A stretch of 61,828 nucleotides of DNA from Acetofilamentum sp. (GCA_020721805.1 DYMB01000008.1:1-61828), one strand, 5' to 3'; shown: positions 1 through 61,828, counted from the stretch's first letter. Notes: generated by a model from the sequence alone, not told the origin. Translations and numbers: made by a program.

Positions 1-50
1 GCAAGATCCACATTGTCATCTATTATAACCACTTTCATTTTTGAATCCAC
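1..50 (-). CDS. Response regulator receiver domain protein (N-terminus only, runs off window)
   Basis: Only the first 16 or so codons lie in the window. They translate to a beta-1 strand ending in two aspartates (VVIIDDN), the acidic pocket of CheY-like receivers. The start is either the GTG at 50, which sits 4 bases after a strong AAGGAGG, or the ATG at 38, which is too far from it. I prefer the GTG. A good promoter lies just upstream. The output domain cannot be seen, and the next gene upstream is also a receiver protein. Confidence 0.6.
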   Translation of the reverse strand, partial: MDSKMKVVIIDDNVDL

Positions 51-70
51 AACACCTCCTTTCTCATAAA

Positions 71-98
71 ATTATAACAAGTTTTATGCCAGACTCAA
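71..98 (-). promoter_or_regulatory. Promoter of the receiver gene at the window start
   Basis: TTGAGT (93-98) and a perfect TATAAT (71-76) are separated by 16 bases on the minus strand. They lie about 20 bases upstream of the AAGGAGG and GTG of the partial receiver gene. Read by eye against the sigma-70 consensus. Confidence 0.55.
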
Positions 99-224
99 CT
101 ATCATAAAATTTATATGTTATGGTAAAATGATAATTTGAATTTTTCTCAAAATAGAAAAAATTTTTTTAAGTAATAAATTTTTAATAACTTAAAAATATA
201 GCAAATATTTTTTATGTAATATTT

Positions 225-941
225 TTATGACATATTTAGATTGTGGGAAACAAGATAGGCATTATTAAACAAAAAATTTTCAAGTAATTTATTTCTTAAA
301 GAGTACTTTTTAAGTTTATCAATATTTTCGTTTATATTTATTATGAACCTCTTCTTTAAATCTTTTCTTTCCACTATTTGATAAATATCATAAAAATAAT
401 TTATAAAATTATTTTTTATATTCAAATAAAAAATTTTATATTTTGTATTTTGAAAATCAAAATTTTTAAGTTGATTCATATCAAGTATTATAAAATTTCT
501 CAGAATTTTAACTTCTGGCACATTTAACATTAGCAAAACATTTTTCTCAAAATCCTTTTGCAAAACAAAATTATTGATTATATAGGTTATTTTTTTTATC
601 TGATCTAATATAGTTTCGAGTTTTTCAAAATTAAAAGGTTTTTCAAGTATATAAAATGAATTAAAATAATCGTCATACTCTTTGAGTAGTTTTCTGTCTC
701 TAACTGTAATAATGATGAGTGTTGGAAAAAGATTTAAAGTTTTAATCTTTTCAAGTACCAGAATCGCATATCTATCATCAAGACATAGATCAACTATAAT
801 AATATCGAATCCATCAATATTGCCATATTTAAAAAATATCGGATAATTTCCAAATATATAAACATCATGTTTTTTCAGAACCAGTATATCTTTCAAAGTT
901 TTGGCAAACATAGAGTTGTTTTCGATTATTCCTATTTTCAT
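225..941 (-). CDS. Atypical response regulator with an unrecognised C-terminal half
   Basis: Residues 1-115 form a CheY-like receiver: phosphoacceptor Asp51 at the end of a hydrophobic strand (IIIVD), Thr79 (IIITV) and Lys101 in the EKPF motif. The usual acidic pair after beta-1 is replaced by Glu7-Asn8, so Mg2+ binding may be altered. Residues 120-238 are rich in Asn, Lys, Ile and Phe; I recognise no HTH, AAA+ or GGDEF output in them. The start is supported by AAAGGAG seven bases upstream. It probably acts with an unlinked kinase. Another receiver gene lies immediately downstream on the same strand with its own promoter. Confidence 0.75.
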   Translation of the reverse strand: MKIGIIENNSMFAKTLKDILVLKKHDVYIFGNYPIFFKYGNIDGFDIIIVDLCLDDRYAILVLEKIKTLNLFPTLIIITVRDRKLLKEYDDYFNSFYILEKPFNFEKLETILDQIKKITYIINNFVLQKDFEKNVLLMLNVPEVKILRNFIILDMNQLKNFDFQNTKYKIFYLNIKNNFINYFYDIYQIVERKDLKKRFIININENIDKLKKYSLRNKLLENFLFNNAYLVSHNLNMS

Positions 942-972
942 AACGACTCCTTTAACAAAACAAGTAACATAA

Positions 973-982
973 TTTATACCAA
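973..982 (-). promoter_or_regulatory. Possible extended -10 promoter of the 225-941 receiver gene
   Basis: The minus strand reads TTGGTATAAA about 32 bases before the ATG. TGG plus TATAAA fits an extended -10 element. No convincing -35 is present at 16-18 bases. Confidence 0.35.
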
Positions 983-1052
983 TTTAACTTATTTAAAATC
1001 TATAAATTAGATGGATAAATGTGTAATCTTTCTTTTACAGGATGTAAAAATC

Positions 1053-1081
1053 TTGACATTATATTTTTAAAAGATTATGCT
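1053..1081 (+). promoter_or_regulatory. Promoter of the DMT transporter gene, predicted to give a leaderless mRNA
   Basis: A perfect TTGACA (1053-1058), a 17-base spacer and TATGCT (1076-1081) end six bases before the ATG at 1088. Transcription would therefore start at or within a base or two of that ATG. There is no Shine-Dalgarno in the interval. This also fixes the gene start at 1088 rather than at the longer ATG at 1019, which would lie upstream of the promoter. Confidence 0.6.
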
Positions 1082-1087
1082 TGTTCT

Positions 1088-1999
1088 ATGAGTGGATTCA
1101 TATACCTTTTTATATCGATAATACTTTTTTCAACAATGGAGATCTTCTCCAAATTCATATCATCCTACTTTAATTATTTTCAATTAACATTTTTGAGATT
1201 TTTTCTTGGTTTAATTGTTTTTCTTTTATTTTTGATGATAGATAATAATAAAAAAAATGAAATAAAAAAAATAAAGATTACAGAGTTTTTGAAAATATCA
1301 TCACTCGGGTTTATAAATATTTTCTTATCAATGACCCTTTTACAGTATTCTATAGAAAAAGGCAGTGCTTCAATATCTGCGGTGCTCATAGGTGCACATC
1401 CAATATTCGTTTACCTTTTAGACTATCTTTTTTATAGAAATAGTTCAACGGTTAATCTTTTAAGGATAGTTGTTGGAATTTCAGGTATATCCATTTTAAT
1501 ACTTCCATCTTTCAATACAAAGGATAACATATTACCCTTACCGGTTATCGCTGGATTATTCTCTTCTTTTCTTTTCGCTGGTTATACATTTCTTTCAAAA
1601 AAATTGCTCAACGATTATTCTCCATTTTTACTTAATTTAATTTCTTTTTTTATGGGAATATTATTTCTCTTTCCCCTACTCTTTCTAAAAAATAGCATTT
1701 ACCTTTCAAACTTAAATGTAAAAAATATTTTAATAATTCTGTATCTTGGTTTTTTTGTCACAGGGTTAGGGTATTTTTTCTACTATCAAGGGTTCAAAAG
1801 AATAAATGTGGTTGATGGTTCGGTATTGTTTTTTTTAAAACCTTTAGTTGCAACGATTCTTTCAAAAATTCTTTTAAATGAAAATTTAAAATTTATTCAG
1901 TATATAGGGATATTTTTAATAATCTTTTCATTATTTAAAATCGATAAGGGATTTAAAAATGTTTACACTCTTAAATTCAAAAAAAACGCTACTCGTTGA
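1088..1999 (+). CDS. EamA/DMT-family membrane transporter
   Basis: About 303 residues, almost entirely hydrophobic, with roughly ten predicted membrane helices arranged as two five-helix EamA repeats. This is the usual size and pattern for drug/metabolite exporters of the inner membrane. The repeat ends carry typical features, for example the GAHPIFVYLLDYL helix in repeat 1 and the FLKPLVATILSKILLNE segment in repeat 2. The substrate cannot be predicted. The start is chosen from the promoter, whose -10 ends six bases upstream. The 3' end overlaps the following YigZ-like gene by 41 bases, so the two are probably co-transcribed and translationally coupled. Confidence 0.85.
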   Translation: MSGFIYLFISIILFSTMEIFSKFISSYFNYFQLTFLRFFLGLIVFLLFLMIDNNKKNEIKKIKITEFLKISSLGFINIFLSMTLLQYSIEKGSASISAVLIGAHPIFVYLLDYLFYRNSSTVNLLRIVVGISGISILILPSFNTKDNILPLPVIAGLFSSFLFAGYTFLSKKLLNDYSPFLLNLISFFMGILFLFPLLFLKNSIYLSNLNVKNILIILYLGFFVTGLGYFFYYQGFKRINVVDGSVLFFLKPLVATILSKILLNENLKFIQYIGIFLIIFSLFKIDKGFKNVYTLKFKKNATR

Positions 2000-2561
2000 A
2001 AAGAATTCAACTTTCATAGGAAGAGTTTTTTATATTAAAAATCTTGAAGAAGTAAAAAGAATCGTTGAAAATTTAAAAAAAGAGGATAAAAAATGTACCC
2101 ATATCGTTTATGCCTACAGATTGCTGAATAATCAGTTTAACTATTCTGATGATGGTGAACCAAAAAATACTGCCGGTTTGCCAGTTTACAACATAATCGA
2201 AAAGAATGATCTATATTTTACAATGATAACGGTTACCAGATATTTTGGGGGCATAAAACTTGGAGCCTCGGGTCTTGTGAGAGCATACTCGAAATGTGCG
2301 GTTGAAACTGTGAAAAACGCAACAATAGTTGAACTTGTTAAATACACTCTTGTGAACCTTTTTATAGAATACCAGAATTATAAAAATCTTTTAAACTTTT
2401 TAAAACAGTTTAAGTTTAAAATTTTAAAAGAAGAGTTCACAGAGAAAGTTAAAATATATCTATACATTGAAACTGATGGTCTTGAAAAATTAAAAAAATT
2501 CCTAAACTCGGAAATTTTGGTCGTTAGGGAAGAGTTTCTTCCATTCAATCCTTTTTCTTAA
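1959..2561 (+). CDS. YigZ/IMPACT family protein (UPF0029)
   Basis: 200 residues. The N-terminal half holds the family's conserved core: STFIG, HIVYAYR, the NYSDDGEPKNTAGLPV block and the VTRYFGGIKLGASGLVRAYS block, all typical of bacterial YigZ and of the IMPACT N-terminal domain. Residues 135-200 match the ferredoxin-like C-terminal YigZ domain in length and hydrophobic pattern. The biochemical role of the family is poorly defined; links to translation regulation have been proposed. The ATG at 1959 is preceded by AAGGGAT and lies inside the DMT gene. The 3' end overlaps the convergent two-receiver gene by 17 bases. Confidence 0.9.
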   Translation: MFTLLNSKKTLLVEKNSTFIGRVFYIKNLEEVKRIVENLKKEDKKCTHIVYAYRLLNNQFNYSDDGEPKNTAGLPVYNIIEKNDLYFTMITVTRYFGGIKLGASGLVRAYSKCAVETVKNATIVELVKYTLVNLFIEYQNYKNLLNFLKQFKFKILKEEFTEKVKIYLYIETDGLEKLKKFLNSEILVVREEFLPFNPFS

Positions 2562-3579
2562 TAAAAGAAAGAATAGATCTTCTTCTAAAAGGTTTTTTCA
2601 AAAGAGGTATTTTAAACTCTCTTATTAACTGTCTGACTTCGGCAGGTATAGAATATCCGGTGATAAAAATAAATTTTATATCAGGATATTTTTTTCTAAC
2701 GAGATGGAACACTTCGGATCCAGATGATTCCTTGATATGAATATCACAAAATATCATTTCTAAATTTTGACTATTGGTTTCAACTATTTCAACAGCCTCT
2801 TTTATAGTCTCGGCTTTTATGGTTTCTAACCCTTCATCTGTTAAAACCTCATCTATAGTTTCGACAACATCCTCATCATCATCAACAATTAAAATCTGTT
2901 TATTTGTTTTAACTGTAGGTAATTTCAACATCTGCGTATCATCGGTATATTGGATAAGTTCAATTTCCTGCTGATTAACCATCGAAAATCTGCTCAATAT
3001 TTCGTCAATTTTTGATAAACTTCTTTTAATTCTTTTTATCAGTTTAATCTCCTTTTCGCCTATTTTATCTTTAAGTTTTTTTTCAAGCATTTCAGTTGAA
3101 AGAAGAATTACAGATAAAGGTTGATTTAACTCATGATGCATTGTTATAACCGATGCTCTGATTATGTTCATTTTTGCTAATTTCACCATATCCCTCATAT
3201 CCTCCAGCATTTTCATAATTATTTTTATCCTGGAATCGAGTTGGTTTATATCAACAGGTTTATAGATGTAATCAACAGCACCGGCTTCAATACCCTGCGC
3301 TACCGTAGCTGTATCCATAAGATGTGAAAGAAATATTATCGGGATATCTTTCAAATCATCCATTTCCTGTATTTCCCTGCAGATATCTATTCCATTATAT
3401 TCGTTGAGGTCAATATCAAGAATAATGATATCCGGGAAAAACTCTTTTATCCTTTTTATACAGTTATTCGGATCGTTGTCCGGATAAACAACATATCCAA
3501 GAGTTGTCAAAGATTTACTTATAAAGGTAGTAACAGTTATACTATCATCAAGAAGATATACCCTAATTTTATTTTTCAA
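2545..3579 (-). CDS. Two-receiver protein with a central HisKA-like helix pair (REC-HisKA-REC), no ATPase domain
   Basis: 344 residues in three parts. REC1 (about 4-122) has Asp11-Asp12, phosphoacceptor Asp55, Ser85 and Lys107. Residues about 138-200 resemble a histidine-kinase dimerisation domain with the H-box HHELNQPLSVI (candidate phospho-His149). REC2 (about 227-344) has the acidic run at 233-235, Asp279, Thr307 and Lys329. No HATPase_c domain follows, so it cannot phosphorylate itself; it may shuttle phosphate between receivers or accept it from another kinase. It starts at TTG with AAGGGGGG four bases upstream. The TTGA overlaps the MerR gene's stop, so the two are coupled. Confidence 0.85.
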   Translation of the reverse strand: MKNKIRVYLLDDSITVTTFISKSLTTLGYVVYPDNDPNNCIKRIKEFFPDIIILDIDLNEYNGIDICREIQEMDDLKDIPIIFLSHLMDTATVAQGIEAGAVDYIYKPVDINQLDSRIKIIMKMLEDMRDMVKLAKMNIIRASVITMHHELNQPLSVILLSTEMLEKKLKDKIGEKEIKLIKRIKRSLSKIDEILSRFSMVNQQEIELIQYTDDTQMLKLPTVKTNKQILIVDDDEDVVETIDEVLTDEGLETIKAETIKEAVEIVETNSQNLEMIFCDIHIKESSGSEVFHLVRKKYPDIKFIFITGYSIPAEVRQLIREFKIPLLKKPFRRRSILSFIKKKD

Positions 3580-3935
3580 TTTTCCCCCCTTAAAATTTTT
3601 ATGGTATCCAATATCAACCGTTTTATCTGCTCCTTTTTATTTTCGTTTTGAAAATTTTTTTCAAAATCAAGATCCAGTTGAACTATTTCATGCCTGGAAT
3701 TCAAAACTTCATTTGCACCTTTTATAGTATATTTTTTGTCGTAAAGCAGATCTTTGATCCTGTTCACGATTTCTATATCTTTTTGTGTATACATTCTCCT
3801 TTTGTTAACATTATGTTTTTGCGGTTTCAATTTAGGAAAGACTGATTCCCAGTATCTTAAAACATAAGATTCAAGGCCGGTCATAACCGATACTTCTTTA
3901 ATAGAATAATACCTTTTTTTATATTCTGTTTTCAT
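3576..3935 (-). CDS. MerR-family transcriptional regulator
   Basis: 119 residues. Residues 9-75 match a MerR winged helix: YYSIKEVSVMTGLESYVLRY followed by WE, the RRMYT wing and the IVNRIKDLLYDKKYTIKGA region. The sequence resembles the MlrA/CarA-like branch, in which the DNA-binding domain is joined to a short tail. No metal-binding cysteines and no effector domain are present. The ATG has a G-rich stretch immediately upstream that is closer than ideal for a ribosome-binding site. It overlaps plsY upstream by 17 bases and couples by TTGA to the REC-HisKA-REC gene, so the regulator and the relay protein may form one output module. Confidence 0.85.
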   Translation of the reverse strand: MKTEYKKRYYSIKEVSVMTGLESYVLRYWESVFPKLKPQKHNVNKRRMYTQKDIEIVNRIKDLLYDKKYTIKGANEVLNSRHEIVQLDLDFEKNFQNENKKEQIKRLILDTIKILRGEN

Positions 3936-4539
3936 TCCCCTTGATCAATCTAACTATATTACTTTTATGTTTAAATATGACAAATATCATCAATATGATC
4001 ATAATAACAAAATCGATCATCGAAAATTTGTCAAAAGGATAGTTCACATTTAAAAGTTTACCAAGAATAAAATATATGAAAGGAAACAAAAAAGCTGATA
4101 TTATTGTTCCCATAGATACTATCCTTGTAATCAAAACAACTATAACAAAGAAAATCGCACAAATGATTATTTCCAATGGAAAGATCACTATGAAGGCACC
4201 AAAAGATGTAGCAGCCCCCTTTCCACCCTTAAATTTCAAATAAGGTGAGAACATATGACCCATTACTGTTGACAAGCCGATAATGGTTGAGATTTCCATA
4301 TTTTTATTAAAATAAAAGACGGAAATAAAGACTGGAATAAAACCTTTTAAAAAATCCAATAGAAAAACCGTTATACCCAATCTCCACCCACCTACCCTGT
4401 AAACATTTGTGGCACCGATATTCCCACTTCCGACTTTTCTGATATCAATCTTTAGAAATATTTTTGATATTATGTAAGCATATGGAACCGATGAAAAAAG
4501 ATATGAGAATAAAATAAAGATAAGAACTTTGTATAACAT
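3919..4539 (-). CDS. plsY: Glycerol-3-phosphate acyltransferase PlsY
   Basis: 206 residues of a polytopic inner-membrane protein. It carries the family's cytoplasmic signatures: GSGNIGATNVYR near residue 38, GHMFSPYLKFKGGKGAATSFG near residue 92, and a C-terminal KHKSNIVRLIKGNE stretch. PlsY transfers the acyl group of acyl-phosphate to sn-glycerol 3-phosphate, giving lysophosphatidic acid, the first phospholipid step. It normally works with PlsX, which is not in this window. One base separates its start from the end of der, so the two are co-transcribed. Confidence 0.95.
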   Translation of the reverse strand: MLYKVLIFILFSYLFSSVPYAYIISKIFLKIDIRKVGSGNIGATNVYRVGGWRLGITVFLLDFLKGFIPVFISVFYFNKNMEISTIIGLSTVMGHMFSPYLKFKGGKGAATSFGAFIVIFPLEIIICAIFFVIVVLITRIVSMGTIISAFLFPFIYFILGKLLNVNYPFDKFSMIDFVIMIILMIFVIFKHKSNIVRLIKGNENRI

Positions 4540-4540
4540 T

Positions 4541-5845
4541 CTATTTTCTCCTTAATTCGATTTCAAATGGTATCGGTGGCAAATTTAATACCTCTCTTAA
4601 TTTGTTGATTATATATCTTTTATAATTATTGTCAATATTTTCAGGTTGATCTGTTGAAAGAGAAAAAATCAAAGGTTCAGATGATCTTTGTTTTAAAGAA
4701 TAAAATCTTGGTCTTTTTTTTGTTTTTAAAAGAGGATGTTTATAGAGTGGAATTATCTGTTCAAACAATATTTTATTTAGTAGAGTATTTTTAAATTTTA
4801 AAGGAAAATTTTTTCGTAATTGGGTTGATGTTTCAAGCATTTTGAAAACATGTTTTTTTTCAGTTGCTGAAATAAAAAGTTTTGGTAAATAAGATTCATA
4901 ATCAAGTCTATCGCTGACTTCCCTATAAACTTTAGTCTTTTCAATACCGGTTATAAGATCAGTTTTGTTAAAAACAACTATCGTTGGTTTCAAAAGGGAA
5001 ATCGATTCACTTAAAATCTTTTTATCCTGATTCGTAACAAGTTCATTTATATCCATAACAACGCAAACAACATCAGCCCTTTCCATGGAAAGTTTACTTC
5101 TCAGTATCGTGTAATATTCAGTAGGTTCCTTTATTTTCGATGCTCTTCTAATCCCGGCTGTATCGATTAAAATGTAATTTTTACCTTCATAATTAAAAAA
5201 AGAATCTATCGCGTCCCTTGTGGTTCCAGGGATATTTGAAACTATCATCCTTTTTTGATTGAGAATAGAATTCACAATAGTAGATTTCCCCGTATTCGGT
5301 TTACCAACTATAGATATTTTTAATCCATCATCAGTAAATTCTTCTTTTTTCGATTCCCTATACTTTGAATACAAAAGTTCTTTCAAGGTTGAAATATTTA
5401 ACCTATGTTCAGATGAGATCTGCACAATATTTTCAAATCCGAGTTTATAGATTTCAGGATCGATCGTTGTTTCATATTGATCACATTTGTTTACAACAAG
5501 GATAACATCATCTTTTCTATTTCTGATTTTGTTTGCTATGTAAAAATCATCACCAGTTAAACCATTCCTGTTGTCAACAAGAAAAAGTATTATTCCAGCC
5601 TCATTTATCGCAATATCCGATTGCTGTTCTACAAGTTCTCTAAAACTATATCCTTTTGATCCCTCCTGTATCCCTCCAGTATCTATAAGAAGAAATTTTT
5701 TATCAAGTATTTCAAGTCTTTCATAATGTCTATCACGGGTTAAGTTAGGAGTACTGTGAACAACAGCATCCCTTCTTCCTATAAGTGCATTAAACAATGT
5801 TGATTTACCAACATTAGGTTTTCCAACAATCGCTACAACATTCAT
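4541..5845 (-). CDS. der: Ribosome-associated GTPase Der (EngA)
   Basis: 434 residues, full length. Two tandem GTPase domains are visible. The first has GKPNVGKS (P-loop), DTGG and NKCD; the second has GKPNTGKS, DTAG and NKTD. They are followed by the KH-like C-terminal domain (about 345-434) ending in the basic ELRRK tail. Der is needed for maturation of the 50S subunit. No clear Shine-Dalgarno precedes the ATG, only a weak CAGG, although a TATAAA lies about 20 bases upstream. The plsY gene follows directly. Confidence 0.96.
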   Translation of the reverse strand: MNVVAIVGKPNVGKSTLFNALIGRRDAVVHSTPNLTRDRHYERLEILDKKFLLIDTGGIQEGSKGYSFRELVEQQSDIAINEAGIILFLVDNRNGLTGDDFYIANKIRNRKDDVILVVNKCDQYETTIDPEIYKLGFENIVQISSEHRLNISTLKELLYSKYRESKKEEFTDDGLKISIVGKPNTGKSTIVNSILNQKRMIVSNIPGTTRDAIDSFFNYEGKNYILIDTAGIRRASKIKEPTEYYTILRSKLSMERADVVCVVMDINELVTNQDKKILSESISLLKPTIVVFNKTDLITGIEKTKVYREVSDRLDYESYLPKLFISATEKKHVFKMLETSTQLRKNFPLKFKNTLLNKILFEQIIPLYKHPLLKTKKRPRFYSLKQRSSEPLIFSLSTDQPENIDNNYKRYIINKLREVLNLPPIPFEIELRRK

Positions 5846-6314
5846 AAAATATACCTGTTGTTTTATAGAATTTAATCTAAAACTATAAGATTTTTCCTTC
5901 TTTTATATATGATATCTTTTTTTGAAAAATTATCAAGTGTTAAAAAATATTTTTGACAGGCATTATCTTTTTTTATACAATGATTTAATTTTTTATAAAT
6001 AGTTATCAAACCTTTTTTGTTATTATAGTTTATTTTGACTTTTACATTTTGAAGATTTAATATCATCTAAAAGTTTAATATATCTATTGTATTTTTATAC
6101 TTAAAAAATCGTTATAATGACTTTTTTTGGTATTATAAAATAGGTATTTAAAGAAAATTCACTGTCAAAATAAATTTTTTCATCAAAATTTTACCCTCTT
6201 GAATTTTGTTTAATATATTTTTTACTTACGAAAAAATTTTTATATGTTTTTATTTTTAAAAAATGTTTAAAATTTGAATTATTTAAAATTATTAGATTTT
6301 TAAATTTATATCTT
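5846..6314. other. 470-base AT-rich gap with no confident gene
   Basis: This stretch separates der from the SLH-like lipoprotein gene. The only open frame is 64 codons on the minus strand (5872-6066). It has no ribosome-binding site, no family I recognise and a Lys/Asn/Ile-rich composition expected from AT-rich DNA by chance. A TATAAA at about 5863-5868 (minus) could be the -10 of der. No tRNA, no GC-rich hairpin and no repeat is apparent. Confidence 0.4.
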
Positions 6315-6893
6315 TTAAAGGTTATTTAACCTGTAAAAAATTTTGATAAGTTCGTAGCCTGTTAAACTATCAAATGGTTTAAAGTTACCTTCTTTAGTTT
6401 CCATTAAACCAAGGAAGACCACATTGAAAATAGGTTTAAAAGCAAAAAAAGTTTCGTCAACATCTTTTATAAAAGAACCTGTTTTATAATAATTGTAAAG
6501 ATCATATCTATTTAACAAAAAATTGTTTATAAGTATAGCGAGTTGATATTTTAAAACAGGTTTTTCTGGACGAAAAGTTTTATCTGGAAAAGATGGGAAT
6601 ATTTCCCTTTTAACCTGTGCATACAGTATTTCCTTTTGTGGATACATTTTAATATCAAATGGAATCTCCTCTATTGAAACAGATACCTCTTCAGGAAAAT
6701 AGATTCCAAAAAGATAGGCAACATCCGCTCTTGTCACTATATCCTTTTTGGGAAGATCTTTTAAAAATTGATGGTCTTTTATCTTACCATAAAAGAATGA
6801 AAGATATTTATCAGACTTGAAAATAATTGAGCAGGAATTTAAGATGATGATTGAAAGAAAAAAAATTAAAAGAAAAACTCTTTTTTTTACCAT
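6315..6893 (-). CDS. Lipoprotein with S-layer-homology-like repeats
   Basis: About 192 residues. The N-terminus is a lipoprotein signal: a basic start, a hydrophobic stretch and a Cys after LNS, an acceptable though non-ideal lipobox. The mature part holds SLH-like units, each with a hydrophobic helix and an F-P turn: VTRADVAYLFG, then FPDKTFRPEKPVLKYQLAIL, then GLMETKEGNFKPFDSLTGYE. SLH units bind cell-wall polymers or anchor outer-membrane-to-wall tethers. The ATG at 6893 is six bases after the 3' end of tRNA-Leu, with no Shine-Dalgarno. Longer frames that start inside the tRNA are not credible. Confidence 0.65.
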   Translation of the reverse strand: MVKKRVFLLIFFLSIIILNSCSIIFKSDKYLSFFYGKIKDHQFLKDLPKKDIVTRADVAYLFGIYFPEEVSVSIEEIPFDIKMYPQKEILYAQVKREIFPSFPDKTFRPEKPVLKYQLAILINNFLLNRYDLYNYYKTGSFIKDVDETFFAFKPIFNVVFLGLMETKEGNFKPFDSLTGYELIKIFYRLNNL

Positions 6894-6899
6894 ATTAAT

Positions 6900-6985
6900 T
6901 GCCGGAGGCCGGACTCGGACCGGCACGGGATTGAAATCCCAGCGGATTTTAAGTCCGCTATGTCTACCAATTCCATCACTCCGGC
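6900..6985 (-). tRNA. tRNA-Leu (anticodon UAA)
   Basis: The minus strand folds as a class II tRNA. The 7-bp acceptor pairs GCCGGAG with CTCCGGC, the discriminator is A, and the D arm, T arm and a long variable arm are present. The anticodon loop CTTAAAA between GCGGA and TCCGC gives UAA. The 3' CCA is not encoded. It is last in a three-tRNA cluster and is followed after six bases by a lipoprotein start codon. Confidence 0.95.
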
Positions 6986-6990
6986 TTTTA

Positions 6991-7062
6991 AGGCGGCATC
7001 CGGATTTGAACCGGAGAATAACGGTTTTGCAGACCGTCGCCTTACCACTTGGCTATACCGCC
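6991..7062 (-). tRNA. tRNA-Cys (anticodon GCA)
   Basis: Acceptor GGCGGTA pairs with TGCCGCC and the discriminator is U, as usual for tRNA-Cys. The anticodon loop CTGCAAA between ACGGT and ACCGT reads GCA. CCA is not encoded. It sits five bases from tRNA-Leu and 12 bases from tRNA-Gly on the same transcript. Confidence 0.95.
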
Positions 7063-7074
7063 AAGAAATAATAA

Positions 7075-7147
7075 AGCGGGAAACGGGACTTGAACCCGCG
7101 ACACTCACCTTGGCAAGGTGACGCTCTACCAACTGAGCTATTCCCGC
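7075..7147 (-). tRNA. tRNA-Gly (anticodon GCC)
   Basis: Acceptor GCGGGAA pairs with TTCCCGC, discriminator U. The anticodon loop TTGCCAA between TCACC and GGTGA reads GCC. The T arm is the standard GGGTTCAAGTCCC. It is first in the cluster, about 16 bases downstream of a consensus-like promoter. Confidence 0.95.
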
Positions 7148-7162
7148 TTTTTTCTGCATAAT

Positions 7163-7190
7163 TTTATATCAGAATTAATGTAAATGTCAA
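7163..7190 (-). promoter_or_regulatory. Promoter of the Gly-Cys-Leu tRNA cluster
   Basis: TTGACA (7185-7190), a 16-base spacer and TATAAA (7163-7168) on the minus strand end 15 bases before tRNA-Gly. It starts eight bases beyond the stop codon of rocD. The downstream lipoprotein gene has no other visible promoter and probably shares it. Confidence 0.7.
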
Positions 7191-7197
7191 TACTTTT

Positions 7198-8406
7198 TTA
7201 TATAGTTTTAAAAACTTTAACTATTCTTTCAAAAGCCCAATCAATATCTTTCTTTGAGATGACAAGTGGTGGAGCAAATCTTATTATGTTTTCATGCGTT
7301 TCCTTACAGAGAAGCCCTTCTTTCATCAACGCTTCAGTGAATCTCCTCGCACCACCAGCGTTTTCATTCAATTCCACTCCTATAAGAAGTCCTTTTCCTC
7401 TTACTTCCTTTATATAATCAGATTTTATACTCTTTAACAACTTCATAAAATAGTTACCCATTTTGAGAGCATTTTTATCAAGTCTTTCTTTGATCAAAAC
7501 ATCAAGTGAAGCGGAAGCGATGGCTGATGCTAAAGGATTCCCTCCAAAAGTGGAACCATGATCTCCAGGTTTGAAAACATCCATAACCTCATTTTTAGCA
7601 AGAAAAGCGCTGATGGGATAAAAACCACCGGATAAAGCTTTTCCGAGAATCAAACCATCAGGTTTTATGCCATCTTCCCACATATATGCAAAAAGTTTCC
7701 CTGTTCTACAAAGACCTGTTTGAATCTCATCAAGAACAAATAGAATGTTGTTTTCTTTGCAAACATTCTGTGCCTCTTTTAAAAAACCATCGGGAGGTAT
7801 AATTATACCACCCTCTCCCTGTATCGGTTCAGTTAAAAATGCTATAGTATTTGGATTTATAGCCTTTTTTAAAGCTTCAACATCACCAAAAGGTATTTCA
7901 ACAAAACCTGGTGTAAGAGGTCCAAATCCATCCTTGTATTGAAACTCGGAAGAAAAAGAAATAATCGTGATCGTTCTTCCGTGAAAATTGTTTGCGGAAA
8001 CTATTATCTCTCCTTTATCTTTTGGAACACCTTTAACAGTATACCCCCATTTTCTTATAGCTTTCAATGCGGTTTCAACTGCTTCGGCACCCGAATTCAT
8101 TGGAAGCATTTTATCCATCTTTGTTATTTTACATAATTTTTCATAAAATAAAGGCAGTTGGTCATTATGGAATGCCCTGCTTGTCAATGTGAGTTTTTTC
8201 ATCTGAGAAATGGCGGCTTTTGCAATCTTCGGATTACAATGTCCCTGATTGACCGCTGAATAGGAACTTAAAAAATCAAGATATTTTTTCCCCTCGGTAT
8301 CCCACACCCATATACCCTTTCCCTTTGATAAACAAACATCAAGTGGATGATAGTTGTTCGCTCCATATTTTTTTTCAATCTCAAAAAGTTTATCTGTTTT
8401 TTTCAT
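7198..8406 (-). CDS. rocD: Ornithine--oxo-acid aminotransferase
   Basis: 402 residues, full length for class III PLP aminotransferases of the ornithine type. Family blocks include the DFLSSYSAVNQGHCNP substrate region, MNSGAEAVETALKAIRKWGY, NNFHGRT, the LDEIQTG metal/PLP Asp-Glu motif, and GKALSGGFYP with the Schiff-base Lys. The ending RFAPPLVI is also typical. The reaction converts ornithine and 2-oxoglutarate to glutamate semialdehyde and glutamate. The ATG has AAGGAGTTC just upstream and a promoter about 20 bases away. It is monocistronic, with tRNA genes downstream on their own promoter. Confidence 0.92.
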   Translation of the reverse strand: MKKTDKLFEIEKKYGANNYHPLDVCLSKGKGIWVWDTEGKKYLDFLSSYSAVNQGHCNPKIAKAAISQMKKLTLTSRAFHNDQLPLFYEKLCKITKMDKMLPMNSGAEAVETALKAIRKWGYTVKGVPKDKGEIIVSANNFHGRTITIISFSSEFQYKDGFGPLTPGFVEIPFGDVEALKKAINPNTIAFLTEPIQGEGGIIIPPDGFLKEAQNVCKENNILFVLDEIQTGLCRTGKLFAYMWEDGIKPDGLILGKALSGGFYPISAFLAKNEVMDVFKPGDHGSTFGGNPLASAIASASLDVLIKERLDKNALKMGNYFMKLLKSIKSDYIKEVRGKGLLIGVELNENAGGARRFTEALMKEGLLCKETHENIIRFAPPLVISKKDIDWAFERIVKVFKTI

Positions 8407-8426
8407 ATGAACTCCTTTTTAATTTT

Positions 8427-8455
8427 ATTATAGATTTTAAAATATCATATTTAAA
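8427..8455 (-). promoter_or_regulatory. Promoter of rocD
   Basis: A perfect TATAAT (8427-8432) with TTTAAA (8450-8455) at 17 bases lies 20 bases before the rocD ATG. A second candidate, TTGACT (8461-8466) with TATTTT at 16 bases, lies slightly further upstream. Either could serve. Confidence 0.45.
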
Positions 8456-8477
8456 TTTAAAGTCAAGAATTTAGATA

Positions 8478-8505
8478 TTGATTAATTTTTTAATCTGTCT
8501 AAAAT
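8478..8505 (+). promoter_or_regulatory. Promoter of the 8513 glycosyltransferase gene, predicted to give a leaderless mRNA
   Basis: TTGATT (8478-8483), a 16-base spacer and TAAAAT (8500-8505) leave seven bases before the ATG at 8513. There is no Shine-Dalgarno. The upstream in-frame ATG at 8504 overlaps the -10 box itself, so it is not likely to be transcribed. Confidence 0.55.
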
Positions 8506-8512
8506 GTTTGTT

Positions 8513-9613
8513 ATGAAAAAAATTGTAATTTTTTCAACAGTTCATCAGACTTTTGATGCAAGAATTTTTCACAAGGAAATAAAAGCCTTAAGAGAAAATT
8601 ATAAGATCTATTATTTAAACCCAAACATTTCTGAAGAAAAAGAAGATAAAAATATAAAGTTCATAAAATTGAAAAAAAGAAAAAATAGATTCTTTAGAAT
8701 ATTATTTTCACCTATTGATACAGTTAACCAATTGATGAAGATAAATGGTGATGTTTACCATTTTCATGATCCGGAACTTTTAATCACCGGATTAATTTTA
8801 AAAATAATCGGCAAAAAGGTTATCTTTGATTCGCATGAAAATAATTATGGATTGATAATTGAAAAAACTTATATAAAACCATTTTTTTTGAAATTTTTAA
8901 TCGCAAAAAGCGTTAGATTCTTAGAACTTTTTGTATCGATTTTTTTTGATGGGATCATTGTCGCAAGACCAGATTTAAAAAAACTTTACAAAAATAAAAA
9001 TATCCTTGTCTTCAGGAATTTCCCTGATTTAAATTTCAAAATAGAATACAAAAATAAAAAGAAGAATCCTATCCCAATAATCGTTTATTCAGGTGGATTA
9101 ACATATGTAAGGGGTATAACACAACTCATAGATGCCGTTGGTATGCTCGATGGGAGAGTTAAATTACACCTTTTGGGTGAATGGCAGGATAAAGGATTAA
9201 AAGAGGATTGCGAAAGAAGAAAAGGATACAGGTTCACAGAATATCTCGGGAATTTTCCATACGGAGAACATTTCGAATATATAATGGATGCTGATATGGG
9301 AGTGGTTCCATTTCTTCCAGCAACAAATCATCTTACAACTATGCCAAACAAACCTTTTGAATATTTTCTTTGTAAAATCCCAGTTCTGATGTCAGATTTC
9401 AAATATTGGAAAAAAATTTTTGGAAATATAGCTTTATTTTTTGATCCTCTCTCCCCTGAAGATATAAAAGAAAAAATTTCTATGATACTTGAAAATGAGG
9501 ATCTTTCAAAAAAACTCGTTGCAAAAGCGTATGAAAAACTATTAGACGAGTTCAACTGGAACAAAGAAAAAAAGTATCTGTTAGATTATTATAAAAAACT
9601 TCTCAAAAACTGA
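8513..9613 (+). CDS. Glycosyltransferase, GT4-like (GT-B fold)
   Basis: 366 residues. It has a two-domain GT-B outline: an N-terminal Rossmann half with VYHFHDPELL and the IFDSHEN motif, and a C-terminal donor-binding half starting at IPIIVYSGGLTYVRGITQLI, followed by HLLGEWQDKGL and a TMPNKPFEYFLCKIPVLMS motif. The last corresponds to the nucleotide-sugar-binding helix of GT4 enzymes. It is cytosolic or peripheral on the inner membrane, and donor and acceptor are unknown. The 3' end overlaps the convergent aminotransferase gene by 11 bases. A wecB/epimerase pair lies a few kb away and may serve the same surface glycan. Confidence 0.85.
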   Translation: MKKIVIFSTVHQTFDARIFHKEIKALRENYKIYYLNPNISEEKEDKNIKFIKLKKRKNRFFRILFSPIDTVNQLMKINGDVYHFHDPELLITGLILKIIGKKVIFDSHENNYGLIIEKTYIKPFFLKFLIAKSVRFLELFVSIFFDGIIVARPDLKKLYKNKNILVFRNFPDLNFKIEYKNKKKNPIPIIVYSGGLTYVRGITQLIDAVGMLDGRVKLHLLGEWQDKGLKEDCERRKGYRFTEYLGNFPYGEHFEYIMDADMGVVPFLPATNHLTTMPNKPFEYFLCKIPVLMSDFKYWKKIFGNIALFFDPLSPEDIKEKISMILENEDLSKKLVAKAYEKLLDEFNWNKEKKYLLDYYKKLLKN

Positions 9614-10694
9614 ATTTTTTCAGTATAACGGAAAATTTATCTATATCGGAAAGATCGTTGAAAATATGGAAAGCGAATCTTACCATATCGTTTCTATAAG
9701 AAACTTTTACATTATTCTTGGTTAAATAACTGTAAAACTCTTTTATTTTTTTTGTTTTAAAAGATGTTATTGAACTTTTTATTAAAGATTTTTCCTGTGT
9801 CAGATTACCATGTTCTTCCAACATTTCAGATAATATTTTTATACCCTCAATATTGTGAGATTGAACCTCTTCGATAGTTATGGAATTTAAAAATTTCAGG
9901 TTTTCTCTCATCATTAAAATTCCAATAAAGTTTCTTGTCCCTCCTTCCACTCCAGATGCATCGAATCTGATCTCTGGAAGATTTTCAAAAGAATCAAAAC
10001 TCTTATAATTCAATGAAAGCCATCCAGCATTTCTCTTTATCACCCTTTCGATATGATCCCTGTTTATATATATAAAACCTATACCCTGTGGACCAAGAAG
10101 CCATTTTGAGGCACCTGCAAAAAGAAAATCAACCTGCGATTCTTTTAAATCTATCTTAACACTTCCACATCCCTGTATGGCATCAACCGCGATTATTGAG
10201 CCTCTATCATGGATTAAATCGCATAGAGTTGAAATATCCGTTAACTCACCTGTCAGATAATCAACCAGATCCACAAAAACAATAGTTTTTTTATATTTTG
10301 AGAGTTCTCTATCAAGATTTTCAAGATTTTTTGAAATTATTTCAACAGAATATCTATCATCCTTTTCAAAGGGCACAAAAGTACAGGGGAAACCTTTCCC
10401 AAAAATAATCATCTTTTTTATTTCAGGGAAAGAATTCTTTATCAAAGAAACCGAAGCGGTTGTGTTCTGAACAAACCCGATATTGGTGATTGAACAGTTC
10501 AACAATGTTGCAACCTCTTTTCTACACTCTTCGATCGTTGAAAAATAATAATCAAGAGTTATATCGGCATTTTTTGATATGGAATCAAGATATTCTTTCA
10601 CCTTTATAATACTATTTTTTGTAGGAATACCTGCAGAGGCTGAATTAAAATAAACATTTTGCCTTTCTTCAAAAAAATTAGAATAAGTTTTCAT
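9603..10694 (-). CDS. Class V PLP-dependent aminotransferase / cysteine desulfurase-like protein
   Basis: About 363 residues. Fold-type I PLP features: FVQNTTASVSLI near the start, the VDAIQGCGSVKIDL cofactor Asp block, and the FAGASKWLLGPQGIGFIYI block carrying the Schiff-base Lys. The GVEGGTRNFIGI block resembles those of the NifS/IscS/CsdA and isopenicillin-epimerase-like branches. No conserved active-site Cys loop of SufS is obvious, so a desulfurase function is not assured. The ATG at 10694 follows AGAGGGTTTT; longer frames run into tRNA-Arg. It is co-oriented with tRNA-Arg 20 bases upstream and probably shares its promoter. Confidence 0.82.
   Translation of the reverse strand: MKTYSNFFEERQNVYFNSASAGIPTKNSIIKVKEYLDSISKNADITLDYYFSTIEECRKEVATLLNCSITNIGFVQNTTASVSLIKNSFPEIKKMIIFGKGFPCTFVPFEKDDRYSVEIISKNLENLDRELSKYKKTIVFVDLVDYLTGELTDISTLCDLIHDRGSIIAVDAIQGCGSVKIDLKESQVDFLFAGASKWLLGPQGIGFIYINRDHIERVIKRNAGWLSLNYKSFDSFENLPEIRFDASGVEGGTRNFIGILMMRENLKFLNSITIEEVQSHNIEGIKILSEMLEEHGNLTQEKSLIKSSITSFKTKKIKEFYSYLTKNNVKVSYRNDMVRFAFHIFNDLSDIDKFSVILKKFSF
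9609..9624 (-). terminator. Possible terminator at the end of the class V aminotransferase gene
   Basis: ACTGAA, a four-base loop and TTCAGT form a perfect 6-bp stem. On the minus strand it is followed by TTTTTG. It overlaps the stop codons of both convergent genes. The stem is short and AT-rich, so strength is uncertain. Confidence 0.35.
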
Positions 10695-10714
10695 AAAACC
10701 CTCTTTATTCTTAA

Positions 10715-10788
10715 AGCGCCCGAAGGGATTTGAACCCCCAGCCTCTTGATCCGTAGTCAAGTGCTCCATCCAGTTGAGCTACGGGCGC
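10715..10788 (-). tRNA. tRNA-Arg (anticodon ACG)
   Basis: Acceptor GCGCCCG pairs with CGGGCGC. The anticodon loop CTACGGA between CTTGA and TCAAG reads ACG, so the wobble A is expected to be edited to inosine by TadA to read CGU, CGC and CGA. CCA is not encoded. A consensus-like promoter lies 16 bases upstream. Confidence 0.95.
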
Positions 10789-10804
10789 AACCTTTTTATA
10801 TTAT

Positions 10805-10832
10805 ATTATATTTCATTTTCGGGAGAATTCAA
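10805..10832 (-). promoter_or_regulatory. Promoter of tRNA-Arg
   Basis: TTGAAT (10827-10832), a 16-base spacer and a perfect TATAAT (10805-10810). It lies inside the last codons of the upstream barrel gene (stop at 10806). Overlapping TATAAT copies continue downstream. Confidence 0.6.
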
Positions 10833-11459
10833 TTCAAACTCATGCCTTATGGAAAAACCGATATACAGTTTTTTTGCCTGTTCGGAAAAGGGATATCCAA
10901 CATCTATTTGAAAAGATTTTGGAATAAATATGTTGACAAAAAAATCTGGAATCTTGTTTTTAAAAACTTCTCCCCGTTCTATATCAAGAGTAAAGAAAAG
11001 GTTGTTTGTAATTTTTTCATAAAAATGTAAAAAAGATTCATATCCCGTTGTAAAGGTAATATTGTCGTTAATATGATAACTCATCATCCCTCCGATTATC
11101 GGATATACGAGTATATTAGAAACATTGGTATACAGATCAGCTTTCACTCCAAACCTGAAGGGTATTTTAAAATCGGGAGAAAATTTCAATCCAAAACCAG
11201 CGGAACTTTTTTGATAGCCAACTATAAGATCTAGTAATTGGGAAAGACCATAATTGAAAGTAAAACCCCAGTATCCCCTACTCTCCTTTAAAGTATCAGC
11301 AAGGGTTTTATCATTTTCAGAAAAATAACCAGCATAGGCAACATTATATTGAAAATGTATATTACCCGTAAAAACTGGATCCGCAATTTGATTAGAAGAA
11401 AACAATTTTAAAGAAAGTAAAAAAAATATTAACGTTAAGACAAAATAATTTCTTTTCAT
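10806..11459 (-). CDS. Exported outer-membrane beta-barrel protein of unknown function
   Basis: 217 residues. A cleavable signal peptide (basic start, 15-residue hydrophobic core, Ser-rich end) is followed by alternating hydrophobic/polar strands with many Tyr, Phe and Gly, for example GFGLKFSPDFKIPFRFGVKA and KLYIGFSIRHEFEL. This pattern fits an 8- to 10-stranded transmembrane barrel. There is no enzyme motif. The ATG follows AAAAGGAGTT and lies 12 bases after wecB, so it is the third gene of the epimerase-wecB unit. Its last codons carry the tRNA-Arg promoter. Confidence 0.6.
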   Translation of the reverse strand: MKRNYFVLTLIFFLLSLKLFSSNQIADPVFTGNIHFQYNVAYAGYFSENDKTLADTLKESRGYWGFTFNYGLSQLLDLIVGYQKSSAGFGLKFSPDFKIPFRFGVKADLYTNVSNILVYPIIGGMMSYHINDNITFTTGYESFLHFYEKITNNLFFTLDIERGEVFKNKIPDFFVNIFIPKSFQIDVGYPFSEQAKKLYIGFSIRHEFELNSPENEI

Positions 11460-11471
11460 AATAACTCCTTT

Positions 11472-12545
11472 TCACAATATGTTTTTAATCACCTTTAAAA
11501 TCCTCTCTGAAGTTTTTCCATCCCAGTATTTTATTTTTTCTGGCTTTTTAACTTTAAAATTAAAAATTCTTTCAACTTCAGAGATATCTGGTTCTATCAA
11601 TCTGTTTGTGCCATTAAGAACGGTTATGGGTCTTTCAGTGTTCTTTCTTAAAGTGAAGCATAAAACATTTAAAAAGGTTGTTTCTTCCTGAATGCCTCCA
11701 GAATCTGTAATAACAAATTTTGAATTCATTTGAAGAGCGATCGATTTAAGATAGGAAACAGGTTGTATTATTTTTATTCCATTTTCAATCTCATTCATTA
11801 AACTAAATTTTTCTATCATTTTAAGAGTTCTTGGATGTGATGGGAATATTATGGGATATTTTTTCGCTATCACATTTAAAAATTTTATGATTTTTAAAAG
11901 TCTCTTTTTATCATCAACATTCGATGGCCTATGCAAGGTTAGATATATGTATGAGAAATTTTTAACTTTGAATTCTTTCTCGATGTTTATATTTTTAACA
12001 AAAGACATATTTTCAACAAGAGTATCTATCATAATGTTTCCAACAAGAAAAATATTTTTTCTATTTTTACCTTCATTCAAAAGATTGTTTACACCATCAA
12101 CTGAAGGAGCAAACAGGTAATCGGAAAGGGTATCGGTAACCATTCTGTTTATCTCTTCAGGCATTGTTTTATCAAAACTTCTCAATCCAGCCTCAATATG
12201 ACCAACTTTTATGTAAAGTTTCTTCGCTGTGATGGTTGTAGCAAGGGTTGAATTAACATCTCCAAAAACCAGCGTTAGATCGTTTCTTTTGTCCAGAAGC
12301 AATTTTTCATACTCTACCATTATTTTCCCTGTCTGAACAGCATGTGTACCACTTCCAACATCAAAAACATAATCGGGCTCTGGTATTTTTAAATCCTGAA
12401 AAAAAATATCCGACATCTCTTTTGTGTAATGCTGCCCTGTGTGTATCAATCTAACATTGAAATGGTTTCTTAAAAGTCTATTCAACTTTACAACTTTAAT
12501 AAAATTGGGTCTGGCACCGATTATAAGATCGATCATTTTTTTCAT
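11472..12545 (-). CDS. wecB: UDP-N-acetylglucosamine 2-epimerase (non-hydrolysing)
   Basis: 357 residues. Conserved blocks: GARPNFIKVVKLNRLL, LIHTGQHYTKEMSDIFF, FGDVNSTLA, HIEAGLRSFDKTMPEEINR, TLHRPSNVDD, and TDSGGIQEETTFLNV for UDP binding. The enzyme interconverts UDP-GlcNAc and UDP-ManNAc in the cytosol for surface glycans. It overlaps the upstream epimerase gene by an ATGA junction, so the two are translated together. The barrel gene follows. Confidence 0.93.
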   Translation of the reverse strand: MKKMIDLIIGARPNFIKVVKLNRLLRNHFNVRLIHTGQHYTKEMSDIFFQDLKIPEPDYVFDVGSGTHAVQTGKIMVEYEKLLLDKRNDLTLVFGDVNSTLATTITAKKLYIKVGHIEAGLRSFDKTMPEEINRMVTDTLSDYLFAPSVDGVNNLLNEGKNRKNIFLVGNIMIDTLVENMSFVKNINIEKEFKVKNFSYIYLTLHRPSNVDDKKRLLKIIKFLNVIAKKYPIIFPSHPRTLKMIEKFSLMNEIENGIKIIQPVSYLKSIALQMNSKFVITDSGGIQEETTFLNVLCFTLRKNTERPITVLNGTNRLIEPDISEVERIFNFKVKKPEKIKYWDGKTSERILKVIKNIL

Positions 12546-13471
12546 AGATAGAATTTTTTGGATCTCTTCAATCCCTCTTTGACATCAACAAGAACATTAT
12601 AATTTAAAATTCTTTTGATTTTTTCTATATCAGCAAGTGATCTTTTCACATCACCCGATCTTGGAGGCAAATATTTTTTTTCAACCCTTCTTTCCGTTAT
12701 TTTAAAAATAAACTCTACAAGATCGTTAACGGAGATTGAAGAACCGCATGCGACATTGAAAACTTCACCAAAAGCCTTTTTTGGTGCTTTCAAACATAAA
12801 AGGTTTGCTTTAACAACATTGGAAACATAAGTAAAATCTCTTGTCTGGTTACCATCACCAAAAATGGTTACAGGAATATTATTTTTTATAGATGTAAAAA
12901 CTTTTGGAATGAGTGCCGAATACTGGGATGTGGGATCCTGATTTTCACCAAAAACATTAAAATATCTTAATGAAATCGTTTTTAAACCGTAAAGTTTATA
13001 AAAAATTGAAGTATAATATTCGCCTGAAAGTTTAGTTAAAGCGTATGGTGATTTTGGTCTTGGTGGCAGGGTTTCAACCTTTGGAATCATGTCACTATCT
13101 CCATAAACAGAAGAAGAGGAAGCAAATACAAACATTTTTATTTTCATATCTTTACTTGACTGCAATATATTTAATGTTCCAACAATGTTGACATCGTTTG
13201 TGGTTATCGGATCGTTTATCGATCGTGGAACAGAAGGTAAAGCAGCCTGATGAAAAACATAATCTATACCCTTCAAAGAGATTAAAACGGTATGATAACT
13301 CCTTATATCTCCCTCAACAAGATCTATTTTATCAATAAAAGGTTGAAGATTTTCTCTCTTACCTGTTGAGAAATTATCAAGAACCCTAACATAATTATCA
13401 TCTTCAAGAAGTGCTTTAACAAGATTACTTCCTATAAAGCCTGCTCCACCGGTTACAAGAATTTTTGCCAT
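12542..13471 (-). CDS. NAD-dependent sugar epimerase/dehydratase (UDP-glucose 4-epimerase-like, SDR)
   Basis: 309 residues of an extended SDR. GGAGFIGSN binds NAD(P) at residues 7-15. The catalytic set is SSSSVYGD (Ser-Ser-x-x-Tyr region) and YALTK (Tyr-x-x-x-Lys). Further blocks are HQAALPSVPRS, RYFNVFGENQDP and the GDGNQTRDFTYV stretch, typical of UDP-GlcNAc/UDP-GalNAc 4-epimerases of the WbpP/GalE group. The start follows AAGGAG, with a promoter 25 bases upstream. Paired with wecB, it likely provides an activated amino-sugar for glycan synthesis. The exact substrate is not fixed by sequence. Confidence 0.88.
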   Translation of the reverse strand: MAKILVTGGAGFIGSNLVKALLEDDNYVRVLDNFSTGKRENLQPFIDKIDLVEGDIRSYHTVLISLKGIDYVFHQAALPSVPRSINDPITTNDVNIVGTLNILQSSKDMKIKMFVFASSSSVYGDSDMIPKVETLPPRPKSPYALTKLSGEYYTSIFYKLYGLKTISLRYFNVFGENQDPTSQYSALIPKVFTSIKNNIPVTIFGDGNQTRDFTYVSNVVKANLLCLKAPKKAFGEVFNVACGSSISVNDLVEFIFKITERRVEKKYLPPRSGDVKRSLADIEKIKRILNYNVLVDVKEGLKRSKKFYL

Positions 13472-13495
13472 ATCTTCTCCTTATGATTAAGGGAA

Positions 13496-13523
13496 ATTAT
13501 AACATAAACCATTTTATTTACAA
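13496..13523 (-). promoter_or_regulatory. Promoter of the epimerase-wecB-barrel operon
   Basis: TTGTAA (13518-13523), 16 bases, then a perfect TATAAT (13496-13501) on the minus strand, 25 bases before the epimerase ATG. It begins just after the end of the interrupted upstream reading frame. Confidence 0.55.
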
Positions 13524-13527
13524 GAAA

Positions 13528-13644
13528 CTAATTGATTCGAACTATGGTTAAAAAGATAGATTCATTGTTATCAAAAACCGAATCGTTTCCAAAAAATATT
13601 TTATCATCATCCGTGTAGTATTCAAAAGTTAAAACATCATTTTT
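13528..13644 (-). pseudogene. In-frame continuation of the C1q/TNF-like domain beyond the TAA
   Basis: Directly after the TAA the same frame reads KNDVLTFEYYTDDDKIFFG, then SVFDNNESIFLTIVRIN and a TAG at 13530-13528. This is what a C1q/TNF fold should show at its end: a K-x-D-x-L turn, an aromatic strand and a final hydrophobic F-L strand. A single-base change of the T in TAA would restore a 525-residue protein. The stop abuts a run of seven A. It may be a nonsense mutation, a sequencing error or readthrough. Confidence 0.65.
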
Positions 13645-15105
13645 TTAAACCTTCAAAACTCCATTGGAACTGCATTTTGAAAAGCCTTCAGAATTTTTCC
13701 GGATGGTTACACTATTAAACTGTGGAATTTCAGTCCTGTTCAATTTAAGTCTGACACAAAATTTTGTATCATTTTTCGAAAGCGATGAAAATGTAACAGA
13801 ATAAAAAATGTTGTAATATCCATCCTTTTTGAATATAATTTTTTCATCATCGTTTTGAGAAATTTCTATTGTTTTATCATCCCTGTTAAAAATAATATTC
13901 TTTAATTTAAATCTGTTAAATATACCAGGTCTGGTATCTTTAGCTTCAAATGATAAATTTATAACAGGGGTGTTAAGAGAAATATCGATTTCAGATAAAC
14001 TATCGATTATAACATTTCTTTTGAAAACTATGTTTCCATCTTTATCTTCAAAAAATGAATAATCATTATTTTTATCAGAGTTCAAAAATGCCCATCTTAG
14101 ACTATAGTTATTTCCATAGTTGTATTTGAACAACAAAGGTTTATCCGGATAGTTGATGAAGGTTCCAGAAAAAATTTTCCCGGATGTCGACAGATTGGCT
14201 CGTTTTAAGTCCAAATTATTATTTTTAAAATTGAAGGTATCCTTATAGTTTACAATATAGTTAAAGGAACCATCATCAAAAATTCTTAACCTATTTTTAC
14301 CAAAATTTATACCTTTGTTAACATTCAAATTACCTGATATAAAAAGATCTCCATTGTCCCGATTAAAAAACATAGAATCCTTTTTTCCTTTTACTTTTAA
14401 ATCACCGTTCAAATTTAAAAAACTTGCTCCATAAATTGAAGTATCTGAAAAATTAGCCACGCTCAACTTATCAAGCAATCGAAATTCCCCATTTAACTTC
14501 ATAATATTACTAATTTTATCAGAATAGAGATATAAAACATTCTTTCCCTTTATACCATAAAGAATAAAAGTATCATTGATCGTTTTGAAAAGGTTGGATT
14601 TAACACCAGAAAAATAATCACCAACATTTTTACCCTGTGAAAAGGCAGAGTAGCCACTTGAATTCCAGATAAAAGTATCAATTATCTCACAACTAAAAAG
14701 ATCAGTAAATTCCACAATACCTTTGTTTATAAGGTTTTCACACATATTGAAAAAGAATGAAAAATATTTGATACTTTTTTCATTAACAAAAGATTTGAAA
14801 TTCAAATTTTGTATTTGTATATCGATATTTGAACCCCTGTTTATAAACACTGTATTATTTAAAGTAAGATTGGAAGGTGTCGATACTCCAGAAATTACTA
14901 TAGATTTAATATTATCTTCAAATATAACACTCTCCGCAAAAAGAGGTTGTGTTATAAAAATTGTTAAACTTTCGCTCTTTTCTTCTTTTGATTTCTTTAA
15001 AACTTCGTTTATACTTTTAAAATCATCGGATGGAATATAAAAAGTTTTTGAGAAAATATTAAAAATTAAATTTGATAATAAAAAGAAAAAGAAAAATTTT
15101 TTCAT
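13645..15105 (-). CDS. Secreted beta-rich protein with a C1q/TNF-like C-terminal domain, cut short by an in-frame TAA
   Basis: 486 residues as read to the TAA at 13647-13645. A signal peptide with a run of Phe and Leu (residues 1-18) is followed by a Ser/Asn/Asp-rich beta-helix-like region, with hydrophobic rungs such as NLTLNNTVF and GDLFISGNLNVNKGINFG. The last 100 residues (FKKDGYYNIFYSVTFSS, RLKLNRTEI, NGVLKV) match the strand order of a C1q/TNF jelly roll but lack its final strands. Those strands continue in frame after the stop. The ATG at 15105 has AAAGGAG eight bases upstream; longer frames read the antisense of tRNA-Leu. Function unknown; adhesion is a guess. Confidence 0.7.
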   Translation of the reverse strand: MKKFFFFFLLSNLIFNIFSKTFYIPSDDFKSINEVLKKSKEEKSESLTIFITQPLFAESVIFEDNIKSIVISGVSTPSNLTLNNTVFINRGSNIDIQIQNLNFKSFVNEKSIKYFSFFFNMCENLINKGIVEFTDLFSCEIIDTFIWNSSGYSAFSQGKNVGDYFSGVKSNLFKTINDTFILYGIKGKNVLYLYSDKISNIMKLNGEFRLLDKLSVANFSDTSIYGASFLNLNGDLKVKGKKDSMFFNRDNGDLFISGNLNVNKGINFGKNRLRIFDDGSFNYIVNYKDTFNFKNNNLDLKRANLSTSGKIFSGTFINYPDKPLLFKYNYGNNYSLRWAFLNSDKNNDYSFFEDKDGNIVFKRNVIIDSLSEIDISLNTPVINLSFEAKDTRPGIFNRFKLKNIIFNRDDKTIEISQNDDEKIIFKKDGYYNIFYSVTFSSLSKNDTKFCVRLKLNRTEIPQFNSVTIRKNSEGFSKCSSNGVLKV

Positions 15106-15124
15106 ATATATTCTCCTTTCTGGT

Positions 15125-15152
15125 ATTTTAACAGAAGTTTTAAAGAGTTCAA
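15125..15152 (-). promoter_or_regulatory. Promoter of the C1q/TNF-like protein gene
   Basis: TTGAAC (15147-15152), 16 bases, TAAAAT (15125-15130), ending 19 bases before the ATG and upstream of its AAAGGAG. It is back-to-back with the tRNA-Leu(CAA) promoter, the two -35 boxes being 12 bases apart. Confidence 0.5.
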
Positions 15153-15164
15153 CATTTGCTAATA

Positions 15165-15192
15165 TTGACAAAAGATTATTTTTTGTTAATAT
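15165..15192 (+). promoter_or_regulatory. Promoter of tRNA-Leu(CAA)
   Basis: Perfect TTGACA (15165-15170), 16-base spacer, TAATAT (15187-15192), ten bases before the tRNA. Confidence 0.6.
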
Positions 15193-15202
15193 TCTCATTG
15201 AT

Positions 15203-15286
15203 GCCGAAGTGGTGGAACTGGTAGACACGTCGGTCTCAAAAACCGATGATGGCAACATCATGCCGGTTCGACTCCGGCCTTCGGCA
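15203..15286 (+). tRNA. tRNA-Leu (anticodon CAA)
   Basis: Class II tRNA with acceptor GCCGAAG/CTTCGGC and discriminator A. The anticodon loop CTCAAAA between TCGGT and ACCGA reads CAA. The long variable arm TGATGGCAACATCA forms its own stem. CCA is not encoded. It is the only plus-strand RNA gene in the window and lies between two minus-strand genes. Confidence 0.95.
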
Positions 15287-15290
15287 TTTA

Positions 15291-16001
15291 TTATGATCTT
15301 GCAAAAGTTATTGCCAGAATCTGTTTTATAGAATAATCTTTTTTTAATATTTCCGATGCATCTGATAAAGTCTTCCCCGTTGTAAAAACATCATCAACAA
15401 TAAGAATCTTTTCACAATGGAAATTTTTTTTTAAGGAATAGAACATCTTTTTTCTCTTTTTTCTTAAAAATAAGGGTAATTTTGCCTGAGAAATAAAAGT
15501 TTCATATTGCCCGATTAAATCGGAAATTAAGGGAATACCTGTTAAATCTGAAATATTTTTGGCAAGTAAAAAAGATTGGTTGTAATACCTGTTGAATTTT
15601 TTAAAAAAAGATTGAGGTATAAAAGTTATAAAATCAACATCCTGAAGTCTACTCTCACTCAATATTTTCATATACATTGAATTCGAAATGAAATCACCTA
15701 TATATTTTACATTTTTATATTTAAAATACTTTACGAGTTTTGATGTTATATCATCGTAATAATAAACCGATCTTACAAAATCAAAATAAAAATCATTTTT
15801 TTTACAATCTTCACAAAGATCCTCATTTTTACCATCGATAGGTCTACCACATTTTTGACACAAAGAGCCACTCACAAATTTTAATTTTGAAAAACATTCC
15901 ACACACAATGGGATATCCTTCATCATCTTTGAACTTTTACATACAACACAGTTGTCAGGGAAAAGAATTTGGAATGGATTACCAATATTTATATTTTTCA
16001 A
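15291..16001 (-). CDS. ComF-family phosphoribosyltransferase-like protein
   Basis: 236 residues. The N-terminus holds a zinc-ribbon-like cluster (CVVCKS, CVECF, CQKCGRP, CEDCKK). The C-terminal half is a type I PRTase fold with the PRPP-loop motif KILIVDDVFTTGKTLSDA. This is the standard ComF/GntX architecture. In naturally competent bacteria ComF is needed for DNA uptake, while GntX homologues act elsewhere, so competence is a possibility rather than a conclusion. It overlaps rodA upstream by 23 bases and ends five bases from tRNA-Leu on the other strand. Confidence 0.9.
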   Translation of the reverse strand: MKNINIGNPFQILFPDNCVVCKSSKMMKDIPLCVECFSKLKFVSGSLCQKCGRPIDGKNEDLCEDCKKNDFYFDFVRSVYYYDDITSKLVKYFKYKNVKYIGDFISNSMYMKILSESRLQDVDFITFIPQSFFKKFNRYYNQSFLLAKNISDLTGIPLISDLIGQYETFISQAKLPLFLRKKRKKMFYSLKKNFHCEKILIVDDVFTTGKTLSDASEILKKDYSIKQILAITFARS

Positions 16002-17181
16002 TCAAACCTCTATTTAATATACCAAAAATTATAACGGTTGTCAGATAGGATGAACCACCATATGAAAATAAAGGTAAGGTGATACCAACAACAGGTATGA
16101 GACCTGTTGACATCATAAGGTTGAGCATAACTTCAACAAAAATAAAAATGGAAAAAGAAGAAAGAATAAGTTTAGTATATTTGGATTTGATCTTACCAAC
16201 CTGAAACAAAACATACAGAACAGGGATTAAGAATAAAAAGATTAAGACCAGATATCCTATCAATCCCAATTCTTCGCATAGAGCCGAAAAGATAAAATCG
16301 GTATGTTGTTGTGGAACAAAATTGAGGCCCTTCTGAGTGCCATTTAGATAACCCTTTCCCAGTATTCCACCCGACCCTATAGCTATTTTTGCCTGTAGTA
16401 TACTCCACCCATATCCATGTATATCCTTTTGAGTTGAAATGAAGGATAAAAACCTGATCTTCTGATACTCCCTTAAACTTTTCCATACAAATGGAGTAAG
16501 ACCACCAAAAAAAATATTCACAAAGAAGACTTTTATAATCGTTAAAAAATTTACTTTACTATAGTAAAGAATGAATGGAATCAAAAAAATGTAAACTATC
16601 CATATCAGCGGGAAAAATGAAAAGATTATAGATAAAAATGGAGTTAAAATTATAAAAAGGAGAACATAGTTTGTTTCATTGAAAAAAAGAATGAGTAAAA
16701 ATAAAATAAGATAAAGGATGCTTGTTCCAAGATCGGGTTGTATAAATACAAGAAAAAATGGAATCAAAAAAATAGAAATTGAAATTAAAATAGTTATTGA
16801 ATCATCTTTTTTATCCTTTCTTGAAATCAAAAATCTTGAAAGAGCAAGCACAAGTGCTATTTTTGCAAATTCCGAAGGTTGAATATAAGCGATACCAAAA
16901 TCTAACCATCTTTCAACTGAAAGATTCTTTACCAATTTTATAAAAATAAGTAGAAGGATCGAAGAAAAATATAAAATATAAGAACTTATATATATCAATT
17001 TTATAGGAATATACTGCAAGCCCCAAAAAACAAGAAGGGACATAAAAAACCATAAGAGTTGTTTATAAAAAATGTAAATATTGTCATCTCTTACAACAGA
17101 ATATAAAATTAAAAGTCCATATATCGATAAAAGCAAAAAGGGTATCACGATGAAAGGTCGAAATCTATTTTTAAAATCCAT
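15979..17181 (-). CDS. rodA: Peptidoglycan glycosyltransferase RodA (SEDS family)
   Basis: About 400 residues with some ten membrane helices. SEDS signatures: DFGIAYIQPSEFAKIALV, FIQPDLGTS, the large periplasmic loop GSGGILGKGYLNGTQKGLNF followed by VPQQHTDFIF, and the C-terminal LFSYGGSSYLTTVI. RodA polymerises lipid II and partners PBP2, encoded directly upstream. The start is uncertain: the ATG at 17181 matches the family N-terminus, with alternatives at ATG 17196 and TTG 17205. All overlap the mrdA 3' end (by 11 bases for 17181), and none has a clear Shine-Dalgarno. Confidence 0.94.
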   Translation of the reverse strand: MDFKNRFRPFIVIPFLLLSIYGLLILYSVVRDDNIYIFYKQLLWFFMSLLVFWGLQYIPIKLIYISSYILYFSSILLLIFIKLVKNLSVERWLDFGIAYIQPSEFAKIALVLALSRFLISRKDKKDDSITILISISIFLIPFFLVFIQPDLGTSILYLILFLLILFFNETNYVLLFIILTPFLSIIFSFFPLIWIVYIFLIPFILYYSKVNFLTIIKVFFVNIFFGGLTPFVWKSLREYQKIRFLSFISTQKDIHGYGWSILQAKIAIGSGGILGKGYLNGTQKGLNFVPQQHTDFIFSALCEELGLIGYLVLIFLFLIPVLYVLFQVGKIKSKYTKLILSSFSIFIFVEVMLNLMMSTGLIPVVGITLPLFSYGGSSYLTTVIIFGILNRGLIEKYKYW

Positions 17182-18943
17182 ATTTAATTTTAACATACTT
17201 TTCAACGATTTTTTTTGTTATAAAAGCAGGATCGTTACCACCATGCCCACCATTTTCAATTATAACTACAATAGCAAGTTCATCCTCTCCATCGATCCCT
17301 GTATAAATTGAAGCAAACCATGCATGTGGTTCACCAGCGCTATTTTCAGCGGTTCCGGTTTTACCACTTAAAAAGCCATATTTTCTATCTATCCTTGCTA
17401 ATGTTCCAGTTCCATCTGGAGAGTTGACAACATCATACATCGCTTTTCTTAAAAGATTTATAAATTCTTTTTTTATTTTAATCTCTTTTGTGAAAGTAAC
17501 TTTTTTTCTATATATGATATCATTTTTTTTACTTTTGATAGAATCAACTATTTGGGGCTTTAAAAACTTACCAGAATTTGATAAAGCGACTAAAAGATTT
17601 GCAACTTGAATCGGGGTAACAAGAATATCTCCCTGCCCTATCGAAACATTAGCTACCTGTCCAACACCCCACATATTTTTACCATATTTTTTGTTCATAA
17701 ATTTTGAATCCGGAATAAGTCCTCTACTCTCTTCATTTATATCTATCCCTGTTAATTCCCCAAAACCCAATTCATATGCGGTTTTATATATACCATCGAG
17801 ACCAACCTTAATACCAAGTTGATAAAAATAAACATCACAGGACCTGACAAAAGCATCGAAAAGATTCAACTCGTTATGGACATTCCAGCATTTATACATT
17901 TTGTTTGCTATTATTATTCCTCCAAAACAGGGTTGAAAAAAAGTGTTTGAATCAGCCTTACCTTCATTTAGTCCAGATAAAAAAGTTACAATTTTAAAAA
18001 CGGATCCGGGCGGATATAAACCATTCGTACATCTATTCAAAAAAGGTGATAAAATATCGTTTCTTAAATAATCCCATTGTTCTTTTCTTAAACCGAGTAA
18101 AAAGATATTGGGATCAAATGAAGGTTTAGAATAAAAAGCAACAACAGAACCATCTTTTACATTTAAAGCAACTGCACAACCACTTTTAAATCCATTGAAC
18201 AATGAATCAATATAAACTTCTATTTTATGATTTACGGAAATGTATACATCGTTTCCGTTTATTTTTTTTACAGAATTCTTTTGTTCTACCTGTCTTACTA
18301 TATTGCCATAGACATCAACCTCATAATATTCGATCCCATTCCTTCCTTTTAAAAATTCCTCATAAAATTTTTCCACACCAGTCTTCCCGACAAAATCATC
18401 AATACTGTAACCTTTCATTTTGAGTTCAACATATTCATCACCTGTTATCCTTCCAACATACCCTGTAATATGTGAATACAGTTCATTGAATGGATAAAAC
18501 CTTTTAGGCTGAAATCTTATTTCAAATTCCGGAAATTTATTTTTATTCTCTTCAAAATATGAAACCGTTTTTATATCCAGATTATTTTTTAGACAAATTT
18601 CGTTTTCCTTATTTTTTAAAGCATCACCTATCAAAAAGTTTAAACTTTCAGGTTCGATATCCAATATTTGAGAAATTTTCAAAATATTTTCAGCATCGAT
18701 ATCCAACCTTTTTATATCAGCATATATTGTAAAATATTTTCTGGATGTTGCGATAGTCACCGAATCCGATGTTATGATATTTCCTCTCACAGCGGGCACT
18801 ATTCTTTTTTTGTATATATTGTTTTCAGACAAAGTTTTATAGAATCTGGTTTCAAAAAATTGAAAATTAAAAATAGTGAATGTCTGAATCAAGATTAAAA
18901 GAAAGATAAAAACTATTATTGGAAATATTCTATCTTTGAACAT
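17171..18943 (-). CDS. mrdA: Penicillin-binding protein 2 (elongation transpeptidase)
   Basis: 590 residues: a short cytoplasmic start, one membrane helix (8-28), the class B PBP pedestal (about 45-240) and a transpeptidase domain. The catalytic motifs are Ser314-x-x-Lys317 in PPGSVFKIVT, Ser368-Cys-Asp (the SCD form typical of PBP2 rather than the SSN of PBP3) and Lys528-Thr-Gly. It crosslinks lateral-wall peptidoglycan with RodA and the Mre proteins. It overlaps mreD by 14 bases and rodA downstream. Confidence 0.96.
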   Translation of the reverse strand: MFKDRIFPIIVFIFLLILIQTFTIFNFQFFETRFYKTLSENNIYKKRIVPAVRGNIITSDSVTIATSRKYFTIYADIKRLDIDAENILKISQILDIEPESLNFLIGDALKNKENEICLKNNLDIKTVSYFEENKNKFPEFEIRFQPKRFYPFNELYSHITGYVGRITGDEYVELKMKGYSIDDFVGKTGVEKFYEEFLKGRNGIEYYEVDVYGNIVRQVEQKNSVKKINGNDVYISVNHKIEVYIDSLFNGFKSGCAVALNVKDGSVVAFYSKPSFDPNIFLLGLRKEQWDYLRNDILSPFLNRCTNGLYPPGSVFKIVTFLSGLNEGKADSNTFFQPCFGGIIIANKMYKCWNVHNELNLFDAFVRSCDVYFYQLGIKVGLDGIYKTAYELGFGELTGIDINEESRGLIPDSKFMNKKYGKNMWGVGQVANVSIGQGDILVTPIQVANLLVALSNSGKFLKPQIVDSIKSKKNDIIYRKKVTFTKEIKIKKEFINLLRKAMYDVVNSPDGTGTLARIDRKYGFLSGKTGTAENSAGEPHAWFASIYTGIDGEDELAIVVIIENGGHGGNDPAFITKKIVEKYVKIKYGF

Positions 18944-19418
18944 GATCTTTTTTAAATTTCAAAATTATGGATAAAAATTCAAATAGGTAATAAAGAAAAG
19001 TTGTATAGATTGGGGAATAAAAGAGAAAAGCAAGAATATTAAGTATGTTTCCAACTTTATCGAAAAATATTAAAGTTAAAAGAAATCTATAAATAAAATC
19101 ACTAACAAAAATCAAGAACAATCTGTTTACAAGTTTATTCTTATAAAAGTAGTGGCTAAAGTTAAATGTAAAAAATGAGATTAATAGAAAAAATATGGAA
19201 TGAAACCCCAGATAGGTACCGGAGAGTGAATCCGTTAAGAATCCAAATATGAATACAAAAATGTAGACAAAATTTCTTTCAAAGTTCAAACTCAAAATAT
19301 TAACCGTGATTATAAACAGATCAGGTTGAGTGAAATCGTTTATGGAAAAAATCGGCGGAACAGTGAAGTTCAAATATAAAAGAAATAATGAAAGAAAAAT
19401 GAGCAATAAATATTTCAT
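18930..19418 (-). CDS. mreD: Rod shape-determining protein MreD
   Basis: About 162 residues with five to six hydrophobic helices and little else, as in MreD. Identification rests largely on position between mreC and mrdA, the usual mreB-mreC-mreD-mrdA-rodA order, with support from a typical MreD motif (FLTDSLSGTYLGFHSI). The ATG at 19418 forms an ATGA overlap with the mreC stop and has AAAGGG upstream; a longer frame starting at 19448 is less likely. Confidence 0.85.
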   Translation of the reverse strand: MKYLLLIFLSLFLLYLNFTVPPIFSINDFTQPDLFIITVNILSLNFERNFVYIFVFIFGFLTDSLSGTYLGFHSIFFLLISFFTFNFSHYFYKNKLVNRLFLIFVSDFIYRFLLTLIFFDKVGNILNILAFLFYSPIYTTFLYYLFEFLSIILKFKKDHVQR

Positions 19419-20260
19419 TCTATAACCCTTTGATATATTGAAAACCAACCGATCTTTGAAACAAATTCTTTTCTTATATTTTCGAATTCATTTCTATAGA
19501 ATTCTTTATCCATTTGAAGTATACATAAATGTTTAAGTGAAAAGATATTTTCAACAGGCTTTAGCAAATAGAAAAAATCACCATCTTCGAGATATTCGAT
19601 TTTTAAAATTGTTCCGACTGGAATGTTCTCCGGGAAAATTTTCCCAAACCCACTTGTATACAGGGTATCACCGGGATTTAACTTTACATCGTATTGAACA
19701 TTCTCAACTTTTAAAAGACCCCGTTTGTAATAATAACAGAGCATAAACTGATCTTTGTTTTTATCCATAACACCTATTCTAAAATTTGGACTATTGAAAG
19801 TTTCAACGATCGAGTTATTTTTATAAACCTCCACTATTTTTCCAACAACACCGTTGGTTGAAATAACTGGCATACCAATATCTATACCATTGATTTTTCC
19901 TTTATCTATCGTAAAGAATTCTCCAGTTATTTTGTTTGTGGAAATTATTTCTGAAAAGATAAACTTTTCATTCAACCTTTGTTTTAAATTTAAAAGTTCC
20001 TTCAGTTTTTCATTCTCTCTTTTAAGATATTCCATTCTTGATATTGTGAGTGTTTTTTCTAAAAGATTATTTTCCTGTTCAATAAAAATATTTTTATTTC
20101 CTATGGAAAAGGAAATAAAATCCACAGTTAAATTGAAAGGTTTCAACGGAATTTTCAAAAAATTTTTTAAACCGTTAAACGGAAATTTAGTAGAAAGGAT
20201 AAGGAAAAGAAATGAAATAAAAAGTAGTGAAAAAAAAATAAGATTCGTTCGGGCTTTCAT
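19415..20260 (-). CDS. mreC: Rod shape-determining protein MreC
   Basis: 281 residues: one N-terminal membrane helix (about 9-27), a coiled coil (about 60-95, with MEYLKRENEKLKELLNLKQR) and a periplasmic double beta-barrel domain. The latter contains the family blocks NGVVGKIVEVY, LNPGDTLYTSGFGKIFPENI and PVGTILKIE. It bridges MreB filaments and the PBP2/RodA enzymes. One base separates it from mreB. Confidence 0.95.
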   Translation of the reverse strand: MKARTNLIFFSLLFISFLFLILSTKFPFNGLKNFLKIPLKPFNLTVDFISFSIGNKNIFIEQENNLLEKTLTISRMEYLKRENEKLKELLNLKQRLNEKFIFSEIISTNKITGEFFTIDKGKINGIDIGMPVISTNGVVGKIVEVYKNNSIVETFNSPNFRIGVMDKNKDQFMLCYYYKRGLLKVENVQYDVKLNPGDTLYTSGFGKIFPENIPVGTILKIEYLEDGDFFYLLKPVENIFSLKHLCILQMDKEFYRNEFENIRKEFVSKIGWFSIYQRVIE

Positions 20261-20261
20261 T

Positions 20262-21308
20262 TTATCTTGATGTTTGAATTATTATCTTTTCGTATAAAGA
20301 AAGATCGTCAAGAATTTTACCACTTCCCCTGACGACACATTCGATAGGATTTTCAGCAACTCTGACATCTAAACCCGTCTCCTTTGAAATCAATTTATCA
20401 AAATTTTTTAACAATGACCCACCACCGGTCATTATTATTCCCTGATCTATAATATCGGATGCGAGTTCCGGGGGAGTTTTTTCAAGTGCCTGTTTTATAG
20501 CTGTTAGTATCATATAAACAGGTTCCCTTAAAGATTCTCTTATCTCGTCAGAGGTTAATTTTATAGTTTTTGGAATCCCCTCAACAAGATCTATGCCCTT
20601 TATCTGTGTTTCAAGTTCCTCTTCCAGTTTAAAAGCGGAACCTATCGTAGTTTTTATATATTCGGTTGTCTGTTCACCTATCAAAAGGTTATAATTCTTT
20701 TTTATATACTGAATGATCGCCTCATCCATCTCATCTCCGCCAACCCTTATCGAATTATTGGTAACTATTCCATTCAACGCTATAACAGCTATTTCGCTTG
20801 TCCCTCCACCTATGTCAATTATCATACTTCCTTTTGGTTTATCGACTGGAAGCCCAACCCCAACCGCTGCAGCCACAGGTTCGGAAACAAGAAAAACATC
20901 CCTTACTCCAGAATGTTCTACCGAATCCCTGACCGCTCTCATTTCAACCGCTGTGATCCCAGATGGAACACAGACGATAACTCTTGGTCTTATTACTATT
21001 TTGGATTTTTCAACTTTTGTTATGAAATATCTCAACATCTCTTCAACAACCTCAAAATCAGCTATAACCCCATCTTTCATTGGCCTTACTGCTTTTATTT
21101 CCTGTGGAGTCTTCCCAAGCATCTCTTTGGCTTGAAAACCAACAGCTATAGGTTTATTGTTTCTTACATCGATAGCAACAACGGAAGGCTCATTTAAAAC
21201 TATACCTTCATTTTTCATATATATTAAGGTTGTTGCAGTACCCAAATCTATCGCCATATCGTTTGATATAAAAGATTTAAAAAAAGTTCTAAAATTTAAA
21301 AGGTTCAC
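20262..21308 (-). CDS. mreB: Actin-like rod shape-determining protein MreB
   Basis: 348 residues, full length. Actin-fold nucleotide motifs: AIDLGTATTLIY (phosphate 1), the SMIIDIGGGTSEIAVIAL phosphate-2 region, and GIIMTGGGSLLKNFD (adenosine). It also has the usual VCVPSGITAVEMRAV and EPVAAAVGVGLPV blocks. It forms membrane-bound filaments that steer the elongasome. A GGAGGAAAA ribosome-binding site is visible. The gene heads the shape operon and follows the UPF0173 hydrolase gene by 22 bases. Confidence 0.98.
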   Translation of the reverse strand: MNLLNFRTFFKSFISNDMAIDLGTATTLIYMKNEGIVLNEPSVVAIDVRNNKPIAVGFQAKEMLGKTPQEIKAVRPMKDGVIADFEVVEEMLRYFITKVEKSKIVIRPRVIVCVPSGITAVEMRAVRDSVEHSGVRDVFLVSEPVAAAVGVGLPVDKPKGSMIIDIGGGTSEIAVIALNGIVTNNSIRVGGDEMDEAIIQYIKKNYNLLIGEQTTEYIKTTIGSAFKLEEELETQIKGIDLVEGIPKTIKLTSDEIRESLREPVYMILTAIKQALEKTPPELASDIIDQGIIMTGGGSLLKNFDKLISKETGLDVRVAENPIECVVRGSGKILDDLSLYEKIIIQTSR

Positions 21309-21330
21309 TTTTCCTCCAGAGAATGACCGG

Positions 21331-21978
21331 TTAAATGATATTTAAAATATAAATAGAGTTTTCAAAACTCTCGGATGAGTCATCAAAAATATCTTTTCTT
21401 TTTATTCTGTAATTCAAATTTTTTTCAAGAAATCTGTTAACCGAATCTATAGGAAAATCAAGAAACTCAGTTTTATAATGCATCGGAAAAACAAAGAGTG
21501 GTGCTATCCTTTTTATTATTTTTTCAGCCTCATCAGCATCTATGGTGTAAAACCCACCAACCGGGATCATTACAACATATGGGTCGGAAAGTTTCTTTAA
21601 AATATCATCTGAAGGTATATGACCCAGATCACCAAAATGTATCACTTTCCCTTTATCAGTGTTAACAATAAAAATTAGATTTTCCCCTCTTTTATTTCCT
21701 TTCTCCTTATCATGATAAGTTTTTATACCTTCTATACTGATTTCACCAAAATTGTAAATCCCTTCCCTATCAACTATAACCGGATCGTTTGAAAAATCTC
21801 TGAAATTATGATCTGCATGAGAATGTGATATGAGGACAATATCAGGTTTATCAAAATTTCCTTTGTATCTAAAAGAAGACCCGTATCCATCCTTCTGGTA
21901 CGGGTCAAAAATTATTTTTTTACCGGAAATATCAAGTTGAAAAGATGCATGGCCATACCACACAATTTTCATCTTCAT
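21331..21978 (-). CDS. Metal-dependent hydrolase, UPF0173 family (metallo-beta-lactamase fold)
   Basis: 215 residues. The N-terminus WYGHASFQL and the metal-binding HSHADHNF (HxHxDH) are the UPF0173 hallmarks, followed by the [14 protein letters not shown] and [19 protein letters not shown] stretches and a late HYKT. It is a predicted cytosolic hydrolase with unknown substrate. The ATG overlaps the rpmA stop as ATGA. A short hairpin lies in its last codons. Confidence 0.88.
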
Positions 21979-22229
21979 TTCCCTTCAATTAAAACTTTTT
22001 TTCTAAAACGTCCAAACCTTTCAAATTTTACAACCCCATCGATCAAAGCAAAAAGAGTGTTGTCGGAACCTATACCAACATTGTTCCCTGGATGAAAAAC
22101 TGTTCCTTTCTGTCTCACAAGTATAGTGCCAGCTCTTACGAATTCACCTTGAGATCTTTTTACTCCTAAATATTTTGGATTAGAATCTCTTCCATTTCTC
22201 GTGGAACCAAGTCCCTTCTTGTGTGCCAT
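21975..22229 (-). CDS. rpmA: 50S ribosomal protein L27
   Basis: 84 residues. The start [20 protein letters not shown] is canonical; it lacks the cleavable N-terminal extension found in some Firmicutes. The rest shows the usual [27 protein letters not shown] body. It has a strong AAGGAGG. It follows rplU by nine bases, the usual rplU-rpmA pair. Confidence 0.98.
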
Positions 22230-22238
22230 AAGTCCTCC

Positions 22239-22556
22239 TTAAGGTGTAACAATTTTGTCTATTTTAACAACAGTTATAAGATCTCTATAACCTTTAATTT
22301 TTTTGTAATTTGATCTTCTTCTAAATTTCATAACCTCGATCTTTTTTCCCTTCTTCTGCCCAGCAAGTTCAAAAATAACCTTTGCTCCTTCAACATACGG
22401 TTTTCCGATATAATTTTTTTCATCATCTTTTAAAAAAAGAACTTTATCAGTTTCAACTTTCTGCCCTTTTTGAAAATCCTTAACATTGGTAATTTCAAAA
22501 GTCTGGTTTTCTTGAACTTTGTATTGAAAACCGTTTATTTCAACTATAGCGTACAT
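22239..22556 (-). CDS. rplU: 50S ribosomal protein L21
   Basis: 105 residues with the standard start MYAIVEINGFQYKVQE and the C-terminal KFRRRSNYKKIKGYR RNA-binding block. The ATG at 22556 is six bases from AAGGAGG and overlaps the secG stop by one base (TGATG). A GTG one codon upstream is too close to the ribosome-binding site. Confidence 0.97.
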   Translation of the reverse strand: MYAIVEINGFQYKVQENQTFEITNVKDFQKGQKVETDKVLFLKDDEKNYIGKPYVEGAKVIFELAGQKKGKKIEVMKFRRRSNYKKIKGYRDLITVVKIDKIVTP

Positions 22557-22915
22557 CACTTTCCTCCTTCATTTGTCGGTAGATTGTTTAAAGGTAATGT
22601 TGGATTTCCCTGTTCATTTTGATTTTGATTGTTTGCTGGGATAGGTTGAACAGGATTGTTTCCTTTTAACTGGGGTATTCTACGATTCTCTTTACTTGTT
22701 AACATAGCAAGAGAGAAACTGGTTAGCATAAATATGACAGCAAGCACTGCAGTTGTTTTCGTAAGAAAATTTTCAGTACCAAAATTTGATAGTGGATTTT
22801 CTTGAACATTTCCACCAAACATCTCAGACATTCCACCCTTGGATTGTTGCAAAAGAATTATCACAATAAGTAGAATCGAAACTATCACATGAACGATCAA
22901 AAAGAGAGTGAACAA
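22556..22915 (-). CDS. secG: Protein translocase subunit SecG
   Basis: 119 residues. Two hydrophobic helices flank the signature LLQQSKGGMSEMFGG, and a second helix runs at about 52-72. A Pro/Asn/Gln-rich tail follows, longer than in E. coli. SecG assists SecYE in protein export. It starts at TTG eight bases after AGGAGG. Its position behind tpiA repeats the widespread gapA-pgk-tpiA-secG order. Confidence 0.95.
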   Translation of the reverse strand: MFTLFLIVHVIVSILLIVIILLQQSKGGMSEMFGGNVQENPLSNFGTENFLTKTTAVLAVIFMLTSFSLAMLTSKENRRIPQLKGNNPVQPIPANNQNQNEQGNPTLPLNNLPTNEGGK

Positions 22916-22927
22916 TTTTAAAACCTC

Positions 22928-23677
22928 CTAAATTATTTGTTTTTCAACAATTTCAATAATTTTTTTAAATTTTTCCCCTTTTAAGGATGCACCACCTACA
23001 AAGAGACCATCAACATCATCTTCTCTGAAAAGATCCTTTGCATTCTCATCGTTAACACTACCACCATATATAATAGATATTTGGTAGGCAATATTTTTAC
23101 CAAATAGTGTTGAAAGCTGTTCCCTTATAAATTGATGCATCTCCTGGGCATCAAAGGGAGTAGCATTTTTACCTGTGCCTATTGCCCACACAGGTTCATA
23201 TGCTATTATAATATTTTTAAAATTATTTTCAATACCCCCAAGTGAGATTTTTAACTGATTTTCTACAACAATCTTTTGTTTGTTCAGGTTTCTCTCTTGC
23301 TCTTTTTCCCCCACACAAAAAATCGGTTTTATATCGGTTTTTAAGATTTTTTTTAACTTAAGGGATATAAGTTCATCAGATTCTTTAAAAATATTCCTTC
23401 TCTCAGAATGGCCTATTACAACATATTTTACACCGAACTCTTCAAGAAACTTATAAGATATTTCACCTGTAAAAGCACCCCGATCCTCATAAAATACATT
23501 TTGTGCTCCAATCTTAATATTAGTCTTATTTAAAATTTCAGAATATTTTTGTAAATGGGTGAAAGGTGGGAATATTATTATTTCAAGATTTTTAACATTC
23601 TTAGAAATTTGCACAACAGGTGTAATATCATCTATTAAATTCATTTTCCAATTTCCTGCAACATAAATTTTTCTCAT
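22928..23677 (-). CDS. tpiA: Triosephosphate isomerase
   Basis: 249 residues. Active-site residues are visible: Asn-x-Lys in GNWKMN, the catalytic His in IGHSERR, and the catalytic Glu in AYEPVWAIGTGKNATP, which also carries loop 6. Phosphate-binding IYGGSVN and GLFVGGASL follow. It interconverts dihydroxyacetone phosphate and glyceraldehyde 3-phosphate. The second of two adjacent ATGs (23677) is the better start, four bases from GAGGAGG; it overlaps the pgk stop by one base. Confidence 0.98.
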   Translation of the reverse strand: MRKIYVAGNWKMNLIDDITPVVQISKNVKNLEIIIFPPFTHLQKYSEILNKTNIKIGAQNVFYEDRGAFTGEISYKFLEEFGVKYVVIGHSERRNIFKESDELISLKLKKILKTDIKPIFCVGEKEQERNLNKQKIVVENQLKISLGGIENNFKNIIIAYEPVWAIGTGKNATPFDAQEMHQFIREQLSTLFGKNIAYQISIIYGGSVNDENAKDLFREDDVDGLFVGGASLKGEKFKKIIEIVEKQII

Positions 23678-24864
23678 CATTCCTCCTCTAAAATCTTAAT
23701 TCCAGGAAGTTCAATTCCGCTTAAAAATTCAAGCATAGCACCTCCACCGGTTGATATGAATGAAAATGAATCTTCCAGACCCAATTTATCTATAGCGAGT
23801 AAACTATCACCTCCTCCTGTAACTGTAAACGCATCGTTTTTTGTTTCCGAGGCTATGGCTTTACCAATTTGAAGTGTTCCATTTTGAAAATGTGGAATTT
23901 CGAAAAGTCCCATCGGTCCATTCCATACAATAGTTTTAGATCCTTTGATGGCACTTTTAAAAATCTCTATAGATAGGGAACCTATATCAAATCCAATGTC
24001 ATCGGATGAAAAATTATCTCTCCTTTCATTCCTTATCCCTTGACCATTTTTATCTTTGGCTACCACAAAATCGAGTGGTAAAAGTATGTTGACGAGTTTT
24101 TCGTTGGATTTTTTGAAAATTTTTTTACATTCATCTATCATATCATTCTCAACTATGGAGTTTCCAACATCAAATCTCTGTGATTTTAAAAAAGTGAAAG
24201 ATAAAGCACCACCTATTATGATGGTTGAAGCATAGTTTAAAAGATTTTCAATAACTGGAAGTTTTGTTGAAACCTTGGATCCACCAACGATGAAAACATA
24301 AGGTTTTTGTGGATTCTCGCAAAGTTTTGAAAGGTTTTCAATCTCTTTAAAAAGTAAAAAACCTGCATACCTCTCTTTTATCTTTTCAGGAAGGTAAAAT
24401 GTGGTAACTTCCTTTCTGTGTGAAACTGCAAAAGCATCGTTTATATATATTTGACCAAAGGAGGAAAGTTTTTCAACATAAGATAAATCCCCATCCTTCT
24501 CCTCTTTATTGAATCTGACATTTTCAAACATAATTAAAGAAGGATAGGGAAGCGAGTTGATCTTTTCCTTAACACCATCTTTTTTAAAATCATCTATAAA
24601 AACAATCTCTCTTTTGATAAGTCTTTGGAGTTCATCTTTAACCGGTAAAAGAGAAAAATTTTTATCATAACCTTTGGGCCTTCCAAGATGAGAGAGAAGT
24701 ATCACTTTGGCATTTCTTTCGAGAAGATGATTCAATGTTGGTAAAGTTTCAACTATTCTTCTATTATCAAGGATCTTCCAGTTTTCAATAGGAACATTGT
24801 AATCAACTCTTAAGAGAACATCCTTTTTTTTAAAATCAACATTTTTTATTCCCCTTATCTTCAT
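23677..24864 (-). CDS. pgk: Phosphoglycerate kinase
   Basis: 395 residues. The N-domain has RVDYNVPI, LSHLGRPKG, FENVRFNKEEK and NDAFAVSHR; the C-domain has VGGSKVSTKLPVIENLL, WNGPMGLFE and the TVTGGGDSLLAI and STGGGAMLEFLSG nucleotide loops. It makes ATP from 1,3-bisphosphoglycerate. The ATG at 24864 follows GAGGTGATT; a GTG two codons upstream overlaps that site. It sits two bases after gapA. Confidence 0.98.
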   Translation of the reverse strand: MKIRGIKNVDFKKKDVLLRVDYNVPIENWKILDNRRIVETLPTLNHLLERNAKVILLSHLGRPKGYDKNFSLLPVKDELQRLIKREIVFIDDFKKDGVKEKINSLPYPSLIMFENVRFNKEEKDGDLSYVEKLSSFGQIYINDAFAVSHRKEVTTFYLPEKIKERYAGFLLFKEIENLSKLCENPQKPYVFIVGGSKVSTKLPVIENLLNYASTIIIGGALSFTFLKSQRFDVGNSIVENDMIDECKKIFKKSNEKLVNILLPLDFVVAKDKNGQGIRNERRDNFSSDDIGFDIGSLSIEIFKSAIKGSKTIVWNGPMGLFEIPHFQNGTLQIGKAIASETKNDAFTVTGGGDSLLAIDKLGLEDSFSFISTGGGAMLEFLSGIELPGIKILEEE

Positions 24865-24866
24865 AA

Positions 24867-25883
<1,017 letters not shown>

Positions 25884-27371
25884 TTAAAATATGAAAGCAA
25901 CCTTTTCAAGTTTTTTTAATGAATATATCTCGAATCCATACCTATTGTTTTCAATCTCTTCTATTTTAATGTTTACCTTATAATCTTTCAGTAAACTTTC
26001 ATGATATTTCATCAAGTATTTTTCAAGAGTTTCCACTAAACTTTTATTACAATTTATTATGAGTGTATCATTTGTATAATTCTTAATATTCTCCTTTATC
26101 CATCTTATAAGTTTAAATGCCATAAGAAAAGGTTTGGGATTATAACCCCTGCCATCACAATACTCACATTTATCTATGAAACTATGAATAACCGATGGAC
26201 CTATTTTTTTTCTTGTCATTTCAACAAGCCCAAACTGTGATACCTTTAATGTTTTTGTTGTTGATCTATCATTTTTTAACTCTTTTTTAAGTTTGTTGAA
26301 AACCTCTTTTTTTGAAATCTCATTATCCATGTCAATAAAATCTATCACGATCAACCCACCAATATCTCTCAATCGCAACTGCCTTGCTATCTCCTCGGCA
26401 GCCATAAGATTTATCTCCTTTACAAGATCAACATCATCCCTGTTTTTTGAAATCTTACCAGAATTTACATCTATCGCTGTTAAAGCTTCGGTTGTTTCTA
26501 TAACTATGGAAACACCACCTTTAAGATAGACTTCAGGTTTCAACATCTTATCTATTTCTTTATCTATATCATAATAGGACAACATTGGAATTTTAAATTT
26601 AAAAAGGTTTACTTTATTTTTCAGTGAAGGATTTACAAAAGTCAAATAATTTGTTACCTCATTGTAAATCTCCCTTGAATCGGTATAGATAAGATCAATG
26701 TTTCTTTTCATAAGATTTCTTAAACTTTTTATTACAAGAGAAGAATCCCGATAAAGAAGAGATGGAGATTTTTCCTTCTCAACATTTTTTATTATTCTAT
26801 CCCAGATCTTTAAAAGTTCGAAAAACTCTCTTTTGATCATCGCAGGTTTTGCATCAACGGCAGCTGTTCTCACTATAACACCGATATCATCCGGTAGAAA
26901 AGAGTTTATAAAGGATTTTATGAACGATTTAAATTCATTATCCCTGATCTGTTTGGAAACACCAACAAAATGAACCAATGGAACTACAACTATATAGTTA
27001 CCGGCTACAGAAATATAGGATGAGAGTTTGGCTCCCTTTGAATTGATCTCTTCCCTTATGACCTGAACCAAAATTTCATCCCCTGCTTTTATTTCCATAT
27101 AGTTTTCAACATCTTCATCTATCTCGTTAAAATATTCGAATTTAACTTTTCCATCCGGGGTGTTCAAAGGAAGAAAACCTTTTTTCTTTTCACCTATATC
27201 GACAAATGCTGCCTGAATTCCCGAAGAAATATGTTCTATCCTTGCTTTATAGATGTTTCCAACAAGTGAAGTTTTTGTTGTGTCTTCAACATATATTTCA
27301 ACCAGTTTTGAATTTTCCTTTAACGCTACTATGATGTTCTTATCCACTTTTGATATAAAAAGTTCATTCAT
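25884..27371 (-). CDS. rng: Ribonuclease G/E family endoribonuclease
   Basis: 495 residues, RNase G size without the long RNase E scaffold tail. An S1-like domain at 35-125 includes VGNIYKARIEHISSGIQAAF and VDIGEKKKGFLP. The catalytic DNase I-like core has GGVSIVIETTEALTAIDVNS and the Asp pair around IDFIDMDN. The zinc-link cysteines appear as CEYCDGRG. It processes rRNA 5' ends and decays mRNA. It overlaps the upstream radical SAM gene by 8 bases, as often found near rplU-rpmA. Confidence 0.94.
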   Translation of the reverse strand: MNELFISKVDKNIIVALKENSKLVEIYVEDTTKTSLVGNIYKARIEHISSGIQAAFVDIGEKKKGFLPLNTPDGKVKFEYFNEIDEDVENYMEIKAGDEILVQVIREEINSKGAKLSSYISVAGNYIVVVPLVHFVGVSKQIRDNEFKSFIKSFINSFLPDDIGVIVRTAAVDAKPAMIKREFFELLKIWDRIIKNVEKEKSPSLLYRDSSLVIKSLRNLMKRNIDLIYTDSREIYNEVTNYLTFVNPSLKNKVNLFKFKIPMLSYYDIDKEIDKMLKPEVYLKGGVSIVIETTEALTAIDVNSGKISKNRDDVDLVKEINLMAAEEIARQLRLRDIGGLIVIDFIDMDNEISKKEVFNKLKKELKNDRSTTKTLKVSQFGLVEMTRKKIGPSVIHSFIDKCEYCDGRGYNPKPFLMAFKLIRWIKENIKNYTNDTLIINCNKSLVETLEKYLMKYHESLLKDYKVNIKIEEIENNRYGFEIYSLKKLEKVAFIF

Positions 27372-29850
27372 CGTTGATCACCTCTAATGTTTTACCATTC
27401 TCGATTATAAAAAATTTTTCTCTAAAAACTTTTATCCCATCAAGTTCCTCAAACCCCAAAACTTTCCTATACAACTCTTCAAATTTTATATTACCCTTAT
27501 TTGTAAGATTTAAAGTTGCCTTGATTTTATTTTCTCCCATTTCAATTATATCAACATATTTTCTTATATCAACCTCTTCAGATTTATTGTTAATAATACG
27601 TTCAACGAGGAAACTATCCTTAGATAAAAAATCTTCTATACTTTTTAAATTCTTCTCTTGAGGAAGAGTATCAAAAACCATGTTAAGTTTATTAACCCTT
27701 TTTATTATTGAATCCCTTTCGTTTACCAGTTTTTTAAAATAATAGAATCTTATACCATAGGGCAACTTTTCATTCAAAATTTCAAGAATACCCTCATCAA
27801 CATATCCATCAAGCCAGAGTTCCACCATCTCCATTTTTGAATAAACGAAAATAGGCTTGGGAAAACCAAAATTCATCTTTATCCTTGGATTGTATCCTTG
27901 AGTGAAAACAAATGGTAGATTGGTTCTTCTGAAAGCGTTATTTAAAAGATTGATGATTGAAAGATGTGAAAGGTATTGAAGTTCTGGCTCTATACTATAG
28001 AGTAATAAAATTTTTGTTTTTTTAAGAACAGAATTTGTAAGTTTTTTAACTTTTCTCCTCAAAAATGTTTGTGAATCCATTTTCATGGGCTCTTTCTTAA
28101 GAAGTTCTCCAGCGATTTCTCCCTTACATGCTCCACAACCGGTACACTTATCTATTCTACAATCCTGTGTATAGACTCCTTTTTCAGCCGAGAGATATTC
28201 CTTTTCGAGGAAACTTTTATTAACCAGGGTTTTAATAAAGTCCCATGGAAGAACTTCATTAATTTCGAATCCATTCAAGTAGCCTGAAAGATTTATCCCC
28301 ATCTGATCGGCGGAATCTTTCCATATTTTGAAATCAAAATGTTCACTCCATTCATCAAGTCTACAACCATTTTTATAAGCCTTTAAAATTAATCCGTTCA
28401 ATCGGGAATCACCCCTTGAAAAAACACCCTCAAGAAAAGATATTTCAGGATCGCGATAACTTATCGTTATATTCTTTTGTGTGATTCCATTTAAAATCAT
28501 GTCCATTTTTCTTTTCAAAGTTTCCACATCATTCTGTCTTACCCATTGAAATGGAGTAAAAGGTTTTGGAACAAAAGGTGAGAATGAAACATTAAGGTTT
28601 AAATCTTTAAAACTCTTCCCAAGGTAATTTAAAAATTTTATCGTTTCATCTATATCTTCGTTATTTTCAGTTGGTAATCCTATCATAAAATAAAGTTTTA
28701 CATGTTTCCATCCAAGCGTTTTTCCTCTATTTATGGTGTTTATAACCTCTTCGTTTGAGATATCTTTGTTTATAACTCTCCTTAATCTCTCAGATGCGGT
28801 TTCAACAGCAATCGTCAGTCCAGATTTTCTTATCTGTGATATCTCTTCAAGGATTTCATCTCCTATAGCTCCTATTCTTAAAGAAGGTAATGAGATGGAT
28901 GTTTTATATTTTGAAAGATTTCTGTTCAATTTTTTTAAAAGTTCATAGAGATTTTTAAAATCGGTCGCTGAAAGCGATAGAAGTGTAATTTCATCGAATC
29001 CAGAATTTTTTGTCATCTGGATAGAATCGTTTACTATAATATCAGTCTCTTTTTCTCTTACAGGTCTATATATAAATCCTGCCTGACAGAATCTACAACC
29101 TCTTGTACAACCACGGCTGATTTCCAATATATCCCTTTCATAAACAGTTTTTGCTATTGGCACAAGTGTTTTTCTATAACTCTCTCTTAGATGAAACTCT
29201 TCATCGATAACCTGAAAAACATCTTTACTTTTACCGGAAAGTGATGGAACATAGGTATATGGAAGTTGATCGAAAAGTTCGAGTGCACCATTTCTGTTAA
29301 TTTCTCCCCATTTCCATTTTGATAAAATTTTAACTATATCATCCGACATCCATTCACTTTCACCTATAAAGAATATATCTATATATTTTTCTATTGGTAA
29401 AGGATTGTATGTGGCTGTTCCACCGGCTACAACTATCGGAGAGTTTTCATCCCTTTTTTCAGAGAAAAGTTCAACATTTCCCAGTTCAAGGATCTGAAGA
29501 ATATTAGTATAGGTTAACTCATATTCTATTGTAAAACCTATCGTATCGAACTCATTCAGGGGCGTTTTTGTCTCGAGTGAAATTAACGGTAAAGAATTTT
29601 GTCTAAGAAGTTCTTCCATATCCTTCTCTACCGCATAAGCTCTTTCAGCGTAAACATTTTCAAAAGAGTTGAAAATATTATAGTTTATAAGATGACCTAA
29701 AGATGACATTCCTATTAAATAGAGATCTGGAAAAGATAGAAGAATCCTTATTTTGTTTTTAGGATCCTTTCTTACGATGTTATACTCGTTACCAATATAC
29801 TGTAAAGGATTATTTACCTTTCGAAGAATGTTATCAGGATAGTTTTTCAT
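27364..29850 (-). CDS. B12-binding-like radical SAM protein (TIGR03960) fused to DUF2344/TIGR03936
   Basis: 828 residues. Residues about 30-200 are a cobalamin-binding-like N-domain (LLSFPDLYLIGMSSLGHLI). Residues about 240-480 are a radical SAM barrel with the cluster motif RGCTRGCRFCQAGF (CxxxCxxC). After a Cys-rich linker (CRIDKCTGCGACKGE), residues about 620-828 match DUF2344 (LLLYSIEPELQYLSHLSIIN, then NPRIKMNFGFP). In many bacteria the two parts are separate genes beside rng, rplU and rpmA, as here. The reaction is unknown; an rRNA or tRNA role is suspected from context. It overlaps purC by 17 bases. Confidence 0.92.
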   Translation of the reverse strand: MKNYPDNILRKVNNPLQYIGNEYNIVRKDPKNKIRILLSFPDLYLIGMSSLGHLINYNIFNSFENVYAERAYAVEKDMEELLRQNSLPLISLETKTPLNEFDTIGFTIEYELTYTNILQILELGNVELFSEKRDENSPIVVAGGTATYNPLPIEKYIDIFFIGESEWMSDDIVKILSKWKWGEINRNGALELFDQLPYTYVPSLSGKSKDVFQVIDEEFHLRESYRKTLVPIAKTVYERDILEISRGCTRGCRFCQAGFIYRPVREKETDIIVNDSIQMTKNSGFDEITLLSLSATDFKNLYELLKKLNRNLSKYKTSISLPSLRIGAIGDEILEEISQIRKSGLTIAVETASERLRRVINKDISNEEVINTINRGKTLGWKHVKLYFMIGLPTENNEDIDETIKFLNYLGKSFKDLNLNVSFSPFVPKPFTPFQWVRQNDVETLKRKMDMILNGITQKNITISYRDPEISFLEGVFSRGDSRLNGLILKAYKNGCRLDEWSEHFDFKIWKDSADQMGINLSGYLNGFEINEVLPWDFIKTLVNKSFLEKEYLSAEKGVYTQDCRIDKCTGCGACKGEIAGELLKKEPMKMDSQTFLRRKVKKLTNSVLKKTKILLLYSIEPELQYLSHLSIINLLNNAFRRTNLPFVFTQGYNPRIKMNFGFPKPIFVYSKMEMVELWLDGYVDEGILEILNEKLPYGIRFYYFKKLVNERDSIIKRVNKLNMVFDTLPQEKNLKSIEDFLSKDSFLVERIINNKSEEVDIRKYVDIIEMGENKIKATLNLTNKGNIKFEELYRKVLGFEELDGIKVFREKFFIIENGKTLEVINDE

Positions 29851-30718
29851 TTGTGATTAAAGAATATATTTTTTTATATATTTGTGAAGTTTTTTCAATT
29901 ACCTCTTCAGATAAAGCTGGGGGTGGAGATTCTCTATCCCAATCTGTTGAAAGAAGATAATTTCTTATAAGTTGTTTATCAAAAGGTTCCTGTTTTTCAC
30001 CAACCTGATAATTCTCTTTCAACCAGAATCTTGATGAATCAGGGGTAAATGCCTCATCTATAAGTAGAAGTTCATTACCAAAAAGTCCAAATTCAAGTTT
30101 TGTATCGGCAAGAATTATACCTTTTTCAGAAAGAAAATTGGAAACATAACTGTACAACTGTAAAGAGATTTTCTTAATCTTTTCAGCAAGTTCATCTGAA
30201 ATTTTATCCTTCATATTGTCAAAAGAAATATTTTGATCATGACCGATTTCAGCTTTGGTGGTTGGAGTGAACAAAGGTTCTTCAAATTTTTCAGATTCCA
30301 GATACCCTCCTCTCATAAACATTCCACCTACAGTCTGCGTTTTTACATATTCACTCCATGCACTTCCAGTAAGATAACCTCTGATTATACATTCAAAAGG
30401 TATAGGCTTTGTTTTTTTTACTATCATAAACCTATCCTTTAAAAAACTATACTTTTTCAAACTATCAGGCAATACATCAAAATCATCATAAAGAAAATGG
30501 TTTGGAACTATATGACTTGTTAAATTGAAAAAAAATTTTGAAATCTTGTTTAAAACTATTCCTTTAGACTCTATACCTTCTTCAAGAACAAAATCGAACG
30601 CAGAGATTCTATCAGTTGTAACAATCAAAAGTTTATTCTCATCATAATCGTATATATCTCTAACTTTTCCTCTTGATATTAACTTTAACTCTTTTATTTC
30701 CGTGGTTTTTATTACCAT
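29834..30718 (-). CDS. purC: Phosphoribosylaminoimidazole-succinocarboxamide synthase
   Basis: 294 residues with the SAICAR synthetase landmarks RGKVRDIYDYDENKLLIVTT followed by DRISAFD, then ECIIRGYLTGSAWSEY, TPTTKAEIGHDQNISF, ILADTKLEFGL and IDEAFTPDSSRFW. It ligates aspartate to CAIR in purine synthesis. The length is that of the longer yeast-like form, not the 240-residue bacterial form. The ATG has AAAGGAG six bases upstream, lying inside the 3' end of nrdR, with a 59-base overlap. No other pur gene is in the window. Confidence 0.95.
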   Translation of the reverse strand: MVIKTTEIKELKLISRGKVRDIYDYDENKLLIVTTDRISAFDFVLEEGIESKGIVLNKISKFFFNLTSHIVPNHFLYDDFDVLPDSLKKYSFLKDRFMIVKKTKPIPFECIIRGYLTGSAWSEYVKTQTVGGMFMRGGYLESEKFEEPLFTPTTKAEIGHDQNISFDNMKDKISDELAEKIKKISLQLYSYVSNFLSEKGIILADTKLEFGLFGNELLLIDEAFTPDSSRFWLKENYQVGEKQEPFDKQLIRNYLLSTDWDRESPPPALSEEVIEKTSQIYKKIYSLITNEKLS

Positions 30719-31178
30719 TGGTTTCTCCTTTCTTTAAAAGCGAATTCAACTCTTCAACAAATTCATTCATATCTTTGAATTGTCTGTAAACCGAAGCAAA
30801 CCTTACATACGATATCTCATCAATTTCTTTCAAATGTTCCATAACCATTTCGCCTATTACACTCGATTCAATTTCTTCAGTATCCCTTGCAAAAATTTTT
30901 CTTTCTATATCATCAACTATCTGGTTTATTCTTTCATTTGAAACAGGCCTCTTTCTACATGCGGTTCTTATCCCTTCTATCAATTTTTCACGGATATACG
31001 CTTCTCTCCTGCCATCTCTCTTTATTATAAGAAAAGGTGTTTTTTCCACATATTCATAGGTTGTGAATCTTTTTTTACATTCAAGACATTCCCTTCTTCT
31101 TCTAACACTCTGACCATCTTTACTTGTTCTTGAATCAATAACTTTGTTTTCCTCAAAACCGCAAAAAGGACATTTCAT
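30660..31178 (-). CDS. nrdR: Transcriptional repressor NrdR
   Basis: 172 residues. The zinc ribbon CPFCGFEENKVIDSR paired with RRRRECLECKKRFTTYE is canonical. The ATP-cone domain follows (LIIKRDGRREAYIREKLIEG, RPVSNERINQIV). NrdR senses dATP/ATP and represses ribonucleotide reductase genes. Family members usually end near residue 150; here about 20 extra, mostly basic residues (NKNHGNKRVKVNIKRKS) come from reading into purC in another frame. The ATGA overlaps the lipoprotein gene upstream. Confidence 0.95.
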   Translation of the reverse strand: MKCPFCGFEENKVIDSRTSKDGQSVRRRRECLECKKRFTTYEYVEKTPFLIIKRDGRREAYIREKLIEGIRTACRKRPVSNERINQIVDDIERKIFARDTEEIESSVIGEMVMEHLKEIDEISYVRFASVYRQFKDMNEFVEELNSLLKKGETNGNKNHGNKRVKVNIKRKS

Positions 31179-31675
31179 CTTTTTAAACCTTCTTTTTTTT
31201 TTGCCTGTAGATAAAGGGTGTTTTTACAACTCACAATGTTTCCGTTATCATCTTTCCCGTAATAAGTCTCAACAATTTCCAGAGAACTATAATTTCCCGT
31301 AGTAAAGGTGGCTCCATATTGGATTACAGAGTCACCGGGAGAAATGTAAAGTGTTTTAAACCATTCTTTAACTTTCTCTTCATCATAAAAAAATCTCTCA
31401 ACAACATTACCGTTAACTATAAGTTCAACATAGCAACATGAACTGTTGTGTCCATAATTTCCGAGTGTTACCCCAACATTGTTGGTTTCTTTTATTTTAA
31501 TATCGGTATGAAAACTCCAACCAGATGGTGCAGAATAAACTCCATCGTAAACTGGATTTGGATCATAATAGAGTTCGAGATTAGATTCCTGTCCAAGTGG
31601 CATAAAAAAACATGAGGTGAAGAGAAGAAATATTGATAAAAAAAATATAATAACACCTTTTTGATACGATTTCAT
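31175..31675 (-). CDS. Lipoprotein of unknown function
   Basis: 166 residues. A lipoprotein signal (hydrophobic core then LLFTSC) places it on a membrane surface facing the periplasm or outside. The mature part is beta-rich, with a Cys-Cys pair (GHNSSCCYVELIVNG) and a further Cys near residue 150. I do not recognise the family. The ATG follows AAAGGAAT. A perfect hairpin lies between this gene and the aldehyde dehydrogenase upstream. It overlaps nrdR by ATGA, so nrdR depends on this transcript. Confidence 0.65.
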   Translation of the reverse strand: MKSYQKGVIIFFLSIFLLFTSCFFMPLGQESNLELYYDPNPVYDGVYSAPSGWSFHTDIKIKETNNVGVTLGNYGHNSSCCYVELIVNGNVVERFFYDEEKVKEWFKTLYISPGDSVIQYGATFTTGNYSSLEIVETYYGKDDNGNIVSCKNTLYLQAKKKEGLKR

Positions 31676-31695
31676 AAGATTCCTTTATACTCTTT

Positions 31696-31725
31696 AAAAG
31701 TAATGGGGAAAACCCCATTACTTTT
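31696..31725 (-). terminator. Intrinsic terminator or attenuator between the aldehyde dehydrogenase and lipoprotein-nrdR genes
   Basis: AAAAGTAATGGGG and CCCCATTACTTTT form a perfect 13-bp stem around a four-base loop. It begins at the stop codon of the aldehyde dehydrogenase gene (31718-31720). The T tract on the minus strand is short (TTTT). It is the most stable hairpin I noticed outside the tRNAs. Confidence 0.65.
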
Positions 31726-33214
31726 CTATACTAACATCAATCTGTGCTTTTTGCAATTTGCCAGAATAATCTATATAAACAGTTTTTTGTTCGGTAAAGA
31801 TTTCATAAACTGTCCATCCTCCCTCTCTATGACCATTTCCAGTATTCTTTGTTCCACCGAATGGAAGATGACATTCAGCACCTATGGTAGGACCATTTAC
31901 ATAGGTTATACCTGTATCTATCTCCTCGATAGCCTTAAACGCAAGATTCACATTTTTAGTGTATATGGAACTGGAGAGCCCATATTCCACATCATTTAAA
32001 ACATCTATGGCTTCTTCAAAACTGTTCACTTTTATCACTGAGAGTACAGGTCCAAAAATCTCTTCCTGTTCTACTCTCATACCGGGTTTTACCTCTGTAA
32101 AAATTGTTGGTTTTATAAACCAGCCATTCTTACAGTTACCCTCTTGATACCTATAACCACCGGTTACAAGTTTCGCTCCTTCTTTTTGACCTATCTTTAT
32201 ATACTCCAAAATTTTATTCATAGATGATTCGTTGATAACAGGACCAACATCGGTTGATTCATCCCATGGGTAACCGAGTTTTAACTCTTCGGTTCTCTTT
32301 ATAAGTTTTTCAAGAAACATATCGTATATCTTTTCATGCAATATCAACCTTGATGTTGCTGTGCATCTCTGCCCTGCTGTTCCAAAGGCACCAAAAAGTA
32401 TTCCCTCTATCGCAAGATCAATATCGGCATCATCCATAACGATCTGCGCATTCTTTCCTCCAAGTTCGAGTGAAACCCTTTTTAAAGTTCTTCCACAAAC
32501 TGAAGCAATATGCCTTCCAACTTCCGAGGAACCTGTAAATGAGACAACACCTATATCTTTATGTTCAAGTATGGCATTACCAACGGCACCACCAGGTCCA
32601 TGGACTAAGTTGACAACACCTTTTGGAAATCCTGCTTCTTCCATTATTTGAATAAGAACTGTTGCAAGTGCTGGTGTGTCGGAGGCTGATTTTAAAATAA
32701 CAGTGTTACCTGATAAGAGAGCTGGAAACATTTTCCATGTTGGAATCGCTATTGGGAAGTTCCACGGTGTTATGAGTCCAGCAACACCTATTGGCTTTAA
32801 AAATGTTATGGCGACCTTATTGGGTAACTCTGATGGCGAAGTCCTACCAAAAAATCTTCTCCCCTCTCCAAAAGCATAGTAAGCGGTATCTATGCCTTCC
32901 TGAACATCACCTCTTGCCTCTTTTATTATTTTGCCCATCTCTTCTGTCATCAATTTTGCTATCTCTTCTTTTCTTTTCACCAATAGATCACCAACTCTGC
33001 CAAGAAGTTCACCTCTCTTTGCTGCTGGTACTTTTTTCCATGTCTTAAAAGCTTCTTTTGCTGCCTTTACAGCAAGATCTATATCCTCTTTATTCGATTT
33101 TGGGAATACACCTACAATTTTATTCCAATCTGCAGGCATCCTGCTTTCAAAAGTCTCTTTTGTAACCGAATCAACCCATTTACCGTTGATATAATTTTTA
33201 AATTTTTGAGTCAT
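31718..33214 (-). CDS. NAD(P)-dependent aldehyde dehydrogenase
   Basis: 498 residues, a standard ALDH superfamily member. Cofactor motifs are TPWNFPIAIPTWKM and FTGSSEVGRHIA. The catalytic Glu is in LELGGKNAQIVMDDADID, and the catalytic Cys in GTAGQRCTATSRLI. The late block EEIFGPVLSVIKVNSFEEAI is typical. The N-terminal NGKWVDSVTKETF and C-terminal HLPFGGTKNTGNGHREGG resemble the alpha-aminoadipic semialdehyde or betaine-aldehyde-like branches, but the substrate is not fixed. It is cytosolic. It starts 11 bases downstream of the exported nucleotidase-like gene and ends in a strong hairpin. Confidence 0.92.
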   Translation of the reverse strand: MTQKFKNYINGKWVDSVTKETFESRMPADWNKIVGVFPKSNKEDIDLAVKAAKEAFKTWKKVPAAKRGELLGRVGDLLVKRKEEIAKLMTEEMGKIIKEARGDVQEGIDTAYYAFGEGRRFFGRTSPSELPNKVAITFLKPIGVAGLITPWNFPIAIPTWKMFPALLSGNTVILKSASDTPALATVLIQIMEEAGFPKGVVNLVHGPGGAVGNAILEHKDIGVVSFTGSSEVGRHIASVCGRTLKRVSLELGGKNAQIVMDDADIDLAIEGILFGAFGTAGQRCTATSRLILHEKIYDMFLEKLIKRTEELKLGYPWDESTDVGPVINESSMNKILEYIKIGQKEGAKLVTGGYRYQEGNCKNGWFIKPTIFTEVKPGMRVEQEEIFGPVLSVIKVNSFEEAIDVLNDVEYGLSSSIYTKNVNLAFKAIEEIDTGITYVNGPTIGAECHLPFGGTKNTGNGHREGGWTVYEIFTEQKTVYIDYSGKLQKAQIDVSIEK

Positions 33215-33225
33215 AAAACCTCCAT

Positions 33226-34137
33226 TTATTTTAAAATTTCTTTGAGTTTTAAATCTTCTGAAAATCTTTCTTCAAATAGTGTTACAGAGTTTACACTATA
33301 ATTTACAATTTTACCATAATCATCAACATTCAAAATTATTCTATCAAAACTTGATAATTCTCCATAACCTTTCATTATTATAGTATGATTTTTCGGAGTC
33401 TCTATATTCTCTCTTAACCCTGCCCCATCAAAACCACCAAGGATTATATCTATTCCTTTTACAGTTTCGGCAAGTATTTTATCATGTTCAAGTCCTATCG
33501 ATGTCAGAGCGATTATTATCGAGCATCTATTATTTTTGAGTAGTTCAACCATCATAGATGCGGTTTCTATCTCTTTTTGGATAACATACTTTTCAAGAAT
33601 TTCATCCGATAAATTTAAGAGAGCGAATTCAGTTAAAAGACCGAATACTCCAATCCTTATGCCTTCTTTCTCTATGATATGAAATTTTACTGGCTGAAAA
33701 TCGCTATCAACTATACTAAGGTTGGATGACAACAAAACGGGTTTAAACAGATCACTTGCGCCTTTAAGATATTCGGGACCAGCAACTATTTCATCAAGAC
33801 CTATGTTAACAACATCGTAACCCATATGATTGAAATAGATTGAAGGTTTAACAAAATCCACAGAATCGTTATTTATGTTTTTGTAAACAAAATTCCCTGA
33901 ATCGAACAAAAGAAAGATTGAGCCTTTTTTCAACGCTTTATCCTTTTCCATCTTTACAGCGGTCGAAAGAGAATGTATGCCACCAAGAACAGGTGGAAAA
34001 TCTGGGTTTATAAAAGTAGCCTCTCTGGGCTGCAGAACATTTCTTATATCATTAGTATGTATTATCACTATCTCTTTTGAAATTAAAAAAGAACTTATCA
34101 GTAAGAAAAAAACAAAAATAAAGAGTAATCTATTCAT
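33226..34137 (-). CDS. Exported 5'-nucleotidase-like protein, apparently without metal ligands
   Basis: 303 residues. A signal peptide (residues 1-19) precedes a metallophosphatase fold like that of UshA/YfkN enzymes: IVIIHTNDIRNVLQP, FLLFDSGNFV, VVNIGLDEI, VFGLLTEFA, DIILGGFDG. In active members these blocks read TND-x-H, D-x-GD, GNHE and GGHTH. Here Arg32 replaces the His, Asn82 replaces the Asp, the NH of GNHE is Leu-Asp, and both late His are gone. The C-terminal nucleotide-binding domain of UshA is also absent. It is therefore probably a non-catalytic binding or structural protein. It is co-oriented with the two PLD genes. Confidence 0.75.
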   Translation of the reverse strand: MNRLLFIFVFFLLISSFLISKEIVIIHTNDIRNVLQPREATFINPDFPPVLGGIHSLSTAVKMEKDKALKKGSIFLLFDSGNFVYKNINNDSVDFVKPSIYFNHMGYDVVNIGLDEIVAGPEYLKGASDLFKPVLLSSNLSIVDSDFQPVKFHIIEKEGIRIGVFGLLTEFALLNLSDEILEKYVIQKEIETASMMVELLKNNRCSIIIALTSIGLEHDKILAETVKGIDIILGGFDGAGLRENIETPKNHTIIMKGYGELSSFDRIILNVDDYGKIVNYSVNSVTLFEERFSEDLKLKEILK

Positions 34138-34147
34138 CTTTAACCTC

Positions 34148-34711
34148 TTAAAAAACTGTTATGTTTTCAGATGATCTTTTAAAAACATCATTAAAAAACT
34201 CTTCAAAAATTTTAGCAAGTGAATCGGATTTTATCAAGATGGATGCTTCATTATTTTTATCGAGTGCATAATAACTCCAATTCGTTGATCCAACTATAAT
34301 AAAAATTGAATCGATTATTATCGTCTTGGCATGCAATGTCACCTCCGGATCGTCATAAAAAACCTTAACACCACCCTTTTTCAAATACTCTCCAAGATCC
34401 TTGTTTCTTTGACTCTGCGAAGGATTGAAACCAGATTGATCAAGAATTATCTTTACATCAACATTTCTTTTTACAGCATCAAAAAGTTCATCATACAATT
34501 TCTGGTTTATACCATCAACTCTTTCAGGATAATAACCACCTTCAAGCATGATTATATGAATTGTCTTTTTTGAATCCTTTATCAGTTTGATCAAATTTTT
34601 GGTATAATCTCTATTGTTTAAAGGAAGTGCGCCCTCTACGGGTAAAAAATTTAATTCCTCAGTAAAAAGATTCAAAGAGATAAGAATGAAAATAATAAAT
34701 ATCTTTTTCAT
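34148..34711 (-). CDS. Exported phospholipase D superfamily protein, Nuc-like (single HKD)
   Basis: 187 residues. A signal peptide (1-17) is followed by one PLD domain with the active-site motif His127-x-Lys129-x4-Asp134 and then GSTNWSYYAL. A single HKD in a protein of about 170 mature residues matches the bacterial endonuclease Nuc, which works as a dimer, rather than the double-HKD phospholipases. The expected location is periplasm or outside. A nuclease role is inference. It is a tandem paralogue of the next gene upstream; the two share the LPV-x-G start, RDYT, the ILDQS block and GSTNWS. Confidence 0.82.
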   Translation of the reverse strand: MKKIFIIFILISLNLFTEELNFLPVEGALPLNNRDYTKNLIKLIKDSKKTIHIIMLEGGYYPERVDGINQKLYDELFDAVKRNVDVKIILDQSGFNPSQSQRNKDLGEYLKKGGVKVFYDDPEVTLHAKTIIIDSIFIIVGSTNWSYYALDKNNEASILIKSDSLAKIFEEFFNDVFKRSSENITVF

Positions 34712-34715
34712 TTTT

Positions 34716-35291
34716 TTACTCTGTTATTGTTAAGGTATCAGATTTCAGCATTAAAAGTTTTTCAAAAAATTTTTCATATTTTAATGCGATATCTTTAGAT
34801 TTGACCGCTATAGAACATTCATCGTTTTTTGCAAGAGCATAAAAACTCCAGTTTGTTGAACCAACAACAGTTATAAGTGAATCTACAACAACATATTTCA
34901 TATGTGTTGTAATGTCTGGCATATCGAAATAAACTTTTATACCAAATTTTCTCATAAACTCTGCATATTCAAGATTTTTTAAGGAGAGAGATGGATTCCA
35001 GGAAGATTGATCTAAAATTATTATCACATCAACACCTCTTTTTGCAGCATCTATCAAAGAATTTTGTAATTCGGTTGGTTCACCCTCAGGATAATCTGGA
35101 TAGTATCCAGCTTGATATATAACAGCATGTATCGTTTTGTTTGAATTGTTTATGATCTTGATCATTGTAGGTGTGTAATCTCTACCGTTCATAGGAATTA
35201 CACCATCAACAGGCAACAGATCAAGTTTCTCCGTTTGAGAAAAACAAAATAAAAAATAGAATAACGATAAATTTAATAATAATTTTTTCAT
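34716..35291 (-). CDS. Exported phospholipase D superfamily protein, Nuc-like (tandem paralogue)
   Basis: 191 residues: a signal peptide (1-19), then one PLD domain with His130-x-Lys132-x4-Asp137 and GSTNWSFYAL. It is clearly related to the downstream gene over the whole length, so the pair arose by duplication. Each copy keeps a complete HKD motif. Spacing is four bases downstream and seven bases upstream to the barrel gene, so it is part of one transcript. No membrane anchor beyond the signal peptide is seen. Confidence 0.82.
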   Translation of the reverse strand: MKKLLLNLSLFYFLFCFSQTEKLDLLPVDGVIPMNGRDYTPTMIKIINNSNKTIHAVIYQAGYYPDYPEGEPTELQNSLIDAAKRGVDVIIILDQSSWNPSLSLKNLEYAEFMRKFGIKVYFDMPDITTHMKYVVVDSLITVVGSTNWSFYALAKNDECSIAVKSKDIALKYEKFFEKLLMLKSDTLTITE

Positions 35292-35298
35292 AAATTCC

Positions 35299-36459
35299 TC
35301 AAAACTTCATAGAAACATCAAGAATCATTTTAAGGACTCTTTCGTTATAGTAAACATTCTCTTTTTCATAGTTGATATTATTATACTGAGTTGAAACTGT
35401 AAATTCAGTTTTTTCAATTCTGTAAATAAGACCCGTTGTAAATCCAATATCAACGATCCTGTTATCTTTTCTGTATGGTTTATACATAAAACCATAAAGA
35501 AGTGAAAGATTTCTGTTTAAGGTGTGTGAAACACCAAGATTATATTTTATAAGATCATTGTAATCATAAAAATCTCCATTCAATTCACTCCATCTTTCAT
35601 ATGTTGCGGTAAGATAGAAATCTGCTGGAGCAACACCTGAAGCTCTGTATCTGAAACCAAAGGAAAATATATTTGGTAGAATATAATATACCGTCTTTGT
35701 ATTAACAATAGTATCAGTCGCGCTTATCTCCTCTACCCTATTGATGGTCAAATATGTTTGAATGTCATAAACAAAGGTAAAACTAAGAAAATCTTTTAAA
35801 TCATATGATATCCCGAGATTCCCTTTTATACCAGAATAGTTTTCATTTATTGTTGATAACGAATCAACTAAAGAGGGATCAACATAAAGTATGGAATAGT
35901 TATCGGAACCATCACCCTGTAAGATTGAAAAATTTGTTCCAAGAGTAAAATTAAAAAACCTGTAGTTAAGAGAAAGGAAATAAGAGTTCACATTACCAAT
36001 TTTAATCCAACTTTCATCGTAAAGGGTTATGTAGTTATCATCCCTGTATATTTGTCTGAAAGTATAATCATTATTGATATAATTTTCATAACCCAGATAC
36101 AATCCGAACCTATTTATTGGCATATATCCAATTATGTATGCTGGTTCACCATAAAGAAACGAATTATCATATATATTCTTTTTCGCTATACTATTCTCAT
36201 AAGAATCGAACACATATTTTGATCTTGTTTCCCTTGTTGAAAGTCCCAAAAAACCGAGTGCGATAAAATAGTTTTCCGTTTTACAATCTATGGTTGGATT
36301 CAAAAGTGGGTTGAAGAAAAAATCGTTGTCTCCAAGTCCGGCACCCTTCGCTGTTAAGGCAATATTAAAATCCGAAAGATTTTCATTATATAAGGAAACA
36401 TATGAGAAAATTTGCAAATAGAGAAAAAGAAAAATAAAAAACAAAATGGTTCTTTTCAT
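35299..36459 (-). CDS. Outer-membrane beta-barrel protein (PorV/FadL-like outline)
   Basis: About 386 residues: a signal peptide followed by many alternating strands rich in Tyr, Asn and Phe, such as FGLYLGYENYINNDYTF and FNFTLGTNFSI, ending in the strand MILDVSMKF with a terminal Phe, the usual barrel-assembly signal. An early AKGAGLGDNDFFFNPLLNP block recalls the start of PorV/PorQ and FadL-like barrels. The ATG at 36459 is four bases from AGGAGG; longer starts overlap the ribosome-binding site. It lies between the PLD pair and the HhH-barrel gene. Substrate unknown. Confidence 0.65.
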   Translation of the reverse strand: MKRTILFFIFLFLYLQIFSYVSLYNENLSDFNIALTAKGAGLGDNDFFFNPLLNPTIDCKTENYFIALGFLGLSTRETRSKYVFDSYENSIAKKNIYDNSFLYGEPAYIIGYMPINRFGLYLGYENYINNDYTFRQIYRDDNYITLYDESWIKIGNVNSYFLSLNYRFFNFTLGTNFSILQGDGSDNYSILYVDPSLVDSLSTINENYSGIKGNLGISYDLKDFLSFTFVYDIQTYLTINRVEEISATDTIVNTKTVYYILPNIFSFGFRYRASGVAPADFYLTATYERWSELNGDFYDYNDLIKYNLGVSHTLNRNLSLLYGFMYKPYRKDNRIVDIGFTTGLIYRIEKTEFTVSTQYNNINYEKENVYYNERVLKMILDVSMKF

Positions 36460-36467
36460 CATTCCTC

Positions 36468-38891
36468 CTACCATCTGACATCTACTTGACATGATATACC
36501 AAAAAGATTCTTATATTCGCTAAAATCGGATATTACTTGAAAATCTGAATCTATATATCTATAATTACTCTGAAAATTAGATATACCGGAAAAAGTGTTC
36601 TCCTGATTCTTTAAAGATAATTTCAAACGCATCGCAAGAATGTTTGAAATCCTGTCTATTAATGTTAAATACATCTTGTTTCCATTTCCATAAAGAAAAT
36701 CTATCCCATTATCTTCAAGTATCCACTGACTCATTCCATCCGTTTTCCATGTTGCGAAACCTCCGGTTATGGAAAAATAGTCCGTCAATTTTTTATCATA
36801 ACTAACATTTACAAAAGAGCCATCTATAAAACTATTTTCAAGACTTCCACCTGTTGTAAGTTTTACCATTCCATAACGGGCTTCAAAGTTCAGATAATCA
36901 TTGTTATCGAGAATTGTAAATACCCTTAAAGTTGTCTCATTTGTAAAAGAACTGGTTGAAACTATTCTTTTGTAAATATTTTTTTCTTGAATTTTCTCCT
37001 TCAATCTTATTCTCAGAGGAAAAACGGGTTTAATTTCAATTTCAGTCTGAAACCTGTAATTTAAAAGATCGTAATCGAGTGTCCTCCATACATCAAGATA
37101 AGTATAGTTGAGAGTTATGTTGGAAAGGATTCTGTATCTTGTTTCCAAATAGATACCTTCTTCTGGTTTTGGTCTTGGATCATCCAGGATATATGTGAAT
37201 AATGGATCTATCAGTCTATAAGTTTTTTCAAATTCAGTATCATCATATCTGGATTGTTCGTAAAAAGGCCTTGAATAAAAATTGGTGTATCCAACATCAT
37301 ACCTTCTTATCAATCCCACAAGATAAAAGTTATTATAGACAACCCCGCTTTTTAACACATATGCATAACTTGAATTCTGTCTGGCAATCTCACCCTGAAG
37401 AAAAAGGTTTTTATATGCTGACTGGAAATTTATTCCATAAACCTTTAAACTCTTCCCCTGAAACTCTGTATTATAAACGGGTATGTTAAGATTATCCTTA
37501 TCGAAAGGTATATCTATAGTTAAATTATCCTGTTTAAATTCTTTATCGAATAAAGATGAAAAACCGGAAAAACCGATCTTTGTTACAAGTGGCAAATTAA
37601 AGATTCCACCCATTTTTAAATCTATCTTTCCTCCAATTAATCTTTCAGTATAAACTTCAGAAAAAGATTCTATATAGGTCTTTGTTAAAAATGGTAAATT
37701 AACGGTTGAATCATTGTTTAAAAATCCATCCCTTTTTTTGTAAGAGAAAAATCCAAGATAGTTGAATCTCCATAAATTTCCATCAAAAGCAACCCCCATA
37801 AGATCGTTTGAATATGATTCACTTAAATCAACAAATAAACCGGGACTTCTATTATACATTCTGGTGCTTTTGTTATCCATATTATCAAATAAAATACCCT
37901 GGTTGAGAGTGACTCTATAGTTTCCAACTATAATGTTTTCAATAAAAGGTAGTTTTCTAAGTTGAACATAACCTTTATAATTGTTCTTCATCATCATCGT
38001 ATAATCTGTGAACAAACCACCAAAAGAAAAATGGTCGCCAACATTGAAGATGAATTTATTGTAAAGAAAGGCACCAACCTTTCTTTTTGAAATTTCATCA
38101 TACTCGCTTTCAAGTCTACTTTTAAGGGAATCTATCTGTTCTTCAGTATATCCTACCTGTAAAAGTTTTGTTCTGAGATTTACCGAATCTGGATTTATTA
38201 CCTGAAGTTGAGAGAGCCTGTAATTTAATTCATTTGCAAGTGAAGAATAGGAAGTATAACCATAGGCATCATCATTATAATATTTTATTTTAGTCCTGAA
38301 ATATCCATCAAAATAAAATTTTTCTTTTTTTTGTTCACCATAGGTTATATAATTTCTTAGATTTGTAAAAGCATAATAGGTTAAAAACGGAGCCCTTCTT
38401 AGATCATTCGCATATCTGAACTTTCTGCTTTTTCTTGCCTGTAAAATCGCTTCAACATCGGTTAACCTGACACCGTATATCTGAGATAAATTTTCAGCGG
38501 TCGTAGTGTTTATATCGATTTTTTCAAGTATGAGTCGCTCCCATAACTCTATAGCACCAGTTGTAAAACCATCTTCGCTTGCGAGTTTATCCTGTAACCT
38601 TAAAATATAAATTGGAGTTGAGTCTATAGATTCGGAAGGTCTTAAAATTATCTTATCTTTTAAAATTTCAAATATCTCGTTGTCTACACCATCGATCCTA
38701 TAAAATTCATAAATTGATTTTATCTGTCCATGATCTCTTAAATAAGATTTTATATTTAATATAACCTCGTCAGGTATCAAAAGTGTATCAAGAGCGGATG
38801 GGTCGGTATTGTTTATATCTATCTGAGTATCAGGTATTATTATTAAATTTAAAATGGTTAAAATTGAAACTAAAAGGTATATCTTTTTCAT
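36468..38891 (-). CDS. Two ComEA-like helix-hairpin-helix modules fused to a large outer-membrane barrel
   Basis: 807 residues. A signal peptide (1-20) leads into a helix-hairpin-helix module at about 23-84 (QIDINNTDPSALDTL, then YRIDGVDNEIFEIL) and a second at about 124-183 (KIDINTTTAENLSQIYGVRL, then DVEAILQARKSRKFRY). Both show the DINxxxxxxL-G pattern of ComEA DNA-binding domains. The remaining 600 residues are alternating strands, loops and aromatic girdles, consistent with a beta-barrel. ComEA binds incoming DNA in the periplasm; fusion to a barrel suggests DNA or polysaccharide handling at the outer membrane. Function is inferred. Confidence 0.72.
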   Translation of the reverse strand: MKKIYLLVSILTILNLIIIPDTQIDINNTDPSALDTLLIPDEVILNIKSYLRDHGQIKSIYEFYRIDGVDNEIFEILKDKIILRPSESIDSTPIYILRLQDKLASEDGFTTGAIELWERLILEKIDINTTTAENLSQIYGVRLTDVEAILQARKSRKFRYANDLRRAPFLTYYAFTNLRNYITYGEQKKEKFYFDGYFRTKIKYYNDDAYGYTSYSSLANELNYRLSQLQVINPDSVNLRTKLLQVGYTEEQIDSLKSRLESEYDEISKRKVGAFLYNKFIFNVGDHFSFGGLFTDYTMMMKNNYKGYVQLRKLPFIENIIVGNYRVTLNQGILFDNMDNKSTRMYNRSPGLFVDLSESYSNDLMGVAFDGNLWRFNYLGFFSYKKRDGFLNNDSTVNLPFLTKTYIESFSEVYTERLIGGKIDLKMGGIFNLPLVTKIGFSGFSSLFDKEFKQDNLTIDIPFDKDNLNIPVYNTEFQGKSLKVYGINFQSAYKNLFLQGEIARQNSSYAYVLKSGVVYNNFYLVGLIRRYDVGYTNFYSRPFYEQSRYDDTEFEKTYRLIDPLFTYILDDPRPKPEEGIYLETRYRILSNITLNYTYLDVWRTLDYDLLNYRFQTEIEIKPVFPLRIRLKEKIQEKNIYKRIVSTSSFTNETTLRVFTILDNNDYLNFEARYGMVKLTTGGSLENSFIDGSFVNVSYDKKLTDYFSITGGFATWKTDGMSQWILEDNGIDFLYGNGNKMYLTLIDRISNILAMRLKLSLKNQENTFSGISNFQSNYRYIDSDFQVISDFSEYKNLFGISCQVDVRW

Positions 38892-38899
38892 TTAAACTC

Positions 38900-39778
38900 C
38901 TAAAAAGTATAAGATAGTTGAATATGGTTTCTTGATGGAAGATTGAAAACGGTTGAGTAACCATAATCGATACTTAACTTTTTAATATAAAGCCTGAAGC
39001 CTAAACCAAAAGTTGTTGGAAAACTTCTTAATCCAGAATAGATCGAAAAAAGATTTTTTGCCAGATCGTAATCTACAGAGAATCCAAAAGATGTTGGCTG
39101 GGATGAAATTTTTGAAACATCAAAACTAGTTATAAGAGTTTCATAAGGTTTAAATGTGAGTCCTCCAGAAACTTTTCTTGTTAAATAGTATCTTTCACTA
39201 TTCAAAGAACTGTTGATGGCGGTGTTGGTGATGTTCGTTATCGATATGCCCATAAACCATCTATCATAAATTTTTCCAATCATACCTATGTCCGCAGTAT
39301 AATATATGTTGTTGTTATCAGTGACACCTATCAGTTTTTGTTCAAGATAAAGAAAGTTGACATTGGTTCCAATCATAATGTTATCATTAAAATCTAGTCC
39401 ATAGGTTAGTTGAACAACCCTTTCGGTCTGTAATCTTGTATTTTCTGTTATTATTGAATCCTGGTCAGAGTGATCACCTACAACAAAAAGTTCCGAATAT
39501 TTTAAACCCAAATTACCGTAAGAAGAGCCATAACCACCAGCAATGGAAACAGAGTGAATGAAACGGTAAAGATTTTCATAAGATATGTTAAACTCATACT
39601 TGTTTATACCAGCGATCGATGCTGGATTAACAACAATATTATCTATACCATTTACTATAGCAGTGGTAGCAAGAACCATGGTTCTGGATCTAACATTACC
39701 GGCTATATAATCAAATGAAGCGAATGAAGCTTGAGAAATTCCAAATAGAAAAATGGCAAATAAAAAAAACTTCTTCAT
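38900..39778 (-). CDS. PorV/PorQ-like outer-membrane protein
   Basis: About 292 residues with a signal peptide (FLFAIFLFGISQASFA). The early block VRSRTMVLATTAIVNGIDNI followed by VVNPASIAG matches the PorV/PorQ/UPF0164 outline (a run of small residues, then N-P-A-x-x-x-x-x). Alternating strands follow, ending HIQLSYTF with a terminal Phe. The ATG at 39778 follows AGGGG. In Bacteroidetes such proteins shuttle or anchor type IX secretion cargo; the next gene encodes a protein with a matching sorting domain, so a transport role is plausible. Confidence 0.68.
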   Translation of the reverse strand: MKKFFLFAIFLFGISQASFASFDYIAGNVRSRTMVLATTAIVNGIDNIVVNPASIAGINKYEFNISYENLYRFIHSVSIAGGYGSSYGNLGLKYSELFVVGDHSDQDSIITENTRLQTERVVQLTYGLDFNDNIMIGTNVNFLYLEQKLIGVTDNNNIYYTADIGMIGKIYDRWFMGISITNITNTAINSSLNSERYYLTRKVSGGLTFKPYETLITSFDVSKISSQPTSFGFSVDYDLAKNLFSIYSGLRSFPTTFGLGFRLYIKKLSIDYGYSTVFNLPSRNHIQLSYTF

Positions 39779-39789
39779 TTTTACCCCTA

Positions 39790-41763
39790 TCATTTTAATT
39801 TTGTCGAAATTACAAGAGGTTTGTTAACACTCTTTAGATAACCTTTATCATCTATCTTTGCAACATTAAGTATATAAACACCGGGTGAACATTTTGAACC
39901 ATACTTATTTTTACCATCCCATATCAGGGTTGTTGATCCGGATTGATTCTCTGCTAAAGTTACAATGTGCCTACCATTTATATCAAATATTTTTACTGTA
40001 AACTTTTCAATGTTAAGTCCTCCCACCTCAATTCTCAAAACCTGACCATAATCAGTTGAAAAAGGATTGGGAAAAGTTTTAACCGAGAATGTTGTATCAT
40101 CAGGATTCTCTATTATTTCAAGATCGGATAACTTTCTAACAAGTAACTGATAACCTGATTTATATGGTGTTGTGTTATCATATTGACCACCTATGCCTGT
40201 TACATTTATAAGTTTACCTGAGACGAGTTGACTCATTATTGGATCCGAATACAATCCTGTCGATTCATTTATTCTAACATCTATAACGGAAAATCCATTT
40301 TGAATTTGAAAATTTTTTCCAGTCCCTGCATCAACTGGTAAAGTTAAAATTTTACCGTAGGAAACTTTTAAAAGTCTACCTTCGTTAATCTCTGATACAC
40401 CCTGTGAATTTGTTAATATAGTTGGTTCAACAAATGATATGGTATCGTTTATAAAATATATATCGGTATCGGGTGAAGAATATTTTATTTCAGTTAATCC
40501 GTTGTATTCTGTTACAGTTCCTCTCAAAAAGATCTCAAAACCTTCCTTAAAACTTGTGTTGAAAGGATCGTTTGATGAGTAAACATTTACTCCACCCGTT
40601 TCATCCTGAATGTAAAATCCTGTCGATGTTGAAGTTGGAGAAAAAACTTTTGCACCACCTGTTACAATTCCCTTCACAACAACAACCTGTCCAACATATT
40701 TAGAATTATATCCATCGCTTGTTGATTGAACTTCAGATATATCGATAACATTCTCAAAGGGAATTTTTTTTAAAACAGAAAAATTTTTTGCTGGTAATAA
40801 AAGCGTGGAATCAACTCCAGAATAGAATTTAATGGTATCCTCTTTTGTAAAGAAATAATTCTTAACATAAATTTTTAGTGTATCTTTAAAAGAGATATTG
40901 TTAATATTCAGGATAGTTGATGTTGCTGTTGTATCAAAAAATATTTTTGTAGAATCAAAATTTAAAAGTGAACTATCACATAAGACTTTTATGGAATCTA
41001 TCGATAGTTTCTGGTTTAAAGTGAGTTTTAAATATTTCACATATCCATAGATCGTATCGACATCTGGAATAATATCTATCCGTATATTGTTATACGAAGA
41101 ATCGCTGAAGAATTTTGGATTCACATTTATATACCCTGAACCATCTATCGATTTTAAAGCATCACTATCACCAAAAGGTTTCAACTCATATTTACCATTA
41201 TATTCATCCATACATCCTCTTATGAAAATAAATGTATCGTTTAAAGATTCAGTGGTTACAGGATAACTGTTATCCTCATATATGACCAACTCGCCCGATC
41301 CATCATCAACGTTCCATTCTCTAGAAGATGTTATCTGGGTTACTACGCAGTTTTGAACCTGGACAAACATTCCTTCCCATTTTTCTTGACTCGCTTCACC
41401 GGTTGATATTATAACCGGTCCTGGGATTTTTCTATCTTTTGCAAGTATCGTTAAAGATGTGGGATTTGAAATTTCAGTTTTTCCATTGTATTCTACAACC
41501 TGCCCGGTAACAGTTACAGAGTCACCAACCTCTACGGGGGTTGGTGGATTGTAGATAAGTAGACCATGCCAGGGCAAAGTATCATCCTGAATGTAAGCGT
41601 TAACTCCAAAAACTCTAGTTACTATACCTGTTGTTGTAACAGTTTGTCCTTCGTATGGAGATGAGCCAGAGATATTTTGTGTGTATTGGATATCATATAT
41701 TGAAGTGGAAAAAGAAAAAAGAAAAAAACAAAAGAGTGAAATCAAAAATAGATAAAATTTCAT
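39790..41763 (-). CDS. Secreted protein with ExeM/YhcR-type OB folds and a C-terminal Por/FlgD-like sorting domain
   Basis: 657 residues. A signal peptide (1-19) is followed by OB-fold units of the kind that precede extracellular nucleases ExeM and YhcR. One is at about 22-105 (GQTVTTTGIVTRVFGVNAYI, QDDTLPWHGLLIYN, VGDSVTVTGQVVEYNGKTEI); another is at about 345-430 (KGIVTGG, GFYIQDETGGVNVYS, RGTVTEYNGLTEI). No nuclease domain is attached. The last 95 residues (FPNPFS, FDINGRHI, LIWDGKNKYG, SPGVYILN) form the FlgD-like Ig fold used as a sorting tail. Probably a surface or extracellular nucleic-acid-binding protein. Confidence 0.8.
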   Translation of the reverse strand: MKFYLFLISLFCFFLFSFSTSIYDIQYTQNISGSSPYEGQTVTTTGIVTRVFGVNAYIQDDTLPWHGLLIYNPPTPVEVGDSVTVTGQVVEYNGKTEISNPTSLTILAKDRKIPGPVIISTGEASQEKWEGMFVQVQNCVVTQITSSREWNVDDGSGELVIYEDNSYPVTTESLNDTFIFIRGCMDEYNGKYELKPFGDSDALKSIDGSGYINVNPKFFSDSSYNNIRIDIIPDVDTIYGYVKYLKLTLNQKLSIDSIKVLCDSSLLNFDSTKIFFDTTATSTILNINNISFKDTLKIYVKNYFFTKEDTIKFYSGVDSTLLLPAKNFSVLKKIPFENVIDISEVQSTSDGYNSKYVGQVVVVKGIVTGGAKVFSPTSTSTGFYIQDETGGVNVYSSNDPFNTSFKEGFEIFLRGTVTEYNGLTEIKYSSPDTDIYFINDTISFVEPTILTNSQGVSEINEGRLLKVSYGKILTLPVDAGTGKNFQIQNGFSVIDVRINESTGLYSDPIMSQLVSGKLINVTGIGGQYDNTTPYKSGYQLLVRKLSDLEIIENPDDTTFSVKTFPNPFSTDYGQVLRIEVGGLNIEKFTVKIFDINGRHIVTLAENQSGSTTLIWDGKNKYGSKCSPGVYILNVAKIDDKGYLKSVNKPLVISTKLK

Positions 41764-41764
41764 T

Positions 41765-43168
41765 TTACCTCCTGTACTCTCCCTTTCTTTTCGAAGATGG
41801 GAGAATATTTAAATTTTCTCTATATTTTGCAACTGTTCTTCTTGCGATTTTTATAAAATATTTTTCCTCAAGTATTTTAACAAGTTCGACATCTGAATAA
41901 GGCTTTTGTGGATCCTCTTTCTCGATTTCATCTTTTATACAATTCATTATTTTTTTGTTGGATACCTCGTAGCCTAAAATATTTTTCACACCCTTGGAAA
42001 AAAAGAACTTCAATGGGAATATACCAGATGGTGTTTCCATATATTTGTTTTCTATAGCACGGGAAACGGTTGCTTCATGGATACCTATAATATTTGCAAT
42101 ATCGATAAGCCTTATCGGTTTAAGATTGGAGATACCGAAGAGGAAAAACTCTTTCTGAATATTGACTATCTTTTCAGCTATCTTTAAAAGTGTGTTGTTT
42201 CTTCTGTATATACCTTCAAGTAAAAATAATGCAGCATCAAATTTGTTTTTTAAAAATTTTTTTTCTTCATGATTGAGTTTATCCTTGTTCCTATACATTT
42301 CGAAATAACTTCTACTCAAATGTATTTCAGGAAAAGATTGAAGGTTAAGATAAACAAAAAATTCTTCACCTTTCTGTTCGACTATTATATCAGGTAAAAT
42401 ATAATCATATGTTTTGCCCCATATTCCATTAGAAGGCTTTGGATTCAGTTTTTTTATCTCTTCGAAAGCCTTTATTATTTTGTTGGCTGTGATTTTTAAC
42501 CTGTTTTCAATAATATATATTTTATTTGTTAAAAACTCATCATAAAATTCGTTTATGATAGTATACTCTAAAGATTCTTTTTTGTTTTTATTTTCAAGTT
42601 GAGTTAACAAACATTCCTTTACAGATCTACTACCTATACCAATAGGATCGAAAAATTTAAATTTAGAGTGGACTTTTTCCACCATTTCTATAGGTAGATT
42701 GAGATTTTGAGATATCACTTCCAGAGAAACTTCAAGAAGCCCTTCCTCTGATAATGAATAAACTATTTCCTCGGCTATTCTAATTTCATCGGGATCATCA
42801 AAAAATATATGTGATTGTGTTAAAAGATATTCTTCAAGTGTTTCAGGTTTTTCTGCAATTTCAACCGGATCAAAATCTTTACTCTCCCTGTTGAGTTTTT
42901 CTGAAGGCAGGATACTTCTTTTCCACTCATCATGAAAAAAATATTCATAATCTATCTCGTCTTTTAAAGGAAGTTCAGGTTCTATCTCTTCATAAGTTAC
43001 TTCCTCATCTTCAATTATATCATCGGAAAGAAAAGGGTTCTGTTCTATTTCGGTTGTAACAATCTGCTGGAGTTCAAGAAGAGGAAGTTGTAAAATTTTT
43101 ACAAGAGTTAAAAGTTGTGGGGTAAGTTTGAGCTCCTGTTTTAAACCGATTTCAAGTTTTTGCTTCAT
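41765..43168 (-). CDS. rpoN: RNA polymerase sigma-54 factor
   Basis: 467 residues. Region I (LKQELKLTPQLLTLVKILQL, then PLLELQ) is Gln/Leu-rich as required for activator response. It is followed by an acidic region II, the core-binding domain, a helix-turn-helix (LIDIANIIGIHEATVSRAIE) and the RpoN box ARRTVAKYRE near the C-terminus. It directs RNA polymerase to -24/-12 promoters, with AAA+ activators. I found no activator and no clear -24/-12 site in the window. It overlaps lptB by four bases, the common lptB-rpoN order. Confidence 0.96.
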   Translation of the reverse strand: MKQKLEIGLKQELKLTPQLLTLVKILQLPLLELQQIVTTEIEQNPFLSDDIIEDEEVTYEEIEPELPLKDEIDYEYFFHDEWKRSILPSEKLNRESKDFDPVEIAEKPETLEEYLLTQSHIFFDDPDEIRIAEEIVYSLSEEGLLEVSLEVISQNLNLPIEMVEKVHSKFKFFDPIGIGSRSVKECLLTQLENKNKKESLEYTIINEFYDEFLTNKIYIIENRLKITANKIIKAFEEIKKLNPKPSNGIWGKTYDYILPDIIVEQKGEEFFVYLNLQSFPEIHLSRSYFEMYRNKDKLNHEEKKFLKNKFDAALFLLEGIYRRNNTLLKIAEKIVNIQKEFFLFGISNLKPIRLIDIANIIGIHEATVSRAIENKYMETPSGIFPLKFFFSKGVKNILGYEVSNKKIMNCIKDEIEKEDPQKPYSDVELVKILEEKYFIKIARRTVAKYRENLNILPSSKRKGEYRR

Positions 43169-43884
43169 AACCTGAATCTTTCTCCAAGATAAAGTTGTCT
43201 GGCTTTTTCATCATTTATAAGATAGTGAGCATCGCCAGAAATAAGAATTTTTCCTTCATATATTATATGTGCAATATCTGTAATTTCAAGTGTTTCCCTA
43301 ACATTGTGATCCGTTATCAAAATACCGATTCCATCATCTGCAAGTTCCCTGATAATATTTTGAATATCTTCCCTGACTTTGGGATCTATTCCTGTAAAAG
43401 GCTCATCGAGGAGCAAAAATTTTGGATCGGAAGCGAGAGCTCTTGCAACTTCCACTCTTCTTCTTTCTCCCCCGGAAAGTTTATATGCCATACTATTCGC
43501 TAAATGTGTTATTTTCAATTTTTCAAGTAAAATGTTTCTTTTTTCAATATTTTTTTCACTGTCTTTGTAAAGAAGTTCAAGTATAGCATCCAAATTCTCT
43601 TTAACTGTGAGATTTCTAAAAACTGAGATCTCCTGTGGAAGATATCCTATACCGAGCCTTGCTCTTTTATACATCGGAAGATTGGTTATCTCACTTTCAT
43701 CGAGAAAAATTCTTCCAGAGTAAACTCCAACGGCACCGACTATCATAAAAAAGGTTGTTGTTTTACCAGCACCGTTCGGTCCAAGCAATCCTATGACTTT
43801 ACCATTTTCAACTTCTATGGAAACATTATCAACCACCTTTTTCTTTCCATAAAATTTTACGAGATTTTCACTTTTCAACTTCAT
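43165..43884 (-). CDS. lptB: LPS export ABC transporter ATPase LptB
   Basis: 239 residues with Walker A GPNGAGKTT, Q-loop YLPQE, signature LSGGERRRVEVARALASDP, Walker B FLLLDEPFTGID and switch His in ITDHNVRET, all characteristic of LptB. It powers lipopolysaccharide extraction from the inner membrane together with LptF/LptG, which are not in the window. It overlaps the LptA-like gene by 17 bases. Confidence 0.96.
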   Translation of the reverse strand: MKLKSENLVKFYGKKKVVDNVSIEVENGKVIGLLGPNGAGKTTTFFMIVGAVGVYSGRIFLDESEITNLPMYKRARLGIGYLPQEISVFRNLTVKENLDAILELLYKDSEKNIEKRNILLEKLKITHLANSMAYKLSGGERRRVEVARALASDPKFLLLDEPFTGIDPKVREDIQNIIRELADDGIGILITDHNVRETLEITDIAHIIYEGKILISGDAHYLINDEKARQLYLGERFRL

Positions 43885-44779
43885 TTTTCTTCACCCTTAC
43901 AAGTTGGCTTTCTTTGATTTTATAAAAGTTTAAAATTTTGACCTTTGAGTTTTCAAAATAACCTTCGATTGAATCACACAAAATTTTTATCTCATTCTGA
44001 TCACTTCTTATAAAACTGATGTTACCATTACCCTTCAATTCTTTTATGGAATCGTTTTCAAAATAAAAAATAAAATTGTCTCCTTCAAAAAAATTGTTGT
44101 TTGCAACGATACTCGTTCTGTTTAGAGTAATAAAAAAAGAGCCTTTCTTATTGAATATAGCAGAATCAGTTTTTATCTTAAAACTGTCTTTGTAAATTTC
44201 AACATTTCCAGAAAAGATGTTCAAGGAATCTTCATAATTCAAAATCATTCTATCGGAAAGAAGATAATATGAGGAATCCTTTTTTTGTAGAAAAGTCTTC
44301 CCATCCAATTCGGTTCTTTCAAGATTAACAAAATATCTAACTATATTACCCCGTACAAACATATTTTCTTTCTCATCGTCTATAAATGGATCACCACTAT
44401 AGACAAAAAGGGAATCTTTTGTGAATATTTCAAGAGTATCGCTTGTAAGTGTAAAGTTGTTTTCCTTTTTAGTTTTTTGAAAATAAATTTTAAATTTCTT
44501 ATCTCTTGTCAGAAATATCCCTTTTTTGGCGGATACCAAAAGAGAATCTTCGCTATTCAGTTTAAAATCTTTTGGGAAATATACTGTCGAATCGTCTTTT
44601 AATATAAATAGAGAATCAGTTTTTACATTGTAATTTTCTGAAACAAAATCAACTTTTTTAAACAAAAAAATTGTATCTTTATGAACGGATGCTTTTTCTG
44701 AAAACAATGTATAACCGTATATCGGGTAAATCAAAGAAAACAAAACTATAATTATGAAAAATTTATTTTTCCTGGTCAT
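43868..44779 (-). CDS. LptA/OstA-like periplasmic LPS-transport protein
   Basis: 303 residues: a signal peptide (to about residue 24), then repeated short beta units of the OstA type (SDTLEIFTKDSLFVYSGDPF, MFVRGNIVRYFVNLERTEL, LNIFSGNVEIYKDSFKIKTD and SAIF). These form the jelly-roll bridge that carries lipopolysaccharide across the periplasm. It is larger than E. coli LptA (185 residues), as in Bacteroidetes-type OstA proteins. The position between lptB and an LptC-like gene supports the call. Overlaps are 17 bases on both sides. Confidence 0.85.
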   Translation of the reverse strand: MTRKNKFFIIIVLFSLIYPIYGYTLFSEKASVHKDTIFLFKKVDFVSENYNVKTDSLFILKDDSTVYFPKDFKLNSEDSLLVSAKKGIFLTRDKKFKIYFQKTKKENNFTLTSDTLEIFTKDSLFVYSGDPFIDDEKENMFVRGNIVRYFVNLERTELDGKTFLQKKDSSYYLLSDRMILNYEDSLNIFSGNVEIYKDSFKIKTDSAIFNKKGSFFITLNRTSIVANNNFFEGDNFIFYFENDSIKELKGNGNISFIRSDQNEIKILCDSIEGYFENSKVKILNFYKIKESQLVRVKKNEVEK

Positions 44780-45281
44780 AGATCAAAATCGGACTGTTAA
44801 AAATTATCCTTTTAAAATTATCATAACAGATCATTCCATATGTTAACATTTTGTTATTCTTTTTAACCATTATAATGGAATCATCAGTTTTTAAAGTATC
44901 CTTCTTTATAAGATAAACTATCGAGTCGGTATAAAGTTCCATCGAATCAGAAAAAACTATTTTTACATTACCAAAATAGTCTATACTTTCCTTTTTTACG
45001 ATAGAACTATCCGAATAGATCAGAACATCTTCCCCATCTTCCCTTTTATATTCAACTTTTTTCAATTTATATATATCAGTTGAATCAAAATAGAATCCCG
45101 TATCGGCACGAAGTGTATAAATTTTTCTTTCCCCTTCATAATATTCAGAATAGAATTTTGTAATAACCATCATTCCATCAATTACAAAGTTGTTTTCTAC
45201 ACTTTTCTTCTCTTTGCAGGAAAAGAAAAGAAACATTAAACTAAAAACCATTATCTTGAAAAATTTTACTGAAAAAGTCAT
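44763..45281 (-). CDS. lptC: LptC-like lipoprotein
   Basis: About 172 residues. The N-terminal helix ends in FLFFSC, so it is likely lipid-anchored instead of membrane-spanning as in E. coli. The body has the LptC pattern: VIDGMMVITKFYSEYYEGER, YTLRADTGFYFD, the KKVEYKREDGEDVLIYSDS strand, then YFGNVKIVFSDSMELYTDSI. It docks LPS from LptBFG to LptA. The start is uncertain: ATG 45281 (weak AGGAT upstream) or ATG 45251; both overlap the acyltransferase 3' end. Confidence 0.82.
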   Translation of the reverse strand: MTFSVKFFKIMVFSLMFLFFSCKEKKSVENNFVIDGMMVITKFYSEYYEGERKIYTLRADTGFYFDSTDIYKLKKVEYKREDGEDVLIYSDSSIVKKESIDYFGNVKIVFSDSMELYTDSIVYLIKKDTLKTDDSIIMVKKNNKMLTYGMICYDNFKRIIFNSPILIYDQEK

Positions 45282-46047
45282 ATTGAAATGGATCCTTTTT
45301 AATCTGTTTTTCAAAGAAGTTATAGATTCCTTCATAAGTCAACTTCTCTGCATCAAAAAAGTAAACATGATGTTTTTTCCCGACCCTTCTTGTCAAAACA
45401 ATAACGGGATGTAGGTTAAATCTTTCTACAATCTTATACCATCCGTATGGTAGAAGCTGCATTATTCCGATGAATTTAACCTTTTTTAATTTTGTATTGT
45501 TAATTTTCTGATCGATAAGGAAAACTAAGATTTTTCCTTTCTCTATCTGTTCAAGATAGAAACTTAAAGGAGCATTTTTATCGAATAATTTTATTCCATA
45601 CTTGGTTCTAACGACATCAAAATATTTATAGAACCATTCATCTCTTTTTTGATATACAACAGCAAGATCGCAACCTTTTGATTGCAAAATCTGCCCGACA
45701 ACATCCCAGTTTCCATAATGGATTGATATAAAAGATATTTTTTCGCCCTTATTTTTTAATTCTTCAACCAAATTTAGATTGTGAAAACAAAATTTTTTAA
45801 TATCGGGATCATGAAACAAAAGAAAGAGTGTTTCAATTATTGAATCCGCAAAATTAAAATAAATTTTTATGGAAAATTTTATGTTTGTGCATTTCAGATT
45901 CTCCTTTACGATTTTTTTACTCTTTATTCCGAAATTATAAAAAATTATAGAGATAAATTTCCCTATTATCAGTAAAATCTGTAATGGCAAAATTTTTAAC
46001 AATAGGAGTGAAAAATTAATTAAAATTTTTTTAAAGAAAGTTTTCAT
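45241..46047 (-). CDS. LpxL/HtrB-family lipid A acyltransferase-like protein
   Basis: About 268 residues. An N-terminal membrane helix is followed by the acyltransferase motif HYGNWDVVG (H-x4-D/E type) and by VVYQKRDEWFYKYFDVVRTK, LEQIEKGKILVFLIDQKIN and a short C-terminal domain. Family members add secondary acyl chains to lipid A or related lipids at the inner membrane. The ATG at 46047 lies inside the DUF362 gene; a TTG start at 46059 is possible. A second family member is encoded at 53.4-54.3 kb. The linkage to lptABC supports a role in LPS. Confidence 0.85.
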   Translation of the reverse strand: MKTFFKKILINFSLLLLKILPLQILLIIGKFISIIFYNFGIKSKKIVKENLKCTNIKFSIKIYFNFADSIIETLFLLFHDPDIKKFCFHNLNLVEELKNKGEKISFISIHYGNWDVVGQILQSKGCDLAVVYQKRDEWFYKYFDVVRTKYGIKLFDKNAPLSFYLEQIEKGKILVFLIDQKINNTKLKKVKFIGIMQLLPYGWYKIVERFNLHPVIVLTRRVGKKHHVYFFDAEKLTYEGIYNFFEKQIKKDPFQYDFFSKIFQDNGF

Positions 46048-47137
46048 AAAATTTTTCAAAAAGGCTTTTCTTTGTTTTGATAGCTTTAAATTGACATACC
46101 TCTATACAGCAGTAGTATGTTATACATTTTCTCTCTTTTATATTTGGGAAACCATCTTTTATCACTATCGCACCACTTGGGCGACTATTATAACATTTAA
46201 AACATTTCTCGCATTTTTCTTCGTCCACTTTTGGATAGTTTACAATAAAAGATTTTAAAAATTTTTTTCCTGCCACATTTAAAGATAATTTAAAATTATT
46301 TCTATCAGGCATTTTTAAATTCAATCTATGTGAAGAACCATATATCTCATATTTTTCATCAAAATATTTATAAAACTTTGCTTTTTTTAGAAAGAGCAAA
46401 TCATCCGGATTTAGTCCAGAAAGAGTGGCTATGAAATGGTCTAAAGAGAAACCATCATCTGAAGCAACAAGTAATCCAGTTTGAGCCAATTCCCCTCCTC
46501 CAGGTCCATTCCCCTGCATTCCCTCAATTCCATCAAGTATATTCAAGTCTGGTTCTATCGTTTTATAAAGTTTTGTAAGAAAATCACAAAAACTTTCCTC
46601 ATCTGGATATTTCGTATGATAATAGAGTTTATGTTCTCCCGGTATCAACCCATACAAATTCTTTATAGAAAGGGTTAATTTGGTGAGCATATGTGTTTTA
46701 AGTTTTGCAATGTTGATGATATGTGGAGAATCTATCAAAATTTTTGATAATTTTATCCGATTTTTGATAAAATATTCTGTTTGATTTAGATTTATCAACT
46801 CCACCCCATAGCTTTTTGAAAGTTGTAAATATCCTGTTTGAGAAAAAATCGAGTCCATCTGTTTATGTATCGCGGATGAACCATCAGCGATGCAAACTCT
46901 TTCTGCTGGAATTTTATTTTTTAAAAGAACTTTAAGCACACCTTCAACAACTATAGGATTAGTGGTGATAACATTTACCGATGAATTGGGTTTTGTGAGC
47001 AGATTGGGTTTTAAAATTATTTTTTTTTTATCCTGAAATTTTTCAAATATCTCAAAAGTAGTAAAAGATTCTTCAACGAATTCTTCTATTTTTTTAATAT
47101 CGTAACTGTAAAGTTCAAATGATAATACTTTTTTCAT
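46031..47137 (-). CDS. DUF362 domain protein with C-terminal 4Fe-4S ferredoxin motifs
   Basis: 368 residues. The DUF362 domain (about 30-260) has IILKPNLLTKPNSSVNVITT, VCIADGSS, NIAKLKTHMLTKLTLSIKNL and MQGNGPGGGE. The tail has clustered cysteines (CEKCFKCYNSRPSGAI, then CITYYCCIEVCQFKAI) that could hold one or two 4Fe-4S clusters. Members occur in iron-sulfur electron-transfer settings, but no specific reaction is known. It overlaps the UDG-like gene by four bases and the acyltransferase by 17 bases; whether it works with either is unclear. Confidence 0.85.
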   Translation of the reverse strand: MKKVLSFELYSYDIKKIEEFVEESFTTFEIFEKFQDKKKIILKPNLLTKPNSSVNVITTNPIVVEGVLKVLLKNKIPAERVCIADGSSAIHKQMDSIFSQTGYLQLSKSYGVELINLNQTEYFIKNRIKLSKILIDSPHIINIAKLKTHMLTKLTLSIKNLYGLIPGEHKLYYHTKYPDEESFCDFLTKLYKTIEPDLNILDGIEGMQGNGPGGGELAQTGLLVASDDGFSLDHFIATLSGLNPDDLLFLKKAKFYKYFDEKYEIYGSSHRLNLKMPDRNNFKLSLNVAGKKFLKSFIVNYPKVDEEKCEKCFKCYNSRPSGAIVIKDGFPNIKERKCITYYCCIEVCQFKAIKTKKSLFEKFYENFL

Positions 47138-47604
47138 TTTAAGAAATAAACCTTCACTCTTCTATCGAAAATTTCACATTCAATTGGCTGTTTGTCGAAA
47201 TCTATAACTTTTTGATAATCATCTATCAATTCTTTCAAAACTCTTTCATCGTATATTATAAGATATTTTGGTTTTACAATATCAAATTCTTCCCGAAGAT
47301 ATCTTTTACATCTTTTTCTCGCATTTTCAGTTAACTCTCCATGTATTATCAAAGAGCACCTATAAACGTATGTGATGTAAGCACCATATTTAACTTCGGT
47401 TTCATAAAGGGTTAAAAGATTTGCTGCTTTTGATATGAGTTTTGAGTCTATTTTGAAATTATGACTTTCAGGTTCATAACCTATTATCATTATTTCCTGT
47501 AAAATATTCCCTGAAAATACAGGTTCACCATAACTACGCATCTCACAGCCTTCGCAATCCTCCATCTTTTTCAAAAAGAGTTTAAATTGGGATTCTCTAT
47601 CCAC
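47134..47604 (-). CDS. Degenerate uracil-DNA-glycosylase-like protein
   Basis: About 156 residues. The outline follows family 4-type uracil-DNA glycosylases: paired cysteines at the start (CEGCEMRSYGEPVFSGN), a strand IMIIGYEPES where active enzymes have GEAPG, AYITYVYRCS in the place of YITNVVKCR, and CKRYLREEFDIVKPKYLIIY near the end. The active-site loop and the usual second cysteine pair are changed, so glycosylase activity is doubtful. The GTG at 47604 is supported by AAGGGGGAAAA and overlaps queH by eight bases; a longer GTG start exists at 47631. Confidence 0.6.
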   Translation of the reverse strand: MDRESQFKLFLKKMEDCEGCEMRSYGEPVFSGNILQEIMIIGYEPESHNFKIDSKLISKAANLLTLYETEVKYGAYITYVYRCSLIIHGELTENARKRCKRYLREEFDIVKPKYLIIYDERVLKELIDDYQKVIDFDKQPIECEIFDRRVKVYFLK

Positions 47605-48136
47605 TTTTCCCCCTTGAAAAAATACAACCACAATAATTTTGTCTATAAAGATTCAACTCTTTAGATAATTTTACAGATTGTAGAAACCCATCAGATTTTT
47701 TTAGATCCGCTTCTATAAAATTCAATCCAAACTCTTTTGCAATCTTTGTCCCTATAGTATTTATAAGTCTAGCATCCTTATGGGGACTTATCGTTAAAGT
47801 TGTAGAAAAGTATTCAAATCCATTCTCTTTACAGAATCTTGCAACCTTTCTAAGATTTAGATTATGACATATTTTGCACCTTTCCCCTCTTTCAGGCTCT
47901 TTTTCAAATCCTCTTACACTCTCAAGAAAAATTTGATTTTCATATGGACATTTAACAGATTGAAAATTAAAATGTCTGGAAACTTTTAAAACCTGCTCAT
48001 ACCTTTTTTCAAACTCTTCATAGGTATCAATATTATCGTTAGCAAAAACTGATATGACATTAAAATTTTTTGAAAAAAAAATATAGGAATAAGTCAAATC
48101 TGGCCCACAACAGGTGTGCAATATTAAAGTTTTCAT
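47597..48136 (-). CDS. queH: Epoxyqueuosine reductase QueH
   Basis: 179 residues. The N-terminal HTCCGPD and the RCKICHNLNLRKVARFCKEN block supply the cysteine pairs that bind the 4Fe-4S cluster in this family. The block STTLTISPHKDARLINTIG and the C-terminal YCGCIFS are characteristic. The third Cys of the common CCAPC start is Asp here. QueH carries out the last step of queuosine tRNA modification and replaces QueG. No other que gene is in the window. A promoter ends six bases before the ATG and there is no Shine-Dalgarno, so the mRNA is probably leaderless. Confidence 0.9.
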   Translation of the reverse strand: MKTLILHTCCGPDLTYSYIFFSKNFNVISVFANDNIDTYEEFEKRYEQVLKVSRHFNFQSVKCPYENQIFLESVRGFEKEPERGERCKICHNLNLRKVARFCKENGFEYFSTTLTISPHKDARLINTIGTKIAKEFGLNFIEADLKKSDGFLQSVKLSKELNLYRQNYCGCIFSRGKSG

Positions 48137-48142
48137 AAAATC

Positions 48143-48171
48143 ATTATACTATCTTTGAAAAAAATATTCAA
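48143..48171 (-). promoter_or_regulatory. Promoter of queH, predicted to give a leaderless mRNA
   Basis: TTGAAT (48166-48171), 17 bases, then a perfect TATAAT (48143-48148) on the minus strand. Six bases separate the -10 from the queH ATG at 48136. Confidence 0.65.
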
Positions 48172-48243
48172 GAAGTTGAAAAACAAGAAATTCACATAGA
48201 ATATTTTTTTAAAAATTCCATATGATAAAAAAATAAGGTTTTC

Positions 48244-48368
48244 TCAAAATCGCCAAAACGGATAATCATCCTGTTCTACGGGTATATTTTTTAAATCGAA
48301 AGATAAAAGAATATGATGCGAATTTCAATCTCTTTATCCTCAGGGAATAATCTTGATACGGAATCGTT
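48244..48368 (-). pseudogene. Remnant of a protein-coding C-terminus, split by one frameshift
   Basis: In the 265-base gap between the glycosyltransferase and queH, one minus-strand frame reads NDSVSRLFPEDKEIEIR. After a one-base shift near 48322 another frame reads HHILLSFDLKNIPVEQDDYP followed by FWRF and a stop (TGA at 48246-48244). The composition is unlike random AT-rich translation, and the Trp-Arg-Phe end resembles an outer-membrane barrel terminus. There is no start codon or upstream body, because the frame is closed just above by TAA. I cannot name the parent gene. Confidence 0.4.
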
Positions 48369-48401
48369 TTACCATTTTACTAATCACTCAATCTGAAAAG
48401 A

Positions 48402-49544
48402 TCAAAAAAGATTATCGGTAAAATAAGTGTTCAAGAATGGTTTCTTAAATTTTGCCAAAATATGTTTATCATATTTGTATTCATTTTTTACAATTTGGTT
48501 TATTTTATAACCAAGTTTCTCAATATCCTCTTTTGAAACGGTTTCACCAATATTATTTTTTTTAACGAATCTGAAAACTTCACTTTCGGGACCAATATAA
48601 AGTATCTTCTTTTGAAACATTATCGCATCGATAAGTTTTGAAGAAAAAATGGTATTACCAGCTTTCAGTTCAAAAGGATGCATTATCAGAAAAATATCTG
48701 AAGAATAAATATAATTTTTCGTTTCATTGTATGAGAGTGTGCCCAAAAGATTAAGATTCTTCAAGCCTGAAAGATAAACTTTTAGATTTTTCTCGACTTC
48801 ACCTATGATGTAAATATTAGCATTAACCTTACCTGAGATTTTATCATACTCTTCAAAAAATTCTTTATTGAATCTGTATCTATCGAGTTTACCCGTATAA
48901 ACGATATTTAACCTCTGACCAAGATCTATTTTTTTTACATTATCAAAATCATCATCGATGGAATTGTAAATAAGATCTACCCTTTTTTTGTTATATCTTT
49001 TTTTTAATATATCAACAAAAATTTCTATGTTCGTAGTGAGTTTTTTAAATTTTAAAAATATTCTTTTATCAAAAAAATAATCTATAAACTTAAAAGGATG
49101 TATTCTATAATCCCTCAAAGTGCCATCATAATATAGATCTCTCACATCAAGAACAAAACTCTTTAAACTATGCTTTCTAAAAGTAAAAGAGAGAAAAAGG
49201 GGCAAAGAAAAAGGTGGAGCTGTTATTATTATTTTTTCATATTTTTTATAATTTGATTTTAAAAACTTTAAAACCAAAAATGACCAGAAAATCATCGAAT
49301 CTGGTAAAGGGTTTAAAAATCTTAGGTGGTTTTTTCCTCTATCGATTTTTTCTTTTTTGATCAAAGGATCATAAAAAAAAAGGATATTGTTTCTTTTTGA
49401 AGATTTACAGGCAGATGTGATCACATCAAATTCAATCCTATTTTCTTTAAAAAATCTGATAAGTCCCGAAAACCTTCTTCCACCCCCAAAATTATAGTAA
49501 GGGTAAAGATAATAACTTATAAGAAGAACTTTTTTTCTATCCAT
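48402..49544 (-). CDS. Glycosyltransferase, GT4-like
   Basis: 380 residues. The N-terminal MDRKKVLLISYYLYPYYNFG is followed by GGRRFSGLIRFF, the typical GT-B acceptor domain of WbuB/WcaI-like enzymes; LNIVYTGKLDRYRFNKEFFE opens the donor domain. The segment YNETKNYIYSSDIFLIMHPF followed by ELKAGNTIFSSKLIDAIMFQ corresponds to the nucleotide-sugar-binding region. Donor and acceptor are unknown. The ATG at 49544 is preferred over the TTG just before it; it overlaps the TPR gene by eight bases. It is the last gene of the glycan/lipid segment, with a gene remnant beyond. Confidence 0.82.
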   Translation of the reverse strand: MDRKKVLLISYYLYPYYNFGGGRRFSGLIRFFKENRIEFDVITSACKSSKRNNILFFYDPLIKKEKIDRGKNHLRFLNPLPDSMIFWSFLVLKFLKSNYKKYEKIIITAPPFSLPLFLSFTFRKHSLKSFVLDVRDLYYDGTLRDYRIHPFKFIDYFFDKRIFLKFKKLTTNIEIFVDILKKRYNKKRVDLIYNSIDDDFDNVKKIDLGQRLNIVYTGKLDRYRFNKEFFEEYDKISGKVNANIYIIGEVEKNLKVYLSGLKNLNLLGTLSYNETKNYIYSSDIFLIMHPFELKAGNTIFSSKLIDAIMFQKKILYIGPESEVFRFVKKNNIGETVSKEDIEKLGYKINQIVKNEYKYDKHILAKFKKPFLNTYFTDNLF

Positions 49545-50502
49545 CAAATTTTTTCCTCAACTCAACACCTTTTCTATAAAATTCTTTAACCTTTTTATTT
49601 TTTAGATCTTTACTGTAAACTTTATTCAACATATCGATGTAGAATCTTGCATCTTTGTATTCCTTTAAATTGTAATTAGCAAGGGCAAGATTGTAATATA
49701 CAAATGAAAGATTAACATAAGTCTTGGGCTGTTCGGTTTCGACAGATTCTTTCAGTCTTAAAAGTAAAATATTTGATTCAAAATACTTTTCCTGTTCTAA
49801 AAGTATTTTAATATGAGTGAAGAGGATCATTCTGTTTTCAGGATACAATTCTTCAAGTTTTTCACATATCGATTCAGCATTTTTATATCTTTTTTCCATC
49901 TGATAGAGGATTGAAAGAACATTGTATGCGGGAATTTTTACAAACATTCCTGAATCTGCGGCAAATTTGATCAACTTTATCCCATCTTTGTTTGTTCCAA
50001 CAAAAGGTAATTTTTCCTTGAACTTGTTGATAAAATAGGAAAGAACCCCTTTTCCGAGATAACTATCATACATTTTTTTATCTATCTCAATTGACCTGTT
50101 GAAATATTTTAAAGCGTTAAACCCATTCACAATAACTTTACCATAATCTCCTTTATCAATGTGAAAATATGTTCTATAAAGATATATACCGCCAATATAA
50201 AAGTTATCGAAAGAATTATGAATATCTGCAACCTTTTTAACAAGATCCGAATAAAATAAAAAAGAATCAAGAAGTGTATCCGTCTCAAAATCACTCATAT
50301 AGGTGGAATAGAATGTGGTTTTTAAAAAATAGTAGAGAACCGGTTTACATTCTTTTGATATTGAATCTAAAAATATTTCTGTTTTTTCATATTGCTGTGT
50401 ATAGAGAAGATCTACAAACTTTTTTATGTCATCCTTAAAATCGTGTGAAAAGATGGATAAAAAAAACGATAAGAATAGAAGGGTAGATAAAAATTTTTTC
50501 AT
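49537..50502 (-). CDS. Exported TPR-like protein of unknown function
   Basis: 321 residues. A signal peptide (residues 1-19) precedes helical pairs spaced like tetratricopeptide repeats, for example KVIVNGFNALKYFNRSIEID, YKNAESICEKLEELYPENRM and NLSFVYYNLALANYNLKEYK, then DARFYIDML. Likely a periplasmic scaffold or binding protein. The start forms an ATGA overlap with the UbiA gene. No family is recognised beyond the repeats. Confidence 0.7.
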   Translation of the reverse strand: MKKFLSTLLFLSFFLSIFSHDFKDDIKKFVDLLYTQQYEKTEIFLDSISKECKPVLYYFLKTTFYSTYMSDFETDTLLDSFLFYSDLVKKVADIHNSFDNFYIGGIYLYRTYFHIDKGDYGKVIVNGFNALKYFNRSIEIDKKMYDSYLGKGVLSYFINKFKEKLPFVGTNKDGIKLIKFAADSGMFVKIPAYNVLSILYQMEKRYKNAESICEKLEELYPENRMILFTHIKILLEQEKYFESNILLLRLKESVETEQPKTYVNLSFVYYNLALANYNLKEYKDARFYIDMLNKVYSKDLKNKKVKEFYRKGVELRKKFDG

Positions 50503-51431
50503 ACTATGGTATATTTAAACCTTTTTTTGTAATAGATGATCGAAAGGATAAGAGTTAAAAAACAAATTATCAAAAAGGGTAAAAAAAAGAGTCCGACAAC
50601 GAGTGTTACAAAAGGAGAGGTATACTTTACCGACCACATAACATAATTTTCCTTTTTAAATAAAAAAGAGAGAAAAAAGAAAATCAGAGAATATCCTGTT
50701 GTATATATGGCAAGATTATCCCTATTAAACAAAGCGAATAATAATCCAAGTGATATGAATAGAGTTGATAAAAATAAAGAAAGTTTTATCCCAAGAAATA
50801 CACCCGTTGTTTTCAGTCCGATCTTTTTATCACCATTGTAATCAAGGATTGTCGTGTTGATAAAGATCGCAGCCATAGAAAATATGTAAGGTAAAAATAT
50901 TTTAAAATCGGGTAGAGAATCTCTTATTGAAAGATAACCTATTATTGGTGCAACTATAGAATAGCCGATAACATTTGATAAAAGATCCAAAAAGGGTTTC
51001 CCTTTAAAATGGAAAGGTTTTGAAGAATAAAGATATCCCAGAATAAAAGAAACTATAAAAAGTATAACAATGATCTTTTGCACTTTAAAATTCAACAATA
51101 CCATTAAAAATCCAGATATTATACATAAAACCACAAGTATATAAGATTCTTTCAAACTTATTATTTTTTCTGGTAAAAGAAAAAGTTTTTTATTGATTTT
51201 GTCCGTCTCTATATCCGTGATTTGATTTAAAATGTATACTCCACCCATAAGTAAAGAGTATGCAAAGAGTATGTAATAAACCTTTAAATTAAAATCAATG
51301 TTTAAAAATTTTAAACTCTTTTCATCTCTAAAAGCAAGGTAAACTCCTATAAAGTAAAAAGTCCACAGGGCTACCTGTATTGTAGGCCTTAACAGAAAAA
51401 AATAATCTAAAAAATTTTTTTCTTTTTTCAT
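50499..51431 (-). CDS. UbiA-family prenyltransferase
   Basis: 310 residues with eight to nine membrane helices. The first Asp-rich motif NQITDIETDKINKK (N-x3-D-x3-D) is intact; the second appears as DYNGDKKIG. YLYSSKPFHFKGKPFLDLLS is a common segment in the 4-hydroxybenzoate/DPPR synthase-type branches. It transfers a prenyl group in the inner membrane. The acceptor could be a quinone precursor, a heme or a phosphoribosyl lipid; the surrounding glycan genes make a lipid-carrier role possible. Overlaps of four bases flank it. Confidence 0.85.
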   Translation of the reverse strand: MKKEKNFLDYFFLLRPTIQVALWTFYFIGVYLAFRDEKSLKFLNIDFNLKVYYILFAYSLLMGGVYILNQITDIETDKINKKLFLLPEKIISLKESYILVVLCIISGFLMVLLNFKVQKIIVILFIVSFILGYLYSSKPFHFKGKPFLDLLSNVIGYSIVAPIIGYLSIRDSLPDFKIFLPYIFSMAAIFINTTILDYNGDKKIGLKTTGVFLGIKLSLFLSTLFISLGLLFALFNRDNLAIYTTGYSLIFFFLSFLFKKENYVMWSVKYTSPFVTLVVGLFFLPFLIICFLTLILSIIYYKKRFKYTIV

Positions 51432-52270
51432 AATCTTATTATAGGCGAAAATCTTCCAAACCAGTTTGTTATTCTTCCTTTCATATCAAAATGTCCCAAT
51501 AGAAACAATGGTTTTTTGTAAAGAAGAGTTTTAAGGGTTAAATTTGAATCGATGATGTAAAGTGTGTTCCTTGGTATCTCATAGAGATCAAATTCGCTTT
51601 TATCGGTATAAGATGTGAACGCCCCTTTGTATCCAGCAGTTTTAACAAATTCTTTTACCCTTTTGTTCGTTAATCCATATGGGTATAAAAAATAGTCAAC
51701 TTTTATTTTTAAAATTTTTTCAAGAATCTTTTTTGATTCCTCTACCTCAAAAAAAAGATTTTCGTCATTCAATTTTCTAAGATCTTTATGGGTGAGAGAA
51801 TGTGAAACGATTTCAAAACCATCATCTATCATTTCTTTGAGCATTCCAAATTCCATATGCTTGAATTTTCCGGTTTTAACATCCCAGACGTTTTTTTTAC
51901 CAATATAACCTACCACAGGGCACAAAACACCTTTAAAAAAATATTTTTTCATTATTGGATATGCATATTTATAAATATTCTCATAAGCATCATCAAAAAA
52001 GATAAGGATGTTTTTGGGATCATTATGATTTATAAACTCATCTATCGTAACGGTTTTGAATCCTTCATCTTTTAAGAATTTCATATAATTTTCAAATTGA
52101 AAGATCAGGTTACTGGTTCCGCCGAATTCTGGAAATCTGGAAATTTTATGAAATGAAATTATGTTTTTTGATACTACAGATTTTTTATAAAATTTAAAAT
52201 ACCAAAAAAACCATCCATAAATATAGAGTATGAAAACTAATAAAAAAATTAAAAATATATCTAAAACCAT
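51428..52270 (-). CDS. Membrane-anchored polysaccharide deacetylase (NodB domain)
   Basis: 280 residues. An N-terminal membrane helix (4-22) anchors a NodB-type domain. ISFHKI opens it, FFDDAYENIYKYAYPIMKKY contains the catalytic Asp-Asp, and SHSLTHKDL supplies the two metal His. FLYPYGLTNKRVKEF and YKGAFTSY complete the motif order. It removes N-acetyl groups from a glycan at the outer face of the inner membrane; the substrate is unknown. It overlaps the glycosyltransferase gene upstream by 10 bases. Confidence 0.88.
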   Translation of the reverse strand: MVLDIFLIFLLVFILYIYGWFFWYFKFYKKSVVSKNIISFHKISRFPEFGGTSNLIFQFENYMKFLKDEGFKTVTIDEFINHNDPKNILIFFDDAYENIYKYAYPIMKKYFFKGVLCPVVGYIGKKNVWDVKTGKFKHMEFGMLKEMIDDGFEIVSHSLTHKDLRKLNDENLFFEVEESKKILEKILKIKVDYFLYPYGLTNKRVKEFVKTAGYKGAFTSYTDKSEFDLYEIPRNTLYIIDSNLTLKTLLYKKPLFLLGHFDMKGRITNWFGRFSPIIRL

Positions 52271-53433
52271 TTTCTTAACCTGTCCTGCGGCATTTTTTCT
52301 TTCTTCTTTAAAGTTTCATAATAGAAATCTATTATTTCATCCGTTACATTTTCCCAGGAATATCTTTTAACAAACTCTAATCCATTTTTTACTAAATTTT
52401 CTCTCAAGCCTTTGTTTTTCAAAACATTTATTATTCCATCAGCGAGTTCTTTTGGATCTTTTGGCTTAACAAGATAACCATTATATTTATGTTTGATCAC
52501 CTGTCTGTAACCTCTTATATTGCTTGCTACAACGGGTACCCCTGAAGCCATAGCTTCTAGTAAAATTATCCCAAAACTTTCTCCGCCGATTGCAGGTGAT
52601 ACAAAAAGATTTACCGTTGAGTAGTATAAAGGCAATAGAGACCAGTCAACATAATCTTCAAACACTATATGTTCTCTTGCTTTATCACTTATAGATAATT
52701 CATAAAATTTTTTTAAAAAGCCTCTTCCAACAACGATCAATCTTACATCTGATATCTCTTCAATTATATAGTCCATCGCTTTGTAAAGATATTTTATTCC
52801 TTTTCTTGGATCCTGTCTTCCTACAAAAAGAAGATTTATCCTTCCATCGATATAATTTTCAAGTTTTGGATTGTTTGGGGAAAACCTTTTTAAATCCACA
52901 CCATTCGGGATTATTTTATACTCTCCAGGAAAGTATCTATAAACTGATCTTTTTGCTTCCTGCGAAACAGCTATGACGCCATCTATTCTGCTGAAAAATT
53001 TTCTTAAAGGCGATCTTAGAGATTCATATCCTATGGATCTATCAAAAGATGCATGAAAAGTTATTATATTTGTTGAATTTGAAAATAAAAGTGTAATAAG
53101 AGGTAATGTTGGAGCTAGTGCACCATGGATATGAATTATGTCATACTTTTCTTTATCAAGAAGATTTTTTATATCAAATATCATTTTGAAACCAACAGTT
53201 ATCTGTGAAAAAGATTTATTGGCTGGTATCGATATTGAATAACCAACCCTTTTTACATCAAGGATATCAACTTTTTTTGTCTTAAACATAGGATTACCGG
53301 TTAAAATATTAACAATATGTCCCCTTTTTTTCATCTCCACATAAAGATGGTGCATATGCTCTGGTATACCACCAGGTAAAGGATAATACATATCTGAAAC
53401 CATAAGAATCTTTAATTTTTTCCTTTCCTCCAT
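52261..53433 (-). CDS. GT4-family glycosyltransferase
   Basis: About 390 residues. The sequence ILMVSDMYYPLPGGIPEHMH is followed by HHLYVEMKKRGHIVNILTG at the acceptor domain, then DIIHIHGALAPTLPL, and the donor domain opens at INLLFVGRQDPRKGIKYLYK. The E-x7-E motif appears as GESFGIILLEAMASGVPVVA, the hallmark of GT4. It resembles the PimA-type mannosyltransferase branch, but the sugar is not fixed. The ATG at 53433 follows GGGAG six bases upstream and leaves two bases after the acyltransferase. A PimA-like role next to an acyltransferase would suit a glycolipid pathway. Confidence 0.88.
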   Translation of the reverse strand: MEERKKLKILMVSDMYYPLPGGIPEHMHHLYVEMKKRGHIVNILTGNPMFKTKKVDILDVKRVGYSISIPANKSFSQITVGFKMIFDIKNLLDKEKYDIIHIHGALAPTLPLITLLFSNSTNIITFHASFDRSIGYESLRSPLRKFFSRIDGVIAVSQEAKRSVYRYFPGEYKIIPNGVDLKRFSPNNPKLENYIDGRINLLFVGRQDPRKGIKYLYKAMDYIIEEISDVRLIVVGRGFLKKFYELSISDKAREHIVFEDYVDWSLLPLYYSTVNLFVSPAIGGESFGIILLEAMASGVPVVASNIRGYRQVIKHKYNGYLVKPKDPKELADGIINVLKNKGLRENLVKNGLEFVKRYSWENVTDEIIDFYYETLKKKEKMPQDRLRKWF

Positions 53434-53435
53434 TT

Positions 53436-54260
53436 TTACTCCCATCTTACCAGAAAAGCAAACCATTCCTCAGGATTTCCCTGAATTATCTTCTTCAGTT
53501 CTTTTAATCCATTTTCAGCATATTTTTTCAAATTTTCAACTCTATCTATCTTTACCAATTTCACACTATATCTATATTTTTTATTTTTAACATAGAAGAA
53601 AACTCCTAAAAGAATATCAAGATCAAATTTTTTGCTAAAATAGAAAGGTCCTTTAGGAATATAAAGTTTTACACCATCAATTTCGCATAACATCCCTGTA
53701 TCGTTTATATCCCTATCAAAAAGAAGAACAGTGATATAACCTTTTTCTATATATTTTTCAATTTCAAAAACTGTTGATAATTCTTCAAGAGGCAGGATCC
53801 TCATTCCGGTTCTACTTCTGAACTTCAAAAGAGTTTTGTATCTTATATCCCCTACACCTTTAAATTCAGCAACTGATACAGTTTTTTTAACAAGTGAACC
53901 AAAAAATGCACCGGCAAGTTCCCAGTTACCGTAATGTGCTGTAAGCAAAATATATTTATCTTTTTTTAATCTTTCCAGATCAACATTTTCTAAATCAGTT
54001 ATTTGTAGTAATTTTTTTCTTTTATCAAAATAAAATTTTAAAAGATCTAAATGGTTTCTGACCATATTGATAAAAATTTTTCTTAAATTAAAATCTGTTA
54101 TTCCTATCTTTAATAAATTTTCTCTTATACTTTTAATTCTCCAATTGTTGGAGATATAGATTAGATTACCAACAAAAAACGAGATAAAATCTATAATCTC
54201 AAATGGAATAAAATATAAGAACAGACTCATTATTCTAAAATAATAATAAACCAACATCAT
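53436..54260 (-). CDS. LpxL/HtrB-family acyltransferase
   Basis: 274 residues with an N-terminal membrane segment, the active-site block TAHYGNWELAGAFFG (H-x4-E), FKGVGDIRYKTLLKFRSRTG, IEKGYITVLLFDRDINDTGM and a C-terminal NPEEWFAFLVRWE that matches the family ending (PxQWxWxHxRW in LpxL). It is closer to the canonical type than the copy at 45-46 kb. It acylates lipid A, a phosphatidylinositol mannoside-like lipid or another glycolipid. It couples to dut by a four-base overlap. Confidence 0.87.
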   Translation of the reverse strand: MMLVYYYFRIMSLFLYFIPFEIIDFISFFVGNLIYISNNWRIKSIRENLLKIGITDFNLRKIFINMVRNHLDLLKFYFDKRKKLLQITDLENVDLERLKKDKYILLTAHYGNWELAGAFFGSLVKKTVSVAEFKGVGDIRYKTLLKFRSRTGMRILPLEELSTVFEIEKYIEKGYITVLLFDRDINDTGMLCEIDGVKLYIPKGPFYFSKKFDLDILLGVFFYVKNKKYRYSVKLVKIDRVENLKKYAENGLKELKKIIQGNPEEWFAFLVRWE

Positions 54261-54679
54261 CCTGTATGGCCGAATCCGCCATTTCCTCTTTTGGTAAAAT
54301 CTATTTCACCTTTTATAAAATTTGCTTTTTCAACTTTTGAAAGAACAATCTGCGCTATCCTCTCACCCTTTTTTATAAAAAATCTTTCTTTATTCAAATT
54401 GAACATTATAATTTTTATTTCTCCTCTGTAATCGGAATCTATCGTCCCCGGTGAATTCAAGATTATGATCTTGTTTTTCAAAGAGAAGCCACTTCTTGGT
54501 CTTATTTGGAATTCATAACCATTTGGAATCTGCACCTTTATTCCAGTTGGGACTAAAGCCACATCGAAAGGTTCTATGTAAACATCTTCAACAGAAAAGA
54601 GATCGGCTCCCGAGGAACCTTTGGTCATATATTTGGGAGTAAAATTTTCATCCATAATTTCTATTTTAACATCTATCAT
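54257..54679 (-). CDS. dut: Deoxyuridine 5'-triphosphate nucleotidohydrolase
   Basis: 140 residues. All five dUTPase motifs are visible: motif 1 SSGADLFSVED, motif 2 IRPRSGFSLKN, motif 3 NSPGTIDSDYRGEIKII, motif 4 KKGERIAQIVLSKV, and motif 5 RGNGGFGHTG, the flexible C-terminal arm. It hydrolyses dUTP to dUMP in the cytosol as a trimer. The start overlaps the M16 peptidase stop by four bases. Confidence 0.97.
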   Translation of the reverse strand: MIDVKIEIMDENFTPKYMTKGSSGADLFSVEDVYIEPFDVALVPTGIKVQIPNGYEFQIRPRSGFSLKNKIIILNSPGTIDSDYRGEIKIIMFNLNKERFFIKKGERIAQIVLSKVEKANFIKGEIDFTKRGNGGFGHTG

Positions 54680-55932
54680 ATTTTAAAATCCTTTAAATTA
54701 CCAACTATAGAAATATTGAATTTTTCAAAATTAAAATATTTTTTGGCGATTATTTTTATATCATCAATATTTACTCTATTATACTTTCTTATTATGTTTT
54801 CCATCGAAATCATTCTTTTTTTATAAAGATAAGATTTTGAATTGAATCCCATTCTTCCAGAAAGGGAATCATATCCCATAACGATGTTCGTTAATATCTG
54901 ATTTTTAACTTTTAAAAGTTCATCATAATCTATTCCATACTTTTGAATTTTATCAAACTCATTCTTTATCAAATCCATAGTTTTTCTATAATTTTCAGAT
55001 GAACAGGCGAAATAAACTCCACTCATTCCGGCACTTTCAAAAAGATCCGTAAAAGAGTATACAGTATAAACAAGTCCTTTCTCCTCGCGTAACTTTTTAA
55101 AAAGTCTAGAAGACATACCTATTCCGATGATCCCCGAAAGAAGCGAGAGAGGATATCTCTCCTCTGAATAATAACCTGAAGTTTTCACACCCATAGTAAC
55201 ATGAAACTGTTGTAAAGATTTTTTATAAACATAAATCTTTTTTCCATAATTTTCTTTTATCTTTAAATTATTCTTTGACTCTTTTGTTTCTCCTTTTAAA
55301 CAATCAGTTTTTTCAACTATTCTTTTAATTTTTGTAAAACTTAAAGGACCAACATAAGAATAAAAGGAATTTTTTTCTGTATAGTTCTTGTGTATAAAAT
55401 CTAAAATATCCTCTCTTGAAATCGATCTGATAATCTCTTCTTTCCCGAGAATAGTGTTTGATAATGGGGATCCATCAAAAACTATTCTGTTGAGATTCTC
55501 AAAAGCAAGTTCTTCCGGATCATCCTGCTCTGCTTTTATCTCTTCGATTATTACATTTTTTTCTTTTTCAAACTCCCTTGGGGGAATGGAGGATTGAAAA
55601 AGCATTTCTGAAAAGATATTAAAAATTTTTTCAAAATTATCAGGGATAGAATGAAAATAAAAAGAAGTATGGTCTCTTGCAGTGTAGGCATCGGCCATAC
55701 CTCCATATTGCTCTATAAGTTTTGATATCTGGGAAGCATCTCTTTTTTCTGTTCCCTTAAAAATTAAATGTTCCGTAAAATGACTGATGCCATTTAATTT
55801 TTCACTCTCATAATCTGAACCGATCTTTACATAAAATCCAAAAATCAACGAATGAAAACCTGGTAAATACTCTCCTATAATTGAAATTCCATTTTTAAAC
55901 TTCTCTATACTTACATTTTGTTTAAGTTTCAT
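54676..55932 (-). CDS. M16-family zinc peptidase (insulinase/processing-peptidase-like)
   Basis: 418 residues, a two-domain M16B size. The inverted zinc motif HFTEH (H-x2-E-H) sits in GISHFTEHLIFKGTEKRDAS, with the third ligand Glu downstream near KNVIIEEIKAEQDDPEE. The second half has the inactive-like lobe with GIIGIGMSSRLFKKLREEKG followed by LVYTVYSF. It resembles the YmxG/PepR proteins that follow pnp in many bacteria, as here. It is cytosolic; no signal peptide is seen. It overlaps pnp by 11 bases. Confidence 0.93.
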   Translation of the reverse strand: MKLKQNVSIEKFKNGISIIGEYLPGFHSLIFGFYVKIGSDYESEKLNGISHFTEHLIFKGTEKRDASQISKLIEQYGGMADAYTARDHTSFYFHSIPDNFEKIFNIFSEMLFQSSIPPREFEKEKNVIIEEIKAEQDDPEELAFENLNRIVFDGSPLSNTILGKEEIIRSISREDILDFIHKNYTEKNSFYSYVGPLSFTKIKRIVEKTDCLKGETKESKNNLKIKENYGKKIYVYKKSLQQFHVTMGVKTSGYYSEERYPLSLLSGIIGIGMSSRLFKKLREEKGLVYTVYSFTDLFESAGMSGVYFACSSENYRKTMDLIKNEFDKIQKYGIDYDELLKVKNQILTNIVMGYDSLSGRMGFNSKSYLYKKRMISMENIIRKYNRVNIDDIKIIAKKYFNFEKFNISIVGNLKDFKI

Positions 55933-58081
55933 CTTTTCTATTTTCCCTCTGTGAAAATTTTCTGTTATCTATATGATGTTCTCTTTTAAAATTTGGATTT
56001 AAATTTTCTATCAAAGCTTTTCTTGAAACATTTATCTTACCATTTCCATCAACATTGATAACTTTCACAACAACCTTATCACCGATCTTTAAATGTTCGT
56101 TAAGATCATTTATTCTTTCATGAGCATATTGTGAAATATGCATCAAAGCTTCCTTTCCAGGCAAAAGTTCTACAAAAGCACCAAAATTGGTAATTTTTGT
56201 TATTTTACCCTCATAGATATCGCCCATCTCGATTTCTTTAACGAGTGAATCTATCATCTTCTTTGCTTCTTCTCCGCTACTAAAATCTGTTGATGCAATT
56301 GTAATTTTCCCATCATCATCTATATCGATCTTCACACCTGTTTTTTCTATTATTGATCTTATCATCTTACCACCTGGACCGATAACAACTCCAATTTTAT
56401 CTTTGTCTATGTTGAACTGTATCAGCCTTGGTGCATAGCTGGATATCTGTTCTCTTGGTTTTGATATTGTTTGTTCCATTATGTTCAGTATATATTCTCT
56501 GCCTTCTTTTGCCTGAAAGAATCCTTTTCTCAAAATATCCACAGATATCCCTTCTATTTTTGTGTCAAGTTGTAAACCTGTTATTCCATTTCTTGTCCCT
56601 GCGACCTTAAAATCCATATCTCCATAATGATCCTCTTCTCCCATTATATCCGAAAGAATTATTGGTTCAGAATCTTTTGAAACGATAAGTCCCATAGCTA
56701 TACCGGCAACATGACATTTTATTGGGACACCCGCATCCATAAGTGAAAGCGATCCAGAACAGACTGATGCCATACTTGACGAGCCATTTGATTCAAGAAT
56801 TTCTGAAACGATTCTTATGGTATAGGGGAATATCTCTTCAGAGGGTATAACCGCCTGTAAAGATTTTTCTGCAAGAAAACCATGCCCTATCTCTCTTCTT
56901 CCGGGTCCCCTTAAACTACCAATCTCACCAACAGAAAAAGGAGGAAAGTTGTAGTGTAACATAAAAGATTTTTTTGATTCTCCCTCAAGATCCTCAATAA
57001 CCTGTTCGTCGGATGCTGTTCCAAGGGTAAGACAGGCAAGCGATTGTGTTTCACCTCTTGTAAAAAGAGCTGAACCATGTGTTCTAGGCATCAATCCAAT
57101 TTCACAGGTAATCTTTCTTATATCCTTCACACCCCTTCCATCAAGTCTTATACCTTCTTTTATTATCCTTTCTCTGATCATTTCCTTTCTTTTTTCTTCT
57201 ATAAGTCCAGGGATAACATTTAGATAATCCTCATATTCTTCTTTTAAACTCTCAATAATTTCCTTTACAAGTTTATCAAACTCTTTATTTCTTTTTTGTT
57301 TTTCAAAGATGTTATTTAAAATTCTTAATCTTTCTTCCGACATCTGATAAACTCTGTTTTTTAAATCTTCTGGAATTATGAAAGGTTCATACTCCATCTT
57401 ATTTATTTCAAGTTGTGATATCAAATCTTTCTGAATCTTTATTGAATCTCTAATTATCTGGTGCCCAAATTGAATAGCCCTTAACATATCCTCTTCACTT
57501 ATCTCATTGGCTGAGGCTTCAATTGTTGTAACCGTTGTTTCTGTTCCCGCAAGAACAAGTTCAAGATCGGCTTTCTGTAACTCATCAAAAGTTGGAGAAT
57601 CTATCAATTCACCATCAACAAGAGCGACCCTGCATGCTCCAACTGGTCCGTTGAAAGGTATATCTGAAATCATCAAGGCACAGGATGCTCCAATAACACC
57701 AAGGACATCTGTATCAATTTTACCATCAGCTGAAAAAAGAGTTGCGATAATCTGTGTCTCGTTTATAAAATCAGCAGGGAATAAAGGTCTTATAGGTCTA
57801 TCTATCAATCTACTCGCAAGAATTTCTCTGTCTCTAGGTTTTCCTTCCCTCTTAAAAAAACCACCTGGAATCTTTCCTGTAGCAAAATACTTTTCTCTGT
57901 AATCCACTGTAAGTGGGAAGAAATCCTGACCCTCTTTTTTATCTTTTGAGGCTACAACAGTTACAAGAAGAAGATTTTCATTTAATTTTATAATAACAGA
58001 ACCGTTAGCCTGTTTGGCTAACTTGCCTGTTGAAATCTCCAAATTGAACCTTCCATAAGCTCCATTTACAATTTTTTCCAT
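55922..58081 (-). CDS. pnp: Polyribonucleotide nucleotidyltransferase (PNPase)
   Basis: 719 residues, complete. Two RNase PH-like halves (about 10-230 and 300-540) carry FPLTVDYREKYFATGKIPGG, RLIDRPIRPLFP, and GSALFTRGETQSLACLTLGT with the DIMGEEDHYGDMDFKVAGT active-site block. A KH domain follows (IGVVIGPGGKMIRSI), then an S1 domain (EGKITKITNFGAFVELLPGK). It degrades RNA phosphorolytically. It lies 13 bases downstream of rpsO, the classic rpsO-pnp pair. Confidence 0.98.
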   Translation of the reverse strand: MEKIVNGAYGRFNLEISTGKLAKQANGSVIIKLNENLLLVTVVASKDKKEGQDFFPLTVDYREKYFATGKIPGGFFKREGKPRDREILASRLIDRPIRPLFPADFINETQIIATLFSADGKIDTDVLGVIGASCALMISDIPFNGPVGACRVALVDGELIDSPTFDELQKADLELVLAGTETTVTTIEASANEISEEDMLRAIQFGHQIIRDSIKIQKDLISQLEINKMEYEPFIIPEDLKNRVYQMSEERLRILNNIFEKQKRNKEFDKLVKEIIESLKEEYEDYLNVIPGLIEEKRKEMIRERIIKEGIRLDGRGVKDIRKITCEIGLMPRTHGSALFTRGETQSLACLTLGTASDEQVIEDLEGESKKSFMLHYNFPPFSVGEIGSLRGPGRREIGHGFLAEKSLQAVIPSEEIFPYTIRIVSEILESNGSSSMASVCSGSLSLMDAGVPIKCHVAGIAMGLIVSKDSEPIILSDIMGEEDHYGDMDFKVAGTRNGITGLQLDTKIEGISVDILRKGFFQAKEGREYILNIMEQTISKPREQISSYAPRLIQFNIDKDKIGVVIGPGGKMIRSIIEKTGVKIDIDDDGKITIASTDFSSGEEAKKMIDSLVKEIEMGDIYEGKITKITNFGAFVELLPGKEALMHISQYAHERINDLNEHLKIGDKVVVKVINVDGNGKINVSRKALIENLNPNFKREHHIDNRKFSQRENRKDET

Positions 58082-58094
58082 CAGTTTACCTCTC

Positions 58095-58364
58095 CTATTT
58101 CCTTAAATTGAGTTCTTTAACAACTTTTTTATACCTTTCAAAATCCTTTTGCATAAGATAGTTTAAAAGTCTTTTTCTTTTTCCAACCATTAAAAGTAAT
58201 CCTCTCCTTGAATGGATATCCTTTTTAAACTTCTTTAAATGTTCCGTTACCTGATTTATTCTCTCCGTTAACAGTGCTATTTGAACTTCAGGTGAACCGG
58301 TATCGTTTGGATTGACTGCGAATTTTTGAACGATCTCTTTCTTCTTTTCTTTTTTTAAAGCCAT
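58095..58364 (-). CDS. rpsO: 30S ribosomal protein S15
   Basis: 89 residues with the canonical [40 protein letters not shown] and LLNYL blocks. It binds 16S rRNA and helps join the subunits. The start lies 10 bases inside the end of ribF. In many bacteria S15 represses its own translation through its leader; here the leader is inside ribF, so such a site would be within coding sequence. None was identified. Confidence 0.98.
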
Positions 58365-59293
58365 AAATCCTCCTTTAAATTTCTAATATTTTCTTTATCT
58401 CTTTTCAACTGTTCGATCAACTCTTCCTCATTGGGGAATTTCACTTCATCTCTTAACCTTTTCACAAAATAGATTTTTAAACTCTTATTGTATAGATTCT
58501 CATTAAAATCGAGAATATGAACTTCGAGAGATAACTTTTCATCAAAAGTAGGCCTTTTACCAACATTCATCATTCCTTTATACTTCTTACCTTCATATAG
58601 AACCAGAACAGCATAAACTCCATTTTGAGGCATAATTTTCAGTTTTTCATCAAACTCTATATTTGCTGTTGGAAAACCAAGAATAGCGCCTCTTCCGGCA
58701 CCTCTTACAACCACACCTTTTACAAAATATTTATATCCTAAAAACCTGTTTGCAGATTCTATATTACCAAATCTTATAAAACTTCTAACCAATGAACTTG
58801 AAATTATCTGTGAATCTTCCGTTTCTGGTTCAACAACTTCTATTTTTATTTTTTCTTTTAAAAGTATCGATTTCAATTTTGCTATATCACCCTTTCTTCC
58901 GTTTCCAAAGTGAGTATCATAACCAACAACAAAAACTGAAGGGAAAAGCTGTTTTATTACAATTTTTTCTATGAAATCGTCAGCCGAGATCTGTGCAAAA
59001 CTATTATTGAAGGGAATAATGAGTAAATTATCTATCATTCCCATAGTTTCAAAAATATATAGTTTATCTTCAAGCGTTGTCAAAAGATAATTCTCCTTAA
59101 TATTCTCTATAACCATTCTTGGATGTGGTTCAAAAGTTATAACAAGATTTTCCTTTTCTTTAGATAAAGAAATATTTTTCAAGGTTTCAAGTATCTTTCT
59201 ATGTCCCCTATGAACACCATCAAAAGAACCTATAGTAATTACGGTTTCCTTTGGTATTTTGCTTTCTTTATCAAGTCCATAATAAATATTCAT
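58355..59293 (-). CDS. ribF: Bifunctional riboflavin kinase / FAD synthetase
   Basis: 312 residues. The N-terminal FAD synthetase domain has [17 protein letters not shown] (H-x-G-H) and [15 protein letters not shown]. Residues about 185-312 form the riboflavin kinase domain with [15 protein letters not shown] and [16 protein letters not shown]. It makes FMN and FAD. It forms the common truB-ribF-rpsO-pnp order and overlaps truB by an ATGA-type junction and rpsO by 10 bases. Confidence 0.95.
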
Positions 59294-60150
59294 TTAATAT
59301 ACCTCACAGGATAAAGATATCCATCTTTTATTTTAATCATCATATATGCACCTTTTTTTACAGAAAAATAAATTCCATTTTCAAACCCATTCATCTTAAC
59401 AATCTGTCCATTTGTCAACCTTTCAAAAATTTTTTCCTCCACTTTAATTTTTTTATAAAAATTTTTCAATATCTCTTCAGGATTATATGTATCAAACTCG
59501 GTTATCTCTTCTATACTCTTGGATTCATCTATTTCAAAAAAACAATTTTTCAGCCTTTTCAATTTAACTACGGTTGCATAATTATCGAACCTTTCAGCCA
59601 GTTCAATCGCAAACGATCTCACATAAAAACCTTTTTTTACAAGTAACTCTATTTCAAGAAATTCTTTATCAAAATTTATAATTTTGAAATCAATTAATTT
59701 CACCATCTTTTTTCTTTTTTCGATCTGTACTCCTTTCCTTGCAATTTTATATGACCTCACACCATTTATTTTTGTTGCAGAATAAGGAGGTATTATCTGA
59801 TTTCTTTCACCTTTAAAATGTTCTTCGATCATCTTCTCTATCTCTTCTTTCTCTAAACTGGGAATACTTTTTTTCTTTAAAATCTTTCCGGTAAAATCAA
59901 AAGTATCGGTAAGGATACCGAATTGTATAACCGCCAAATATTTTTTTTCAGAATCTTCAAGAAAATGGATCAACTTTGTATAATCACCTGAAAAAATAGG
60001 TAAAACACCTGATGCGAAAGGATCGAGTGTTCCCAGAAAACCGCACTTTCTTTCTTTAAATCTTCTTCTAAACCCTCTAACTATTTCAAAGGATGGGATA
60101 TTTTCTTCTTTATAGATGTTTAGTATAAGATTTCTTTTTTCGCCTACCAC
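59290..60150 (-). CDS. truB: tRNA pseudouridine(55) synthase TruB
   Basis: 286 residues. The catalytic Asp is in GTLDPFASGVLP. Further family blocks are PPYSATKINGVRSYKIARKG, LLVKKGFYVRSFAIELAE and a C-terminal PUA-like segment (RLTNGQIVKMNG). The residue before GTLDP that is almost always His in the GHxGTLDP motif is Phe here (KCGFLGTLDP). The N-terminal DKP-type loop is also shortened (LNIYKEENIPSFE). It converts U55 of tRNAs to pseudouridine; activity should be checked because of the His change. It overlaps the PorV-like gene by seven bases. Confidence 0.9.
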   Translation of the reverse strand: MVGEKRNLILNIYKEENIPSFEIVRGFRRRFKERKCGFLGTLDPFASGVLPIFSGDYTKLIHFLEDSEKKYLAVIQFGILTDTFDFTGKILKKKSIPSLEKEEIEKMIEEHFKGERNQIIPPYSATKINGVRSYKIARKGVQIEKRKKMVKLIDFKIINFDKEFLEIELLVKKGFYVRSFAIELAERFDNYATVVKLKRLKNCFFEIDESKSIEEITEFDTYNPEEILKNFYKKIKVEEKIFERLTNGQIVKMNGFENGIYFSVKKGAYMMIKIKDGYLYPVRYIK

Positions 60151-61235
60151 CTAAATCCAACTGAAATTCTATAATTCGTTGTCTCAAAATCGTAGATATC
60201 TGAATCTACTGCAAGATCGAGTCTAAAATTGGTTTTCACAAAAAGTCCACCACCGAAAGTGAATCCCATTCTCTGTCCATAATAATCAAGGAAATAGCCT
60301 AACCTTAAAGCGAGTAGATTATAATAGATATACTCTATACCTGCCCCTATCCATGTATCAAGGAATTCTGCTTCAAGCATCGATAATTTAACAGGTTCAT
60401 TTGTTAGAGTATCTATTATCCTTTCGTTATACTTGTCAATAATCTTTGAAATTTCAAATTTAAAATCTGATGATGATAGAGAATCGAGATTTATTCCAGC
60501 GATGACTTTTGTTAAATCGGTTGTGAAGATAAGTTTGTTCAACTGGTTTTCAATTATTTTGTAGGAAAAACCAACTCTTAAAGTTGCGGGAAGATCATCC
60601 GTGGAACCATTGGCAAGATATTTTAATCCCGGTCCAAGATTGGATAAAGAAACTCCAAGGGAAATCCTGTCACCGAATTTTTTCATAAAACCAAAATCGA
60701 GTGCTATGGATTGTCCCTGTCCACCTCTCTCTTCTCCCAAATACTTTTGAATTATCCAGTCGGGTGCTAGAAAAGAATAGATAAATTTGCCGGAAATACC
60801 AACAGACATATCAGTTTTTATCCTGTAAGAGTAAGAAAGATTAAGAGCAAGATCAAAGGTTGTCCATATGGCGGTTGGGTCATTATTCTCTTCTGCTGAA
60901 ATTTCTCCAGCAGTGAGATAAACTATACTTCCACCCCATACACCATATTTTGTTGGAAAAACACCGGCAAAAAACTCATAATACATATCATTTCCAAAGC
61001 CTCTTAACCATGGAGCATGCATAAGTACTATATCTCTTTTTTCCTGCAAACCCATCCCCGCAGGATTATAATAGGTAGCAAGTGCATCATCAGAAATAGC
61101 GGTATAAGAATTACCAAGGGAAACAGCCCTTGATCCTGGATAGATCAAAAGAAAAACAGCACCTGCCTGGGAGGCGGTTGAAAAGATTAGTACGTATGTA
61201 AAGAACAATATAAAAACTATAAAAATTTTTTTCAT
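60144..61235 (-). CDS. PorV/PorQ-type outer-membrane protein
   Basis: 363 residues. The signal peptide ends at ASQA. The block PGSRAVSLGNSYTAISDDAL followed by ATYYNPAGMG is the PorV/UPF0164 signature and matches better than that of the copy at 39 kb. Alternating barrel strands follow, ending NYRISVGFRW. In type IX secretion PorV recruits cargo and the sortase PorU; other members act as lipid or aromatic channels. A secreted protein with a sorting tail is encoded at 39.8-41.8 kb. It has its own promoter directly downstream of rpmB, and AGGAG lies before the ATG. Confidence 0.82.
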   Translation of the reverse strand: MKKIFIVFILFFTYVLIFSTASQAGAVFLLIYPGSRAVSLGNSYTAISDDALATYYNPAGMGLQEKRDIVLMHAPWLRGFGNDMYYEFFAGVFPTKYGVWGGSIVYLTAGEISAEENNDPTAIWTTFDLALNLSYSYRIKTDMSVGISGKFIYSFLAPDWIIQKYLGEERGGQGQSIALDFGFMKKFGDRISLGVSLSNLGPGLKYLANGSTDDLPATLRVGFSYKIIENQLNKLIFTTDLTKVIAGINLDSLSSSDFKFEISKIIDKYNERIIDTLTNEPVKLSMLEAEFLDTWIGAGIEYIYYNLLALRLGYFLDYYGQRMGFTFGGGLFVKTNFRLDLAVDSDIYDFETTNYRISVGFRW

Positions 61236-61261
61236 CTAAACTCCTAACAGATTATATTAGG

Positions 61262-61290
61262 ATAATAATTAAAAACATAAAGATTGTCAA
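61262..61290 (-). promoter_or_regulatory. Promoter of the PorV-like/truB/ribF/rpsO/pnp transcript
   Basis: Perfect TTGACA (61285-61290), 17 bases, TATTAT (61262-61267) on the minus strand, 26 bases before the ATG at 61235. It starts three bases beyond the rpmB stop codon. Confidence 0.7.
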
Positions 61291-61293
61291 TAG

Positions 61294-61485
61294 TTAAACT
61301 ATCTTTTGAACTGCACCCGAACGAAGACATCTTGAACAAACATAGATATATTTAATTTGATTATCTACCTTTGCTTTAATTCTTCTTAAATTTGGCATCC
61401 TTTTCTTTTTAGTTACATTGTGTGCGTGGGAAACCCTGGAGCCAAATTGAGGTCCCTTTCCACATATTTCACATCTGTTTGCCAT
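61294..61485 (-). CDS. rpmB: 50S ribosomal protein L28
   Basis: 63 residues from the ATG at 61485, which has AAAGGAG eight bases upstream; a longer frame to 61530 reads through the promoter region. The sequence has a zinc-binding CxxC pair at the start (RCEICGKGPQFGSRVSHAHN) and a second at the end (VCSRCLRSG), so it is the Cys-containing form of L28. It is transcribed alone from its own promoter. Confidence 0.96.
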   Translation of the reverse strand: MANRCEICGKGPQFGSRVSHAHNVTKKKRMPNLRRIKAKVDNQIKYIYVCSRCLRSGAVQKIV

Positions 61486-61512
61486 CTTCTTATCTCCTTT
61501 TTTTAAAAGATG

Positions 61513-61540
61513 AGTATAACATATAAACAAAAAAAATCAA
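61513..61540 (-). promoter_or_regulatory. Promoter of rpmB
   Basis: TTGATT (61535-61540), 16 bases, TATACT (61513-61518) on the minus strand, giving a predicted start about 20 bases before the L28 ATG. Confidence 0.55.
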
Positions 61541-61687
61541 TACCATCAAAAAATTTATCATAAAAACTTGACAGAGTAACTAAAATTTTACTAAAAACAG
61601 TGAATTTAAAAATGACAAATTGGAATTTAATTAAACTTAGAATGTGACACATTTTTTGTTTTGTAATTAAGAAAAAAGGAGGTCAAA

Positions 61688-61828
61688 ATGATAAAAAAAT
61701 TATCAGTTTAATTCGTTCTTCTCTCTCTTATAACTATTTTACTTTCCGCTAACAATCTTGATGAAAGTCAAAATCTCTATACTAACTCTTTTCAAAATTT
61801 TGAGCCAGAATATTTTGTTTATGCACAG
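61688..61828 (+). pseudogene. Exported protein gene with an in-frame TAA in the signal peptide (partial, runs off window)
   Basis: The ATG at 61688 has an ideal AAAGGAGG six bases upstream. The frame reads MIKKLSV, then TAA (61709-61711), then FVLLSLITILLSANNLDESQ and onward, open to the end of the window. Without the stop this is a textbook signal peptide: basic start, hydrophobic core, small residues at the cleavage site. One base change (for example TAA to TTA) would restore it. A weak TTGACA/TAAAAA pair lies at 61568-61597. The product is unknown. The stop, like that at 13645, directly follows a GTT codon. Confidence 0.6.

Follow-up and report, generated by a model that had tools for sequence, protein, structure and literature searches.

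The window analysed here, a 61,828-nucleotide stretch of DNA from Acetofilamentum sp. (GCA_020721805.1 DYMB01000008.1:1-61828), carries on its minus strand a run of seven ORFs extending from position 41763 to 33226, with spacings of -25 to +10 nt between consecutive ORFs. In order of transcription these are:

39790..41763, minus strand: OBF657, an exported surface protein with OB-fold domains, a DUF5689-like region and a T9SS-type C-terminal sorting domain
38900..39793, minus strand: PorV297, a divergent PorV-family outer-membrane barrel
36468..38891, minus strand: HhH-barrel, with a signal peptide, two ComEA-type HhH domains, a helical insert and a large outer-membrane beta-barrel
35299..36492, minus strand: barrel397, a FadL-family barrel of the 14-strand type with BamG as its closest fold
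34716..35291, minus strand: PLD191, a predicted exported single-HKD phosphodiesterase of the PLD family
34148..34711, minus strand: PLD187, a second exported single-HKD PLD protein
33226..34137, minus strand: NTase303, a pseudo-5'-nucleotidase consisting of the metallophosphatase-like half only

A hydrophobic N-terminal signal sequence can be read in all seven proteins, and the first-pass annotation of this DNA, which described seven contiguous, tightly spaced genes for exported proteins, agrees with the ORF map. The limits of the cassette were set by comparative genomics, because the gene run extends beyond it on both flanks (rpoN lies 1 nt ahead of the first cassette ORF, and an aldehyde dehydrogenase gene starts 11 nt past the last) and because promoter and terminator scans of the locus gave signals at chance level only.

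The HhH-barrel was matched in 30 of 60 relatives, a few of these matches being weak or partial. A scan of named genomes with an alignment as query placed it also in records named TA06, Edwardsbacteria, Hydrothermota, Fermentibacteria/Aegiribacteria/Sabulitectum, Latescibacterota and Coatesbacteria; with a single sequence as query, the scan gave no matches. The gene order OBF, PorV, HhH-barrel, FadL-type barrel, enzyme is kept despite differing neighbours, and the cassette recurs with unrelated flanks in WOR-3, TA06, Edwardsbacteria, Fermentibacteria/Aegiribacteria and Latescibacterota. In counts that include related, non-independent genomes, a PorV-like gene lies directly upstream of the HhH-barrel at 68 of the 73 loci with enough flank, a FadL-type barrel directly downstream at 48 of 76, a nucleotidase-like gene no more than four genes away at 43 of 68 (41 of the 46 loci with a FadL-type barrel versus 2 of the 22 without), and an OBF gene is present at 38 of 59. 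These linkages are above chance; the window's whole genome contains only six PorV-family matches. At many HhH-barrel loci, those of the Hydrothermota type, PorV and the HhH-barrel are the only cassette genes and sit among genes for SHMT, pyridoxal synthesis and the like. A shorter form of the HhH-barrel, about 500-690 aa long, is found in families that lack the long form, and beside the long form in some; these proteins align over the HhH and barrel regions, and several have a PorV-family gene just upstream. These genes form a genuine cassette, conserved over great evolutionary depth, whose members have been together for a very long time. Scattering of these genes in relatives, the outcome that the first-pass annotation had held against a shared system, was not what we found, the cassette being kept across candidate phyla.

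PorV297 falls in the PorV family known from Bacteroidota, but its match to NF033709 (PorV_fam) reaches 34 bits, well under the 90-bit cut-off, and the label "PorV-like" holds in this weak sense. A second, strong PorV gene is present elsewhere in the window at 60144-61235 (PF19572, 64 bits; NF033709, 203 bits). The HhH-barrel matches HHH_3 at 40.6 bits, over the gathering score of 27, and one or two HhH matches were found in it by Pfam and NCBIfam. Its AF2 model (pLDDT 82.7, pTM 0.78) combines a barrel of some 24 strands with a helical insert and two HhH domains, which span roughly residues 24-81 and 121-186. Residues 11-189 match EEPD1 in a PDB sequence search and the N-terminal part also matches ComEA, while Foldseek found no close solved fold and returned generic barrels only, such as the FimD usher at a TM of about 0.3. 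The proposed fusion of a barrel to two ComEA-type modules is supported by the model and the EEPD1 match, but the modules are degenerate: none of the four hairpins has the canonical GxG motif in any of the 24 sequences. As far as can be judged from sequence, this weakens the case for DNA binding by the HhH domains of the barrel. HhH1 carries a net negative charge on average over the 24 sequences; only HhH2 is positive, with a mean charge of +3, and it keeps conserved Arg/Lys residues.

No family assignment was found for barrel397 in domain searches. Its AF2 model (pLDDT 82.8) is predicted to be a FadL-type 14-strand barrel, the fold to which BamG belongs, and bears out the earlier description of another barrel; in Foldseek it lies closest to BamG (TM 0.71-0.76; 9hiv_F, 9n2d_B, 9hjm_F), with a TM of 0.59-0.64 to FadL. 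BamG is a BAM subunit in Bacteroidota (PMC12611786), and the likeness is one of several observations that fit an outer-membrane assembly or T9SS-accessory module, in which the barrels would help to export or anchor surface proteins, the HhH domains would make protein-protein contacts and the phosphoesterases would act on lipids or surface polymers. The PorV-family protein, a cargo protein with a C-terminal sorting domain, the degenerate HhH hairpins and the occurrence of lipid hydrolases among single-HKD PLDs are also consistent with it. However, BamG is an essential protein of F. johnsoniae (PMC12611786), whereas barrel397 shares the fold but is tied to the cassette and is not universal, a distribution that argues against a role as a BAM subunit. 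SprA of the T9SS is found in 54 of the 60 relatives, cassette present or not, and 5'-nucleotidases and Nuc-type PLDs fit poorly with secretion. We consider such an assembly role unlikely.

OBF657 had been described as an ExeM/YhcR-type OB protein with a sorting tail, and both the fold and the tail were recovered. Pfam identifies an OB-fold (PF01336, 35.7 bits), and the first OB domain of OBF is similar to the N-terminal region of secreted nucleases of the EEP type; in the PDB, OBF657 matches the C-terminal domain of PorU and the N-terminal part of 9sf8, an EEP nuclease. The ExeM/NucH profile NF033681 scores 60.7 against a cut-off of 300 bits, with its best stretch at profile positions 34-130 of 546. 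Thus, OBF657 shares an N-terminal OB-fold domain with the extracellular nucleases ExeM/NucH and YhcR, but neither Pfam nor NF033681, whose match is confined to the N-terminal stretch, revealed an endonuclease or EEP domain, and the protein ends instead in a T9SS sorting domain. The tail is of the FlgD_ig/Por_Secre_tail type and scores 25.6 bits with TIGR04183, over the cut-off of 23; together with a genome that encodes a T9SS translocon and C25 peptidases, this marks OBF657 as a probable T9SS cargo protein. Residues 338-547 form the DUF5689-like region, which is matched below the cut-off (1.3e-5; 25.6 versus 28.6 bits); likeness to DUF5689 is seen in 9 of 12 OBF members and reaches 4e-14 in relatives.

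PLD191 and PLD187 match PF13091 at 76.7 and 82 bits and each retains an intact HKD motif (HMKYVVVD...GSTN in PLD191), the two genes being a duplication seen in the window's family. All 16 PLD sequences have a single intact HKD and a signal peptide. The nearest solved relatives by phmmer are Nuc (1byr) and MitoPLD/Zucchini, as the "Nuc-like" designation implied, and the window PLDs resemble NucT/Nuc and Zucchini/MitoPLD in being small, exported and built around one HKD motif. They lie nearer to these nucleases than to lipid-only enzymes, which speaks against the earlier worry that they act only on lipids. They differ in being strictly partnered with a pseudo-nucleotidase and in lying far below the cut-off of the NCBIfam NucT equivalog (46.6-52 bits versus 211 or more), so that lipid or other phosphodiester substrates are possible. 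A function in anti-phage defence was rejected, the PADLOC matches amounting to a generic PLD resemblance to DrmC only.

NTase303 shows UshA-like similarity, as first noted, but has lost both the metal site and the C-terminal domain: a Pfam search of its 303 aa gave no match, PF02872, found in sister-lineage copies, is absent, and the checked site residues read DRNLDSFG in place of the DHDNHHHH of intact relatives, so that one of eight is kept. Sister-lineage cassettes encode no PLD and have a 5'-nucleotidase of 503-585 aa with all eight site residues (one copy has a single site change, and a few are cut by contig ends or lengthened by fusion). Like 5'-nucleotidases of the UshA/SoxB type, the sister protein is full-length, with PF00149 and PF02872, whereas the window copy corresponds to the first half only. 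Each of eleven PLD-bearing cassettes, the window's included, encodes a homologue of 274-308 aa in which the C-terminal domain and the metal site are both missing. Eleven further PLD-paired copies lie outside the cassette, in families f2, f7, f8, f9, f22, f29 and f30, and are likewise degenerate; one of these is a partial gene with no readable site, and the PLD-paired homologues are degenerate at 21 of 21 readable sites, in or out of the cassette. They are monophyletic (support 99*), and the switch to PLD with a dead nucleotidase is one change on the HhH-barrel tree; we therefore rejected the idea that PLD repeatedly and independently replaced an active nucleotidase. The loss of the metal site in all PLD-paired copies with a readable site, together with their single clade, indicates that NTase303 is a predicted pseudoenzyme with a standing tie to PLD, plausibly as a binding or regulatory subunit. 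As far as the literature could be searched, the pairing is an undescribed enzyme-pseudoenzyme couple.

The occurrence of PLD-nucleotidase pairs outside the cassette (in f2, f7, f9, f22, f29 and f30) and of PorV-HhH genes without enzymes in other lineages would also be expected if two unrelated modules were involved, one of PorV, HhH-barrel and FadL-type barrel and the other an independent PLD and pseudo-nucleotidase pair that adjoins it in some families. Yet the enzyme slot 3' of the FadL-type barrel is filled, at the same position, either by the PLD-nucleotidase pair or by the homologous intact 5'-nucleotidase, and we regard two independent modules as very unlikely.

Several neighbouring arrangements of nucleotidase and PLD genes were observed in other families. 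In family f13, a separate 5'-nucleotidase-like protein carries a ComEA-type HhH domain at its C-terminus (L207:6273-7976), a fusion that independently links HhH with nucleotide enzymes. At four other f13 loci (L042-L045), a gene for a RecJ-like DHH exonuclease, Pfam-confirmed in L042 and L044, directly follows the intact 5'-nucleotidase of the cassette. Two f2 loci (L229, L230) have two PLD genes and a pseudo-nucleotidase opening a gene run that ends in comEC; as YchF, GreA/B, DnaJ-TPR and a 121-aa gene lie in between, a ComEC-PLD operon was treated as weak.

The window's genome encodes ComEC, DprA, ComEA, a secretin, SprA, C25 peptidases and PorV. Its SprA homologue aligns with an unambiguous member of SprA_N at 26% identity across some 1,800 residues, and there are seven C25 peptidase matches. 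The comF gene noted in the first-pass annotation is real, as a ComF-like gene at 15291-16001, but is not linked to the cassette. ComEC open frames in the 60 relatives fall into two length classes, of about 374-485 aa and 576-831 aa, and the window's genome carries the short class (447-462 aa). Loci L212, L213, L214, L215 and L216 have, at or near the 3' end of the SprA gene, a short ComEA-like HhH gene of about 105-141 aa; this neighbourhood recurs in several families and is absent from the window's genome.

In Riemerella anatipestifer, a DUF5689 protein (RA0C_RS04920), a barrel (RS04915) and an HhH protein (RS02645, with HhH at 236-301) are essential for natural transformation, which also requires ComEC, DprA, ComF and RecA (PMC8459023). 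Likened by domain types, the cassette offers a similar combination of a DUF5689-like surface protein, an outer-membrane barrel and a ComEA-type HhH, in a genome that likewise has ComEC, DprA and a ComF-like gene. The cassette could accordingly be the outer-membrane half of a transformation machine, with the OB/DUF5689 protein and the HhH-barrel importing dsDNA, ComEA and ComEC passing it inward and the PLD module trimming or degrading it. We judge this distinctly unlikely. In Riemerella the HhH protein is separate and the annotation gives the barrel a carboxypeptidase-regulatory domain, whereas here the HhH is fused to a large barrel and accompanied by PorV-like, FadL-like, PLD and 5'-nucleotidase-like partners. 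The window's genome has a separate ComEA that keeps an intact PGVG hairpin. The same genome encodes another separate protein, of 339 aa (L208:6177-7193, G000:C54), which is exported and barrel-like, ends in an HhH and is architecturally nearer to the Riemerella HhH protein. ComEC (57 of 60 relatives), DprA (59 of 60) and a secretin (53 of 60) give no co-occurrence signal with the long HhH-barrel (30 of 60); with these genes and the T9SS all near universal, their correlation with the cassette is uninformative. ComEC and the T9SS occur with or without the cassette, and therefore transformation is not specifically supported over nutrition, while the predicted active 5'-nucleotidase of sister cassettes suggests consumption rather than recombination.

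The reading we prefer, at a probability of a little under one half (about 0.48), is that the cassette encodes outer-membrane machinery for taking DNA or RNA from outside the cell and processing it in the periplasm, most likely as a source of nutrients or phosphorus. Uptake or scavenging of DNA at the outer membrane had been proposed at the outset, and the conserved cassette, the nuclease-like PLDs and the DUF5689-like OB protein favour it. Because the HhH domains are degenerate, the nucleotidase is dead, the OB protein has no nuclease, comF is unlinked and ComEC and T9SS do not track the cassette, we infer uptake or scavenging, as the best reading, from gene content; substrate, transport direction, surface location, nuclease activity and nutritional purpose are likewise what we infer. 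The usual downstream partner of the HhH-barrel is an enzyme for nucleic acids or nucleotides, and since the presence of such enzymes, rather than of ComEC, follows that of the cassette, we rank scavenging above transformation. The many loci with PorV and HhH-barrel only weigh against the reading.

In the scavenging apparatus, OBF657 would serve as the binding subunit at the cell surface, its C-terminal sorting domain probably directing its export by the T9SS. The core of the outer-membrane complex would consist of PorV297 and the HhH-barrel, whose wide barrel would have the double HhH domain on its periplasmic face; the FadL-type barrel would be an accessory. In this genome the enzyme would be a secreted PLD nuclease with one HKD motif, partnered by a 5'-nucleotidase-like protein that does not catalyse; in sister lineages it would be an intact 5'-nucleotidase. 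A more tentative extension, which we think doubtful, is that the HhH-barrel and its PorV-like partner are an undescribed nucleic-acid import channel of several candidate phyla, and that PLD with the pseudo-5'-nucleotidase is a new two-subunit periplasmic nuclease fed by this channel. Literature searches returned no relevant paper joining PorV with ComEA, and none treating WOR-3 together with extracellular DNA and nuclease.

How DNA passes the outer membrane in Gram-negative bacteria without a known dedicated machine is a standing question, especially for uncultured candidate phyla, and DNA that crosses it may serve as food or as genes. The OB surface protein, the HhH-barrel and the PLD with its pseudo-nucleotidase are small enough to be tested one by one. 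That the genes stay together even where their proteins are about 30% identical suggests a single function under selection.
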